From Cytophagaceae bacterium (GTDB lineage Bacteria; Bacteroidota; Bacteroidia; Cytophagales; Cytophagaceae): a DNA stretch of 50,332 bases. The notes under the pieces are model-generated. The model had not been told where the DNA came from and searched no databases. It was given only the letters and a program-made list of their open reading frames with translations. Made by a program: the position numbers and the translations under genes. The stretch covers positions 1-50,332 of the forward strand of contig JALONH010000020.1 of NCBI GenBank assembly GCA_025455005.1. Direction: 5' to 3'. Below are positions 1 through 50,332 of this stretch, one piece after another (the stretch's first letter is position 1; the number at the start of each line of letters is the position of its first letter).

Positions 1-1
1 C

Positions 2-577
2 ACAACGTATACATATAGTAAGGTAGGTATAGGAACAAATGCTCCAAGTCAAGCACTGACAGTAGCCGGTAATGCGCAAGTGAGTGGGAGTGTAAGTGCA
101 AATAATATTACATCCAATAATGTCACCTCAACTTCTGTCAATACAAGCAAGGTTTATGGAGAAGGAGCAGTACCGGCAGGTGCTATAATGATGTGGTCCG
201 GAAGTCCTACAACATTGCCAATAGGTTGGGCGTTATGTGATGGTCTTAATGGAACACCTGATTTAAGAGGTAGATTTATTGTAGGTTTTAATCCATCAAC
301 AATTGAGTACTCGACTATAGGAAATACTGGAGGACTTTCTCAAGTATTATTAACTGCAGATCAATCGGGGTTACCTGCACATGATCATCTTACAGCAAGA
401 TATGAAGTAGCTACTACAAATATGCAAGCAAATGGATTTACTTGGCCTCCTTTATGGGCAGGTACGGTATCTAATGGTGCCACTACTCAACCATGCACGG
501 CACAAAATGCTCAACAAGCTCATGAAAATAGACCACCTTATTATGTCTTAGCTTATATTATTAAGTTAACCTATTAA
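2..577 (+). CDS. Phage tail-collar domain surface protein, 3' end only
   Basis: The reading frame is open from the left edge, so the true start lies outside the window; the GTG at 80 is internal. The first visible residues include VGIGTNAPSQALTV, the repeat type found just before the tail-fibre-like end domain of many Bacteroidota surface proteins. The segment GAIMMWSGSP followed by GWALCDG and PDLRGRFIVG is a typical tail-collar domain, and the protein ends ENRPPYYVLAYIIKL, the usual collar C-terminus. Such proteins are generally secreted and repetitive, and are not by themselves evidence of a prophage. It converges on the glycan cluster at 591. The domain call is firm; the biological role is unknown. 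Confidence 0.85.
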   Translation, partial: TTYTYSKVGIGTNAPSQALTVAGNAQVSGSVSANNITSNNVTSTSVNTSKVYGEGAVPAGAIMMWSGSPTTLPIGWALCDGLNGTPDLRGRFIVGFNPSTIEYSTIGNTGGLSQVLLTADQSGLPAHDHLTARYEVATTNMQANGFTWPPLWAGTVSNGATTQPCTAQNAQQAHENRPPYYVLAYIIKLTY

Positions 578-590
578 ATTTTAAATGTAT

Positions 591-1415
591 TTATTTTGAA
601 ATTGCAAGAATATCAAAATGTTTCCATTTTAACATATCTTCTCTTTTATTGATTGGTATTAATTCAGTTTCTATTGAAAAGTCTGAAAAATAATAAAGTG
701 TATACCCTAAAGTTGTGAGAATATCGAATTGAGTAAATCTTTTATTCTCGTTGTTTTTTCCAAAACATTCTGTAATTACAGTTGGTTTATATTTTTTTAA
801 CAAATCAGCTATAGATTTTAATATTTCAATATCATAACCTTCAGTATCAATTTTTATAAAACTTAATTTATGTATATCATTAGGAAAATTATTTATAATA
901 AAATCCTCTAAACGGACACTTTTTACCTTTTTTTCCAAAGAAAACTTGCCGTGAACACTTATTTTATCTTTAGAAATGCCACCATTATTAAAAGATGCTT
1001 CTGATGAATTGTAATAAAACTCATCTTCTGTGTCGCTAATAGCAAAGTTATAAGGATGAATATTAGTTTTATCTAGATTTAGTTTGGAATTTTCTACAAG
1101 TATTTCAAATACGAATGGATTAGGATCAAACGATAAAGTAACACCTGATTTCCCTGCTATTAGTGACATAACAGTTGACATATGGCCAATATTAGCACCT
1201 ATATCAACCACTACATCACCTTCTTTAATATACTGTTTAAAAAAGTCTAATGTATTTTGTGATAATGTAACAGGCTCAACTAATGGGTTTTCCCAGTTAA
1301 CAAATTTCACATCTTTATATTCTGTTAGATTAAAAGTATCAACTCTAGTTGAATATTTCTTAGTAATTCTCCGAGCTAATTTCCTTTTTATAGAAGAAAT
1401 GATATAGTTAATCAT
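591..1415 (-). CDS. FkbM family methyltransferase (first)
   Basis: The 274-residue protein has the SAM-binding motif VVVDIGANIGHMS near residues 68-80 and the FkbM-type segment FIKIDTEGYDIEIL near residue 187. FkbM enzymes O-methylate hydroxyl groups on sugars or polyketides; next to glycosyltransferases, methylation of a surface glycan is the likely job. It is the last gene of the minus-strand glycan cluster, 108 bp downstream of a second FkbM gene. It is more AT-rich than its neighbours and I find no CCGG tetranucleotide in it, while adjacent genes carry several, which suggests recent acquisition. The start is an ATG with no competing upstream start. Confidence 0.85.
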   Translation of the reverse strand: MINYIISSIKRKLARRITKKYSTRVDTFNLTEYKDVKFVNWENPLVEPVTLSQNTLDFFKQYIKEGDVVVDIGANIGHMSTVMSLIAGKSGVTLSFDPNPFVFEILVENSKLNLDKTNIHPYNFAISDTEDEFYYNSSEASFNNGGISKDKISVHGKFSLEKKVKSVRLEDFIINNFPNDIHKLSFIKIDTEGYDIEILKSIADLLKKYKPTVITECFGKNNENKRFTQFDILTTLGYTLYYFSDFSIETELIPINKREDMLKWKHFDILAISK

Positions 1416-1523
1416 ATAAATAGTTTGTTAAAGTAATTCAAATATAAGATAAAACTGAGATAAAAAGTAGTTACATTATTCATTTACGAATAATATCACA
1501 AAGATGCGCTCCACAAGGTTTAG

Positions 1524-2261
1524 TTATTTATCTTTTTTAGCAACAAAATAATAATCACTTTTTTCTTGATATATTTTTGTAAACTCAGACAATGTTAGTC
1601 CTTTATCGTTTTTTAAAAATGACTTCAATGTATAAAGTGAATAGTGTAGTTCTTGAACAATATAATCATAGATCATTTCCGGTGTGGTGCCGTAATAGTC
1701 GCTCGCACCTATACCGGATTCGAATATAAGGATGGGAGATTGTTTTTTTAATATAGCATATGCGCCTAATAATACACCCATTTCAGCTCCTTCTACATCG
1801 ATTTTGATCAAATCAATTGTACCGTTTTCCGGAATAATCGTATCCAATCGTTTCAAGTCCACTTCTATAACTTCTATTTCAGGATTCGCTTCCTCGTAAT
1901 CTCTTTGCTTTATGCCACTGTAAGCCGGTGCACTTTTTACAAAGTTAAAGGTAGTACGACCTTCTTTGTCAGACAAAGCGCAGTTATACAAATGTATGTT
2001 GGAGGATGTATATTTTTTTTGTAATCCTTTAAACAAATGGGGGATTGGTTCAAACCCATAATGTATTCCATCCGGCGCAAGCTGAATAATAGCATCCAGT
2101 ATTTCTCCTTTATGGCACCCTACATCGATACAATTCGAAGTAGAGGTTAACTGTTTTTTTAATATGCTGCTCGTAAGGCGATCGTATTCTATGTTCTTTG
2201 TAATATCCCAGCGAAGTGCAATCAATACCTTTCGAAGTAATTGTTTAATTAAATTTTTCAT
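1524..2261 (-). CDS. FkbM family methyltransferase (second)
   Basis: The 245-residue protein carries the SAM-binding motif CIDVGCHKGEIL near residue 43 and the FkbM signature LIKIDVEGAEMGVLLG near residue 150. The short basic N-terminus (KNLIKQLLRKVLIALRW) is amphipathic and might touch the membrane, which is inference. It probably methylates a sugar in the glycan built by the neighbouring transferases. It shares only general family motifs with the first FkbM gene, so the pair is not a recent duplication. The 161-bp gap upstream suggests it may have its own promoter, although it follows the GT2 gene in the same direction. Confidence 0.86.
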   Translation of the reverse strand: MKNLIKQLLRKVLIALRWDITKNIEYDRLTSSILKKQLTSTSNCIDVGCHKGEILDAIIQLAPDGIHYGFEPIPHLFKGLQKKYTSSNIHLYNCALSDKEGRTTFNFVKSAPAYSGIKQRDYEEANPEIEVIEVDLKRLDTIIPENGTIDLIKIDVEGAEMGVLLGAYAILKKQSPILIFESGIGASDYYGTTPEMIYDYIVQELHYSLYTLKSFLKNDKGLTLSEFTKIYQEKSDYYFVAKKDK

Positions 2262-2311
2262 ATCAATATTTATATCGTTTTAGTTAATGGTGTTTAACTT
2301 AACGGGGTTAT

Positions 2312-2325
2312 ATATACTAGTATAT
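2312..2325. repeat. 14-bp perfect palindrome in the gap upstream of the second FkbM gene
   Basis: The sequence ATATACTAGTATAT reads the same on both strands. It lies in the 161-bp space between the GT2 gene and the second FkbM gene, about 50 bp upstream of the latter's start. It could be a small operator, or chance in AT-rich DNA. No function is claimed. Confidence 0.35.
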
Positions 2326-2422
2326 GGATGTTAAATAATACAACTCTATTAATGAATGAAAGTCGATTTGTTCATTAACTAAAAGAGTGGCATATAAATA
2401 TTCAATCGATGTCGAATACAAT

Positions 2423-3217
2423 TTAACGGTTACATTTTATAAGACCATTTTTACAATAAATCAGCCCCTCTTCTTGTTTTTTCTTTAGAAGGGCATATCC
2501 TATAGCTGTACTGCTAGAGTCGTAATTTAATGGATGGTCTAGATGGTATTGTACCAAATGGTGTTTTGCAAATAGTACCGTATTTCCGGCTCTTAATAGA
2601 CGCCATTCTATATCTACATCCTCGCCAACACCGGCCGTAGTGTAATCTTCGTCAAATCCGTTTACTTGCTCTATATCCTTTTTAAATGCTCCCCAATTGC
2701 TTCCTAACATTCCTTTCTGCTTTTTCTTAATCGTCCATTGATAAGGCAAGTATAAACCATCTTCTATTCGTTTGGAAGTACTGCAAAGTATCGATATAAA
2801 TGATAACGATTGTATGGATTGTTGGCTTAATAATTTTTGTGTTCGAGATTTTGATAACATAACACGTCTGCCATACAATAGAGTGCCCTCTTGGGCTAAC
2901 AAAGAGTATTGCCGAACAAAATCTTTATGTGGAATACAATCTCCATCTATAAAGATTAAGAAAGAACCTTTACTTTGGAGTATGGCTTGGTTAACTATTT
3001 TATTTTTTTGAAATCCGTTGTCCTCTTGTTGAATCAAGGATATTTTTAATTTTCCTTTTTGTTGTACAGTATCAATAAATTGTTTTGTTCTTTCTTCATT
3101 ATTATCCTCGGCTATGATGATTTCAAAAGAGGAATACGATTGTTTAGTAAACCCTTGAAGGACCAGATCTAAATAATCGAGTTTTTTATAATAGGGTATT
3201 ATTACAGAGATAAACAT
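2423..3217 (-). CDS. Glycosyltransferase family 2
   Basis: The 264-residue GT-A fold protein starts with the nucleotide-sugar strand FISVIIPYYKK, followed by IIIAEDNN, and has the metal-binding motif FIDGDC near residues 92-97. A C-terminal galactosyltransferase-like segment GVGEDVDIEWRLLRAG near residue 196 carries the ED pair typical of enzymes that extend surface polysaccharides. There is no membrane segment, so it acts in the cytoplasm on a nucleotide-sugar donor. It lies 10 bp downstream of the next glycosyltransferase on the same strand, which fits co-transcription. Donor and acceptor cannot be told from sequence. Confidence 0.88.
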   Translation of the reverse strand: MFISVIIPYYKKLDYLDLVLQGFTKQSYSSFEIIIAEDNNEERTKQFIDTVQQKGKLKISLIQQEDNGFQKNKIVNQAILQSKGSFLIFIDGDCIPHKDFVRQYSLLAQEGTLLYGRRVMLSKSRTQKLLSQQSIQSLSFISILCSTSKRIEDGLYLPYQWTIKKKQKGMLGSNWGAFKKDIEQVNGFDEDYTTAGVGEDVDIEWRLLRAGNTVLFAKHHLVQYHLDHPLNYDSSSTAIGYALLKKKQEEGLIYCKNGLIKCNR

Positions 3218-3227
3218 TCTATTCGAA

Positions 3228-4097
3228 TTAAATAATTGTATAGTTTTTATATTCCCCTATTCGAAAACCGGTGTATTTTTCAATTATAAGCTTTAGTTTA
3301 TTTTTTAAATTTAATTTCTTTTTACGTACATCGTATTGGAATGTCCAATTTTGATTGGATATTCTCTTCTTCATTACTGCGGGATGAGTTTCTTCAAACA
3401 AAGCGAGTGATTCAATTTCTGAGTAGTCAAATACTTCAAATACTTGTTTTTTATTGTTCATCCATTGGTCGTCGTGCCAATACTTATTGAAGTTTAACGA
3501 TTTTTCTATTTGCTTTAATGGGTTTTTTACCCACCCATAGTGATAGATATAAGCATCAATAAGTTTTACTTTTAACTTTTCATTATTCTTACGAAAGCCT
3601 TGAGCATCTTTATAAGATCTAATTTGTTTTTCATTTTTTATTACTCGGATTTCTCTTCTATACCAATTGGGTGTATCTCCTATATATTCATAGGAGCCGT
3701 AAAAATGGTAGTATTTAAACAATAAACCTTCTACAGAAGGAGAATGTAAATAGTTGACCATTGCTTCTTTGACTGTAGGTATAAATCGTTCGTGAAGTAC
3801 TTCGTCGCCTTGAATATAAAAGCACCAATCGTATTCATCCGGAATAGCATCGAACGCTTTATTGGTTTCTTCGGCTAATACTTTTCCTCCCTCCCTCAAA
3901 CTATCGTCCCATATCGTTGGAATGAGTATTACTTTATCTAGATTTAAATTTCTTAATAATGTTTCTGTAGCATCATCGGAGTTTCCTAATGCTACAAAAA
4001 TTTTATCGCAAAGTGGTTCTATAGAAAGTATAGACTCCAAGATTGGGTAATCATATTGGATTGCGTTTCGAATGAAGGTAAAGCCCGCTATTTTCAT
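3228..4097 (-). CDS. GT2-like glycosyltransferase of the cluster
   Basis: The protein begins KIAGFTFIRNAIQYDYP and continues to IFVALGNSDDAT, the opening of the GT2-like family often called glycosyl transferase in Bacteroidota cell-surface loci. The motif YIQGDEVLHE near residue 95 takes the place of the DxD metal site. A longer frame starting with TTG at 4109 would overlap the upstream gene; I prefer the ATG at 4097, which leaves a 4-bp gap and gives 289 residues. The C-terminal third is rich in Lys and aromatic residues and has no recognised domain. It is probably cytoplasmic and part of the same glycan pathway as its neighbours. The donor sugar is unknown. Confidence 0.8.
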   Translation of the reverse strand: MKIAGFTFIRNAIQYDYPILESILSIEPLCDKIFVALGNSDDATETLLRNLNLDKVILIPTIWDDSLREGGKVLAEETNKAFDAIPDEYDWCFYIQGDEVLHERFIPTVKEAMVNYLHSPSVEGLLFKYYHFYGSYEYIGDTPNWYRREIRVIKNEKQIRSYKDAQGFRKNNEKLKVKLIDAYIYHYGWVKNPLKQIEKSLNFNKYWHDDQWMNNKKQVFEVFDYSEIESLALFEETHPAVMKKRISNQNWTFQYDVRKKKLNLKNKLKLIIEKYTGFRIGEYKNYTII

Positions 4098-4101
4098 TTC
4101 T

Positions 4102-5223
4102 TTAAACAAGTTCTAATAGTCCCGTTATTTCAACTTCCAGATCGAACGTTTCTCGAATCTGGTTTCTATGTTCAGACGCCTTCTCCATATAGTATTCTAT
4201 ATTCTTTCCAATCGAATCAATCGCTTCAGCATATTCTTTTATAGAATTATACGATACTAATGTACCCCTCTTCCCCTTATCTAATAGTTCAACGGTTCCT
4301 CCGCTGTTCGTTCCGATGATGGGTATACCATACCACAAGGCCTCTAATGTTACCATACCATACGTTTCTTTTTCAGAAGGTAAAAAGAAGATATCAATGG
4401 CATCGTAAAAAACACCGGTATTTGTTTGGTAAGGCACTCGGTGGACTAGTGTATCGATGTTATGTTGTACACAATATTGTTGAATAGAGGCTTCATATTC
4501 TATACTTTCCGGTTCGTTAACCGTAGGTGAACCAAAGAGTACTAAACGGTATGATTTGCCTTGTGACTTTAAATACTCTATAGCTTGTACTACTCCCAGT
4601 TGGCCTTTCTTTTCTGTAATTCGTCCTATAACTCCTACTAATAGTAGTTCTTCCGGAATACCTAATTCCAGTCGAGCAGCTTTTTTACTTTGTTTTCGTT
4701 TACCTAACTGTTGAGTTGGTATACCTATCGGCACTACCTTTATAGAAGAGGCTTGAATACGGGTACGTTCTACTACTTCTTTCTTAAGACATTCTAATGG
4801 GCTAATCCAATAGTCAATAGCTTGAAAGCGGAAGGTATGGATTAGGTCTTTTTTATCCAGCCCCATTTGCATGTGTTGTTGGTATAGTATCTTCAATTTT
4901 GGCAGGTAGAATCGTTTTGTCCAAGCTGCAACATCTATGTTTTTATTGTCTACTAAAAATAACGTAGGTACTTGATGTTGTTCTAAGAATTTAGAAATAG
5001 CTCGAGCCTTAGCGAAGGCAAAATATTTTGGTATTTTCTTAAAGGTTAGGGTTGCTTTAAAAATACCGGATTGCTTTTGTACAATAGTAGCATCACTTGT
5101 AGTAATCAAGTATACTTCCAGTCCTCTTTCACAGAACGCTTGGGCTAACTTAATAGTATTCATTTCTAAACCTCCCCAACCGGTAGAGGTAATTAAAAAA
5201 GCAATGCGTTTTGGTGTCTGCAT
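4102..5223 (-). CDS. Glycosyltransferase family 4
   Basis: The 373-residue GT-B protein has the N-terminal glycine-rich loop TSTGWGGLEMNTIKLA near residue 13, the C-domain strand VGVIGRITEKKGQ near residue 197, and the donor-binding EX7E motif ETYGMVTLE near residue 283, followed by GIPIIGTNSGG. These are the marks of a retaining GT4 enzyme. It is the first gene of the minus-strand glycan cluster, reading away from the ABC-F gene with a 101-bp divergent space between them. The role is addition of a sugar to a surface glycan, inferred from context. It is intact and of normal length. Confidence 0.9.
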   Translation of the reverse strand: MQTPKRIAFLITSTGWGGLEMNTIKLAQAFCERGLEVYLITTSDATIVQKQSGIFKATLTFKKIPKYFAFAKARAISKFLEQHQVPTLFLVDNKNIDVAAWTKRFYLPKLKILYQQHMQMGLDKKDLIHTFRFQAIDYWISPLECLKKEVVERTRIQASSIKVVPIGIPTQQLGKRKQSKKAARLELGIPEELLLVGVIGRITEKKGQLGVVQAIEYLKSQGKSYRLVLFGSPTVNEPESIEYEASIQQYCVQHNIDTLVHRVPYQTNTGVFYDAIDIFFLPSEKETYGMVTLEALWYGIPIIGTNSGGTVELLDKGKRGTLVSYNSIKEYAEAIDSIGKNIEYYMEKASEHRNQIRETFDLEVEITGLLELV

Positions 5224-5297
5224 AATGATTATACGATGGTCAACCGCGCGAACAAATTACGAAAAAACAACGACTTCTTAAATGTATCTTTTATTTG

Positions 5298-5305
5298 TAT
5301 CTTTG
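5298..5305 (+). promoter_or_regulatory. -7 promoter box of the ABC-F gene
   Basis: TATCTTTG matches the Bacteroidota -7 consensus TAnnTTTG and stands 19 bp before the ABC-F start codon. No convincing -33 TTG at the usual spacing is seen, so the call rests on one box and its position. Confidence 0.5.
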
Positions 5306-5324
5306 AATCGTACTCTTAAGTTAT

Positions 5325-6959
5325 ATGATTTCAATAGATGGTTTAGCTGTAGAATTCAGCGGTAGAACGTTATTTAGTGATATTACCTTTAATATCAACG
5401 ATAAAGATAGAATAGCCTTGATGGGTAAAAATGGTGCAGGTAAGTCGACCATGCTGAAAATAATAGCAGGTGTAGATAAGCCTACCAGAGGTAAAGTAAC
5501 GGCACCTAATGGAGCTACTATAGCCTATTTGCCTCAGCATTTACTTACAGAAGATAATTGTACAGTGTTTGAAGAAGCATCAAAGGCTTTTGCAAAAATT
5601 CTCAGTTTGAAAAAAGAATTAGATGAACTCAATCATCAGTTGGAAACCCGGACCGATTATGAATCGGAGGAATATTACAAAATTATAGAACGTGTTTCGG
5701 AGGTGAGTGAGCAATACTATTCTATAGAAGAATCCAACTTTGATGCAGAAGTAGAAAAAACGTTAATCGGTTTAGGATTTAATAGAAAGGACTTCCAACG
5801 TTTAACTTCAGAGTTTAGTGGTGGGTGGCGTATGCGTATTGAGTTGGCTAAAATATTATTACAACAACCGGATTTAATTTTATTAGATGAACCTACCAAC
5901 CATTTAGATATAGAATCTATACAATGGTTAGAAGAGTTTTTGATACAAAGTGCGAAAGCCGTGATTGTTATATCTCACGATCGAGCCTTTGTAGACAATC
6001 TTACCAATCGTACAATAGAAGTAACTATGGGCCGTATTTACGATTATAAAGTCAATTACTCACATTATCTTCAACTACGAGAAGAAAGAAGACAACAACA
6101 ACAAAAGCATTTTGAAGATCAACAAAAATTCATAGCAGAAACGACTGAGTTCATTGAACGATTTAAAGGGACATATTCTAAAACTTTACAGGTGCAGTCT
6201 CGAGTAAAGATGTTGGAAAAGTTAGAAATAGTAGAAGTAGATGAGGTAGATACCTCTTCATTGAATTTACGATTTCCTCCATCCCCCCGATCCGGTAATT
6301 ATCCGGTCATCGTGGATGATTTAAGTAAACGATACGGCGATCATGTAGTATTTAAAAATGCTAAGATGACCTTAGAGCGAGGAGAAAAAGTTGCCTTCGT
6401 TGGTAAAAACGGGGAAGGGAAATCGACTATGGTTAAAGCCATTATGGGAGAGATTGATTTTGAAGGAACGTGTACCGTAGGCCACAATTCCATGATTGGA
6501 TACTTTGCTCAAAATCAAGCGTCGTTATTAGATGAAGATATCACGGTATTTCAAACTATTGATAACATAGCAGTAGGAGATATTCGTACCAAGATTCGAG
6601 ATATTTTAGGGGCATTTATGTTTGGGGGGGAAGCTTCCAATAAAAAAGTAAAAGTGCTTTCCGGCGGAGAAAAAACACGTTTAGCCATGATTAAGTTGTT
6701 GTTAGAGCCGGTTAACTTATTAATATTAGATGAGCCTACTAACCATTTAGATTTAAAGACAAAAGATATCTTGAAAGAAGCTCTGAAAGCGTTTGATGGT
6801 ACCATTATATTGGTTTCGCATGATCGTGATTTTTTAAGTGGATTGGCAACTAAGGTCTTTGAATTTGGGAATCAACGGGTGAAAGAACATTTTGAAGATA
6901 TCAATGGATTCTTGCGAAATAAGAAAATGGAAAATTTACGGGAGATTGAAAAAAAATAA
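5325..6959 (+). CDS. ABC-F family ATPase
   Basis: The 544-residue protein has two ABC ATPase domains in one chain and no membrane segment, the ABC-F layout. The Walker A motifs are GKNGAGKST near residue 35 and GKNGEGKST near residue 361. The signatures are FSGGWRMR and LSGGEKTR, and both Walker B regions read LDEPTNHLD. A charged linker with RRQQQQKHFEDQQKF lies between the domains. ABC-F proteins bind the ribosomal E site and regulate translation or protect against antibiotics; the length and domain order fit a housekeeping member rather than a known resistance subtype. It is a single gene with its own promoter box. Confidence 0.93.
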   Translation: MISIDGLAVEFSGRTLFSDITFNINDKDRIALMGKNGAGKSTMLKIIAGVDKPTRGKVTAPNGATIAYLPQHLLTEDNCTVFEEASKAFAKILSLKKELDELNHQLETRTDYESEEYYKIIERVSEVSEQYYSIEESNFDAEVEKTLIGLGFNRKDFQRLTSEFSGGWRMRIELAKILLQQPDLILLDEPTNHLDIESIQWLEEFLIQSAKAVIVISHDRAFVDNLTNRTIEVTMGRIYDYKVNYSHYLQLREERRQQQQKHFEDQQKFIAETTEFIERFKGTYSKTLQVQSRVKMLEKLEIVEVDEVDTSSLNLRFPPSPRSGNYPVIVDDLSKRYGDHVVFKNAKMTLERGEKVAFVGKNGEGKSTMVKAIMGEIDFEGTCTVGHNSMIGYFAQNQASLLDEDITVFQTIDNIAVGDIRTKIRDILGAFMFGGEASNKKVKVLSGGEKTRLAMIKLLLEPVNLLILDEPTNHLDLKTKDILKEALKAFDGTIILVSHDRDFLSGLATKVFEFGNQRVKEHFEDINGFLRNKKMENLREIEKK

Positions 6960-7007
6960 TTCCGTTGAAGTAAAAATAAATAGGGGTTTAGGGATTCCTT
7001 TTCGTTA

Positions 7008-7035
7008 AGTAAAAACCGAATTGGTTTTCGTTTAC
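7008..7035. terminator. Hairpin in the ABC-F/lipoprotein convergent gap
   Basis: AAAACC at 7012-7017 pairs with GGTTTT at 7023-7028, and the outer GTAAA and TTTAC bases extend the stem past a short bulge. It stands about 50 bp after the ABC-F stop, in the space between two convergent genes. The A and T flanks could make it work in both directions. The stem is weak and T-rich. Confidence 0.4.
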
Positions 7036-7118
7036 TAAAAAGATGTGTTTAATACACTATGTATAATGATGTATATATGTAAATCCCTTAGGTTTATTCC
7101 CCTTAACAAAAAGTCTTT

Positions 7119-7141
7119 GGATAGTGTTTATTGCTCTATCC
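7119..7141 (-). terminator. Possible terminator of the rlmN-lipoprotein pair
   Basis: On the minus strand GGATAG and CTATCC form a 6-bp stem with an 11-base loop, followed a few bases later by a short T run. It begins 23 bp after the lipoprotein stop codon. The short stem and the gap before the T run make this a moderate call. Confidence 0.4.
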
Positions 7142-7163
7142 TCCCTTTCTAGATTTAGTTATG

Positions 7164-7721
7164 TTATATCGTAGGGGGCGATTTTTTTATTTGAATGAAT
7201 ACATCAAATACTTTGCTGTTCCCTAATTCTTCATACTGAACTTCTATTCCTGCAGCCGGACTGATTAATTTTTTATTAGACCAAGAGGCACCTGTTTTTC
7301 GGATGTAGAAATCTTGTATGGCCGCTATATACAGATTACGTTGCTCCAAGTTTTTACAATACATGTAAATAGAAATAGCTTCAATAGTTCCGGATGCATT
7401 GATTCGGTAAGTAAAGTCGGAAGATTCAACGCCATCAATATCTACGGAGAATGTGATAGAGTCATTTGTTTTCTCCAAAAGTGTCGCACTTGATTCCGAT
7501 ATGTTTCGGATTGGACTTCCTAACTGAATTCCTCTAAAAAGAGCACTGTCATTTAACCAGACCAATTGAAATGCGGCCGGATACCGTAAAAAGTAGTTGG
7601 TGTCTTGTTTAATGGTTAAGCTATCCGGCAGGTTAACCTTGTTTAGTTCCGGTGATGGGTTATCACAAGAAAGGAACAAGGAAATGAGTACTATGGCTAA
7701 TAGGGGAAGAAAACTTTTCAT
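7164..7721 (-). CDS. Predicted lipoprotein of unknown function
   Basis: The 185-residue protein begins with the lipoprotein signal peptide KSFLPLLAIVLISLFLSC, the Cys of LFLSC at about residue 19 being the expected lipidation site. The mature part is polar, with the segment SIYMYCKNLEQRNLYIAAIQ in its second half, and has no domain I recognise. The ATG overlaps the rlmN stop codon (ATGA), so the two genes are translationally coupled, but no functional link to RNA methylation is known. It is probably anchored in the outer or inner membrane, facing the periplasm. Its length and codon use resemble the neighbours. Confidence 0.75.
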   Translation of the reverse strand: MKSFLPLLAIVLISLFLSCDNPSPELNKVNLPDSLTIKQDTNYFLRYPAAFQLVWLNDSALFRGIQLGSPIRNISESSATLLEKTNDSITFSVDIDGVESSDFTYRINASGTIEAISIYMYCKNLEQRNLYIAAIQDFYIRKTGASWSNKKLISPAAGIEVQYEELGNSKVFDVFIQIKKSPPTI

Positions 7722-8785
7722 GACGCTGCGTTTTTTTCTTTAATCGCTAATTGTCCGCAAGCTGCATCAATATCTTTGCCTCTGCTTCGACGAATGTTCA
7801 CGATGATGTTTTTTTGTTCTAAGATTCGTTTGAAACGATCCAATTTATCTTCTGTAGTATTGGTATAATCGGCTTCTTGAATGGGATTATATTCAATGAT
7901 ATTTATTTTACATGGAATATCTTTAGCAAATCGATAGAGTTCCATCGCATCACTTTCACCATCGTTAAAATTATGAAATACAATGTATTCAAAGGTGATA
8001 GGATTTTTAGTTTTAGTATAAAAATGAAGAAGCGCTTCTTTTAAAACCGGTAAATTATTGGTTTCATTGATAGGCATAATTTGATTGCGCTTTATGTCGT
8101 TTGCAGCATGTAAGGATAATGCTAATCGGAATTTAACTTCATCGTCACCCAATTTTTGAATCATCTTAGCTATGCCGGCTGTAGATAAAGTAATCCGCTT
8201 GGAGGCCATATGTAATCCTGTTTCCGACGTTACCCGTTCGATGCCTTTCAATACGTTGGAATAATTCAGCAAGGGTTCACCCATCCCCATTAAGACAATA
8301 TTACTTAAGGGCTTTTGATAGTGCCGTTCAGCTGCATCCTTAATGATGACTACTTGATCGTATATCTCATACGGTTCCAGATTTCGTTTACGATCCATGT
8401 ATCCGGTAGCACAAAATTTGCAGGTAAGGGAACAACCTACTTGAGACGAAATACATGCCGTCATTCGATCGTCGGCAGGAATTAAAACCCCTTCAATCAA
8501 ATTACCATCGGATAGTCGAAAACCAAATTTAATGGTCCCATCCGAACTAACTTGTTCTTGAGCAATCTCCATTCTTTTGAAGGAGAACGTTTGGCTTAAA
8601 ATATCTCGGGTAGATTTCGATAGATTGGACATAGATTCAAAATCTTGTACAGAATGCTTCCAAATCCATTCATATACTTGTTTAGCTCGAAACTTTTTTT
8701 CTTGAATAGAAAGAAAGAATTCGGTGAGTTGGTCCAAGCTTAACTCTCTGATGTCCTTTTTGTTACTTATTTCTGAGGCTCCCAT
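7718..8785 (-). CDS. rlmN: 23S rRNA/tRNA adenine C2-methyltransferase RlmN
   Basis: A radical SAM enzyme that methylates C2 of A2503 in 23S rRNA and of A37 in some tRNAs. The radical SAM cluster motif is CSLTCKFC (CX3CX2C). The second catalytic Cys is in DAACGQLA near the C-terminus. Further family marks are SNIVLMGMGEPLLNY and LALSLHAAND. The frame can be read 14 codons further upstream, but I choose the ATG at 8785 (GASEISNKKD). A perfect -7 box lies only about 10 bp before it, so the upstream extension would fall in untranscribed DNA. It is coupled to the downstream lipoprotein by an ATGA overlap. The product has about 355 residues, normal for the family. Confidence 0.95.
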   Translation of the reverse strand: MGASEISNKKDIRELSLDQLTEFFLSIQEKKFRAKQVYEWIWKHSVQDFESMSNLSKSTRDILSQTFSFKRMEIAQEQVSSDGTIKFGFRLSDGNLIEGVLIPADDRMTACISSQVGCSLTCKFCATGYMDRKRNLEPYEIYDQVVIIKDAAERHYQKPLSNIVLMGMGEPLLNYSNVLKGIERVTSETGLHMASKRITLSTAGIAKMIQKLGDDEVKFRLALSLHAANDIKRNQIMPINETNNLPVLKEALLHFYTKTKNPITFEYIVFHNFNDGESDAMELYRFAKDIPCKINIIEYNPIQEADYTNTTEDKLDRFKRILEQKNIIVNIRRSRGKDIDAACGQLAIKEKNAAS

Positions 8786-8794
8786 GTTTGAGTA

Positions 8795-8802
8795 CAAAAG
8801 TA
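8795..8802 (-). promoter_or_regulatory. -7 promoter box of rlmN
   Basis: On the minus strand TACTTTTG fits TAnnTTTG exactly. It ends 9 bp before the chosen ATG at 8785, which would leave almost no 5' leader. Confidence 0.5.
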
Positions 8803-8888
8803 CATATAAATCTACATTAACGAACACCCAGCTGTATATTTCTATCGAATCGTTTAATATTACTTATTAAACTTTAAGTAGGATTATT

Positions 8889-8896
8889 TACATTTG
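8889..8896 (+). promoter_or_regulatory. -7 promoter box of the barrel gene at 8921
   Basis: TACATTTG fits TAnnTTTG exactly and lies 24 bp before the ATG at 8921. It favours that ATG over the TTG at 8894, which overlaps the box itself. Confidence 0.55.
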
Positions 8897-8920
8897 TACT
8901 TTCCAGTTATTATACTAATT

Positions 8921-9697
8921 ATGAAAAAGATTATATTCTCCGGTGTCTTTACCCTTTTAGTCTTGGTAGCCCAAGCTCAATTTGAAATCAATGCATTTGG
9001 AATTGGTCAAAATACTATCATCCGAAATACGGAGTCCGATGAAAACATCATTCAAAACAAATTCACGTTATCCTCGTCAGCAGGTTTACGAGCGATGTAC
9101 TTTACATCCGGCGGATTTGGTATTGGAGGTAGTTTGATGTATAGTGCACAAAATCAAAAATTCGATGCGGTTAATCCTATCGATGATTCGATTATATACT
9201 CCGGTAAGCGTCGTTTGGACTATATTAAAATTGCCTGTTTAGCGGCCTATCGCTTTACTATTTCGGATCAATTTAGTTGGCAGATATTTGGAGGTCCACA
9301 ATTAGCTTATCTACTAAAAGGAGATGGAGCCATTCCGGTGTACATGTATAATGCATCCTCTCCTTACTTTTACTTTGATGTACCGGTAGCGGATTCTAAG
9401 TATTATAACACGATTGGATTTGAGATGGTCGTAGGAGCTGGAATTGATTATATGTTGAATCGTAATTTTGGTATTAACGCCGGTTTCCGAATGGATTATG
9501 GTTTAACAGATGTTGAGAATAAAGCAACATTTGATGAAAGGGTTTACAATTCCGGTAACATGGAGAATGCCGTAGGTAAAACAGGAAATACTTCGTTAGG
9601 GTTGTACTATGGTGTTACCTATCGATTCGGCTCTTCACATCTAAGCGCCCCATCTCAGAAGTTTGGTAATAAACGTAAACCTTCTTACAAAAGATAA
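8921..9697 (+). CDS. Outer-membrane beta-barrel protein
   Basis: The protein starts with a clear signal peptide, KKIIFSGVFTLLVLVAQAQ, cleaved after AQA. The rest alternates polar and hydrophobic residues in strands, with segments such as GLRAMYFTSGGFGIGGSLMY and NFGINAGFRMDYGLTDV typical of the OmpA-like or PorT-like small barrels of Bacteroidota. It ends in a basic tail (KFGNKRKPSYKR) rather than an aromatic residue. A longer frame from a TTG at 8894 overlaps the promoter box, so the ATG at 8921 is chosen (258 residues). It is a single gene with its own promoter and a terminator behind it. Role unknown. Confidence 0.8.
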   Translation: MKKIIFSGVFTLLVLVAQAQFEINAFGIGQNTIIRNTESDENIIQNKFTLSSSAGLRAMYFTSGGFGIGGSLMYSAQNQKFDAVNPIDDSIIYSGKRRLDYIKIACLAAYRFTISDQFSWQIFGGPQLAYLLKGDGAIPVYMYNASSPYFYFDVPVADSKYYNTIGFEMVVGAGIDYMLNRNFGINAGFRMDYGLTDVENKATFDERVYNSGNMENAVGKTGNTSLGLYYGVTYRFGSSHLSAPSQKFGNKRKPSYKR

Positions 9698-9720
9698 AAT
9701 TATATTCTACATACACTGAC

Positions 9721-9747
9721 AAAAGGGAGTTTACTACTCCTTTTTTT
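9721..9747 (+). terminator. Terminator of the barrel gene
   Basis: GGAGT and ACTCC form a short stem with flanking A and T runs, followed by seven T residues. It stands 24 bp after the stop codon of the barrel gene. Confidence 0.6.
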
Positions 9748-9759
9748 ATTTTATAACAA

Positions 9760-9777
9760 GTCAAATTGGCGTTTTTT
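9760..9777 (+). promoter_or_regulatory. clpB upstream element shared with dnaK
   Basis: GTCAAATTGGCGTTTTTT matches the dnaK upstream sequence at 13963-13980 in 16 of 18 positions. It lies 105 bp before the clpB start. A related sequence, GACAAATTGAC, occurs at 9802-9812. Only these two chaperone genes in the window carry the element, so a heat-shock control site is a reasonable inference. Confidence 0.5.
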
Positions 9778-9881
9778 ATCGATTGTAAATCGGAGCATTA
9801 AGACAAATTGACTTTCTTTTTTTTCTTTTTTGGGAATGGAAATAAAATTGAGCAAGGGTTTGTAGGAGGTTCAACAAGCAT

Positions 9882-12497
9882 ATGAATTTTAATAACTACA
9901 CTGTAAAAGCACAAGAGGCAATACAGAAAGCAATAGAAATTGCTACAGCGAATGGTCAGCAAGCCATAGAGACGGCGCATATTCTTAAGGGTATTGACCT
10001 GACCGATGAGAGTGTAATCCATTTCATCTTTAAAAAATTAGCCGTAGCGCATTCGGCGTTTCGTCAAAAGTTAGATGCATTGATTACATCGTATGGAAAA
10101 GTAAGCGGAGGGAGTCCCTATCTCTCGAATGATACGAATCAAGTTTTATTACAAGCGACTCAACTCATTAGTGATATGGGAGATACCTATGTCGCAGTAG
10201 AACATATATTTTTGGCTTTGGTCCAAGGAAAGGATAAAACAGCTCAACTATTAAAGGATTTAGGCATTACATCCAAGCAAGTTCAATTGGCTATACAAGA
10301 GTTGAGAGGAGGAAAAAAAGTGACAGATGCTCATGCAGAAGGCACGTATCGTTCTTTGGAAAAATATTCTAAAAATTTAAATCAACTGGCACGTGCCGGT
10401 AAGATAGATCCGGTCATAGGCAGAGACGAAGAGATACGAAGAGTATTACAAATACTATCGAGGCGTTCAAAGAATAACCCTATATTACTGGGAGAGCCGG
10501 GTGTTGGTAAAACAGCTATTGTAGAAGGTTTAGCACAACGTATCGTATCCGGTGATGTTCCTGCTACATTAAAAACAAAACAAATCGTTTCGTTGGATAT
10601 GGGCTTATTAGTGGCAGGTGCGAAGTATAAAGGGGAGTTTGAAGAACGATTAAAATCGGTTATCAAAGAAGTGGTTGACTCTGATGGTGAGATTATTTTA
10701 TTTATAGATGAGATTCATACTTTAATTGGAGCCGGTGGAGGTGAAGGAGCGATGGATGCCGCCAATTTATTAAAGCCGGCCTTAGCTCGAGGTGAGTTGC
10801 ATACCATAGGTGCTACTACTTTAAAAGAATATCAAAAATATGTAGAAAAGGACAAAGCGTTGGAGCGTCGATTTCAAGCGGTCATGGTAGATGAGCCGGA
10901 TGCTGCCGATGCTATATCCATATTACGTGGAATAAAAGACAAATATGAGTTGCACCATGGCGTTCGCATTAAAGATGATGCCATTATCGCATCTGTCGAA
11001 CTATCTCAACGGTATATTTCGGATCGCTTTTTACCGGATAAAGCCATTGATTTAATGGATGAGGCAGCAGCAAAACTTCGGTTAGAGATTGATTCCATGC
11101 CAGAAGCATTAGATGAAGTGCAACGCAAACTCATGCAATTAGAAATAGAACGGGAAGCGATACGAAGAGAACAGGACAAAGATAAAGAAAGCCTATTGTC
11201 TAAAGAGATAGCTAACTTACAAGAAGAAAAAAACACCTTAACGGCTAAATGGCAATCGGAGAAGAACAGTATCGACGCGATTAAACAAACAAAAGCCGCC
11301 GTTGAACAATATAAACTAGAAGCGGAGCAAGCAGAACGGAATGGAGATTACGGTAAAGTGGCGGAGTTGCGCTATGGTAAGATAAAAGAAGCGGAGGCGC
11401 AATTAGAACAATTCAATCAAGACTTTCAAGCCTTACAAGGCGAGAAAGGGTCTATGTTGAAAGAAGAAGTAACACCGGAAGACATAGCAGAAGTAGTGGC
11501 AAAGTGGACGGGAATTCCTGTATCTAAAATGTTGCAAAGCGAGCGAGAGAAATTGCTGCAATTAGAATCTGAGTTATCTAAACGAGTAGCAGGACAGGAA
11601 GAGGCCATCGAAGCTATAGCCGATGCTGTGAGAAGAAGTAGAGCCGGGTTGCAAGATCCGAAGCGACCAATAGGTTCATTTATATTTCTAGGAACAACAG
11701 GTGTCGGTAAGACGGAGTTAGCAAAAGCGTTGGCTGAATTTCTTTTTAACGATGACAATGCACTTGTTCGTATTGATATGTCGGAGTATCAAGAACGTCA
11801 CGCGGTAAGCCGCTTGATAGGAGCACCTCCGGGTTATGTCGGCTATGATGAAGGGGGACAGTTAACCGAAGCTGTACGACGCAAACCGTATTCTGTCGTT
11901 TTGTTAGATGAGATTGAAAAAGCACATCCGGATGTATTTAATATTTTGTTACAAGTATTAGACGATGGTCGATTAACCGATAATAAAGGTCGTGTTGCGA
12001 ATTTTAAGAATACAATTATAATTATGACCTCAAATGCCGGGGCTTCCATTATTCAAGAAAATTTTGAAAAACTGGAACCGTATAATCAAGAGGAAATAGT
12101 AGAGGCAACAAAAGCGCAAGTGATCCAACATTTGCGTTCGCATATACGACCGGAGTTCTTAAACCGGATCGATGAGGTGATTATGTTCCAACCATTACGA
12201 AAAGAACAAGTTAGGGCTATCGTGAGTATTCAGTTTAAACAAATACAAAATAGGTTAGAGCAAGCCGGTATCAAGTTAGAGGCAACGTCGGATGTGTTGG
12301 ATAAGTTGGGCGTATTAGGATACGATCCTCAGTTCGGGGCGCGACCATTGAAACGCGTCATACAAAAAGAGTTGTTGAATAGTTTATCTAAAGAGATTCT
12401 TGCCGGTCATATTAAAAAAGATTCCGTGATAGGAGTGGAGCTGGACGATGACGGTAATTTTAAGTTTATAAATTTAGATACGATAGAGTTGCATTAA
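9882..12497 (+). CDS. clpB: Protein disaggregase ClpB
   Basis: A hexameric AAA+ chaperone that pulls polypeptides out of aggregates together with DnaK. The 871 residues hold an N-terminal Clp repeat domain (1-150), AAA1 with Walker A GEPGVGKT near residue 203 and Walker [10 protein letters not shown], a long charged coiled-coil middle domain (about 400-530), then AAA2 with GTTGVGKT near residue 604 and [14 protein letters not shown]. No ClpP-docking tripeptide is seen, and with the middle domain this sets it apart from ClpA and ClpC. AGGAGG stands at 9864-9869, 12 bp before the ATG, an unusually strong Shine-Dalgarno for this phylum. A terminator follows at 12503. Confidence 0.97.
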
Positions 12498-12502
12498 AGA
12501 GG

Positions 12503-12533
12503 AAAAGCGCCCTATACATACGGCGCTTTTTTT
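12503..12533 (+). terminator. clpB terminator
   Basis: AAAAGCGCC and GGCGCTTTT make a 9-bp stem with a 10-base loop, followed by a T run. It starts 6 bp after the clpB stop codon. Confidence 0.88.
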
Positions 12534-12606
12534 ATTGATTCTATACCATGCACGTTAAGTACGAATATACACTTAATTGGTACTAACCTATTTATTTAAC
12601 CTATCG

Positions 12607-13312
12607 TTATTTAATTCTATATCCAATGCATATCCATACTCTAGGGTCAATCAAACTGATTTTATTATGTATAAAGTTTTTATCATTTGACAATAAAAAT
12701 CTGGAATAGGTAAAGTTTTTTTCAGAGTCACCATAATCTACGGCATTGGTATGATAGGTTATATAACTATACTGAATACCCGAATTGATATCGAGTAGTA
12801 ATTTTTTGGACGGTAATAGTTGGAACTGAAACCCGACACTTACACCTCCACCAAGATAATGATAATTCCAAGTAGCTTTGTCCTTATTTACTTGTATGTT
12901 ATTCGTGTAATCATATTCGGAGTATGGTTTAGCAGATAATAGTTGGTATTGATAATAGGCAAAGACGCCGGTATAAAACCCCTTTAGATTTTTAGAATCA
13001 TTTTTTTTTTGCTACATAATAGCGTAACTCTGGAGTCATTCTAATACAAAAGGATTGTTTAGGATGATACTCTAAAGTAAGTAAAGGAGTTCCTAACGCG
13101 AACATGGTTTGCAAGGATATTTTATTTTTTATTGGAATCTCTAATCCAAAGGATTGGTTCCAATAAGTCGCTATAGAATAGGATATGTTATATTTAATAT
13201 AGAGGGAAGCGTCGGATGTTTGAGCGTTTACTCCCCCATTCCATAACAATAGTAAAATCGTACTAAAAAGTAGTTTTTTTAAATGTCCTCTATATTTGGT
13301 GTTACGTTCCAT
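12607..13312 (-). pseudogene. Outer-membrane protein gene broken at a run of ten A residues
   Basis: The frame from the ATG at 13312 opens with a signal peptide ending GGVNAQ, then LYIKYNISYSIATYWNQSFG, and stops right after the coding-strand A10 run at 13001-13010. In the neighbouring frame the sequence stays open to a TAA at 12607. It reads DSKNLKGFYTGVFAYYQY, later YHYLGGGVSVGFQFQLLPSK, and ends WICIGYRIK, plainly the second half of the same barrel (compare LRYYVAKK before the break). One A fewer restores a protein of about 234 residues. It may be a pseudogene, a phase-variable gene, a slippage site or a sequencing error. Family unassigned, DUF3575-like in look. Confidence 0.8.
13001..13010 (-). 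repeat. A10 homopolymer (coding strand) at the break point
   Basis: Ten A residues in a row on the minus strand within the outer-membrane gene. The total length is exactly one base too long for the two half-frames to join. Confidence 0.85.
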
Positions 13313-13359
13313 TTTAATCCTACTTTCTTTTTTATTTTCTAAACAAGTAATTATCTTGG

Positions 13360-13387
13360 GTTAAGAAAACAATGTTAAGAAAACAAT
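13360..13387. repeat. Tandem 14-bp repeat before the DUF5362-like gene
   Basis: GTTAAGAAAACAAT occurs twice head to tail with no mismatch, ending 16 bp before the start codon at 13404, where it would fall in the 5' leader. Confidence 0.7.
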
Positions 13388-13403
13388 TTTAAATTCTACA
13401 CTT

Positions 13404-13862
13404 ATGGACATTTTAGACACAGAGCAATCCAATCAAAAGTTTATTTCGGACCAATTAAAAGCCTATTTATTGGAAACGGCAAAGTGGTCGAAATTTTTAT
13501 CCATTATGGGTTTTATTTTCTGCGGAATATTATTTGTTATGGCGTTTGCCGTATCGGCTATCATGGGATCTGTAGCGGCACTAGCCCCTACCAATAATAT
13601 GCCTATGGACTTTGGTTCTTTATCCGGAATATTCACCGGGGTATATTTGGGTATCGTCGTATTTTATTTTATTCCTACTCTTTATTTATTTCAATTCTCT
13701 ACCATAACCATAAAATCAATTGAAAACGAAAGCCTTCCAGATTTAGAGAAAGGTGTTGGGAAGTTGAAATCAGTATTCAAATATTGGGGAATATTTACCT
13801 TGATCATTCTTAGTTTTTATGGTTTATCCTTGCTTATCGCGCTACTGGGAGCTTTAATGTAA
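13404..13862 (+). CDS. Small membrane protein, DUF5362-like
   Basis: The 152-residue protein has a cytoplasmic N-terminus with LKAYLLETAKWSKFLSIMGF, then hydrophobic segments near residues 32-57, 72-97 and 128-150, separated by a polar part with IKSIENESLPDLEKGVGKL. The ETAKWSKFLSIMGFI opening and the even spacing of helices resemble the DUF5362 family, whose function is unknown. It is a single gene in a divergent pair with the broken outer-membrane gene and has its own terminator. It acts in the inner membrane. Confidence 0.7.
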   Translation: MDILDTEQSNQKFISDQLKAYLLETAKWSKFLSIMGFIFCGILFVMAFAVSAIMGSVAALAPTNNMPMDFGSLSGIFTGVYLGIVVFYFIPTLYLFQFSTITIKSIENESLPDLEKGVGKLKSVFKYWGIFTLIILSFYGLSLLIALLGALM

Positions 13863-13879
13863 CGAAAGAAAATAACATT

Positions 13880-13917
13880 AAAGAACAGTATTGCCTTTGC
13901 TATACTGTTCTTTTTTT
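13880..13917 (+). terminator. Terminator of the DUF5362-like gene
   Basis: AAGAACAGTAT at 13881-13891 pairs with ATACTGTTCTT at 13902-13912 (11 bp, perfect), followed by further T residues. It starts 19 bp after the stop codon and shields dnaK from read-through. Confidence 0.9.
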
Positions 13918-13962
13918 ATGCCTTTTTAGACCGATTTGGCACAAAAGTATCCTAATCATTCT

Positions 13963-13980
13963 GTCAAATTGTCCTTTTTT
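13963..13980 (+). promoter_or_regulatory. dnaK upstream element shared with clpB
   Basis: GTCAAATTGTCCTTTTTT, 16 of 18 identical to the clpB upstream element at 9760-9777. It lies 77 bp before the dnaK ATG and 17 bp upstream of the TGGCATA box, so an activator or repressor site is possible. Confidence 0.5.
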
Positions 13981-13996
13981 CTGCCAAAGCCTCGCA

Positions 13997-14012
13997 TGGC
14001 ATAGTGATTGTC
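13997..14012 (+). promoter_or_regulatory. Sigma-54-like -24/-12 box before dnaK
   Basis: TGGCATAGTGATTGTC follows the sigma-54 pattern TGGCAYR-N4-TTGCW, with T in place of C in the -12 GC. It ends 44 bp before the dnaK ATG. The same variant, TGGCATA-N4-TTGTC, recurs at 40667. Confidence 0.4.
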
Positions 14013-14056
14013 TACAATACAATACAAATTCAGATACTCTAAAATCATAAAATAGT

Positions 14057-15952
14057 ATGGGAAAAATAATAGGAATCGATTTAGGAACTACCAACTCTTG
14101 CGTAGCCGTAATGGAAGGAAACGAGCCGGTAGTAATTGCTAACAGCGAAGGTCGAAGAACGACACCGTCTATCGTTGCTTTCTTAGAAAACGGAGAGCGT
14201 AAAGTAGGGGATCCTGCCAAACGCCAAGCGATTACCAACCCAAAGAATACCATCCAATCCATCAAACGTTTCATGGGGAAAAAATTCTCTGAAACATCGA
14301 CGGAACAAAAGTATGTTACTTATACCGTAGAATCTGGGGCGAACGATACCCCACGAGTTCGTATAGGCGACCGTCAATATACCCCTCAGGAATTGTCTGC
14401 TATGATACTTCAGAAAATGAAATCTACCGCAGAAGATTTCTTAGGGCAAGAAGTGAAAGAAGCTGTGATTACTGTTCCGGCTTACTTTAACGATGCAGAG
14501 CGTCAAGCAACAAAAGAAGCCGGTCAGATTGCCGGGTTGGATGTGAAACGTATCATCAACGAGCCTACCGCTGCCGCTTTAGCGTACGGATTAGATAAAA
14601 AAGGCAAAGATATGACCGTTGCTGTCTTCGACTTAGGGGGTGGTACATTTGATGTGTCCATTTTGGAATTAGGAGATGGTGTATTTGAAGTAAAATCGAC
14701 TAACGGTGATGTTCACTTAGGTGGTGATGATTTTGATCAGGTTATTATCGATTGGTTAGCAGCAGAATTTCAATCCGAAGAAGGAATTGATTTGCGTAAA
14801 GATCCAATGGCTTTACAACGCTTAAAAGAAGCGGCGGAAAAAGCGAAGATAGAATTGTCCAGTTCTACCACTACAGAAATCAACTTGCCGTATATCATGC
14901 CGGTAAATGGTATTCCTAAGCACTTAGTAAAATCGTTGACAAGAGCAAAATTTGAACAGTTAGCGGATTCCTTGGTGAAACGTACACTGGAGCCTTGTAA
15001 ACAAGCGATAAAAGATGCAGGTATCAATATCTCTCAAATTGATGAAGTAATTCTAGTAGGGGGGTCAACCCGTATCCCAAGAATACAAGAAGAAGTAGAA
15101 AAATTCTTTGGAAAAAAACCTTCGAAAGGTGTTAATCCCGATGAAGTGGTAGCTGTAGGTGCTTCTATCCAAGGTGGGGTATTAACCGGTGAAGTGAAAG
15201 ATGTTTTATTATTAGATGTTATTCCATTGTCATTAGGTATTGAAACAATGGGCGGTGTGATGACTAAGTTAATCGAAGCCAACACTACTATTCCTACTAA
15301 AAAATCGGAAGTGTTTTCAACGGCAAGTGATAACCAACCATCGGTAGAAATTCACGTTCAACAAGGAGAGCGTCCAATGGCAAAAGATAACAGAACCATA
15401 GGTCGATTCCACTTGGGTGATATACCTCCCGCACCCCGTGGTGTTCCACAAATCGAAGTGACATTTGACATCGATGCTAACGGTATCTTGAATGTTTCGG
15501 CTAAAGACAGAGGTACAGGTAAAGAACAAAAGATTCGTATTGAAGCCTCTTCTGGATTATCTCAAGATGAAATTGAAAGAATGCGTAGAGAAGCAAAAGA
15601 GAACGAATCTAAGGATAAAGAAGAAAAAGAAAGAATCGAAAAGATTAATCAGGCAGATTCGATGATATTCCAGACAGAAAAACAATTAAATGAGTTTGGC
15701 GATAAACTTTCTGCAGGAAATAAATCAGCGATTGAAAGTGCTTTAGCAGAATTGAAAAAAGCACATGAATCGAAAGATATAACTGCAATAGATACTGCGA
15801 TGGCAGCGATTAATTCTGCATGGCAAGCAGCATCACAAGAGATGTACGCGGCACAACAGCCTACGGGCGCTCCAGGTGCAGATGCAACCGGTGCAGCGTC
15901 GGGTAATGGGGATGTAACCGATGTGGAATTTGAAGAAGTAAATAACAAATAA
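14057..15952 (+). CDS. dnaK: Hsp70 chaperone DnaK
   Basis: An ATP-driven chaperone that binds exposed hydrophobic peptides and works with DnaJ, GrpE and ClpB. It begins [20 protein letters not shown], the phosphate-1 motif, and carries [15 protein letters not shown] and [11 protein letters not shown] in the ATPase domain (to about residue 385). Then come the substrate domain with [14 protein letters not shown] and a helical lid. The acidic C-terminus [10 protein letters not shown] is the expected co-chaperone contact tail. The 631 residues are normal. dnaJ and grpE are not next to it. Upstream stand the chaperone element and a sigma-54-like box; a terminator follows. Confidence 0.98.
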
Positions 15953-15973
15953 TTTTACGTTTCAAGTAGGAAC

Positions 15974-16005
15974 AAGGCTTGCTGTGCTACGGCAAGCCTT
16001 TTTTT
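15974..16005 (+). terminator. dnaK terminator
   Basis: AAGGCTTGC at 15974-15982 pairs with GCAAGCCTT at 15992-16000 (9 bp, perfect), followed by a T run. Confidence 0.9.
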
Positions 16006-16060
16006 ATGGATTGCGAGTGCGCCCATTTTTTTGCATCTTGCAAACGTTAAAAAAATATCT

Positions 16061-16882
16061 ATGTCTAAAGTTATTCTTGTTACTGGAGGAAGTTCGGGTA
16101 TCGGTAAAGCCATAGCCTTGCATTTGCATGCAAAAGGGTTTAAGGTGTATGGAACTAGTCGTTCTCCGGAAAAATATGTAACATCCGTGCCTTTTTCTAT
16201 TATTGCGTTAGATGTAGTTGACGAAGCGTCTATTCAACAAGCTGTTCAACAGATTATAGAGAAAGAAGGTAAAATCGATGTGTTAGTAAACAATGCCGGA
16301 ATCGGAATAATGTCCGCTGTAGAGGATGCAACTATAGATGAAGTACAAGAAATTTTTGATACCAATGTGTATGGAGTAATCCGAACGACACGTTCCGTTT
16401 TACCCTCCATGCGGAAGCAAGGCGCAGGATTAATCATTAACGTTAGTAGTATTGCAGGTTATATGGGACTACCCTATAGAGGGATTTATAGTGCAAGTAA
16501 ATCGGCAGTGCATCGAATTACCGAAGCGTTACGTCATGAGTTAAAGCCTTATGGGGTGTATGCTACCTGTGTAGATCCCGGCGACTTTGCCACCAATATT
16601 AATGACAATAGACGTGTATCAAAGGCTTCAAGAGAAGGATCTGTTTATAAAAACGAAATCGATCGAGTAGAAGCTATGGTCCATCATGAAGTTAAGTATT
16701 CCTCTAATCCGGCGATGATAGGGGAGTTAATAGAAAAAATAATAGCAACACCACGACCTAATGTTTCGTATCAAGTGGGTAAGCCATTGCAAAAGCTCTC
16801 CTTGTTTGTTAAACGAATCGTTTCAGAGCAAGTGTTTGAGCGTATTATAGCCAACCATTATAAAATGCCTAAATTAAAATAA
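16061..16882 (+). CDS. Short-chain dehydrogenase/reductase
   Basis: A classical SDR with a Rossmann fold: [13 protein letters not shown] near residue 7 binds the nicotinamide cofactor, NNAGIG lies near residue 77, a catalytic Ser sits in [10 protein letters not shown], and YSASK near residue 143 holds the catalytic Tyr and Lys. Arg in GTSRSPEKY after the second strand suggests a preference for NADP(H). The frame can be read from a TTG at 16031, but the ATG at 16061 fits the fold. The substrate is unknown. It lies 7 bp before the pyrophosphatase gene on the same strand, so the two are probably co-transcribed. Confidence 0.88.
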
Positions 16883-16889
16883 ATCCAAT

Positions 16890-17420
16890 ATGAATCCTTG
16901 GCACCATGTATCCTTTGGAGAAGAAGCTCCTGAAATCGTTCAGAGTATTATTGAAATACCAAAAGGGAGTAAAGCAAAATATGAGTTAGATAAAGAAACC
17001 GGTTTGTTACGATTAGACCGTGTATTGTTTTCTGCTGTTCATTATCCTGCTAATTATGGTTTTATTCCGCGAACTTATTGTGAAGATAAAGATCCATTAG
17101 ATGTTTTAGTGATCAGTCAAGTAGAGGTTGTTCCCTTTTGTATAGTAAATGCAAAGGTTGTAGGTGTTATGCGAATGGTGGATAATGGAGAGTCCGATGA
17201 TAAAATAATAGCTGTAGCAGCGGATGACATTTCTGTAAATCACATTAATGATATTAGTGAGTTGCCACCTCATACTATATTAGAAGTACAGCGTTTTTTT
17301 GAAGATTATAAAAAATTAGAAAACAAAGAAGTAAAGGTGGAAGGTTTTTTGGGTAGGGAAGAAGCACTGGGAATTGTAGAGGAGAGCATTCAATTGTATA
17401 AGAAGATGTTTAAAAGTTAA
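16890..17420 (+). CDS. ppa: Inorganic pyrophosphatase (family I)
   Basis: It hydrolyses pyrophosphate from biosynthetic reactions to two phosphates with Mg2+. The 176 residues match family [15 protein letters not shown] near the start, [23 protein letters not shown] with the metal-binding Asp residues, and [10 protein letters not shown]-type sequence near the end. It is cytoplasmic and probably a hexamer. The gene is 7 bp downstream of the SDR gene and is followed by a strong terminator. Nothing unusual is seen in the active-site region. Confidence 0.95.
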
Positions 17421-17421
17421 A

Positions 17422-17462
17422 CAAACAAAACAGCCTCGATATTTATCGGGGCTGTTTTGTTT
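17422..17462 (+). terminator. ppa terminator
   Basis: AACAAAACAGCC and GGCTGTTTTGTT form a long stem, continued by TCGAT and ATCGG with one G-T pair and a 4-base loop. It begins next to the ppa stop codon. The A-rich left arm would also serve the convergent gene on the other strand. Confidence 0.88.
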
Positions 17463-17633
17463 ATGTTGTATATGCTCTCTTCATTGTTTGTCATAGAAAC
17501 TACAGCTACGAAATAAGAATCATTAATAAATATTTCATGGTTTACATAACGTGTTATGTCCCGTTTGGGAAAAAAACAAAATTACTACTCAATATAAATG
17601 GATTTGATTGTAAAGATTACTTAGCTTTCCATT

Positions 17634-19340
17634 TTAATAAAATGCTCCTAACTCGTAAACCTCAAAATAGCTCGTTCGTTTATCCGGAGGGAGTTTAAGT
17701 GTTTTTAGTATTTGTTTATGTTGTTTTTTTATAATGGGAAATTGTGCCTGCAGTTGGATCCAATCGGAATACTTCATATACCCCCAACGAATAGATTCGT
17801 CTTGTGGATGCCAACTTGCCGGTAATACCCATCCTATCTTTTCTATGCGATACTTCAACTTTCCTTTAGATTCCGTAACGTGAACATATACTTCAATAGA
17901 GTCCATTTCCGCAATTGCGCGATGGTCCAATAGGTCAATCGTATGTAAGAGTATACTATCGGTTTTTCTATTTCCGGTTAGTTGATACCGCAGGCGATGA
18001 ACATTCATTAGTGCCGTCTCTCGAGCATAAGGCTCCATTAAATATGGATCTTTATACAGCGGAAGCAGATCGGATGCAATACATTGATAGACGTTTTCCG
18101 TAAAATGATCTATTGGAAATTTTTTGGAGTTGGAATAAAAATAATATTGTCGGTAAATATTTTTTATATCACTAGAGGATGTAAACGTTAACGATGAACT
18201 ATTTTCTATTTCTATACTTTCTTTATAATATAAGTAAACCAAAGTATCATATTGATTTGTATTTATCTCCTTCACTTGTGTGTCTCTAGTATAGTTAGCT
18301 ATCATTCGCCCATTATATTGGTACAACGTAGAGGATTCTGAATAAAAATCACGTAACTCCATCCAGCGTTGTAAGGCTAAGGAATCATTTTGATTGCTTG
18401 GATTATAAAGATATAAGGATTGTTGTCTTAAGAAACGTTGAACCTCATTCCAAGATAAATAGATGGGATAGGTATCACCGGAAGGTGCTACTATTTCCAA
18501 TTGTACAGCAGAGAGATTAAGACCTTGGTTTGTTGGTGTATATACTAAATGGATGAACGTGGGGTTAACTTGGACTATGGATAAGAATGATCGATTTTGA
18601 TTCGCCCATTCCCTTTTGTTTAAAGGGGTCAACTCTTTTTTTATAACGGCTTGCCAAATCCGAGCCGGAAGATATAATGGATATAATGATTGGTTTTGTG
18701 TAGCTGTTAAGTTTATTTTTTTAGATAAGTAAAGAGCAGGCGGAATGTTTATAGCAGTAGTGTAAACTCTCGGTTGGTAGAGCTGTTGTAATACTACGGA
18801 TGGAAGGGCTGTGTTTGTTTTTTTATAGGTTTTGGAATCGATACCATACACGTCCTCTGCTTGATACATGCCCTTCAGAAGCGCGTTCCACAAGGAAGTA
18901 GAGTCTGTACTTCGCAAGGGATGATACCAAGTACGACTTTTCAATACCTCTTGTAAATCTTTAAATGTTATGGGGTAATAAATTGAAAAATCAGAAAAAA
19001 TAAACCCTACTTGTTGAATAGGGAAATTTACTAAAGTGTTGGAATTATTGATTTGACGAACAATTTGAATACCGATACAGTCTGGTGTCGCTAATTTTTT
19101 AAGGTCCATCAAAGAAGAAGTGCCACCTGAATTGCTTTTAAATCCTAATGTATTAGGCGCTTTCGAAAGTATATATTGCCCAAGTCCTTCAGGAGGATCA
19201 TATACTTGTAGCGTTGTAGAGGAGTAAAGTATACTCTGATTCCAGGGTGAATCAAAATAGATTTCTTCTGCTACGAAAGGAGCTGCATAACAGGAGGGGA
19301 GGAGCCAATAAAAAAGAAAATACCCTAGATATCGAATCAT
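17634..19340 (-). CDS. Secreted protein of unknown function (568 residues)
   Basis: From the ATG at 19340 the protein opens IRYLGYFLFYWLLPSCYAAP, a signal peptide, so it is exported. I recognise no domain. The first half has YYPITFKDLQEVLKSRTWY; the last 130 residues hold SIEVYVHVTESKGKLKYRIE and KIGWVLPASWHPQDESIRWG and end YELGAFY. The ITFKDLQ and YRIEKIGW pieces faintly recall GldN-like periplasmic proteins, but this is too weak to assign. A reading from 19355 adds five residues before the signal and is less likely. It stands 29 bp after a small gene on the same strand, so the two may be co-transcribed. Confidence 0.7.
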   Translation of the reverse strand: MIRYLGYFLFYWLLPSCYAAPFVAEEIYFDSPWNQSILYSSTTLQVYDPPEGLGQYILSKAPNTLGFKSNSGGTSSLMDLKKLATPDCIGIQIVRQINNSNTLVNFPIQQVGFIFSDFSIYYPITFKDLQEVLKSRTWYHPLRSTDSTSLWNALLKGMYQAEDVYGIDSKTYKKTNTALPSVVLQQLYQPRVYTTAINIPPALYLSKKINLTATQNQSLYPLYLPARIWQAVIKKELTPLNKREWANQNRSFLSIVQVNPTFIHLVYTPTNQGLNLSAVQLEIVAPSGDTYPIYLSWNEVQRFLRQQSLYLYNPSNQNDSLALQRWMELRDFYSESSTLYQYNGRMIANYTRDTQVKEINTNQYDTLVYLYYKESIEIENSSSLTFTSSSDIKNIYRQYYFYSNSKKFPIDHFTENVYQCIASDLLPLYKDPYLMEPYARETALMNVHRLRYQLTGNRKTDSILLHTIDLLDHRAIAEMDSIEVYVHVTESKGKLKYRIEKIGWVLPASWHPQDESIRWGYMKYSDWIQLQAQFPIIKKQHKQILKTLKLPPDKRTSYFEVYELGAFY

Positions 19341-19369
19341 AGGGTAAATATACAAAGCTCCGTGTATTT

Positions 19370-19678
19370 TTATTCTAAAATCAAAAGCTTGTCAAAGTTC
19401 GTGAAATCAATACGGAGTAACATTTTGTCCGGATAGAGTTTCATCGCTTCTTCAATCAAGAGTGCCGTATATTCGTTTTCCGGTGCAGCAGGATACCATG
19501 CTTTGATTATGTCATAGTTCTCTTTAAGAGAAACGTGCACTTGAATTCCGGATGTGGCTGATTGTATCACGATGCAAAACAAGGATTTTTGAATGATTTC
19601 TTCCAACCTTTTAGAAGGATTCTTCCCACAATTTTTCGGCGTGGGTGTTGATAGCCATAATATTCCCGGATTATACAT
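19370..19678 (-). CDS. Small protein of unknown function, coupled to the S24-like gene
   Basis: The 102 residues show no known domain, signal peptide or membrane helix. The start ATG lies inside the end of the upstream gene (8-nt overlap, ATGTATAA), a sign of translational coupling. The N-terminal half contains KNCGKNPSKRLEEIIQKSL; the C-terminal half alternates charged and hydrophobic residues (DKMLLRIDFTNFDKLLILE) in a way that suggests a small alpha/beta fold. In many genomes the gene after a UmuD-like protein is umuC, but this is not a polymerase or a fragment of one that I can recognise. Confidence 0.6.
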   Translation of the reverse strand: MYNPGILWLSTPTPKNCGKNPSKRLEEIIQKSLFCIVIQSATSGIQVHVSLKENYDIIKAWYPAAPENEYTALLIEEAMKLYPDKMLLRIDFTNFDKLLILE

Positions 19679-20036
19679 GTCGAATTATTTTTTTTATGAT
19701 GCCTACTACGATAAAACCCATGGAAGCTACAATTTCAATGGGCTTACTTCCACTTCTTTCCGGGTGAACATAAAATGTATCGTTTACTTTTTCTACTCGC
19801 TTAATACATAATTCACCATTCATTTTTGCCAATACAAATTGTGTATGCTGGATATCACTCACCGGATCTACTCCCAATACATCTCCCGGATATAAGCCGT
19901 GTAGAATGTCTTGGTATTGATTCACTTTATAATACAATAACGTTTTCCCCGTCGGGGCCGGAATGTTATCCTCAGCGGGTCTGGTAAACGTAAAAGGAGT
20001 ACTCATTTGTTGCTTCCAATAGTAGGTTTGATACAT
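19671..20036 (-). CDS. S24/UmuD-like fold protein without a visible catalytic Ser
   Basis: The 121 residues match the C-terminal domain of LexA/UmuD-type S24 peptidases: YPGDVLGVDP, then TQFVLAKMNGELCIKRVEK with the catalytic Lys in IKRV, and GFIVVGIIKKIIRHV at the end. There is no DNA-binding N-terminus. Nine residues before the GD pair, where UmuD has the nucleophilic Ser, this protein has Gln (YQDILHG). It therefore may not self-cleave. The ATG at 20036 gives KYY-like leader residues (YQTYYWKQQ); the Met at codon 11 is an alternative. It is coupled to a small gene of unknown role. Whether it is part of an SOS-type response cannot be said. Confidence 0.65.
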   Translation of the reverse strand: MYQTYYWKQQMSTPFTFTRPAEDNIPAPTGKTLLYYKVNQYQDILHGLYPGDVLGVDPVSDIQHTQFVLAKMNGELCIKRVEKVNDTFYVHPERSGSKPIEIVASMGFIVVGIIKKIIRHV

Positions 20037-20123
20037 AGTTGTAAATCTTTATGCTAATATATTTAGCAAAAACTAAAAAAGCAAACAAAGGATAAAAAAT
20101 AAATTTATATGTCAGATTATCAG

Positions 20124-20339
20124 TTAATTGATTTTTTTAAAACGAGCTTGTCGAACGCCATCCAATACGATTTCATCTAAAAACATCGATTTGGGGCGTA
20201 CCCACCATTGGTTCGGGTGAGCTTGTGGATAGTATAAAATTAATTCTTCCTCGGTTTCGCTATGTCGAACGGTACCTACCACTTCATAGAGGTTCCCCTT
20301 ATAATGTTGGTAGGTGCCTGTATATTCTTTTCCGTTCAT
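20124..20339 (-). CDS. DUF1653 domain protein
   Basis: The 71 residues match the DUF1653 family: YQHYKGNLYEVVGTVRHSET followed by EELILYYP and WWVRPKSMFLDEI. The fold is a small SH3-like barrel and the biochemical function is not known. Its ATG overlaps the argH stop codon (TAATG), so it is translated as the last gene of the arginine operon. No direct role in arginine synthesis is established; it may simply ride along. Confidence 0.85.
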   Translation of the reverse strand: MNGKEYTGTYQHYKGNLYEVVGTVRHSETEEELILYYPQAHPNQWWVRPKSMFLDEIVLDGVRQARFKKIN

Positions 20340-21673
20340 TAACGTGATAACAATGAATGAAAGGCTTGGTCTATTGTTTCAAAATTGAAATCTTGAGTAA
20401 CGGATTTCATATTGTTTTGTAAACGCTCATTCATCAAATTACCGATACTACCTTCATGGGTATGATATATTTCAGTCAATGCTTTGAACTGTTTATTTTC
20501 GATATCCATACCTACTTTTTTATATGCATCACGGAAAGGCATGCCTTCTAGTACCAAGTTGTTTACTACTTCTACACTAAAGATGTATAAATACTTTGGA
20601 TCTTGAAGGATATTATCTTTCACTTTTAAATGTTGAATCATGAAATTCGCGATGCGCAAACAATCATTGATATCTTGAAAAGCCGGAATGAAGTTCTCTT
20701 TAATCAATTGCATATCGCGATGATAACCGGACGGAAGATTTGCCATGATTAAACTAATCTCGTTTGGTAAGGCTTGTAAGCGATTGCAACGTGCTCGAAT
20801 TAATTCAAATACATCCGGATTTTTCTTGTGCGGCATGATGCTGGAACCTGTTGTTAACTCATCCGGTAAAGTAAGAAAATCGAAGTTTTGATTCATGTAT
20901 AAACATACATCCATCGACAATCGACCTAGAGTGGATGCAACAGAGGCTATTGCAGCCGAAACGTTTTTCTCTGTCTTTCCACGACCCATTTGTGCATATA
21001 CGACGTTGTAGTTTAAATCTTCAAACCCTAACAACTTCGTAGTTAACGTACGATTTAATGGGAAAGAAGAACCGTAACCAGCTGCAGATCCTAGAGGGTT
21101 TTTATTGCTAATGTTGTAAGCCGCTAACATCATTTGCATATCATCCACTAAACTCTCGGCATAGGCACCAAACCATAAGCCAAAGGAGGAGGGCATTGCG
21201 ATTTGTAAATGGGTGTAGCCAGGGATTAATACTTTTTGATATGTATTACTTAATTCAACTAAACTTTCGAATAAGGCAATGATGTTTTCTACCGTTTCCC
21301 GAATCGCAGAACGAGTGAATAGTTTTAAATCCACTAACACTTGATCGTTACGTGAACGACCACTATGAATTTTCTTGCCTATGTCGCCCAGTTTACGAGT
21401 AAGGATTAATTCTACTTGTGAATGAACGTCTTCAACGCCTTCTTCAATTATAAAATTACCTGCTTCGATGTCTTTGTAAATTTCGCGTAATGCGTTTAAT
21501 AAAATGGGTAACTCGGATTTTTCAATTAACCCAATGCTTTCCAACATGGTGATGTGAGCCATCGACCCTAATACATCAAATGGAGCAAGAAACAAATCCA
21601 TCTCCCGATCTTTACCAACGGTAAAACGTTCGATGTCTTTATTTACTTCTTTATCTTTTTGCCATAACTTCAT
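20339..21673 (-). CDS. argH: Argininosuccinate lyase
   Basis: It cleaves argininosuccinate to arginine and fumarate, the last step of the pathway. The fumarase/aspartase superfamily signature GSSIMPHKKNPD is near residue 275, and SGRSRNDQVLVDLKL and GYTHLQIAMP mark the other two active-site regions. The 444 residues are near the family norm. It lies 60 bp after argE and overlaps the DUF1653 gene by one base (TAATG). It is cytoplasmic and works as a tetramer in known relatives. Confidence 0.96.
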   Translation of the reverse strand: MKLWQKDKEVNKDIERFTVGKDREMDLFLAPFDVLGSMAHITMLESIGLIEKSELPILLNALREIYKDIEAGNFIIEEGVEDVHSQVELILTRKLGDIGKKIHSGRSRNDQVLVDLKLFTRSAIRETVENIIALFESLVELSNTYQKVLIPGYTHLQIAMPSSFGLWFGAYAESLVDDMQMMLAAYNISNKNPLGSAAGYGSSFPLNRTLTTKLLGFEDLNYNVVYAQMGRGKTEKNVSAAIASVASTLGRLSMDVCLYMNQNFDFLTLPDELTTGSSIMPHKKNPDVFELIRARCNRLQALPNEISLIMANLPSGYHRDMQLIKENFIPAFQDINDCLRIANFMIQHLKVKDNILQDPKYLYIFSVEVVNNLVLEGMPFRDAYKKVGMDIENKQFKALTEIYHTHEGSIGNLMNERLQNNMKSVTQDFNFETIDQAFHSLLSR

Positions 21674-21733
21674 AAAATCTTGATTTGAAGGATTTAAAGA
21701 TTACTTGATTTTATTGTTTCAATCTTTATAATC

Positions 21734-22795
21734 CTAGTAGACTATTTCCGAAAGTATCTTGATGTATTTCTCGATACCTTCTTCTATTTCTATTAACCAA
21801 ATGAATTCATTCGCTGTGTGTGAACGAGCAGAATTTCCCGGCCCCATCTTAACGGATGGTACCGGAATCAAAGCTTGGTCGGAGGTAGTAGGGGAACCGT
21901 ATGTTTTAGCACCATGTTTAATCGCCGCATGCACTAACGCATGATCCGGATCTATAAACGATGGGCGTAAACGCACGGAACGCGGATTTACTTCTGATTG
22001 AATATTATCGTCAATAATTTTTAAAACCTCTTCGTTTTTATATTCTTCCGTTATACGTACATCTATAGTAAACGTACATTTTTCCGGAACTACATTGTGT
22101 TGGTATCCGGCATTGATAATCGTAACGGACATTTTCATAGGTCCTAAGTGCGGAGATACTTTCTCGAATTTATAATTACGAATCCAATCAATATCTTTTA
22201 ATGCTATATAGATGGCATTTTCCCCTTCTTCTCGTGCAGCGTGTCCGGCTTTACCATGTGCGATACAATCTATAACCATCAAGCCTTTTTCAGCTACCGC
22301 AATATCCATAAGGGTAGGCTCTCCTACAATTGCGAAATCAATAGGTCCTAATTCCGGATAAACTAATTCTAGCCCATCGAAACCGGAAATTTCTTCTTCA
22401 GCGGTTGCTGCTATACAAAAGTTGTATTTCAAGTTTTGATCGTTGTAGAAATGTAAGAAGGTAGCTATCAAGGATACTAAACAACCTCCAGCATCATTAC
22501 TTCCTAATCCAAACAGTTTGCCATCTTTTACAGAAGGCTCAAAAGGGTCATTCGTATACCCCGGGTTGGGTTTAACTGTGTCGTGATGGGAGTTTAATAA
22601 AATGGTAGGCTTATTAGGATCAAAATATTTATTGAAAGCCCAAACGTTATTTTTTAATCGTTTTGTTTCTACGCCGCGCTCTACCATAAAGGTATTAAGA
22701 ATTTCAGCTGTGTTATGCTCTTGCTTGGAGAATGATTCTGTTTTAATCAAATCCTTTAATAAAGCAATAGCATCTTTTTGTAATGTTTGTAACAT
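21734..22795 (-). CDS. argE: M20 deacylase ArgE (N-acyl-citrulline or -ornithine)
   Basis: A zinc-dependent M20 amidohydrolase. Metal and catalytic residues appear in LLNSHHDTVKPNPGY (near residue 66), GLGSNDAGGC and AATAEEEISGFDG (near residue 131). In genomes with the N-acyl-ornithine transcarbamylase this enzyme works on N-acyl-citrulline, removing the blocking group after carbamoylation; that is inferred from the neighbouring argF'. It is 353 residues long, close to the family's bacterial form. It stands 24 bp downstream of argB in the arg operon. Confidence 0.9.
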   Translation of the reverse strand: MLQTLQKDAIALLKDLIKTESFSKQEHNTAEILNTFMVERGVETKRLKNNVWAFNKYFDPNKPTILLNSHHDTVKPNPGYTNDPFEPSVKDGKLFGLGSNDAGGCLVSLIATFLHFYNDQNLKYNFCIAATAEEEISGFDGLELVYPELGPIDFAIVGEPTLMDIAVAEKGLMVIDCIAHGKAGHAAREEGENAIYIALKDIDWIRNYKFEKVSPHLGPMKMSVTIINAGYQHNVVPEKCTFTIDVRITEEYKNEEVLKIIDDNIQSEVNPRSVRLRPSFIDPDHALVHAAIKHGAKTYGSPTTSDQALIPVPSVKMGPGNSARSHTANEFIWLIEIEEGIEKYIKILSEIVY

Positions 22796-22819
22796 AAGAG
22801 GTTGGGTACGAAAGTACGT

Positions 22820-23614
22820 TTATTGTGCAGATAGTGTAGTACCTATCGATTTCTTATCATTTATTAATTCAGATAAGGACTCGGCTTGACATATGATTAC
22901 ACGTTGAACACCGGACTGAATGGCATGAAAGGAATTATCTAATTTGGGAATCATGCCTTTATTGATAATACCGTCTGCTTTCAGTTGATTGTAATAACTC
23001 AGATTGATGTTCGAAATGACAGAATCTTTATCATTGATGTCGGTTAAAACCCCCTTCAATTCAAAGCAATATACTAAATGCGTTTGGAAGTCTTTAGAAA
23101 GTGCAACAGCAATTTCAGAGGCGACGGTATCGGCATTTGTGTTCAGTAAACTTCCTTTGCCATCATGTGTTAGTGGTGCAATAACAGGGGTTATACCTTG
23201 TTTTATCAAAATAGAAAGTGGTCCTGCAGATACTTTTTTTACATCACCCACAAAACCGTAGTCGATACCATTTTTAATGGGACGTTTATCGGATAACATA
23301 ATATTGGCATCTGCACCGGTTAAACCGATCGCATCCGCTCCATTTGCTTGAAGTTTCGCTACAATGGATTTATTAATGAGTCCACCATAGACCATAGTAA
23401 CAATCTTTAAAGTTTCGGCATCTGTAATTCTACGACCTTCTATCATCTGTGCTTCGATGCCAAGTCCTTTGCTAATCTCTGTAGCGACTTTGCCTCCTCC
23501 ATGTATTAATACTTTGTTTCCTTTTAAAGAAGCAAATTGTGCTAAGAAGCTATCCAGTGCTGCCGGATTATCAATGATGTTACCTCCAACTTTAATGATG
23601 TAGATAGATTCCAT
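22820..23614 (-). CDS. argB: N-acyl-glutamate kinase ArgB
   Basis: It phosphorylates the gamma-carboxyl of N-acetyl- or N-succinyl-glutamate. The amino acid kinase fold shows IKVGGNIID at the N-terminus, VLIHGGGKVATEISKGLGI near residue 40 and LLNTNADTVASEIAVAL near residue 165. A longer frame starting at 23665 overlaps argF' and is rejected. The ATG at 23614 shares one base with the argF' stop (TAATG), the same coupling used between argH and the DUF1653 gene. No N-terminal extension of the arginine-inhibited type is present, so feedback by arginine may be absent. Confidence 0.93.
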   Translation of the reverse strand: MESIYIIKVGGNIIDNPAALDSFLAQFASLKGNKVLIHGGGKVATEISKGLGIEAQMIEGRRITDAETLKIVTMVYGGLINKSIVAKLQANGADAIGLTGADANIMLSDKRPIKNGIDYGFVGDVKKVSAGPLSILIKQGITPVIAPLTHDGKGSLLNTNADTVASEIAVALSKDFQTHLVYCFELKGVLTDINDKDSVISNINLSYYNQLKADGIINKGMIPKLDNSFHAIQSGVQRVIICQAESLSELINDKKSIGTTLSAQ

Positions 23615-24567
23615 TATTTTTCTAAATTTTCTAATATACGTTTCAACACAACTTGAGCACTCCATACTCTATTGCCGGCTTCATGGATAACTAGGGAGTT
23701 AGGCCCATCTAAAATCTCATCTGCTAATTCGATTCCACGACGTACGGGTAAACAGTGCATCACTTTTGCGTTGTTTGTTAATTTCAACTTTTCGTTGGTC
23801 ATCATCCAATGAGAATCCATAGAATGTACTTTACCATAATCTTCATAGGACGACCAGTTTTTCACATAAACATAATCGGCACCTTCCAATGCTTTATCTT
23901 GATTATATTCGATTCGAGCGTTGCCCGTAAATTCTTTAGCCAGATTATACCCTTCGGGATGTGTTATGACAAATTCTACATCGCTTTGAACCATCCATTC
24001 TGCAAAAGAGTTGGCCACTGCTTGTGGTAATGATTTAATGTGTGGCGCCCAAGTTAACACTACTTTAGGTTTCGTTTTCGTTTTTGTTTCTTCAATGGTA
24101 ATACAATCCGCTAACGATTGTAAGGGATGCAAAGTAGCACTCTCTAGTGATACTACCGGAACCCCGGCAAACTTCATAAACTTCTTAAAGAAGTCTTCTG
24201 AATAATCTTCTTCTTTATCTACTAAACGTGGGAAAGAACGTACGCCTATGATATCACAATATTCACCCATGACAGCCGCAGCTTCTCGGATGTGCTCTAC
24301 GGTATTATGGTTCATGATTACACCGTCTTGCGTTTCCAATGCCCAACCCTCTTTATCCATGTTCATCACGATGACGTCCATTCCTAGGTTTTTGGCTGCT
24401 TTCTGCGTACTGATACGTGTACGTAAACTTGGGTTTAAGAAAATTAAACCAATTGTTTTGTTTTCACCTAATTTCTTATGAGCAAAAGGATTCTTTTTTA
24501 ATTCCAAAGCTTCTTTCACTAACGCAGGAATGTCGGTAACGTCTTTTACGGAGATGAAATTTTTCAT
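23614..24567 (-). CDS. argF': N-succinyl/N-acetyl-ornithine carbamoyltransferase (ArgF')
   Basis: It transfers a carbamoyl group to the N-acylated ornithine. NPSLRTR at residues 45-51 replaces the STRT motif of standard transcarbamylases, HPLQ is at 147-150 and HCLPVRRG lies near residue 270. The closest pattern I know is the Bacteroides and Xanthomonas N-acyl enzymes. The residue that decides between acetyl and succinyl substrates in those enzymes (Glu92 in Xanthomonas, Pro90 in Bacteroides) is Val90 here, in the stretch NHNTVEH. From published mutants that favours succinyl-ornithine. The 317 residues are normal. It follows the dead S23 gene and precedes argB with a one-base overlap. Confidence 0.92.
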   Translation of the reverse strand: MKNFISVKDVTDIPALVKEALELKKNPFAHKKLGENKTIGLIFLNPSLRTRISTQKAAKNLGMDVIVMNMDKEGWALETQDGVIMNHNTVEHIREAAAVMGEYCDIIGVRSFPRLVDKEEDYSEDFFKKFMKFAGVPVVSLESATLHPLQSLADCITIEETKTKTKPKVVLTWAPHIKSLPQAVANSFAEWMVQSDVEFVITHPEGYNLAKEFTGNARIEYNQDKALEGADYVYVKNWSSYEDYGKVHSMDSHWMMTNEKLKLTNNAKVMHCLPVRRGIELADEILDGPNSLVIHEAGNRVWSAQVVLKRILENLEK

Positions 24568-24569
24568 AG

Positions 24570-24601
24570 GCTTAAGGCTGTAAGCTTAGGGCTTAAGGCT
24601 G
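24570..24601. repeat. Direct-repeat flank of the S23 pseudogene, argF' side
   Basis: A stretch built of CTTAAGGCT and AAGCTTAGGGCTTAAGGCT units. The second unit resembles AAGCTTTAGGCTTTGAGCT on the other side of the dead gene (about 24991-25009), in the same orientation. Confidence 0.5.
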
Positions 24602-24961
24602 ATATTTCGTTGTTTTTAGTTTTGATATAAATGCTAAAAGCATCCTTTTAACTTCATTTATTCGATTAGTAATTTCATCAAATAAGTCTAGATTTATATA
24701 TTTTAAATCTTTACTTAATAAGATAAAATATTCAAGTTCATTAAGAGAGCCTAAAGCAATCTGTAAGTATTTTAATCTGTGTCTGTCAGTAGATTTTGAA
24801 GATCCTTCTGCCAGATTCGCCGGTACAGAGCTACTTGCTCTTCTGATTTAGTTAGTTATTCCATATAACTCATGTCTGGGAAATTCATTTGTTAACTGAT
24901 AAATACTTAAAGTTAATAAATGGCTTTTCTCCCAAACTTTTAAATTTCTGTAATCTTGCAT
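24593..24961 (-). pseudogene. Four-helix-bundle (S23 / 23S intervening-sequence) protein, stop at codon 38
   Basis: On the minus strand from the ATG at 24961 the frame reads QDYRNLKVWEKSHLLTLSIY and then EFPRHELYGITN. It meets TAA at 24848-24850 and continues without a shift through IRRASSSVPANLAEGSSKST to a TAA at 24593. Family members have Gln before the IRR or MRR, so the stop is best explained as CAA changed to TAA. The full frame has 122 codons, the normal length. These proteins are small helical bundles first seen in 23S rRNA intervening sequences; their role is unclear. The gene sits between argD and argF' and is flanked by short direct repeats, so it looks inserted. Confidence 0.85.
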
Positions 24962-24990
24962 AGCTGGTTGATTTTAAGATACAGTGCATT

Positions 24991-25009
24991 AAGCTTTAGG
25001 CTTTGAGCT
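24991..25009. repeat. Direct-repeat flank of the S23 pseudogene, argD side
   Basis: AAGCTTTAGGCTTTGAGCT, similar in the same orientation to the unit at about 24583-24601. The pair brackets the S23 pseudogene inside the arg operon. Confidence 0.45.
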
Positions 25010-25019
25010 TTTAAACTCC

Positions 25020-26171
25020 TTAGTTTTGAACTTTCATACTTGCCACCGTCTTACCAAGCGCTTCAATAAACGCATCCGCATCTTCTTTCTTCACATTTAA
25101 TGCTGGTAATAAACGGATAGTATATTTATCAGAAGCAGAACCCGTGAACATACGGTATTCTTTCAATAAAGCATTACGTACATCGCCACATGGGATTTCT
25201 AATTCAACACCAATCATTAAACCACGTCCACGAACTTCACGAACACCCGGGATGGCTTTTACTTTTTCAATAACATAGTTACCGATTGTTTTAGCATGTT
25301 CCATCAAGTTCTCTTGTTTGATTACATCCAGTACTGCAATAGCTGCCGCACAAGCTAAATGATTGCCCCCAAATGTAGTTCCTAACAAACCATGTTTTGG
25401 TTGGATATGAGGTGCAATCGAAATAGCACCTATAGGAAAACCGTTACCCATACCTTTAGCCATAGTATAAATGTCAGCAAAAACACCAGCGTAATCGTGT
25501 GCGTAGAAATGACCACTTCGTCCATAACCACATTGAACGGAGTCAGCAATATATAGGGCATTGTATTGATCGCATAACGCTCGTATCTTTTGTAACATCG
25601 ATACAGAAGCTTCGTGAATACCGCCAACGCCTTGAATACCTTCTATAATTACCGATGAAATTTCATGACCGTGAAGGTTAAACGCCGACTCTAAAGCCAA
25701 CTCGTCATTCCAAGGTAAGAAAATAATATTAGGCGTTTCATTAACCGGTGCTACGATGCTTGGGTTATCTGTAGCTGCAACGGCTAACGAAGTACGACCG
25801 TGGAAACCTTTTTTGAACGCTATTACTTTTTTCTTTCCATTATGAAAAGAGGCAAGTTTTAATGCGTTTTCATTGGCTTCAGCACCAGAATTACATAGAA
25901 ATAATTGATAATCCGGATGTCCACTTAATACTCCGAGTTTGTCAGCTAATTCTTGTTGGAGAGAAATAATAACCGAGTTGGAATAAAATCCGATTTTATT
26001 CAATTGGTCTGTAATTTTTTGTACATAATATGGATGCGTGTGTCCAATGGAGATAACCGCATGTCCACCATATAAGTCTAGGTATTGATTTCCTTGTGCA
26101 TCCCATAAATTCGAACCTTCTGCTTTTACTGGTTCGATTGGAATTAAAGGATAAACATCAAATAATTTCAT
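25020..26171 (-). CDS. argD: N-acyl-ornithine aminotransferase
   Basis: A PLP-dependent class III aminotransferase that makes N-acyl-ornithine from the semialdehyde, with glutamate as amino donor. The PLP lysine is in YTMAKGMGNGFPIGA near residue 236; IIEGIQGVGGI and CGYGRSGHFYAHDY are family marks, and GTTFGGNHLACAAA is the conserved C-terminal contact. The 383 residues are normal. It lies 34 bp after argC. Between it and argF' is 452 bp that holds the S23 pseudogene and its repeats, so the operon may still be read through. Confidence 0.95.
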   Translation of the reverse strand: MKLFDVYPLIPIEPVKAEGSNLWDAQGNQYLDLYGGHAVISIGHTHPYYVQKITDQLNKIGFYSNSVIISLQQELADKLGVLSGHPDYQLFLCNSGAEANENALKLASFHNGKKKVIAFKKGFHGRTSLAVAATDNPSIVAPVNETPNIIFLPWNDELALESAFNLHGHEISSVIIEGIQGVGGIHEASVSMLQKIRALCDQYNALYIADSVQCGYGRSGHFYAHDYAGVFADIYTMAKGMGNGFPIGAISIAPHIQPKHGLLGTTFGGNHLACAAAIAVLDVIKQENLMEHAKTIGNYVIEKVKAIPGVREVRGRGLMIGVELEIPCGDVRNALLKEYRMFTGSASDKYTIRLLPALNVKKEDADAFIEALGKTVASMKVQN

Positions 26172-26205
26172 ATGTATAAATGTTTTTTGTCTGAAGTGTA
26201 AATTT

Positions 26206-27180
26206 TTAGAAGTTTGCTGCTTTTAATCGAAGTCCTATTGTTTCCGGTAAACCGAACAATAAGTTCATATTTTGAACGGCTTGGCCACTAGCACCTTTCA
26301 ATAAGTTATCGATAATACTTATAATCATCAACTGGTTTCCGTGTTTTTCAAGGTAAAGGAAACAGTTGTTGGTATTCACCACTTGTTTCAAGTCGATATT
26401 GTCGTCTGAAACAAAAGTGAATGGGTGTTCAGCATAATATCTGGTATACTTCTCTTTGGCTTCTTCAATAGACCAGTCACAAGGTGTATACAACGTAGCC
26501 ATAATACCACGAGTGAAATCACCTCGATAAGGAATAAAGTGAATGCCTTTGTCCATATTCGTTTGTAACGCGGATAAGCTTTGACGAATCTCTTTCAAGT
26601 GTTGGTGCGTAAAGGCTTTATATACCGATAGGTTGTTGTTTCTCCAACTAAAGTGTGATGTAGTCGACAGGGATTGACCGGCACCGGTAGAACCGGTGAT
26701 GGCTGAGATATGAATGTCTTGTGTTACTTGTTGGTTTGCTACTAAAGGGAGAAGACCTAACTGAATGGCAGTCGCAAAACAGCCCGGGTTTGCTATATTT
26801 TTAGCAGATTGAATTTTATCTTTTTGAAGTTCCGGTAAGCCGTACACGAAGTTGTTGCCTTCTTTTGATAAGCGAAAGTCTTGACTTAAATCGATAAGTT
26901 TGATATGATCCGCAATTGGGTTTTGATCCAAAAATTTAACAGCGTCTCCGTGTCCTACACAAAGGAAAAGTACATCAATATCCGATTGTAGTTCTTGTGT
27001 GAAATGAAGGTCTGACATGCCAAGTAAATCCGTATGTACTTTATGTATTGGATTGCCTGCATTACTATTACTGTGTACAAATTGAATCTGTACTTGCGGA
27101 TGGTTGATTAGAATGCGTAATAATTCGCCACCGGTGTAACCTGCACCGCCTACGATACCTACTTTAATGAATGTGTTCAT
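26206..27180 (-). CDS. argC: N-acyl-gamma-glutamyl-phosphate reductase
   Basis: It reduces the acyl-phosphate to the semialdehyde with NADPH. The Rossmann loop is GIVGGAGYTGGELLRIL at the N-terminus, and the catalytic Cys is in NIANPGCFATAIQLGLLPL near residue 133. The 324 residues are typical. It stands 73 bp after argG, and in that gap is a 13-bp perfect hairpin that ends 14 bp before its ATG, which could set the relative expression of argG and argC. Confidence 0.95.
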   Translation of the reverse strand: MNTFIKVGIVGGAGYTGGELLRILINHPQVQIQFVHSNSNAGNPIHKVHTDLLGMSDLHFTQELQSDIDVLFLCVGHGDAVKFLDQNPIADHIKLIDLSQDFRLSKEGNNFVYGLPELQKDKIQSAKNIANPGCFATAIQLGLLPLVANQQVTQDIHISAITGSTGAGQSLSTTSHFSWRNNNLSVYKAFTHQHLKEIRQSLSALQTNMDKGIHFIPYRGDFTRGIMATLYTPCDWSIEEAKEKYTRYYAEHPFTFVSDDNIDLKQVVNTNNCFLYLEKHGNQLMIISIIDNLLKGASGQAVQNMNLLFGLPETIGLRLKAANF

Positions 27181-27193
27181 ATCTCGAATAAAA

Positions 27194-27224
27194 CACGTAA
27201 AGCCTTAAAACAAGGCTTTACGTG
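27194..27224 (-). promoter_or_regulatory. Perfect 13-bp hairpin between argG and argC
   Basis: CACGTAAAGCCTT at 27194-27206 pairs with AAGGCTTTACGTG at 27212-27224, loop of five bases. On the transcribed (minus) strand it is followed by TTTTATTC and then the argC start. It could act as a partial terminator or as an mRNA stability element. Confidence 0.6.
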
Positions 27225-27253
27225 AAGGGATGTTATAGTATAAATCGTTTTAG

Positions 27254-28447
27254 TTAGTTAAGATCTTCGTTCACTCGATGAAAAATCATCGTTTGATTTC
27301 CAAAGATTTTAGAGAATCCTTTCACGTCGTCACCTGTCCAAGCATTATTTTCTTCGCCATATTTTCCAAATTTAGATGACATTAGATCATGTGGAGAGGT
27401 TATACCTACAATATGAAACCTATACGGTGCCAAATAAACGTTTACTTTCCCGGAAACAGTAGCTTGCGTATCTTCCAAGAATTTTTCGAGGTTACGCATC
27501 ACCGGTTCTAAAAATTGTCCTTCATGTATAAAGGCTCCATACCAAGTAGCCAATTGGTCTTTCCAATACATTTGCCATTTAGTAAGGGTATGCTTTTCTA
27601 ATGTATGGTGCGCTTTAATAATAACCATTGGAGCGGCTGCTTCAAAACCAACACGACCTTTGATACCTATGATGGTATCACCCACGTGTATGTCACGGCC
27701 TATGCCATAAGGAGCCGCTATTTTTTGAAGCTCGATTATGGCGTCTGTTGGTTTCATTCGTTTCCCATTGAGGCCTACCAGTTGACCTTTTACAAATTCT
27801 AATTCTACTTCCTCTTCACCTGTTTTGGTAACTTGAGTAGGGAAGGCGGATTCAGGTAAATATTTATCAGACGTTAACGTTTCTTTTCCACCAACGGAAG
27901 TACCCCAAATACCCACGTTAATTGAATACGCAGCTTTTGTCCAATCGCGTACAACGCCTTTTTTCTTTAAATATTCTATTTCTTCTTCGCGAGAAAGTTT
28001 CATATCGCGAATAGGAGTAATAATTTCTACTTCCGGATTTAATATAGTAAATACCATATCAAAACGTACTTGATCGTTCCCGGCACCTGTGGATCCGTGA
28101 GCTACTGCATTTACTCCTAGTTTTTTAGCATGGTCTGCAATGGCTATCGCTTGGAATACGCGTTCCGCAGAGACAGACAAGGGGTAGGTATTATTTCGTA
28201 AAATATTACCATACACCATGAAGCGAACACATTCTTCATAATATTTGTCTATCAAGTCTAACGTAGCATGAGACGTAACACCTAATTCATAGGCTTTTTT
28301 CTCGATGTCTTTTAAATCTTCAGTAGAAAAGCCGCCGGTATTTACAATAGCGGTATGCAGTTCATATCCCAGATCTTCGGATAAGTATTTCGCACAATAG
28401 GTAGTATCTAAACCACCACTGAATGCTAATACAACTTTCTTTTTCAT
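27254..28447 (-). CDS. argG: Argininosuccinate synthase
   Basis: It joins citrulline and aspartate with ATP. The N-type PPi loop AFSGGLDTTYCAKYL is at residues 8-22, and HGSTGAGNDQVRFD near residue 113 is the second family signature. A reading from a TTG at 28465 would overlap the upstream gene; I take the ATG at 28447, 10 bp after the acetyltransferase stop, giving 397 residues. The order acetyltransferase-argG-argC-argD is the usual one in this phylum. It is cytoplasmic. Confidence 0.95.
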   Translation of the reverse strand: MKKKVVLAFSGGLDTTYCAKYLSEDLGYELHTAIVNTGGFSTEDLKDIEKKAYELGVTSHATLDLIDKYYEECVRFMVYGNILRNNTYPLSVSAERVFQAIAIADHAKKLGVNAVAHGSTGAGNDQVRFDMVFTILNPEVEIITPIRDMKLSREEEIEYLKKKGVVRDWTKAAYSINVGIWGTSVGGKETLTSDKYLPESAFPTQVTKTGEEEVELEFVKGQLVGLNGKRMKPTDAIIELQKIAAPYGIGRDIHVGDTIIGIKGRVGFEAAAPMVIIKAHHTLEKHTLTKWQMYWKDQLATWYGAFIHEGQFLEPVMRNLEKFLEDTQATVSGKVNVYLAPYRFHIVGITSPHDLMSSKFGKYGEENNAWTGDDVKGFSKIFGNQTMIFHRVNEDLN

Positions 28448-28457
28448 AATCGTAGAA

Positions 28458-29141
28458 TTAGGCAATGCCTAGAATGTTTAATAACTTATTGCTTCCCTTA
28501 GAGAAAGCTTTTAATAATTTAAAGTTTTTTAATCGTTGCCAGCGTTCCCATAGAACGGACTCTTTGATAAAGTCCCATTTTTTTGATTTAATTTCTTCCG
28601 GATCATACAACATTGCGGTACACATACACATCTTGCGTTCTTTACTCATTAATATTTCATAATTCACGCAGGATGAACATCCCTTCCAAAATTCTTCATC
28701 ATCGGTTAACTCTGTATAATGCACGGGACGGTAGCCCAACTCTGAGTTAATTTTCATTACTGCGGCACTCGTAGTTAGTCCGAATAATTTTGCATCCGGA
28801 AATTTCTTGCGACTTAGTTCGAATGCTTTTTTCTTTATTTTGGTCGCTAGGCCGTACTTTCTAAACTCCGGGGAGACAATTAAACCGGAGTTCGCTACAT
28901 ATTTTCCGTGAGCCCAAGCTTCGATGTAACAAAAGCCCGCAAAGGTTCCTTCTTTGGTAATGGCAATGATAGCCTTCCCTTCATCCATTTTTTGACGAAT
29001 GTAATCCGGGCTACGTTTTGCAATACCGGTTCCTCTTGCCTTAGCACTTTCAGCCATTTCGTCTACAATAGCATCTGCTAAATGTTTATGCTCCGGGCCG
29101 GCTACTTGAACTTTTATATCATACACATTCGTGTCGGTCAT
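28458..29141 (-). CDS. GNAT acyltransferase heading the arg operon (candidate N-acyl-glutamate synthase)
   Basis: The GNAT fold has the acyl-CoA pyrophosphate loop in VSPEFRKYGLATKIKKKAF, preceded by NSGLIV. The C-terminal part holds CSSC and, 14 residues on, CMC (CX2C and CXC), a possible metal site followed by about 55 residues ending NKLLNILGIA. No argA or argJ is present in the operon, so this gene is the natural candidate for the first step, acylation of glutamate. Whether the acyl group is acetyl or succinyl is open; argF' points to succinyl. The start could be a TTG at 29180, but that overlaps a perfect palindrome likely to be an operator, so I prefer the ATG at 29141. Confidence 0.75.
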   Translation of the reverse strand: MTDTNVYDIKVQVAGPEHKHLADAIVDEMAESAKARGTGIAKRSPDYIRQKMDEGKAIIAITKEGTFAGFCYIEAWAHGKYVANSGLIVSPEFRKYGLATKIKKKAFELSRKKFPDAKLFGLTTSAAVMKINSELGYRPVHYTELTDDEEFWKGCSSCVNYEILMSKERKMCMCTAMLYDPEEIKSKKWDFIKESVLWERWQRLKNFKLLKAFSKGSNKLLNILGIA

Positions 29142-29161
29142 TTCAGTAATGTTGTAAGATA

Positions 29162-29179
29162 TGACTAAATCTTTAGTCA
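29162..29179. promoter_or_regulatory. Palindrome upstream of the arg operon, likely operator
   Basis: TGACTAAA and TTTAGTCA are perfect 8-bp arms around a 2-bp centre (18 bp in all), 20 bp before the chosen start of the first arg gene. Length and layout recall ArgR boxes (TGAAT...ATTCA) but the bases differ. An arginine-responsive repressor is the simplest guess. Confidence 0.55.
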
Positions 29180-29230
29180 AGGGTTAAACAATGGCTTAAT
29201 AAAATGTTGAGAGTTGGTGTTTAGGAAACG

Positions 29231-29340
29231 ATGGCCCCATAGGCCTATCCGGTATAGTGACGGCCTAGGGCCTAGGACTATACGTTGTAGAAAAAGATCT
29301 AACCGGGGTACCGGGAGATACCTCGACAGGCCGAGCGAAG
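29231..29340. repeat. GC-rich palindrome cluster in the arg/tetR intergenic space
   Basis: Within a 370-bp AT-rich gap lies about 110 bp of GC-rich sequence with several palindromes. These are ATAGGCCTAT at 29239-29248, the arms GTATAGT (29252-29258) and ACTATAC (29277-29283) enclosing two CCTAGG units, and a GGTACC palindrome within CCGGGGTACCGGG near 29305. It looks like an extragenic repeat. The rest of the gap holds the two promoter regions and nothing else I can name. Confidence 0.5.
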
Positions 29341-29515
29341 GTGTTAGAATCTGACATTTCCTTTAAATTAGGATGCAAACATACAGTAAAATTCGATTTG
29401 TACCAAAAACACAAGAAAAATTTTAATAGTTCAAGTAGCTGAGCGGAAAGAAGTTACCATTATGTTTCTTCTCCCTTTTTTTTACCTTTTTCCTGAACAT
29501 TTGATAGTATGTATA

Positions 29516-29545
29516 TTGTTTATAATAGTAATACTATTATATTTG
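29516..29545 (+). promoter_or_regulatory. tetR-operon promoter
   Basis: TTG at 29516-29518 (-33) and TATATTTG at 29538-29545 (-7, exact TAnnTTTG), 19 bp apart. The ATG of the regulator is at 29565. This is the best complete promoter in the window. Confidence 0.65.
29521..29541. promoter_or_regulatory. 21-bp perfect palindrome between the promoter boxes (TetR operator)
   Basis: TATAATAGTA, a single central A, then TACTATTATA: 10-bp arms with no mismatch. It fills the space between the -33 and -7 boxes of the promoter that reads the TetR gene, the expected place for an autorepressor site. Confidence 0.65.
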
Positions 29546-29564
29546 AGTTTAGTTGTTGATTTTC

Positions 29565-30236
29565 ATGACATTTAGTAATCTCAGTTTAAAACTACATCCA
29601 AGTTTATACCTCCGTGATCCGAACGAAACAGAGTTAGGAAGGCTTATGGTAAGGGAGAGTATACGCATGATTGATGATTATGGTATTGAAGGCTTTACTT
29701 TCAAAAAGTTAGCAGAACACATAAAATCAACTGAGGCCTCTATTTATAGATATTTTGATAACAAACATCATTTATTAACTTACCTTATCTGTCGATATTG
29801 GGCATGGTTAAGGTTTCGAATAGATTATGAAAATAAAAACGTTTTAGAGCCAAAGGAGAAGTTAAACAATATCATCCGATTAGTTGCTACCTTAGCAGAC
29901 GATATTCCCGGAACAGGAATAGATGAAGCAGCGTTGCATCGAATAGTTGTAGCAGAAGCAAGTAAAGTATATCTTACACGAATAGTCGATGAATTGAACA
30001 ACGAAGGAATGTTTACAGAATATAAAACCTTGTGCCATCGGATTGCGCATGTGATTATGGAGTGTAATCCTACTTACCCTTTCCCAAATGCATTGGCGAC
30101 AACGATTTTAGAAACTTCACGAGACCAATTGTATTTCGTACGGCATCTGCCTTCCCTAACGAATTACCCAAGTGGTGAAAACCAGTACGCTTATGTAATT
30201 CGTTATTTGGAACAGATGGTGCGTGCTTTATTATAA
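29565..30236 (+). CDS. TetR/AcrR family regulator of the exporter operon
   Basis: The 223-residue protein has an N-terminal helix-turn-helix, YGIEGFTFKKLAEHIKSTEA followed by SIYRYFDNKHHLLTYLI (about residues 40-75), and a larger all-helical ligand domain. A TTG at 29553 also opens the frame, but the ATG at 29565 fits the promoter spacing. The stop codon is directly followed by the ATG of the ABC exporter gene, so the regulator is the first gene of that operon. A perfect palindrome within its own promoter suggests autorepression, relieved by an unknown ligand. The ligand domain matches no named subfamily that I recognise. Confidence 0.88.
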   Translation: MTFSNLSLKLHPSLYLRDPNETELGRLMVRESIRMIDDYGIEGFTFKKLAEHIKSTEASIYRYFDNKHHLLTYLICRYWAWLRFRIDYENKNVLEPKEKLNNIIRLVATLADDIPGTGIDEAALHRIVVAEASKVYLTRIVDELNNEGMFTEYKTLCHRIAHVIMECNPTYPFPNALATTILETSRDQLYFVRHLPSLTNYPSGENQYAYVIRYLEQMVRALL

Positions 30237-32411
30237 ATGTATTGTAGACGTATGTATTCAAATTTTATACAACAAATTCACGAGCAGATTTTACGTAGTA
30301 CGAATCAAGAGTACAACTTGGTATCGTTAAAAAAAGCAGTAAAGTCATATGCCGTTCATGCTCATCCTACTATTGATACCTTAGCAGATGATGTCATTTT
30401 ATCTGGTAGAGAAGCCGGAATCTTATACCTTCGAAACTATGTTACGGATACCGAATTAGAAGAGCTGATGCGAGCTCCGGAATTCCCTATTTTAGTTTTT
30501 TCTGATCGAAATGGAGAGATGGTTACGACGATCATTCAACAAGATGTTGTAGGAAAACATTTTTGGGAAATACATACCGGAGGTATACAGGAAATTTCAG
30601 AACAGCAATTTAAAGAAACGGCAGGGATTCATAAGGAGGAACGTTTGGTGCTGACTTGTATGCCCAATAAAGGTATTTTCAGTGCTCCGGATTCTAATGA
30701 ACAAGAAAACAGTAGTCCCAAAACGCCGTTTCAACGCTTTGTTCAATTATTAGTAGCAGAAAGAAAAGAGATAGGGTATTTATATGTCTATGCCATCATT
30801 GCCGGGTTAGTAAGTTTGTCCTTGCCACTTGGTATACAAAGTATAATTGGACTAGTATCCAGTGGTCAAATTTCTACTTCTGTTATTGTATTAATTCTTT
30901 TTATAGTATTGGGGTTATTGCTATCGGGAGGTCTACAGGTAATGCAATTGCGGATGGTGGAATACATACAAATGCGTTTGTTTGCCAAATCAGCTTTTGA
31001 TTTTGCATTCCGTTTACCAAAGATAAAATCGGAACATTTATTAGATCGATATCCTCCGGAAATGATGAATCGATTTTTTGATGTGGTTTCCCTTCAAAAA
31101 TCTTTTTCAAAAATTTTAATAGATTTCTCTGCAGCTTTATTACAAATATTTTTTGGGATGGTTCTATTGTCGTTGTATCACCCTTTGTTTCTTTTGTTAG
31201 GTGCTGTCTTATTACTCTTATTATGGTTCTTTATCCGCATGACCGGCCCGAAAGCATTAGAATATTCGTTAAAAGAATCAAAATACAAATACGCTGTTGT
31301 ACACTGGCTAGAAGAAATAGCCCGCTCTATTAGTACCTTTAAACTAGCTAGTTATTCTAATGTACCTATAGAAAAAACGGATAGTATAGTGACCAATTAT
31401 CTTCATGCTCGTAAAGGACATTTTAAGGTGTTGTTAACACAATATTGGTATTTCATTGCGTTTAAAGTACTGATCACGGGAGGGCTATTAATTTTAGGAT
31501 CTTATTTGTTGATTAGCCAGAGTATTAACTTAGGGCAATTTGTAGCTTCGGAAATCATTATCATTTTACTGTTAAATGCTGTTGAGAAAATAATTTCTCA
31601 GTTGGATATGGTATACGATATGTTAACCAGTGCAGAAAAACTTGGTCAAATTACAGACTTGCCTATTGAATATTCAAGGGGAATCAACGCTGACCAATTG
31701 ATAAGCGTAGGATCCGGTGTGTCAGTAAAAGTTCAGCAACTGAATTATAAATATCCAAACAGTGATCGTTTCTCTTTAAAAAATGTGTCTTTTGAGATGG
31801 CTCCCGGTAAAAAATATGTTATCACAGGTTTTAATAATTCCGGGAAAACTACTCTACTAAACGTCATGTTGGGCTATTTGTCGGATTACCAGGGCGTGAT
31901 TGCTTACAATGGAATATCATTAAAAAATTACAACCATACCAGTTTAATCAAACACATAGGAGACAATATCAGTCAAGAAGATATTTTTGAAAGTTCAATA
32001 TTAGATAATATCACCATGGGGCGTAAAGATATACCTATTGAGCAAGTTCAAAAAGCATTGGAAGCAGTGGGTTTGACAGATTACGTATTAAAACAGCCAC
32101 ATGGATTAGATACTATACTGCTCCGTACTATGCATGGAATTTCCGATGTGATTGTACATCGTTTAATTCTTGCTCGAAGTATAGCTTCTACACCCGCACT
32201 ACTTCTTATTGAAGATTTCATTGAAGGTATGAAAACGGATGATAAAGAACGTTTATTAGAACTTCTATTTAGCCCCTTAACTCCTTCTACATTAATCATG
32301 GTAAGCGATCATCCGGAAGTTTTATCAAGAGCCGATGGTATCCTTCATATGAACAGCGGTAAGCTAAAACAATTTGACTCATACGAACAATATCAAGCCT
32401 CTATTAAATAA
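30237..32411 (+). CDS. Type I secretion-like ABC exporter with degenerate ATPase motifs
   Basis: The 724 residues have an N-terminal domain (1-160) that resembles an inactive C39-like domain, a six-helix membrane part (about 180-450), and a C-terminal ATPase domain. The Walker A is normal (GFNNSGKTT) and the Q-loop Gln is in ISQEDIF. Where LSGGQ should be, the protein has ISDVI (in HGISDVIVHRLILARS); Walker B reads LLLIED instead of LLLLDE; and the H-loop position is Asp (MVSDHPEV). The frame is intact and nothing else looks decayed, so the changes are probably functional. It is followed by HlyD and TolC partners. Cargo unknown. The Met at codon 6 is an alternative start. Confidence 0.87.
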   Translation: MYCRRMYSNFIQQIHEQILRSTNQEYNLVSLKKAVKSYAVHAHPTIDTLADDVILSGREAGILYLRNYVTDTELEELMRAPEFPILVFSDRNGEMVTTIIQQDVVGKHFWEIHTGGIQEISEQQFKETAGIHKEERLVLTCMPNKGIFSAPDSNEQENSSPKTPFQRFVQLLVAERKEIGYLYVYAIIAGLVSLSLPLGIQSIIGLVSSGQISTSVIVLILFIVLGLLLSGGLQVMQLRMVEYIQMRLFAKSAFDFAFRLPKIKSEHLLDRYPPEMMNRFFDVVSLQKSFSKILIDFSAALLQIFFGMVLLSLYHPLFLLLGAVLLLLLWFFIRMTGPKALEYSLKESKYKYAVVHWLEEIARSISTFKLASYSNVPIEKTDSIVTNYLHARKGHFKVLLTQYWYFIAFKVLITGGLLILGSYLLISQSINLGQFVASEIIIILLLNAVEKIISQLDMVYDMLTSAEKLGQITDLPIEYSRGINADQLISVGSGVSVKVQQLNYKYPNSDRFSLKNVSFEMAPGKKYVITGFNNSGKTTLLNVMLGYLSDYQGVIAYNGISLKNYNHTSLIKHIGDNISQEDIFESSILDNITMGRKDIPIEQVQKALEAVGLTDYVLKQPHGLDTILLRTMHGISDVIVHRLILARSIASTPALLLIEDFIEGMKTDDKERLLELLFSPLTPSTLIMVSDHPEVLSRADGILHMNSGKLKQFDSYEQYQASIK

Positions 32412-32416
32412 TATTT

Positions 32417-33769
32417 ATGGCTACTTCAGAACATAAAGACCGATTTGCATCTCAACGTCTTATTCATACTCCCGGCAGTACACGTACTTTTGCTCGTGTA
32501 TTAGGGGGGGTATTTATGGTTTTAGTGTTGTGTTTGTTCTTACCCTGGACACAGAATATTCGCTCCAGTGGAACGGTTACTACATTTTATCCGGAAGAAC
32601 GACCACAACAAATACACGCTACCATTGCCGGTAGAATCGAGAATTGGTATGTACGGGAAGGACAATTTGTTCATCAAGGGGATACATTAGTAAGTTTATC
32701 CGAGATCAAAGAAAAATTCTTTGATCCCAACTTGTTAGATCGTATGGTCGATCAGATACAGTCTAAAAAGTCCTCCTTACAATCGGTAAAACAAAAGTCA
32801 GAGGCATTACAACAACAAGTTCAAGCGTTACAATCCGGTAAAGAGGTAAGTTTACAAAAGGCACAAAATAAGATTCTTCAAGCACGCAATAAAGTATCCA
32901 TTGATAGCGCTGATTTAGAAGCAGCTCGTATTGATTTAGAAGTAGCTAAAACACGCTATCAGAGAGATGTAGAGTTGAATAAGAAAGGGTTAAAATCAGA
33001 TGTAGAAGTAGAAAGTAGAAAATTGAAGCTGCAAGAAACAGAGTCAAAATATACGTCACAATCCAATAAATTAGCCTTAACGAAAAATGAATATTTAAAT
33101 GCTCGAATTGAGTTAAACAGTATTCGCGCTGAATATGATGATAAGATTGCTAAGGCATCGTCAGATTTGAATGCAACCTTGTCTTATTATTATGAAGCAC
33201 AAGCCGAAATTTCTAAAATGAATTCGGAGTATGCGAATGTTCAAATTAGAAATAGTTATTATCATATTGTAGCTCCGCAGTCGGGTTTTGTAGTTAAAAC
33301 TTTAGTAGCCGGTATCGGTGAAACCATAAAAGAAGGGGATGCAATAGCAACTATTTTATCAAAGAATATTCATAAGGCAGTAGAATTGTATATAAAACCA
33401 ATGGATATGCCATTAATCAGTGTTGGACGACATGTTCGGCTTCAATTTGATGGATGGCCGGCATTGGTGTTTTCCGGTTGGCCGGATGTTTCGTTTGGTA
33501 CATTTGGTGGTCAAGTAGCCGTGATCGATAAAATAGATACCAAAGGCTTATATCGAGTATTAGTGGTTCCTGATGAATTTGATCATCCATGGCCGGAAGT
33601 ACAAATAGGATCGGGTGTTTACGGTTGGGCAATGATGAATGATGTACCTATTTGGTATGAATTATGGCGTCAACTGAATGGTTTCCCTCCGGATTATAAA
33701 GGATCAGAATCCATCGACCTTCATGAGGATAATATTTACGACAAGAAAAAGAAAGGTACATCTAAATGA
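32417..33769 (+). CDS. HlyD family membrane fusion protein
   Basis: The 450-residue periplasmic adaptor links the inner-membrane exporter to the outer-membrane channel. One membrane segment lies near residues 25-45 (FARVLGGVFMVLVLCLFLPW), then the lipoyl half-motif IAGRIENWYVREGQFVHQGD. A long Gln- and Lys-rich coiled coil occupies about 100-270, and the second half-motif VAPQSGFVVKTLVAGIGE follows. The C-terminal part has a beta-barrel and a tail of unknown role (KGSESIDLHEDN). It is 5 bp after the ABC gene and its stop overlaps the tolC-like ATG (ATGA), so all are made from one message. Confidence 0.92.
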   Translation: MATSEHKDRFASQRLIHTPGSTRTFARVLGGVFMVLVLCLFLPWTQNIRSSGTVTTFYPEERPQQIHATIAGRIENWYVREGQFVHQGDTLVSLSEIKEKFFDPNLLDRMVDQIQSKKSSLQSVKQKSEALQQQVQALQSGKEVSLQKAQNKILQARNKVSIDSADLEAARIDLEVAKTRYQRDVELNKKGLKSDVEVESRKLKLQETESKYTSQSNKLALTKNEYLNARIELNSIRAEYDDKIAKASSDLNATLSYYYEAQAEISKMNSEYANVQIRNSYYHIVAPQSGFVVKTLVAGIGETIKEGDAIATILSKNIHKAVELYIKPMDMPLISVGRHVRLQFDGWPALVFSGWPDVSFGTFGGQVAVIDKIDTKGLYRVLVVPDEFDHPWPEVQIGSGVYGWAMMNDVPIWYELWRQLNGFPPDYKGSESIDLHEDNIYDKKKKGTSK

Positions 33770-35172
33770 TCCGTTGTATAGCTTTCCTACTCTTGCTTGG
33801 AGTGTCTTGGTTTTCGGAGGCACAATACGACACTACAAAGTTGCTGACGGCAGAACAGTATTACCACCAGGTGTCTTTATTTCATCCACTCGTACAGCAA
33901 GCCAACCTGTTGACAGAGGCCGCGCGTATGGAGTTACGAATAGCAAAAGGAGCTATGGATCCGGTGTTCCGGATGAAATATTATGATAAATTATTAGGCG
34001 GAACAAACTATTTTAGAGTGTGGGATAATGAAATTCATGTTCCGGTTTATTTTGCTAAAGTAGTCGCCGGTTATGAAAATAATAGTGGTGTTAATTTGAA
34101 TGGTGAAAATTTTACACCTAAAGAAGGGTTGAGTTCTTTAGGTGTTTATATACCTTTAGGACAAGGATTATTTACAGATCAACGCAGAACGGCTATTAAA
34201 CAAGCGGAGTTAATGCAAACCTACGCGGAAGCAGAAAAGGTTAAACAAATTAACAAAATCATGCTCGAGGCCATGACTTCCTATTATCAATGGTGTTTTA
34301 GTTATCAAAAATGGAAAGCGTTCGAGCGCGCTTACTTACTTGCATTAGAACGGGCTGAAGGCATTAATGAACGAGTACGTTTAGGTGATTTAGCCGCCAT
34401 CGACTCCATCGAGGCCCAAGTACAAGTACAAAATATGTTTATACAATTTCGTCAGTCTTGGCTGGAATATGCGAATGCCATGTTAGAAACTTCTACCTAT
34501 TTATGGGATGACCTCCAACAACCCTTAGTTATCAATGATTCAATACAACCTGATATTATGAGTTTTACTCGAATGGACGGGTCTTTCCGGGATAGTATTC
34601 AACAACTTTTATCTTTTGCACAACAGAACCATCCGGATATTGTAAAAAATAGAATCAAACTGCAAACCTTGCAAGCGGATTATCGATTGTCCATGGATAA
34701 ACTTAGACCTAAATTAGATGTTTCCTACAACATTATTCAAAAAGGATTTTTTATAGGGGATGATATCTTTAACCCGGGCTATATTCCGAATAATCATAAA
34801 ATGGGATTAAACTTGGTAGTACCCTTACGTATGCGGACAGAAACCGGCAAATACCAACTCATGGGTGTAAAAGTAGGTCAAGCCGAATTTCAATTAACAC
34901 AACAACAAAGGGAAGTAGAGAATCAATTAAAAGGCTATTATAATGAAGCGCTGGTTTATAGTGAACAACTAAGAATGCAACAAATGTTAGTTCAACAAGT
35001 TCGTATATTAAGTGATGGAGAACAAGACCGTTTTGATAGTGGGGAGTCTTCTTTATTTATAGTAAATCAACGGGACCAAGCGGTATTGTCGGCTGAAATT
35101 AAATTGTCCGAAATGTATTTTAAATTGGCAAAAAGTAAACTTTACTTGAAATGGGCTGCTGGGCAAATGTGA
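33766..35172 (+). CDS. TolC family outer-membrane channel protein
   Basis: The 468 residues start with a signal peptide, IRCIAFLLLLGVSWFSEAQ, then AEQYYHQVSLFHPLVQQANL, the start of the first long TolC helix. There are two OEP-type repeats, with LRMQQMLVQQVRILSDGEQ and DRFDSGESSLFIVNQRDQAV near the end of the second. As a trimer it forms the outer-membrane exit duct. Its ATG overlaps the HlyD stop codon. It completes the set of exporter, adaptor and channel, with the regulator as the first gene. No gene for a secreted substrate lies beside it. Confidence 0.93.
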   Translation: MIRCIAFLLLLGVSWFSEAQYDTTKLLTAEQYYHQVSLFHPLVQQANLLTEAARMELRIAKGAMDPVFRMKYYDKLLGGTNYFRVWDNEIHVPVYFAKVVAGYENNSGVNLNGENFTPKEGLSSLGVYIPLGQGLFTDQRRTAIKQAELMQTYAEAEKVKQINKIMLEAMTSYYQWCFSYQKWKAFERAYLLALERAEGINERVRLGDLAAIDSIEAQVQVQNMFIQFRQSWLEYANAMLETSTYLWDDLQQPLVINDSIQPDIMSFTRMDGSFRDSIQQLLSFAQQNHPDIVKNRIKLQTLQADYRLSMDKLRPKLDVSYNIIQKGFFIGDDIFNPGYIPNNHKMGLNLVVPLRMRTETGKYQLMGVKVGQAEFQLTQQQREVENQLKGYYNEALVYSEQLRMQQMLVQQVRILSDGEQDRFDSGESSLFIVNQRDQAVLSAEIKLSEMYFKLAKSKLYLKWAAGQM

Positions 35173-35277
35173 AGTTTTACCCTTAGTTATTAGTAGTTAA
35201 TTGATAGTTAGTAGGTTGTAAGTGGGTGACTTTATTTTTTTTAGGGCCATACATGCGTAAAAACCATCTGAAAACTG

Positions 35278-35285
35278 TATTTTTG
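35278..35285 (+). promoter_or_regulatory. -7 promoter box of thrA
   Basis: TATTTTTG fits TAnnTTTG exactly and lies 38 bp before the thrA ATG. No leader peptide with Thr or Ile codons is seen in the short 5' leader, so attenuation of the enteric type is unlikely. Confidence 0.5.
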
Positions 35286-35323
35286 CAGGTATTTTTAATT
35301 TAATACTGGAGTTTATTATACCT

Positions 35324-37780
35324 ATGAAAGTTTTAAAATTCGGTGGTACCTCTGTTGGTTCTGTAGACAGTATCAAACAAGTGGCAGCCATTTTAAGTGG
35401 ATTACACAAAAAGAAACAAAAGTTTGTTGTCGTATGCTCTGCCATGTCTGGTGTTACTAACACCTTGGTAGAATTAGGACAAAAAGCATCTACAACGGAT
35501 ATTTCGTATACTCAAGTTTTAAAAACGGTAGAACAGAAACATGTACAAGCTGCTAAGATATTATTGGATGTTAAAGCACAAAGTAAAGCGGTAGCACAAG
35601 TAAAGGTCTTGATAAATGAATTGCAAGATTTATTACATGGTATTTATTTATTGAAAGAATTGTCGCCCCGTACGAACGATTTATTGTTAAGCTTTGGAGA
35701 ACGTTTATCTTGTTATCTAGTTGCGGAATATGTTAAACAAGAAGGAATCCCGGTTGAATTTTTAGATGCACGGGATGTAATTAAAACAGATGCTAATTTT
35801 GGTAATGCACGGGTTGATTTTCGAAAAACAGATAAACTGATTAAGGAATATATCAAAGACTCTAAACATAGTATTGTTGTTACCGGATTTATTGCTTCAA
35901 CGGATAAAAATGAAACGACAACATTAGGCCGTGGCGGATCAGATTATACAGCCTCCATCTTTGGTGCGGCCGTTGATACAGACGCGATTGAAATCTGGAC
36001 TGATGTGGACGGGGTGATGACAGCAGATCCACGTAAAGTAAAAAGCGCGTTCACCTTAGAAGAAGTGTCCTATGTTGAGATGATGGAACTGTCTCATTTT
36101 GGAGCAAAAGTAATTTATCCCCCTACCTTACAACCTGCATTTAAAAAACGTATTCCTATATGGATAAAAAATACGTTCAATCCGGAATTTGTTGGAACAT
36201 TAATTTCTGAAAAAACGAAGAACTCTAATTACTTAGTAAAAGGTGTTACTTCTATTGAAAATATTTCGTTACTAAACTTAACCGGATCTGGGATGGTAGG
36301 AGTACCGGGTGTATCCGGTCGTTTGTTTGGAGCATTAGCTCGTCATCAGGTTAATGTTGTTTTAATTACACAGGCGTCTTCTGAACATTCTATTTGTTTT
36401 GTAATTGATTCTAAGGATACCAATAGAGCACGAATAGCGGTCGAAGAAGAGTTTACCTATGAAATTCAACAAAGCAAAATCGATAAGTTAGTAGAAAAAC
36501 ACGATTTAGCAATAGTGGCTATTGTAGGTGATAACATGCGCAACACACCGGGCATCTCCGGTAAATTATTTGGAGCACTAGGTAAAAATGGAATTAATGT
36601 TGTTGCTATAGCTCAAGGTTCATCCGAAATAAATTTATCCGTTGTAATCCCTAAGGCCGATTTAACGAAAGCCTTAAATATTATTCATGAATCCTTCTTT
36701 ATTAGTGATACGAAGGACATGAATGTTTTCATTGTAGGAGTTGGCTTGATTGGAAGTACGCTTATTAAACAAATACAAAAACAGGCGGCCTATTTGTTAA
36801 AAGAAAAGAATATTAAAATAAATATTGTAGGGTTAGCTAATTCCAGAAAGATGTTAATTCAACCCAACGGTATTGCCTTGACTACATGGAAAGATAAAGT
36901 GGAGAATGGGGAAAAAGCAGATATGAAATCATTTGTACAAAAAATGATTGAGTTGAATTTGCCCAATACGATTTTCGTTGATAATACGTCTCATAAGGAT
37001 GTGGTAATTCATTATCATTCAATTTTGGATGCCTCTATATCAGTGGTTACTCCTAATAAATTAGCAAACTCCGGCTTATATAAAGAATATAAAAAATTAC
37101 AAGAAACCGCGTTCAAGCGTCGTGTGAAATTTTTATACGAAACAAATGTTGGGGCCGGCCTTCCGGTTATCAGTACGTTAAATGATTTGAAAGATTCAGG
37201 TGATAAAATTATTCGAATAGAAGGCATTTTATCCGGTACCTTATCCTATATTTTTAATACGTTTAAAGGCGACAAGAAATTTTCTGATGTTGTAAAAGAA
37301 GCGAAAGAAAAAGGATATACAGAGCCGGATCCGCGGGATGATTTAAATGGTAAAGATGTGGCCCGTAAAATTTTGATTTTGTCTAGAGAAGCCGGCTTTA
37401 ATTTAGAAATGGAAGATGTTGTTATTGAAAATATTTTACCAGCGCCTTGTTTAAAAGCCAAAACGGTAGAAGAATTCTTTTTACAATTAGAAAAAAATAA
37501 TGAAGTTTTTGCTCAGCGAAGAGCAGAAGCGGATAAAGCTAATAAAGTTTTACGCTTTATAGCTAAGTTGGAAAACGGCAAAGCAACGGTATCGCTATTA
37601 TCTGTCGATGCGGCGCATCCCTTTTATAGTTTATCCGGTAGCGATAACATGATATCGTATACAACAGAGCGATATAAGGATCGTCCCCTCGTAATCAAGG
37701 GTCCGGGAGCAGGAGCAGAAGTTACTGCGGCTGGTGTGTTTGCCGATATTTTACGAATCAGTAATTATTTGAAAGGTTAA
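35324..37780 (+). CDS. thrA: Bifunctional aspartokinase/homoserine dehydrogenase
   Basis: The first enzyme and the third enzyme of threonine synthesis in one chain of 818 residues. The kinase domain begins KVLKFGGTSVGSVDSI and contains TLGRGGSDYTASIFGAA. Two ACT regulatory repeats follow (GMVGVPGVSGRLFGAL and NTPGISGKLFGALGKNG), then the dehydrogenase with its Rossmann strand VFIVGVGLIGSTLI near residue 465, NKLANSGLYKEY and ETNVGAGLPVISTL. The ACT pair makes feedback control by threonine likely. The 11-bp gap to thrB and their direction show one operon; the middle step, aspartate-semialdehyde dehydrogenase, is not here. Confidence 0.97.
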   Translation: MKVLKFGGTSVGSVDSIKQVAAILSGLHKKKQKFVVVCSAMSGVTNTLVELGQKASTTDISYTQVLKTVEQKHVQAAKILLDVKAQSKAVAQVKVLINELQDLLHGIYLLKELSPRTNDLLLSFGERLSCYLVAEYVKQEGIPVEFLDARDVIKTDANFGNARVDFRKTDKLIKEYIKDSKHSIVVTGFIASTDKNETTTLGRGGSDYTASIFGAAVDTDAIEIWTDVDGVMTADPRKVKSAFTLEEVSYVEMMELSHFGAKVIYPPTLQPAFKKRIPIWIKNTFNPEFVGTLISEKTKNSNYLVKGVTSIENISLLNLTGSGMVGVPGVSGRLFGALARHQVNVVLITQASSEHSICFVIDSKDTNRARIAVEEEFTYEIQQSKIDKLVEKHDLAIVAIVGDNMRNTPGISGKLFGALGKNGINVVAIAQGSSEINLSVVIPKADLTKALNIIHESFFISDTKDMNVFIVGVGLIGSTLIKQIQKQAAYLLKEKNIKINIVGLANSRKMLIQPNGIALTTWKDKVENGEKADMKSFVQKMIELNLPNTIFVDNTSHKDVVIHYHSILDASISVVTPNKLANSGLYKEYKKLQETAFKRRVKFLYETNVGAGLPVISTLNDLKDSGDKIIRIEGILSGTLSYIFNTFKGDKKFSDVVKEAKEKGYTEPDPRDDLNGKDVARKILILSREAGFNLEMEDVVIENILPAPCLKAKTVEEFFLQLEKNNEVFAQRRAEADKANKVLRFIAKLENGKATVSLLSVDAAHPFYSLSGSDNMISYTTERYKDRPLVIKGPGAGAEVTAAGVFADILRISNYLKG

Positions 37781-37791
37781 GGGACCATCGA

Positions 37792-38724
37792 ATGGCTAAA
37801 CGTATTAAAGTATTTGCTCCGGCAACTGTTGCTAATGTAGCTTGCGGATTTGATGTCCTAGGCTTTGCTGTGCAAGAACCAGGAGATGAAGTTATCGTGA
37901 CCTTGTCTGATACGCCGGGTGTTCGCATCCATTCCATACAAGGAGATAATGGACGATTGCCTCGTGAAGCTGAACGTAATACGGTTAGTATATCAATTCT
38001 AAATTATTTAGAAAAACTAGGTATACACCAAGGTGTTGAAATTGATTTGATAAAGAAAATGCCTTTAGGTTCCGGATTAGGTTCCAGTGCGGCGTCTACC
38101 GTCGCCGGTGTTTTCGCTATCAACGAATTGTTGGATAAACCTATGTCGGTAATGGATTTACTTCCATTTGCAATGGAAGGCGAACGAATAGCATGTGGTT
38201 CTGCCCATGCAGATAACGTTGCCCCTTGTTTACTTGGCGGTTTTGTTCTAGTTAGAAGTTACGATCCTTTAGATGTAATAAAGTTACCGGTACCTAAAAA
38301 CTTATATGCCACCATCGTACACCCACATGTGGAAGTACAAACTAAAGATGCTCGAAATATTTTACGCAAGCAAGTTGAATTGAATGATGCAGTAAAGCAA
38401 TGGGGAAACGTTGGAGGTTTGGTAGCCGGTTTGTTACTAGAGGATACAGCCTTAATTGGACGTTCTTTACAAGATGTAATTATAGAACCGGTCCGATCGG
38501 TGTTGATTCCTGGCTTCGATGAAGTAAAACAAGCCGCAATGGATGCCGGAGCGTTAGGTGGCTCTATCTCCGGTTCCGGTCCGTCTGTATTTGCATTAAG
38601 TACTTCCATGGAAAAAGCTACAGTAATAGGTCAGGCGATGTCAGCAGCCTTTGCGAAATATAGTATAGAAAGTGATGTGTTTGTATCACCCATCAATCCG
38701 GAAGGTCCTAAAGTGATAGGATAA
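37792..38724 (+). CDS. thrB: Homoserine kinase
   Basis: It phosphorylates homoserine with ATP. The 310-residue protein has the GHMP kinase fold: FAPATVANVACGFDVLGFAV at the start, the phosphate loop PLGSGLGSSAAS near residue 91, and GALGGSISGSGPSVFAL in the C-terminal part. The spacing to thrA (11 bp) fits co-translation. Between it and thrC lies a small repeat element of about 115 bp. Length and motifs are normal. Confidence 0.96.
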   Translation: MAKRIKVFAPATVANVACGFDVLGFAVQEPGDEVIVTLSDTPGVRIHSIQGDNGRLPREAERNTVSISILNYLEKLGIHQGVEIDLIKKMPLGSGLGSSAASTVAGVFAINELLDKPMSVMDLLPFAMEGERIACGSAHADNVAPCLLGGFVLVRSYDPLDVIKLPVPKNLYATIVHPHVEVQTKDARNILRKQVELNDAVKQWGNVGGLVAGLLLEDTALIGRSLQDVIIEPVRSVLIPGFDEVKQAAMDAGALGGSISGSGPSVFALSTSMEKATVIGQAMSAAFAKYSIESDVFVSPINPEGPKVIG

Positions 38725-38732
38725 TGTCATTA

Positions 38733-38845
38733 TTCGTGTCCTCACGAACTACAACAAAAAAAGCTCTTTGATATTTGTAACGTCGAAGTCGGATACATCG
38801 GATTTGTAATCCGCAACTATACTTTCTGGTTCGTGAAGACACGAA
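38733..38845. mobile_element. Small inverted-repeat element between thrB and thrC
   Basis: TTCGTGTCCTCACGAAC at 38733-38749 and its inverted copy GTTCGTGAAGACACGAA at 38829-38845 agree in 16 of 17 positions. Each arm is itself a near palindrome (TTCGTG and CACGAA). Between the arms is another hairpin, CGGATT TGT AATCCG, near 38797-38813. No open frame lies inside. The 113-bp size and the nested inverted repeats suggest a MITE or REP-like element without its own transposase. Confidence 0.6.
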
Positions 38846-38947
38846 CCACGGTACAAGAAATAGTAATTAATTAAAAATTAAATAAAATAAAGTGTGTCGT
38901 CAAAACCTATAAGGTTTAAGATTGATATATTGAAACTGATAACCGTA

Positions 38948-40249
38948 ATGAAATTATTTAGTACCAAACGATCCGTTCCGGAAGTTGATTTAAAAGAAGC
39001 TGTATTTAAAGGTTTACCGGATGATAACGGATTATATATGCCGGAGTCCATTCCCACTTTACCGAAATCCTTTTTTGAAACGATGGATACCTTATCGTTT
39101 CAGGAAATTGCCTTTCAGGTTTCCAAAGCATTGATTGGAGAAGATGTTCCGGATGCTGATTTGAAAATAATTATTGAAGATGTTGTCAATTTCGACGCGC
39201 CGGTCGTTCAAGTAGAAGAGAATATTCATGTATTAGAATTGTTTCATGGACCTTCCTTGGCCTTCAAAGATTTTGGAGCGCGTTTTATGTCACGTTTGAT
39301 GGCCTACTTTCTTCGTAAGGAAAACAAACGAATTACGATATTAGTTGCTACCTCAGGAGATACGGGATCAGCAGTAGCACAAGGGTTTTTAAATGCACCG
39401 GGTATAGATGTGGTGATATTATACCCTAGTGGTAAAGTGAGTGATTTGCAAGAAAAACAATTGACCACATTAGGGAATAATATTGTAGCGCTCGAAGTAG
39501 ACGGTGTGTTTGACGATTGTCAACGTATGGTGAAAGAAGCATTCCTTGATAAAGAATTAACCGGTAAAATCAATTTGTCATCTGCAAATTCTATTAATAT
39601 AAGTCGCTTAATTCCTCAGTCGTTTTATTATTTCTATGCCTATGCACAAGTAAAAAAATTAGGGAAACCGGTGGTGTTTTCAGTGCCAAGTGGCAATTTT
39701 GGAAATCTTTGCGGTGGATTGATTGCTAAACGAATGGGATTACCGGTTGCTAAATTTGTTGCTACAACCAATGCGAATGATGTAATTCCTCAATATCTGT
39801 ATACAGGATTATTTGAACCGAGACCGTCAGTACAAACCATAAGTAATGCAATGGACGTCGGGAATCCAAGTAATTTCCAACGTATGATAGAATTATATGG
39901 TAACGATTGGACTGCATTGAAAAACGATGTGGTGGGTAAAGCCTATGATGACGCTACTACAGCTGCTGCATTAAAAGATGTATATACACGAACCGGATAT
40001 GTGATGGATCCACACGGAGCGGTAGGATATTTAGGTTTAAAAGATTATTTACAGGATAGCGCAATGGATGCTACCGGCATTTTCTTAGCTACAGCTCATC
40101 CAGCCAAATTCATAGAAGTAGTTAACGAAGTGATTGGAAAAGAAGTAGAGATTCCCGAACGTTTAAAAGAAGTGGCAAAGAAGGAAAAGGTTGCCATTCC
40201 AATGACAGCCGACTTTCAACTTTTAAAAAAGTATTTGTTAGAAAGATAA
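38948..40249 (+). CDS. thrC: Threonine synthase
   Basis: A PLP enzyme that turns O-phosphohomoserine into threonine. KLFSTKRSVPEVDLKEAVFK is the normal N-terminus, so the ATG at 38948 is preferred over a GTG at 38894. The PLP lysine is in FHGPSLAFKDFGARF near residue 107, and VATSGDTGSAVAQGF binds the cofactor phosphate. The 433 residues fit the bacterial class. It is the third gene of thrABC but is separated from thrB by 223 bp holding the inverted-repeat element. A terminator follows. Confidence 0.96.
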   Translation: MKLFSTKRSVPEVDLKEAVFKGLPDDNGLYMPESIPTLPKSFFETMDTLSFQEIAFQVSKALIGEDVPDADLKIIIEDVVNFDAPVVQVEENIHVLELFHGPSLAFKDFGARFMSRLMAYFLRKENKRITILVATSGDTGSAVAQGFLNAPGIDVVILYPSGKVSDLQEKQLTTLGNNIVALEVDGVFDDCQRMVKEAFLDKELTGKINLSSANSINISRLIPQSFYYFYAYAQVKKLGKPVVFSVPSGNFGNLCGGLIAKRMGLPVAKFVATTNANDVIPQYLYTGLFEPRPSVQTISNAMDVGNPSNFQRMIELYGNDWTALKNDVVGKAYDDATTAAALKDVYTRTGYVMDPHGAVGYLGLKDYLQDSAMDATGIFLATAHPAKFIEVVNEVIGKEVEIPERLKEVAKKEKVAIPMTADFQLLKKYLLER

Positions 40250-40255
40250 AATACA

Positions 40256-40290
40256 GCAAAAGCCTCGATGAATAGCGGGGCTTTTTTGTT
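40256..40290 (+). terminator. thrC terminator
   Basis: CAAAAGCC and GGGGCTTTTTTG form a stem with one G-T pair and an AT-rich loop, followed by T residues. It begins 7 bp after the stop codon. Confidence 0.85.
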
Positions 40291-40820
40291 TAAATAAATA
40301 GGGGTGAATAAAGTTGTTTTAATGTTGAATTCATAGTTAATGTGAAGGTATTCTATTCCTTTTATCTCAAGGAACTTTATGGAAATAGGTAGCAAAGAAA
40401 TATATTAGGTATCAAATGATTTTCTATATAAGAAGTAAAAAGTGATAAACCGTTTGAAATATTCGCTTTTATTATTTCTACTACAATCTGCAAAGAGAAA
40501 CTGGACTAAATTTATATATAAAGAAGTAGTATAGATCAGGTATATATAATTTTCATATCCTATCTCGTTTATTAAACTCATTCAATTTATTTGGATTAAA
40601 CAGATTTTTTCTAAATATAAAAATTTAAAGTAGGACTAGGGAGTAGATTAATTCATTTTTAAATTCTGGCATACTCTTTGTCAACCTACTACAATCATCA
40701 TATTTTAATTGGTAGGAAATTCTTAAGAACGACTTTTAAGAGCTCTAATAGTCTTTTTATTCTACATTAAATTAAAAGGATCATTCAAACCATTATGTAA
40801 ATTTTAAAATCGTTATTCGT
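40291..40820. other. 530-bp AT-rich gap without a gene
   Basis: No frame on either strand carries a recognisable protein here. The only notable site is the sigma-54-like box at 40667. The stretch is very AT-rich and has no CCGG that I could find, unlike the flanking coding DNA. Confidence 0.6.
40667..40682 (+). promoter_or_regulatory. Sigma-54-like box before the broken outer-membrane gene
   Basis: TGGCATACTCTTTGTC has the same form, TGGCATA-N4-TTGTC, as the box upstream of dnaK. It lies 138 bp before the ATG at 40821. Confidence 0.35.
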
Positions 40821-41438
40821 ATGAAAAAGGTATTAATTATTTTGTCATTACTACTCCCTTCACTTTTAATGGCTCAAGAAAAAATTAAACAAAAGGAAAT
40901 AGGGCTTGTATTCTCTAGCTTAGATAGATTTGGATTGACGTATAGAGTTGGGAATCAAAAAACTTTATGGCGATTTTCAACATTAGCTTTACTTGGCGAT
41001 CAGTTGAATAAAGAAAAAGATTCTTTATATCAAAATGTAGAAAACTATGGTGTTTTGCTGGGATTCGGAAAAGAATATCGTAAAGCCTTGGTAGAAAAAG
41101 TAGAACTTCGGTATGGAATGGGATTGTTTTTTAATTATACTTAGTATAAATCTGATAGTAAAGGGTTAAATGATTATTCTAAGTATTCTATAGATCGAAA
41201 TCAATTTCAATATGGAATTGACTTTATACTAGGTTTAAATTATAAACTTTCTTCCAATTTTATTCTTGGTGCAGAAATTTTACCTAATATATCTTATATA
41301 AAGGGTGATGAAATAGAAACAAGATTTAACAGCATTAATGGACAACTAAAAGAAAGTACAATAAAATATAATTTATCCGGTTGGAAATTTGGCTTAAACA
41401 ATACATCCGTATTACTTTCGGCGATGTATCGATTTTAA
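40821..41438 (+). pseudogene. Outer-membrane barrel gene with an internal TAG
   Basis: It opens with a signal peptide, KKVLIILSLLLPSLLMAQ, then barrel-like strands (EIGLVFSSLDRFGLTYRVG). After GMGLFFNYT comes TAG at 41142-41144. The same frame continues YKSDSKGLNDYSKYS, then FQYGIDFILGLNYKLSSNFI, to end SVLLSAMYRF with the C-terminal Phe expected for a barrel. The whole would be 205 residues. So one base change separates it from an intact gene; Tyr, Trp or Gln could have been the original codon. No function is known. There is a sigma-54-like box upstream. Confidence 0.8.
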
Positions 41439-41525
41439 TTCTTTAGATTAAATCGACTGAACCTATAACTAAAGAGAATATTTTAACTTTTTATTTCTGA
41501 TTAGAATTTGAAGAGTAATGAGTTA

Positions 41526-41558
41526 TAGTATAAGGAATAAATCGTATTCCTTATACTA
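41526..41558. terminator. Perfect 14-bp hairpin at the end of the GT9 gene
   Basis: TAGTATAAGGAATA at 41526-41539 and TATTCCTTATACTA at 41545-41558 pair without mismatch around a 5-base loop. The right arm covers the last codons and stop of the GT9 gene. There is no T run after it, so it may be an mRNA 3'-end stabiliser rather than a true terminator. Confidence 0.6.
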
Positions 41559-42516
41559 AATCTTTTTCTCTAACTTCTTGCTCCACCATACATCGGAAAT
41601 GACCTTTAGGGCATTTACTAAATCCTATTTTAGAACAAGGTCGACAATATAAATTTTTAACTTCCCAATTTTCATGCTCGGTTAAATATGGTTCCATCCC
41701 AAATCCGGGAATAGTATTGCCCCAAACGGCAACTATTCGCTTTTGGAAAGCAGCAGCAATATGCATTAAACCGGTATCCGGTGTAATAATATAATAACAT
41801 TGTTGTATCAACGACGCCGATTGATTTAAAGAGAATTGTCCGGCTGTGTTGATTATATCTTTTCTATCCGGAAATTTTTTTACTAAGCGCTCCCCCAAAG
41901 CGGTATCCTCTTTACCTCCCAATAATAGTATGGGATAAGAAACCTTTCCAATGATCTCTACTAATTTATCTTCCGGTATTCGTTTCGTTGCATGTTGTGC
42001 CCCTAACGCGATGGCTACAAATTTCGATGATGCAATAGTAGGGAATGTGGTAGGTAGTGAAATTTTATCCTTTTCCGATAAAAAATAATCTAAACCTTTT
42101 TGATCATTTTTTATATTTAAATGTTTTACCGCATCCATATACCGTTCCACAATATGTTTCTTCGGTAATACTTTCCACTTCCAATTCACACGTACCCATT
42201 TTCGAATATTTAATTTATTAAATCGTCGAACCGGCTTCCCTAAAGCCCAGGAGATACGATAGGTTCGGAGGTTACGGTGCAAGTCTATAATTTGATCGTA
42301 TTGTTCTTCTTTTAATTGATTAATAAGTATCGCAGTAGATTTTTCTAATGTAAATACTTTATCTACATAAGGATTGTTTTCCCAAATGGAAACGAAGTTC
42401 GCTTTTGTTGCAACATGAATCGATGCGTTTGGGAGTTGTTGTTTTAGACATCGTATCACCGGTGTCGTCAAGACAATGTCTCCTATAGATGAAAAGCGTA
42501 GTACTAATATTTTCAT
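41551..42516 (-). CDS. Glycosyltransferase family 9 (heptosyltransferase-like)
   Basis: The 321 residues begin KILVLRFSSIGDIVLTTPVI, the ADP-heptose:LPS heptosyltransferase start, and carry ITPDTGLMHIAAAFQKRIVA in the donor site. The C-terminal NLYCRPCSKIGFSKCPKGHF adds four Cys in a cluster, a trait I associate with the Bacteroidota form of the family, perhaps for metal binding. It transfers a heptose or similar sugar to the LPS inner core. The ATG overlaps the polX stop (ATGA). It is not near the glycan cluster at the left end. Confidence 0.9.
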   Translation of the reverse strand: MKILVLRFSSIGDIVLTTPVIRCLKQQLPNASIHVATKANFVSIWENNPYVDKVFTLEKSTAILINQLKEEQYDQIIDLHRNLRTYRISWALGKPVRRFNKLNIRKWVRVNWKWKVLPKKHIVERYMDAVKHLNIKNDQKGLDYFLSEKDKISLPTTFPTIASSKFVAIALGAQHATKRIPEDKLVEIIGKVSYPILLLGGKEDTALGERLVKKFPDRKDIINTAGQFSLNQSASLIQQCYYIITPDTGLMHIAAAFQKRIVAVWGNTIPGFGMEPYLTEHENWEVKNLYCRPCSKIGFSKCPKGHFRCMVEQEVREKDLV

Positions 42517-44219
42517 AGACTACGACCTTTCTTATTTTTTAACCAATTTTCTACTTGCTCCAAAGTCCATGCATTGAAACACCTGTCTTTAGTAACACCG
42601 GCTTTTTGAGCTACTAATACACCATAGTGCATATCGTGGTATCCTTTTACTTCGTGAGCATCCGGATTTATCGATATAATACACCCTTTATCCAATGCAT
42701 ATCCTATATGCCTCCAATCCATATCCAAGCGAAGAGGGTGCGCATTGATTTCGATAATTACGTGATTGGCAGCACAAGCATCAATGATTTTTTTATGATC
42801 TATCGGATACCCTTCCCGTTTGAGTAATAACCGGCCTGTTGGATGTCCCAACATAGTAGTATATGGATTTTCAACGGCTTTGATTAAGCGCTGTGTTGCT
42901 TTTTCTTCCGTCATATTCATTCCGGAATGAATAGATGCTACAATAAAATCAAATGTTTTTAAAATATCTTCCGGATAGTCTAAAGATCCATCTGTTAAAA
43001 TATCGGATTCAATTCCGGAAAAAATTTTAAACGGCGCTAACGTTTCATTAAGTTCTTTAATTTCTTTTTGCTGTGTAGCAATTTCAGGCGCTTTTAAACC
43101 TCCGGCATAAGATGCTGTTTGGCTATGATCGGAAATACCGAGATAGGAATAGCCTTTCGACTGTAAATAAGTAGCCATCGTATAGAGTGTATTTTGACCG
43201 TCACTATACGTAGTGTGGTTGTGAAACGCACCTCGGATATCGCTATCTTGAATAATATCCGATATAGAATATGTTGAAAAGAAAGTGTCTTCACGCAAGC
43301 CCTCTCGTAAATATGCCGGAACAAATGGGCTGCCAACACGTTCATAAAAAGCTTCTTCTGAAGCAAAATTTTGCCGTACTATTTGCCTATAGTTTAAACC
43401 GGATGGGGTTGATTTTTTTAAGTGATCGATAGCAGAACGATAGACAATCTGTTCAGATCCATAACGATGTGAGGCTACTACACGAATTCCAACAGGAAGG
43501 TCTTCCGGGAGGCAAGTCCCCCTCCAACAAGTAACAGAGGATAGTCTAGTATCTTCTGTCCAATCGGGATGCGCTTGAAGTTGTTTAAGTAGTTCAAAGG
43601 GCGTATCCGATGATACAATAAATTCGATTCGATCGACTATTTCCCATTGTCGAGCCACTGCTCCACTTGTAGTGATATCAGTTATTGAAAACGTATCGAT
43701 AATGCGTTGTCGAAGGATAGATATATAATTTTCAATATCGGCATAAAGAAATTCATGTGCGTGAGCTTCTTTAAATTGTAAGGCTCTTAAAATATTTTGT
43801 TGCGATTTATCTCCAAAACCTTTAAGATTTGCAATGACGTTTTGCTGACATGCTACTAATAATTTTTCTGCACTGTCTATTCCATGTTCTTTCCAGAGCG
43901 TTCGGATGCGTTTTGGTCCTACACCTTTAATTCCGATCATGCTGAGGATGCCGGCGGGTGTTTTAGATTGAAGTTCCAATAAATCAGAAAAATTGCCGGA
44001 AGATTGCCATTGTAGAATTTTTGATGCAATACTTTTTCCAAGGCCTTCGGTGTTTTCAATTTGCTCTTTAGTGAGTCCCATAATAGGAGCGGGTAGACGC
44101 TCTATGGTATACGATGCTTGCTGTATGGCTCTAATTTTAAAGGCATTTTCGTCATGCAATTCCATTAAAAGTGCAGCAAGTGCAAACTGGTCGGCAACTT
44201 CTTGATTTGATAACATCAT
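42513..44219 (-). CDS. polX: PolX-type protein with intact PHP domain and altered polymerase site
   Basis: The 568 residues contain an N-terminal 8-kDa-like helical part (HDENAFKIRAIQQASYTIE), helix-hairpin-helix motifs (GLGKSIASKIL and IGIKGVGPKRIRTLW), a nucleotidyltransferase domain and a C-terminal PHP phosphoesterase. The PHP metal ligands look complete: FHNHTTYSDG near residue 332, GISDHS, ASIHSG, IEINAHPLRLD and INPDAH. In the polymerase domain the usual GSxRR...DxD sequence reads SGAVARQWEIVDRIEF, so the second catalytic Asp is Glu two residues late and the RR pair is lost. It may work only as a 3'-5' exonuclease or AP endonuclease in repair. Coupled to the GT9 gene by ATGA. Confidence 0.9.
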   Translation of the reverse strand: MMLSNQEVADQFALAALLMELHDENAFKIRAIQQASYTIERLPAPIMGLTKEQIENTEGLGKSIASKILQWQSSGNFSDLLELQSKTPAGILSMIGIKGVGPKRIRTLWKEHGIDSAEKLLVACQQNVIANLKGFGDKSQQNILRALQFKEAHAHEFLYADIENYISILRQRIIDTFSITDITTSGAVARQWEIVDRIEFIVSSDTPFELLKQLQAHPDWTEDTRLSSVTCWRGTCLPEDLPVGIRVVASHRYGSEQIVYRSAIDHLKKSTPSGLNYRQIVRQNFASEEAFYERVGSPFVPAYLREGLREDTFFSTYSISDIIQDSDIRGAFHNHTTYSDGQNTLYTMATYLQSKGYSYLGISDHSQTASYAGGLKAPEIATQQKEIKELNETLAPFKIFSGIESDILTDGSLDYPEDILKTFDFIVASIHSGMNMTEEKATQRLIKAVENPYTTMLGHPTGRLLLKREGYPIDHKKIIDACAANHVIIEINAHPLRLDMDWRHIGYALDKGCIISINPDAHEVKGYHDMHYGVLVAQKAGVTKDRCFNAWTLEQVENWLKNKKGRSL

Positions 44220-44318
44220 ACCCTAAAGATACAGTAGTCCGGTGAAAGATGAAACAAACTCGAATAGGTACTTGTATAGTTCTAAAAATCTTATGTACTT
44301 TCCTAAAAGTTTACTTCT

Positions 44319-44726
44319 ATGAATCATTGGCTCGTTAAGTCGGAACCCTTTAAATATCCTTTTGAACAATTAATAAAAGACAAAAAAACGTGTTGGGATG
44401 GCGTTCGTAATTATCAAGCTCGAAACAATTTGAAAGCCATGAAAAAGGGAGACTTGCTATTGTTTTACCATTCTAATGAAGGTAAAGCGATTGTTGGTAT
44501 AGCTAAGGTTATAAAAGAAGCCTATCAGGATCCTACGACGGATGAAACAGCTTGGGTAGTAGTGGATATAGCACCTGTAAAAAAATTGAAAAAAGAAGTC
44601 ACGTTGGATCAATTGCGCCAGGAGCCACGGTTACAGCATATGGAATTCAATCGACTGGCCCGCCTTTCAGTACAACAAGTTAAAAAAGAGGAATTTGACA
44701 TCGTTTTAGCCCTAGCCGGGGAATAG
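44319..44726 (+). CDS. EVE domain protein
   Basis: The 135 residues form one EVE domain: HWLVKSEPFKYPFEQL at the start, CWDGVRNYQARNNLKAMKKG near residue 24 and DLLLFYHSNEGKAIVGIAKV. EVE domains, related to PUA and YTH folds, bind modified bases in DNA or RNA. A single-domain housekeeping form like this one is widespread and has no proven target. It reads in the same direction as pyrR with 65 bp between them and its own upstream region; no restriction or nuclease gene is nearby. Confidence 0.92.
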   Translation: MNHWLVKSEPFKYPFEQLIKDKKTCWDGVRNYQARNNLKAMKKGDLLLFYHSNEGKAIVGIAKVIKEAYQDPTTDETAWVVVDIAPVKKLKKEVTLDQLRQEPRLQHMEFNRLARLSVQQVKKEEFDIVLALAGE

Positions 44727-44766
44727 GTGTGTACAACTTTTGACTAGGTTAATTTCTTAAAAATAG

Positions 44767-44774
44767 TATATTTG
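44767..44774 (+). promoter_or_regulatory. -7 promoter box of pyrR-pyrB
   Basis: TATATTTG fits TAnnTTTG exactly and ends 17 bp before the pyrR ATG. The nearest upstream TTG is 24 bp away, a little far for a -33 box. I see no PyrR-binding loop or attenuator hairpin in the short leader. Confidence 0.55.
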
Positions 44775-44791
44775 AACCGATTCCTCTTATC

Positions 44792-45331
44792 ATGTCTAAG
44801 CGTATCATCATTGATAACGACCTGTTGCAAATCATGCTGGATCGATTGTGTCAACAACTCATCGAATCCCATGATACTTTTTCTGATTCTGTATTAATTG
44901 CTTTGCAGCCTCGGGGCGTAACGTTAGGTAATCGAATTCAAAAAAAACTTTCTAAAATGGTAAAAAAAGAAATTCCTTTGGGATATCTCGATGTGACCTT
45001 TTTTAGAGATGATTTTCGACGGAATGAGTCACTTATAAAAGCAAACGCCACTAATGTTCCTTTTTTAATAGAAGATAAGAAAGTTATATTGATTGATGAT
45101 GTATTATATACCGGACGAACCATACGAGCGGCCATGGATGCCATGTTGGCTTTTGGTCGGCCGAAGAAGGTAGAATTATTATCGTTAATCAATCGAAAAT
45201 ACAGCAGGGATATGCCCATACAGCCTACCTTTGTGGGTAAGGAAGTCATCTGCTTAGAATCAGAAAAAGTATTAGTAGAATTAAGCCCACAAGAAGGCGG
45301 TAAAGATACGATTTGGTTAGTTAAGAAATAG
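44792..45331 (+). CDS. pyrR: PyrR: uracil phosphoribosyltransferase/pyr regulator
   Basis: A type I phosphoribosyltransferase fold of 179 residues. The PRPP loop is VILIDDVLYTGRTIRAAMDA near residue 95; IALQPRGVTLGNRIQ and GYLDVTFFRDD are PyrR family marks. In other bacteria PyrR binds pyr mRNA and attenuates transcription when UMP is high, and also makes UMP from uracil. Here no leader attenuator is visible, so only the enzymatic role is supported directly. pyrB starts 9 bp after its stop, so the pair is an operon. Confidence 0.93.
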   Translation: MSKRIIIDNDLLQIMLDRLCQQLIESHDTFSDSVLIALQPRGVTLGNRIQKKLSKMVKKEIPLGYLDVTFFRDDFRRNESLIKANATNVPFLIEDKKVILIDDVLYTGRTIRAAMDAMLAFGRPKKVELLSLINRKYSRDMPIQPTFVGKEVICLESEKVLVELSPQEGGKDTIWLVKK

Positions 45332-45340
45332 CACACACGC

Positions 45341-46264
45341 ATGAGTCAACTTTCGGTAAAACATCTCTTAGGCATTAAAGATCTTAGCGGAAAAGATATA
45401 GAGCTCATTTTAGAAACAGCCAAACATTTTAAAGAAGTAATCAATCGTCCCATTAAAAAAGTACCTTCCTTACGGGATGTTACCATTGCCAATGTGTTTT
45501 TTGAAAACTCTACCCGCACACGATTATCCTTTGAACTAGCACAAAAACGATTATCTGCAGATGTAATTAATTTTTCTGCATCCGCTAGCTCTGTTAAAAA
45601 AGGAGAGACCTTACTGGATACCGTAAACAACATATTAGCCATGAAAGTAGATATGATTGTGATGCGACATGCGAGTGTTGGAGCACCCCATTTTTTGGCA
45701 AAGCACATTAAGGCTAATATTGTAAATGCAGGAGATGGAACCCACGAACATCCTACTCAAGCATTATTAGATAGCTTTTCCATTAAAGAAAAATTAGGTA
45801 CTGTAGGCGGTAAGAAAGTTTGTATCTTTGGAGATATTTTGCATTCCAGAGTAGCGCTTTCTAATATATTCGCCTTACAAAAACAAGGAGCAGAAGTGAT
45901 GGTTTGTGGACCGTCAACGCTTATTCCTAAACACATACATGAATTAGGCGTAAAAGTAGAACATGATATACGAAAGGCCTTATTGTGGTGCGATGTAGCG
46001 AATGTATTGCGCATACAATTAGAGCGTCAAACCATAAAATATTTTCCTACCTTACGAGAGTACTCTCAATATTATGGAATCAATAAACCTTTATTGGACT
46101 CATTAAATAAAGAAATCGTCATCATGCATCCGGGACCAATCAATCGAGGGGTAGAATTAAGCAGTGATGTAGCGGATAGTGGACATTCCATTATTTTAAA
46201 CCAAGTAGAAAATGGAGTTGCCGTTCGGATGGCGGTATTATATTTACTTGCCGGAGTGAAGTGA
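45341..46264 (+). CDS. pyrB: Aspartate carbamoyltransferase catalytic chain
   Basis: It makes N-carbamoyl-aspartate, the first committed step of pyrimidine synthesis. The carbamoyl-phosphate motif STRTRLSFE is near residue 57 and HPTQALLD near residue 137; IMHPGPINRGVELSSDVAD closes the active site. The 307 residues match the catalytic chain. No pyrI regulatory chain follows, so it is probably an unregulated trimer or the PyrR-linked type. It is second in the pyrR-pyrB operon. Confidence 0.96.
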   Translation: MSQLSVKHLLGIKDLSGKDIELILETAKHFKEVINRPIKKVPSLRDVTIANVFFENSTRTRLSFELAQKRLSADVINFSASASSVKKGETLLDTVNNILAMKVDMIVMRHASVGAPHFLAKHIKANIVNAGDGTHEHPTQALLDSFSIKEKLGTVGGKKVCIFGDILHSRVALSNIFALQKQGAEVMVCGPSTLIPKHIHELGVKVEHDIRKALLWCDVANVLRIQLERQTIKYFPTLREYSQYYGINKPLLDSLNKEIVIMHPGPINRGVELSSDVADSGHSIILNQVENGVAVRMAVLYLLAGVK

Positions 46265-46483
46265 TGGTATAAACCATCTATTCTAAAATAACCTACAACT
46301 CAAGGGGTAATCGTCTCGAATGATTGTATCCGGAGGAAGATTCAAATTTACTTTTAGTATCGTGTCTTTTTGTGTATTTTGAGCGTAAATACAGGAAGAT
46401 GAACTATGTAAAAGTCATAGTAAGTTGTTACTAATGCTGTATCTTTATTTAAATTAGAATAAAAATATAATTGAAAATTAAAA

Positions 46484-46609
46484 ATGAAAACGAATCTAGT
46501 ACTTGCACTTATTCTTGGGATGTTATGGACGGCATGTAATTATGGTCATAAAAATCAAAGTTGGCATCCTCGGACCGGATCTAAAATGAAAGCCGGTCAT
46601 AATCGGTAA
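46484..46609 (+). CDS. 41-residue predicted lipoprotein
   Basis: A short frame beginning KTNLVLALILGMLWTAC has a lipoprotein signal peptide with the lipobox LWTAC; the mature part is only about 25 residues (NYGHKNQSWHPRTGSKMKAG and HNR). A T-tract terminator follows 6 bp after the stop, which supports it as a real transcript. The mature part is basic and rich in His. The function is unknown. The A-rich stretch before the ATG is a usual translation start in this phylum. Between pyrB and this gene are 219 bp in which I see no other gene. Confidence 0.65.
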   Translation: MKTNLVLALILGMLWTACNYGHKNQSWHPRTGSKMKAGHNR

Positions 46610-46614
46610 TATCG

Positions 46615-46638
46615 AAAGGCAGTTCATTCTGCCTTTTT
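46615..46638 (+). terminator. Terminator of the tiny lipoprotein gene
   Basis: AAAGGCAG and CTGCCTTT form an 8-bp stem with a 6-base loop, followed by T residues. Confidence 0.85.
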
Positions 46639-46748
46639 TTATGTCAACCTTTTAACGTATTGATTTGTTAAATAAAGATAGAAGGACTTTGTATTCTTCT
46701 TCAAAGAAAGGAAAATACTGAGTATCTTTATCCTGTAGTTTACAGGTT

Positions 46749-47453
46749 ATGAGAAAAATTATAGTAGCGATTGATGGGTATTCTGCATGCGGGAAAAGCA
46801 CGACAGCTAAACTGTTAGCTGCAAAATTAGGGTATTCTTATATTGATACCGGTGCCATGTATAGAGCCGTTACTCTATATTTTCTCCAACATTATATTCC
46901 ATTGACGGATCCCAAAGATATTTTAGAGGCCTTGGAGAACATCCATATTCAGTTTCAACATGTTGCTAAAACCGGTAAAAGTGAGCTTTATTTGAATGGA
47001 TTGAATGTCGAAGATGAAATTCGAAAAATGTATGTATCGGATAAAGTAAGTGAAGTAAGTGCCTTGCCGCAGGTTCGCAAACAGTTGACAGAGATGCAAC
47101 GTAAGATTGGGAAAAAGAAAGGTGTAGTGATGGATGGCAGGGATATAGGTACAACTGTTTTCCCGGATGCAGAACTTAAAATATTTATGACCGCTGATAT
47201 GCGGGTAAGAGCGTATCGAAGGCAATTAGAATTGTTAGAGAAAAAACAAATAGTAGATTTAGATGATATTATGGCTAATTTGGAGCATAGAGATCATATC
47301 GACAGGACGCGACAAGAAAGCCCTTTACGAAAGGCCTTAAATGCTTTTGAAATAGATAGTACCTATATTACTGTTGAGGAGCAAGTGGATTGTATATTAA
47401 ACTTGGCAGTAAGTAAAATGATAGAACTAGAGTTCCCAATATCGAAAATATGA
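46749..47453 (+). CDS. cmk: Cytidylate kinase
   Basis: It phosphorylates CMP and dCMP. The P-loop is AIDGYSACGKSTTAKLLA at residues 7-24, followed by YSYIDTGAMYRAVTLYFL; MDGRDIGTTVFPDAELKIFM and REDxx-like RDHIDRTRQESPL are further marks. The 234 residues are normal. Its stop codon overlaps the ispH start (ATGA), so the two are translated together; cmk and ispH (lytB) are also close in other genomes of the phylum. Confidence 0.96.
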   Translation: MRKIIVAIDGYSACGKSTTAKLLAAKLGYSYIDTGAMYRAVTLYFLQHYIPLTDPKDILEALENIHIQFQHVAKTGKSELYLNGLNVEDEIRKMYVSDKVSEVSALPQVRKQLTEMQRKIGKKKGVVMDGRDIGTTVFPDAELKIFMTADMRVRAYRRQLELLEKKQIVDLDDIMANLEHRDHIDRTRQESPLRKALNAFEIDSTYITVEEQVDCILNLAVSKMIELEFPISKI

Positions 47454-48325
47454 TAGTAGACATAGATAAAAATTCAGGCTATTGTTTCGGAGTTGAATTT
47501 GCCATACAAATGGCAGAAGACGAAATGGAAGCGGGCGGTCCCTTGTATTGTTTAGGCGACATTGTTCATAACAGTATGGAAGTGGAACGTTTGGCCAAAA
47601 AGGGATTACGTATTATCGATCGAGAACAATTAAAAGAATTGAGAGATTGTAAAGTGCTCATACGAGCACATGGAGAGCCTCCGGAGACCTACCAGATGGC
47701 CTTGGACAATAATATTGAATTAATTGATGCATCTTGTCCGGTAGTCTTAAAACTGCAAAATAGAGTAAAAGCATCCTTTGACTCCATGGAAGAACAAAAT
47801 GGACAAATTGTAATTTATGGTCAACCCGGACATGCCGAAGTTGTTGGTTTAATAGGTCAGACAGAACAAAAAGCTATTGTTATAACGGGTGAACAAGATT
47901 TAGAAAAGATTGATTTTAATCGTCCGGTTACTTTATATAGTCAAACGACCAAGAGTACGCAAGGCTTTTATAAAATGAAAGAATTAATGGAAGCTCGAGT
48001 TCAAGAGGCCGGTAAAGAGCTGCAAGACTTTGACTACAACGATAGTATTTGTAGACAAGTATCCAATCGTGAGCCGCAATTACAAAAGTTTTCTAAGGAT
48101 TATGATGTCATCATATTTGTGAGTGGGAAGAAAAGTTCGAATGGAAAGGCATTATATGGTGTTTGTAAGCAAATAAATGAGCGTAGTTATTTTGTAGAAA
48201 ACGAAACAGAATTAGTACAAGAATGGTTTCATAAAGATGAACGAGTAGGAATCTGTGGAGCCACTTCCACCCCCATGTGGTTAATGGAACAAGTAGCGAA
48301 TCATATTCGGAATTATCAATGGTAG
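47450..48325 (+). CDS. ispH: 4-hydroxy-3-methylbut-2-enyl diphosphate reductase
   Basis: The last enzyme of the MEP pathway to isoprenoids, an iron-sulfur protein. The three cluster Cys are in GYCFGVEFA (residue 12), DASCPVV (about 95) and GICGATSTP (about 269). RAHGEPPETYQMA carries the conserved His. The 291 residues fit the family. It is coupled to cmk by a 4-bp overlap and is 10 bp before the DUF502 gene, so all three are probably one operon. Confidence 0.96.
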   Translation: MIVDIDKNSGYCFGVEFAIQMAEDEMEAGGPLYCLGDIVHNSMEVERLAKKGLRIIDREQLKELRDCKVLIRAHGEPPETYQMALDNNIELIDASCPVVLKLQNRVKASFDSMEEQNGQIVIYGQPGHAEVVGLIGQTEQKAIVITGEQDLEKIDFNRPVTLYSQTTKSTQGFYKMKELMEARVQEAGKELQDFDYNDSICRQVSNREPQLQKFSKDYDVIIFVSGKKSSNGKALYGVCKQINERSYFVENETELVQEWFHKDERVGICGATSTPMWLMEQVANHIRNYQW

Positions 48326-48335
48326 GTATAGCACT

Positions 48336-48896
48336 ATGAAGATTATAATACGGTATTTTATCCGCGGATTAGTGTTTTTAATACCCATTGTGGTAACCGT
48401 ATATATTATTCGACTGTTTATTCATCTTTTACAGCAATTAATTCCTCAGCTTTTTGGGGAATCCGTTGGTGTGTGGTGGGGAGCCTTGATAGTTTTAGGC
48501 TTCATTACAATAGTAGGTATGGTCACCTCTATTTTTATTGTAAAACCGTTCTTTTCTTTAATTGAAAACTATATTTATAAAATTCCATTCATTAATATTA
48601 TTTATTCCTCTACGAAAGATATCGTAGGTTCCTTTGTAGGAGATAAGAAGAAGTTTGAACATCCTGTAATGGTGTATTTGGATGAAACGCAACGTATTGC
48701 ACGGTTGGGTTTTATTACGCGAGAGTTTGTAGGACATCCTGATTTAGAGGGGTATGTTTCTGTTTACTTCCCACATGCGTATAATATTTCCGGTAATATT
48801 ATTTTGGTACAGAAAAGCCGAATTAAAGAATTGACTATCAGTAGTCGGGAGGCGATGAAGTTTTTAGTTTCCGGAGGTATCACCGGTGATGTTTAA
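48336..48896 (+). CDS. DUF502 family membrane protein
   Basis: The 186 residues begin with a membrane helix (RYFIRGLVFLIPIVVTVYII), have a second near residues 45-75 (GALIVLGFITIVGMVTSIFI), and then the family's IPFINIIYSSTKDIVGSF followed by a soluble domain ending MKFLVSGG. DUF502 proteins are widespread inner-membrane proteins of unknown function. It is 10 bp downstream of ispH. No catalytic residues are evident. Confidence 0.9.
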   Translation: MKIIIRYFIRGLVFLIPIVVTVYIIRLFIHLLQQLIPQLFGESVGVWWGALIVLGFITIVGMVTSIFIVKPFFSLIENYIYKIPFINIIYSSTKDIVGSFVGDKKKFEHPVMVYLDETQRIARLGFITREFVGHPDLEGYVSVYFPHAYNISGNIILVQKSRIKELTISSREAMKFLVSGGITGDV

Positions 48897-48902
48897 CAAG
48901 TA

Positions 48903-48924
48903 TTAACTTATTGTTAACTTATTG
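48903..48924. repeat. Tandem 11-bp repeat after the DUF502 gene
   Basis: TTAACTTATTG occurs twice head to tail, followed by a T run. It stands just after the DUF502 stop codon; no stem can be formed. Confidence 0.5.
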
Positions 48925-49023
48925 TTTTTTAAATATTACGCAAAATGGCAATTTGTTAAATTTTCAACTTTCCCCTTAACATTGGGATAATATACCCATA
49001 ATTATATAGTAATAAGGTAGCGT

Positions 49024-49031
49024 TACTTTTG
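49024..49031 (+). promoter_or_regulatory. -7 promoter box of the TonB-dependent receptor gene
   Basis: TACTTTTG fits TAnnTTTG exactly and stands 27 bp before the ATG at 49059. No -33 TTG is found at normal spacing. Confidence 0.5.
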
Positions 49032-49058
49032 TCCCGTTCAAGTGACTAAACTAAGATC

Positions 49059-50332
49059 ATGCTTCAACGCTCTGTTTCCAAATCCTTTCTATTTACAATC
49101 GTTTTCGTAATAGGTTATTTTACTTCGTTTGCTCAAAGTGCTTCCATCCGAGGCGTTGTAGCCGATTCTGCTACCTTTGAAACCATCATCGGGGCCATCA
49201 TCACGGTAAAAGAAAATGCTTCCATGGGTGCTCAAACCGATTGGGAAGGTAAGTTTATGATACCAAATATAAAACCGGGAACCTACACGTTAAGAGTAAA
49301 TTATACCGGATATGTTACAAAAGAATTACCCCCTATTACCATTGTAGGGAGTGAGTCGAAGCAACTCGATACGGTCTTCCTTTCCTTAAATATAGATGTT
49401 CCAAGAGTAATTATAGAAGCGGAACGACCTACGAATACTTCTGAGGCGGTTATTGAAGAAATTAGAGTTCAAGAGGAAGTGGTTTCCGGTACCTCAGCTC
49501 AAGATATTTCTAAAACAACAGACCGCGATGCAGCCGCTGTTGCTTCAAGAGTATCCGGTGTAACTATCATAGATAACAGTTTTATTCTAGTTCGCGGTTT
49601 GAATCGCCGGTACAATGGTATCATGTTGAATGGCGTAATGGCTCCATCTACTGAAATAGATTCTAGAGCCTTTGCTTTAGATTTGATTCCAAGTAACATG
49701 ATCGATAGAATATTGGTATATAAATCGGCATCAGATGATCTACCGGCGGATATGACAGGTTCATTAGTTAAATTGTATACCCGTGCTACTGTATCTCAAA
49801 AGTTTACACAGGTTACCTTGGGTCTGGGATATCGACCGGGGACTACGTTTACGAATCAATATTCTCAAACCCTAAGTTCAACCGATTGGCTTGGGTTTGA
49901 TAGCAAAAGAGCATTTCCTAATTCATTCCCAACTAATTTAAATGCACCCGATATTATTTTTGATCCTCAAGCTCAAGAAAATGCTGCTAAACAATTAAAT
50001 AATGATTGGAATATTAATGAGCGCTTTTTATTGCCGGATGTTCGGGTTGGATTAAATATGGGGCGTTTCTTTTATGTAGGTAAAGTGAAATTGAGTAACA
50101 TAACATCTGTTAACTACAGTTCTACCAATCAATATTACAATGCTGAAAGAAGTCGGAACTTATATAATGGTAATGATCCAACAGAAATTTTTACATACGA
50201 TTTTGCAACACTTCAAAAAAATGCACGAGTAGGTATTTTGTTTAACTGGCAAGCCTATATCAACGATCGTAATAAAATAGAGTTCAGAAACATGTTTAAT
50301 CAGAATGGTCAAAGTGAAACGGTGTTAAGAAC
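49059..50332 (+). CDS. TonB-dependent receptor, 5' part
   Basis: The frame starts at the ATG at 49059 and is open to the window edge (about 424 codons), so the gene is cut off. A signal peptide (SFLFTIVFVIGYFTSFAQ) is followed by a CarboxypepD_reg-like domain, ASIRGVVADSATFETIIGAI to about residue 110, and a plug domain with SGVTIIDNSFILVRGLNRRY and DLPADMTGSLVKLYT. This is the SusC-like or TonB outer-membrane receptor layout of the phylum. The barrel domain has begun at the edge. The ligand is unknown; no SusD partner can be seen in the window. Confidence 0.9.
   Translation, partial: MLQRSVSKSFLFTIVFVIGYFTSFAQSASIRGVVADSATFETIIGAIITVKENASMGAQTDWEGKFMIPNIKPGTYTLRVNYTGYVTKELPPITIVGSESKQLDTVFLSLNIDVPRVIIEAERPTNTSEAVIEEIRVQEEVVSGTSAQDISKTTDRDAAAVASRVSGVTIIDNSFILVRGLNRRYNGIMLNGVMAPSTEIDSRAFALDLIPSNMIDRILVYKSASDDLPADMTGSLVKLYTRATVSQKFTQVTLGLGYRPGTTFTNQYSQTLSSTDWLGFDSKRAFPNSFPTNLNAPDIIFDPQAQENAAKQLNNDWNINERFLLPDVRVGLNMGRFFYVGKVKLSNITSVNYSSTNQYYNAERSRNLYNGNDPTEIFTYDFATLQKNARVGILFNWQAYINDRNKIEFRNMFNQNGQSETVLR

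Follow-up and report, generated by a model that had tools for sequence, protein, structure and literature searches.

The window, a stretch of 50,332 nucleotides from a Cytophagaceae bacterium, carries a tight run of genes for a TetR-family regulator, an ABC exporter half-transporter, a HlyD-family adaptor and a TolC-family channel (Table 1), an order that a sequence-only reading had described and that open reading frames and Pfam matches confirm. The exporter gene, complete from ATG to stop, encodes 724 amino acids in which an exporter transmembrane domain (TMD) is fused to a nucleotide-binding domain (NBD) fold (PF00664 and PF00005), and its structural model matches type IV exporters at VIA Z 28-29 over about 550 residues with rmsd 3-5. 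The neighbours of the operon (window 27254-29180 and 35324-37780), which we take to be argininosuccinate synthase and an acetyltransferase on the other strand and a bifunctional aspartokinase/homoserine dehydrogenase, are unrelated to it.

Table 1. Features of the exporter operon, with positions in the window and the basis of each assignment
Feature	Position	Strand	Basis
TetR-family regulator	29553..30236	+	PF00440 E 1.7e-7; recurs in 66/111 loci
ABC exporter half-transporter, NBD catalytic motifs lost	30237..32411	+	PF00664, PF00005; model mean pLDDT 89
C39-like domain, residues 1-153, without conserved catalytic residues	30237..30695	+	model pLDDT 87
Transmembrane domain, six TM helices, residues 160-478, conserved part	30714..31670	+	
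Coupling helix 2 by position, residues 365-370	31329..31346	+	DSSP of model
Glu439, TM6	31551..31553	+	conservation counts
Lys451, TM6	31587..31589	+	conservation counts
Pseudo-ATPase NBD, about residues 495-718	31719..32390	+	Pfam, alignment, model
Walker A GFNNSGKTT, kept, residues 531-539	31827..31853	+	
Signature position GISDVIVHR, residues 634-642, LSGGQ lost	32136..32162	+	
Walker B LLLIED, residues 655-660, Glu-Asp in place of Asp-Glu	32199..32216	+	
H-loop position S-D-H (VSDHPE), Asp691 for His, His692 adjoining	32304..32312	+	
HlyD-family periplasmic adaptor	32417..33769	+	TIGR01843 E 1.4e-22 (below its cut-off), PF16576, PF13437
TolC-family outer-membrane protein	33766..35172	+	PF02321 E 1.9e-28

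Results

An exporter with altered ATPase motifs

Open reading frame and alignment both bear out the earlier observation that Walker A is normal while the signature, Walker B and H-loop are altered. The Walker A sequence fits GxxGxGK[ST] with a variant of the first glycine spacing (xxS), the Walker B Asp, catalytic Glu and H-loop His are all missing, and the motif columns are where the protein departs from three canonical exporters of its own genome. The Q-loop described alongside them stands only in part: the window protein does have a Gln, but the residue is not conserved in the family (Gln in 37 of 173 sequences at that column), and the column lies one step off the canonical Gln, since the three canonical rows show Glu or Asp there. 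Residue 684 (window 32286-32288), just before the H-loop strand, is Ser in this protein, at a position where the family has Trp in 0.90 of 134 NBD-bearing sequences.

The model of the N-terminal domain resembles the ComA peptidase domain (5xe9_A; VIA Z 10.1, rmsd 3.7, 125 residues) and HlyB (7sgr_A; Z 9.5, rmsd 5.3, 128 residues); Foldseek alone gave a weak match (best C39 E 1.9e-3). An alignment of 25 N-domains has no invariant column at all, and hence no conserved catalytic Cys or His. An inactive C39-like domain, as first proposed from the letters, is a fair reading of these fold matches and of the missing catalytic residues. The accompanying idea that such a domain would suit a large unprocessed cargo finds no support, as only 69 of 138 sequences have the N-domain, at a median identity of 0.18 between pairs.

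Motif loss is a family trait

Homologues at E up to 1e-40 occur in 39 of 59 relatives (own genome counted), and the TMD was found in 318 of the 390 genomes of the order. A survey of the phylum recovered the gene in 29 of 118 genomes, and two other classes have it in 4 of 61 and 6 of 61. A first set of 150 hits gave 137 proteins after removal of identical ones and 138 with the window protein, of which 134 bear an NBD; three NBD-less genes (L046-L048) and one cut by a contig end (L091) were left out. The full alignment holds 173 distinct NBD-bearing proteins, and all but L180-L186 make up a main clade of 166 that includes the window protein.

We scored four catalytic marks, namely the signature Ser with the second Gly, the Walker B Asp, the catalytic Glu and the H-loop His. 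Among the 166 main-clade members 107 retain none of these, 52 retain one and seven retain two; the signature pair persists in nine, the Walker B Asp in 39, the catalytic Glu in 15 and the H-loop His in three (L040, L042 and L246). The Walker A Lys is present in 158, with Arg in five more and neither in L045, L172 and L239. A further member, L313, has the Lys without the P-loop glycines. Three plasmid-borne Bacteroidota members, from Persicobacter, Aureibacter and Riemerella, also lack most marks.

As no main-clade relative carries the full motif set, the loss seen in the window is not a matter of chance. The sequence-only reading had held that close homologues with LSGGQ and LLLLDE would point to simple decay of this copy; 0 of the 166 main-clade members have them, and its proposal of a distinct exporter subfamily is upheld, with motif loss family-wide in the main clade. 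Catalytic motif loss is thus a trait of the family, though not a universal one. Hydrolysis by other conserved residues, which the same reading had entertained, is not supported, because the altered positions drift across the family (signature S/P/A, Walker B D/E/N, H-loop N/S/D/K) and because the NBD can vanish whole. A full-text search, with subscription journals and preprints outside its scope, found no published account of this family's dead or missing NBD.

The degenerate domain is maintained by selection

The TMD is conserved along its length, with a mean column identity of 63 percent. The NBD was more conserved than the TMD in only 2 of 8911 family pairs (median identity 0.51 for the TMD and 0.34 for the NBD), the reverse of an MsbA-like control in which the NBD was the more conserved in 321 of 325 pairs (26 controls from relatives, representing one family, with L262, L275 and L276 left out). 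Where dS was measurable, and many pairs with saturated dS gave no value, NBD dN/dS in close pairs ranged from 0.02 to 0.50, mostly under 0.3 and below 1 in every case, and TMD dN/dS ranged from 0.02 to 0.18 in full-length genes and from 0.02 to 0.27 in NBD-less genes. The dead NBD is therefore maintained, if loosely, by purifying selection in the pairs that gave a value.

HlyD and TolC follow the gene in 106 of 111 long loci by a BLAST test that could miss divergent partners; the five exceptions are L038 (HlyD only), L041 (HlyD and TolC upstream), L040, L042 and L140. A decaying pseudogene or an assembly artefact, which motif loss in an otherwise full-length gene might bring to mind, has a negligible chance of being the explanation, as the same state recurs in relatives across the class, NBD dN/dS stays below 1 throughout, and the operons are so widely intact. 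Decay of a single copy is rejected on the same grounds, motif loss being common to relatives and the NBD being under purifying selection.

Besides HlyD and TolC only the TetR gene recurs (66 of 111 loci, with the next best neighbour at 12), and its presence suggests inducible efflux rather than secretion of one protein. Among the neighbours in these 111 loci we found no conserved cargo gene. Of 211 rows, 13 have another ABC gene within the stretch, two of these being broken genes and none lying in a recurrent place; with 82 stretches shorter than 6 kb, distant neighbours are not seen there. The earlier statement that no second ATPase is coded nearby thus holds, with none recurrent in the loci examined and none in the operon of the window.

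A clade without the nucleotide-binding domain

We identified 33 distinct genes of 332-385 amino acids that encode the TMD only. HlyD follows in all 33, at gaps of -40 to +119 bp, and TolC is present in 32; the stretch of the remaining locus (L177) is too short, and TolC is visible in a longer one (L189) that covers this gene. These genes form one clade on the TMD tree (support 1.0), and the HlyD genes beside them group together as well, 33 of 141 sequences in a single clade (support 1.0; midpoint-rooted, no outgroup member). Both trees are consistent with a single origin of the NBD-less form. NBD-less genes are present in families f11, f13 (to which Hymenobacter and Pontibacter belong, by identical proteins), f17 and, in another order, f23, a distribution that suggests transfer of the operon between lineages. 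When 80 TMD-positive genomes picked for low scores were re-examined, frame length indicated an NBD-less gene in 43, a share that is not that of a random sample, and one of the 43 (G226) has a stop inside the frame.

The NBD seems to have been lost from this clade rather than relocated. In six control genomes that carry a full gene, a family-NBD profile scored 254-332 bits; its best match across 30 genomes of the NBD-less kind was 185 bits among the 77 of 87 to 140 first-look candidates scored in each, a level that canonical exporters in the controls also reach (184 bits in G027), and the best matches listed lie in frames of at least 590 residues. Thus no family NBD was found elsewhere in these 30 genomes among the candidates scored, in a search that could miss a very divergent orphan. 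We also considered a frameshift, or an NBD encoded separately next to these genes, and rejected both, as the TMD gene abuts or overlaps hlyD and the candidates scored in the genome search reached no more than the level of canonical exporters.

Two genomes hold both NBD-less and NBD-bearing copies: G148 (L224, L225 and L226; two NBD-less, one full) and G087 (L228 and L229). The broken genes L244 (G182) and L245 (G168), which the count of 33 does not include, have their TMD divided between two reading frames; in G168 the HlyD gene is in pieces as well, which makes sequence error or decay likely.

The segment in which NBD-less genes differ most from the others, residues 360-383, holds coupling helix 2. 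Over residues 360-375 the consensus residue has a frequency of 0.59 in NBD-bearing and 0.21 in NBD-less genes, and a second pair of values within the segment is 0.58 and 0.17; intracellular loop ICL1 (272-295) is kept in NBD-less genes at least as well as in full-length ones. Divergence around coupling helix 2 is what loss of NBD docking predicts.

Degenerate-site heterodimeric exporters are well known, and the family protein might likewise have a canonical half-transporter from elsewhere in the genome as its partner, after the manner of TAP1/TAP2 or TM287/288. In 39 of 39 relatives other exporter genes match TIGR03375 at E up to 1e-60 (none over the cut-off). However, second ABC genes are scarce and unplaced in the stretches described above, and NBD-less members can form no NBD dimer, yet their operon is kept under purifying selection. 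Pairing with an unlinked ATPase, another suggestion of the sequence-only reading, is therefore improbable in view of this maintained clade and its diverged coupling helix 2 region.

Catalytic loss is derived and may have been repeated

In the survey of the phylum nine genomes outside the class have the gene: L180-L184 and L186 keep the Walker B Asp-Glu and the H-loop His, and L161, L169 and L185 do not. Four further members of one of those classes (L307-L310) likewise retain Asp-Glu and His, for a total of 10 such out-of-class members, and catalytic loss is therefore derived. On a TMD tree rooted on canonical exporters the competent members lie near the base, with the dead main clade inside them (support 0.92). 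Their signatures are already unusual (e.g. LSTGE, ISFGM and LPGGL, with LSTGQ in L186), so the signature may erode first.

L185 and a group of sphingomonads look like separate losses, the placement of the sphingomonads being poorly supported (0.29). In what is apparently an independent loss, L185 (1006-3204)/L195 lacks the second signature Gly, the catalytic Glu and the H-loop His, all of which its relatives L183 and L184 keep. The Sphingomonadales relatives, found by protein search of plasmids, have the order ABC-HlyD-TolC where annotated and intact. All eight that were aligned (L311 4929-9154 on Novosphingobium aromaticivorans pNL2, L314 and L317-L322), out of 15 plasmid records, lack the Walker A Lys, the Walker B acids and the H-loop His; Glu439 is kept and Lys451 is absent. 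In the record left out for its interrupted gene (L316 3001-5736, a Sphingopyxis sp. 113P3 plasmid) an IS3-family transposase gene breaks the family gene, and three sphingomonad genes are annotated just as 'ABC transporter transmembrane domain-containing protein'. A genome paper on Blastomonas fulva presents its HlyBD2-OMP2 system, a possible counterpart of these genes with its best relative in N. aromaticivorans, as an ordinary ABC-type pump (PMC9505733).

These lineages bear on the view that ATP acts as a switch, with Walker A binding and dimer closure, without real turnover or with very slow hydrolysis, driving transport. Retention of the Walker A Lys (or Arg) in nearly all main-clade members and an NBD that folds well in the model and is under selection would fit such a switch, but a binding-only cycle yields no net energy for uphill transport, the Lys is lost in eight of eight sphingomonads and in L045, L172 and L239, the P-loop glycines are absent in L313, and 33 genes have no NBD at all. 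We consider this explanation unlikely for the family, though by no means negligible. ATP probably still matters in most members, given that Walker A is kept there, most likely as a regulator at most.

Family-specific residues in TM6

Two charged residues of TM6, whose membrane position is judged from helix boundaries alone, set the family apart. Glu439 occurs in 164 of 166 main-clade members (Asp in L240 and L241), 33 of 33 NBD-less and seven of seven out-of-class proteins, and Lys451 in 166 of 166, 33 of 33 and six of seven. Both are present in 138 of 138 proteins of the first set, and neither occurs in any of 49 canonical exporters from the same order (kept from 56 loci whose longest frame had to exceed 500 aa and contain L-S-x-G-Q). 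We rejected the possibility that the two were gained with NBD loss, as both already occur in ATPase-competent relatives and are older than the loss; for this reason they mark the family rather than ATPase loss, and are not a replacement for ATP. The only residues that are characteristic of the main clade, shared by 33 of 33 NBD-less proteins and lacking in seven of seven out-of-class ones, are Gly199 (166 of 166), Gln303 (159 of 166) and Phe435 (165 of 166). From their conservation, we regard Glu439 and Lys451 as candidate coupling residues.

Discussion

We propose, with a probability of roughly 0.55, that this operon encodes a tripartite exporter no longer run by its own ATP hydrolysis, with an inner-membrane part that would be secondary-active. 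Under this proposal a TetR-associated system would comprise an ABC-type half-transporter in the inner membrane, a HlyD adaptor and a TolC channel, the half-transporter descending from an ATP-driven type IV ABC exporter of the ComA/PCAT/HlyB lineage. The NBD would survive in most members as a folded pseudo-ATPase, probably still ATP-binding, with a possible part in locking or regulating the dimer; one clade has dispensed with it, and there the region of coupling helix 2, on which it docks, has diverged. The membrane domain would then act as a secondary transporter, powered either by the proton-motive force or by the binding and release of substrate, with Glu439 and Lys451 as candidates for coupling. 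The sequences themselves establish the family-wide loss of catalytic motifs, the kept Walker A, the purifying selection and an NBD-less clade that has its HlyD and TolC partners; from these patterns we infer the lack of hydrolysis, the export, its energy source and its substrate.

The same conservation could belong to a protein that transports nothing, an ABC-derived dimer that serves the HlyD-TolC conduit as a scaffold or gate, or that acts as an envelope sensor. Invariant residues in the intracellular loops as well as in TM6, and the lack of a conserved cargo gene nearby, are compatible with such a role; conservation of the TMD along its length and a TetR-HlyD-TolC setting that is that of efflux pumps speak against it, neither of them decisively. 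We give this alternative a small chance and favour the secondary-active exporter.

Every stage of this series is extant: an NBD with its motifs, a pseudo-ATPase that probably still binds ATP, an NBD without the P-loop Lys, and no NBD. The family offers a natural experiment on whether the membrane domains of ABC exporters need their motor, and since these stages occur in living genera and within one operon type, the use of an ABC fold as a secondary transporter with adaptor and TolC is directly testable. The annotation 'ABC transporter ATP-binding protein' on such genes may accordingly be wrong about the energy source.

Comparison with known systems

The nearest relatives in fold are the type I secretion and PCAT exporters (HlyB-HlyD-TolC, ComA and PCAT1), which the window protein resembles from end to end, C39-like domain included (8dck_A, 724 alignment columns, rmsd 8.6); adaptor and TolC partners are common to both, and among solved structures the TMD profile matches ComA first and also PCAT1. 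The family differs in having lost its catalytic motifs, in the lack of a conserved cargo gene nearby and in members without an NBD, and the window protein falls far below the curated cut-offs of TIGR03375 (144 of 693 bits) and TIGR01846 (91 of 726 bits). Degenerate-site heterodimers (TAP1/TAP2, TM287/288, TmrAB and BmrCD) share with it degenerate motifs in a folded NBD; in contrast, the family operon has no canonical partner, and both NBDs of a homodimer would be dead.

EmrAB-TolC is an MFS tripartite pump with a HlyD-like adaptor and a secondary-active inner part. The window adaptor matches the EmrA family (E 6e-16, below cut-off), whereas the inner-membrane part of our family is derived from an ABC exporter and not from MFS. 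A review describes tripartite systems as energised by ABC, RND and MFS parts (PMC8277102). We tentatively suggest, at somewhat less than even odds, that the family could constitute a fourth kind, an ABC-derived and ATP-independent class of tripartite envelope pump that is probably proton-driven.

A precedent in mechanism is SbmA/BacA, and transport in our family is probably secondary by analogy with it. One paper describes SbmA as proton-driven, as akin to the TMD of ABC transporters and as derived from a YddA-like ancestor, and the SLiPTs to which it belongs as being without coupling helices (PMC13316013), a lack that parallels the diverged coupling helix 2 sequence of NBD-less members. In both cases a type IV exporter TMD works, or in our family would work, without its own ATPase. 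SbmA is absent among the 23 matches of the TMD profile to solved structures at E up to 1; as the profile finds ComA and PCAT1 instead, the parallel is probably one of mechanism only. The family probably belongs to another ABC lineage, works with HlyD and TolC, and has in its NBD-less members room for about six TM helices, unlike SbmA/BacA. SbmA/BacA has no NBD. The window protein does possess this domain, which is missing from 33 relatives and present in a dead form in most sampled members. Proton coupling in SLiPTs runs through a glutamate ladder; our family has one near-invariant acid in TM6, Glu439, as its candidate for that role.
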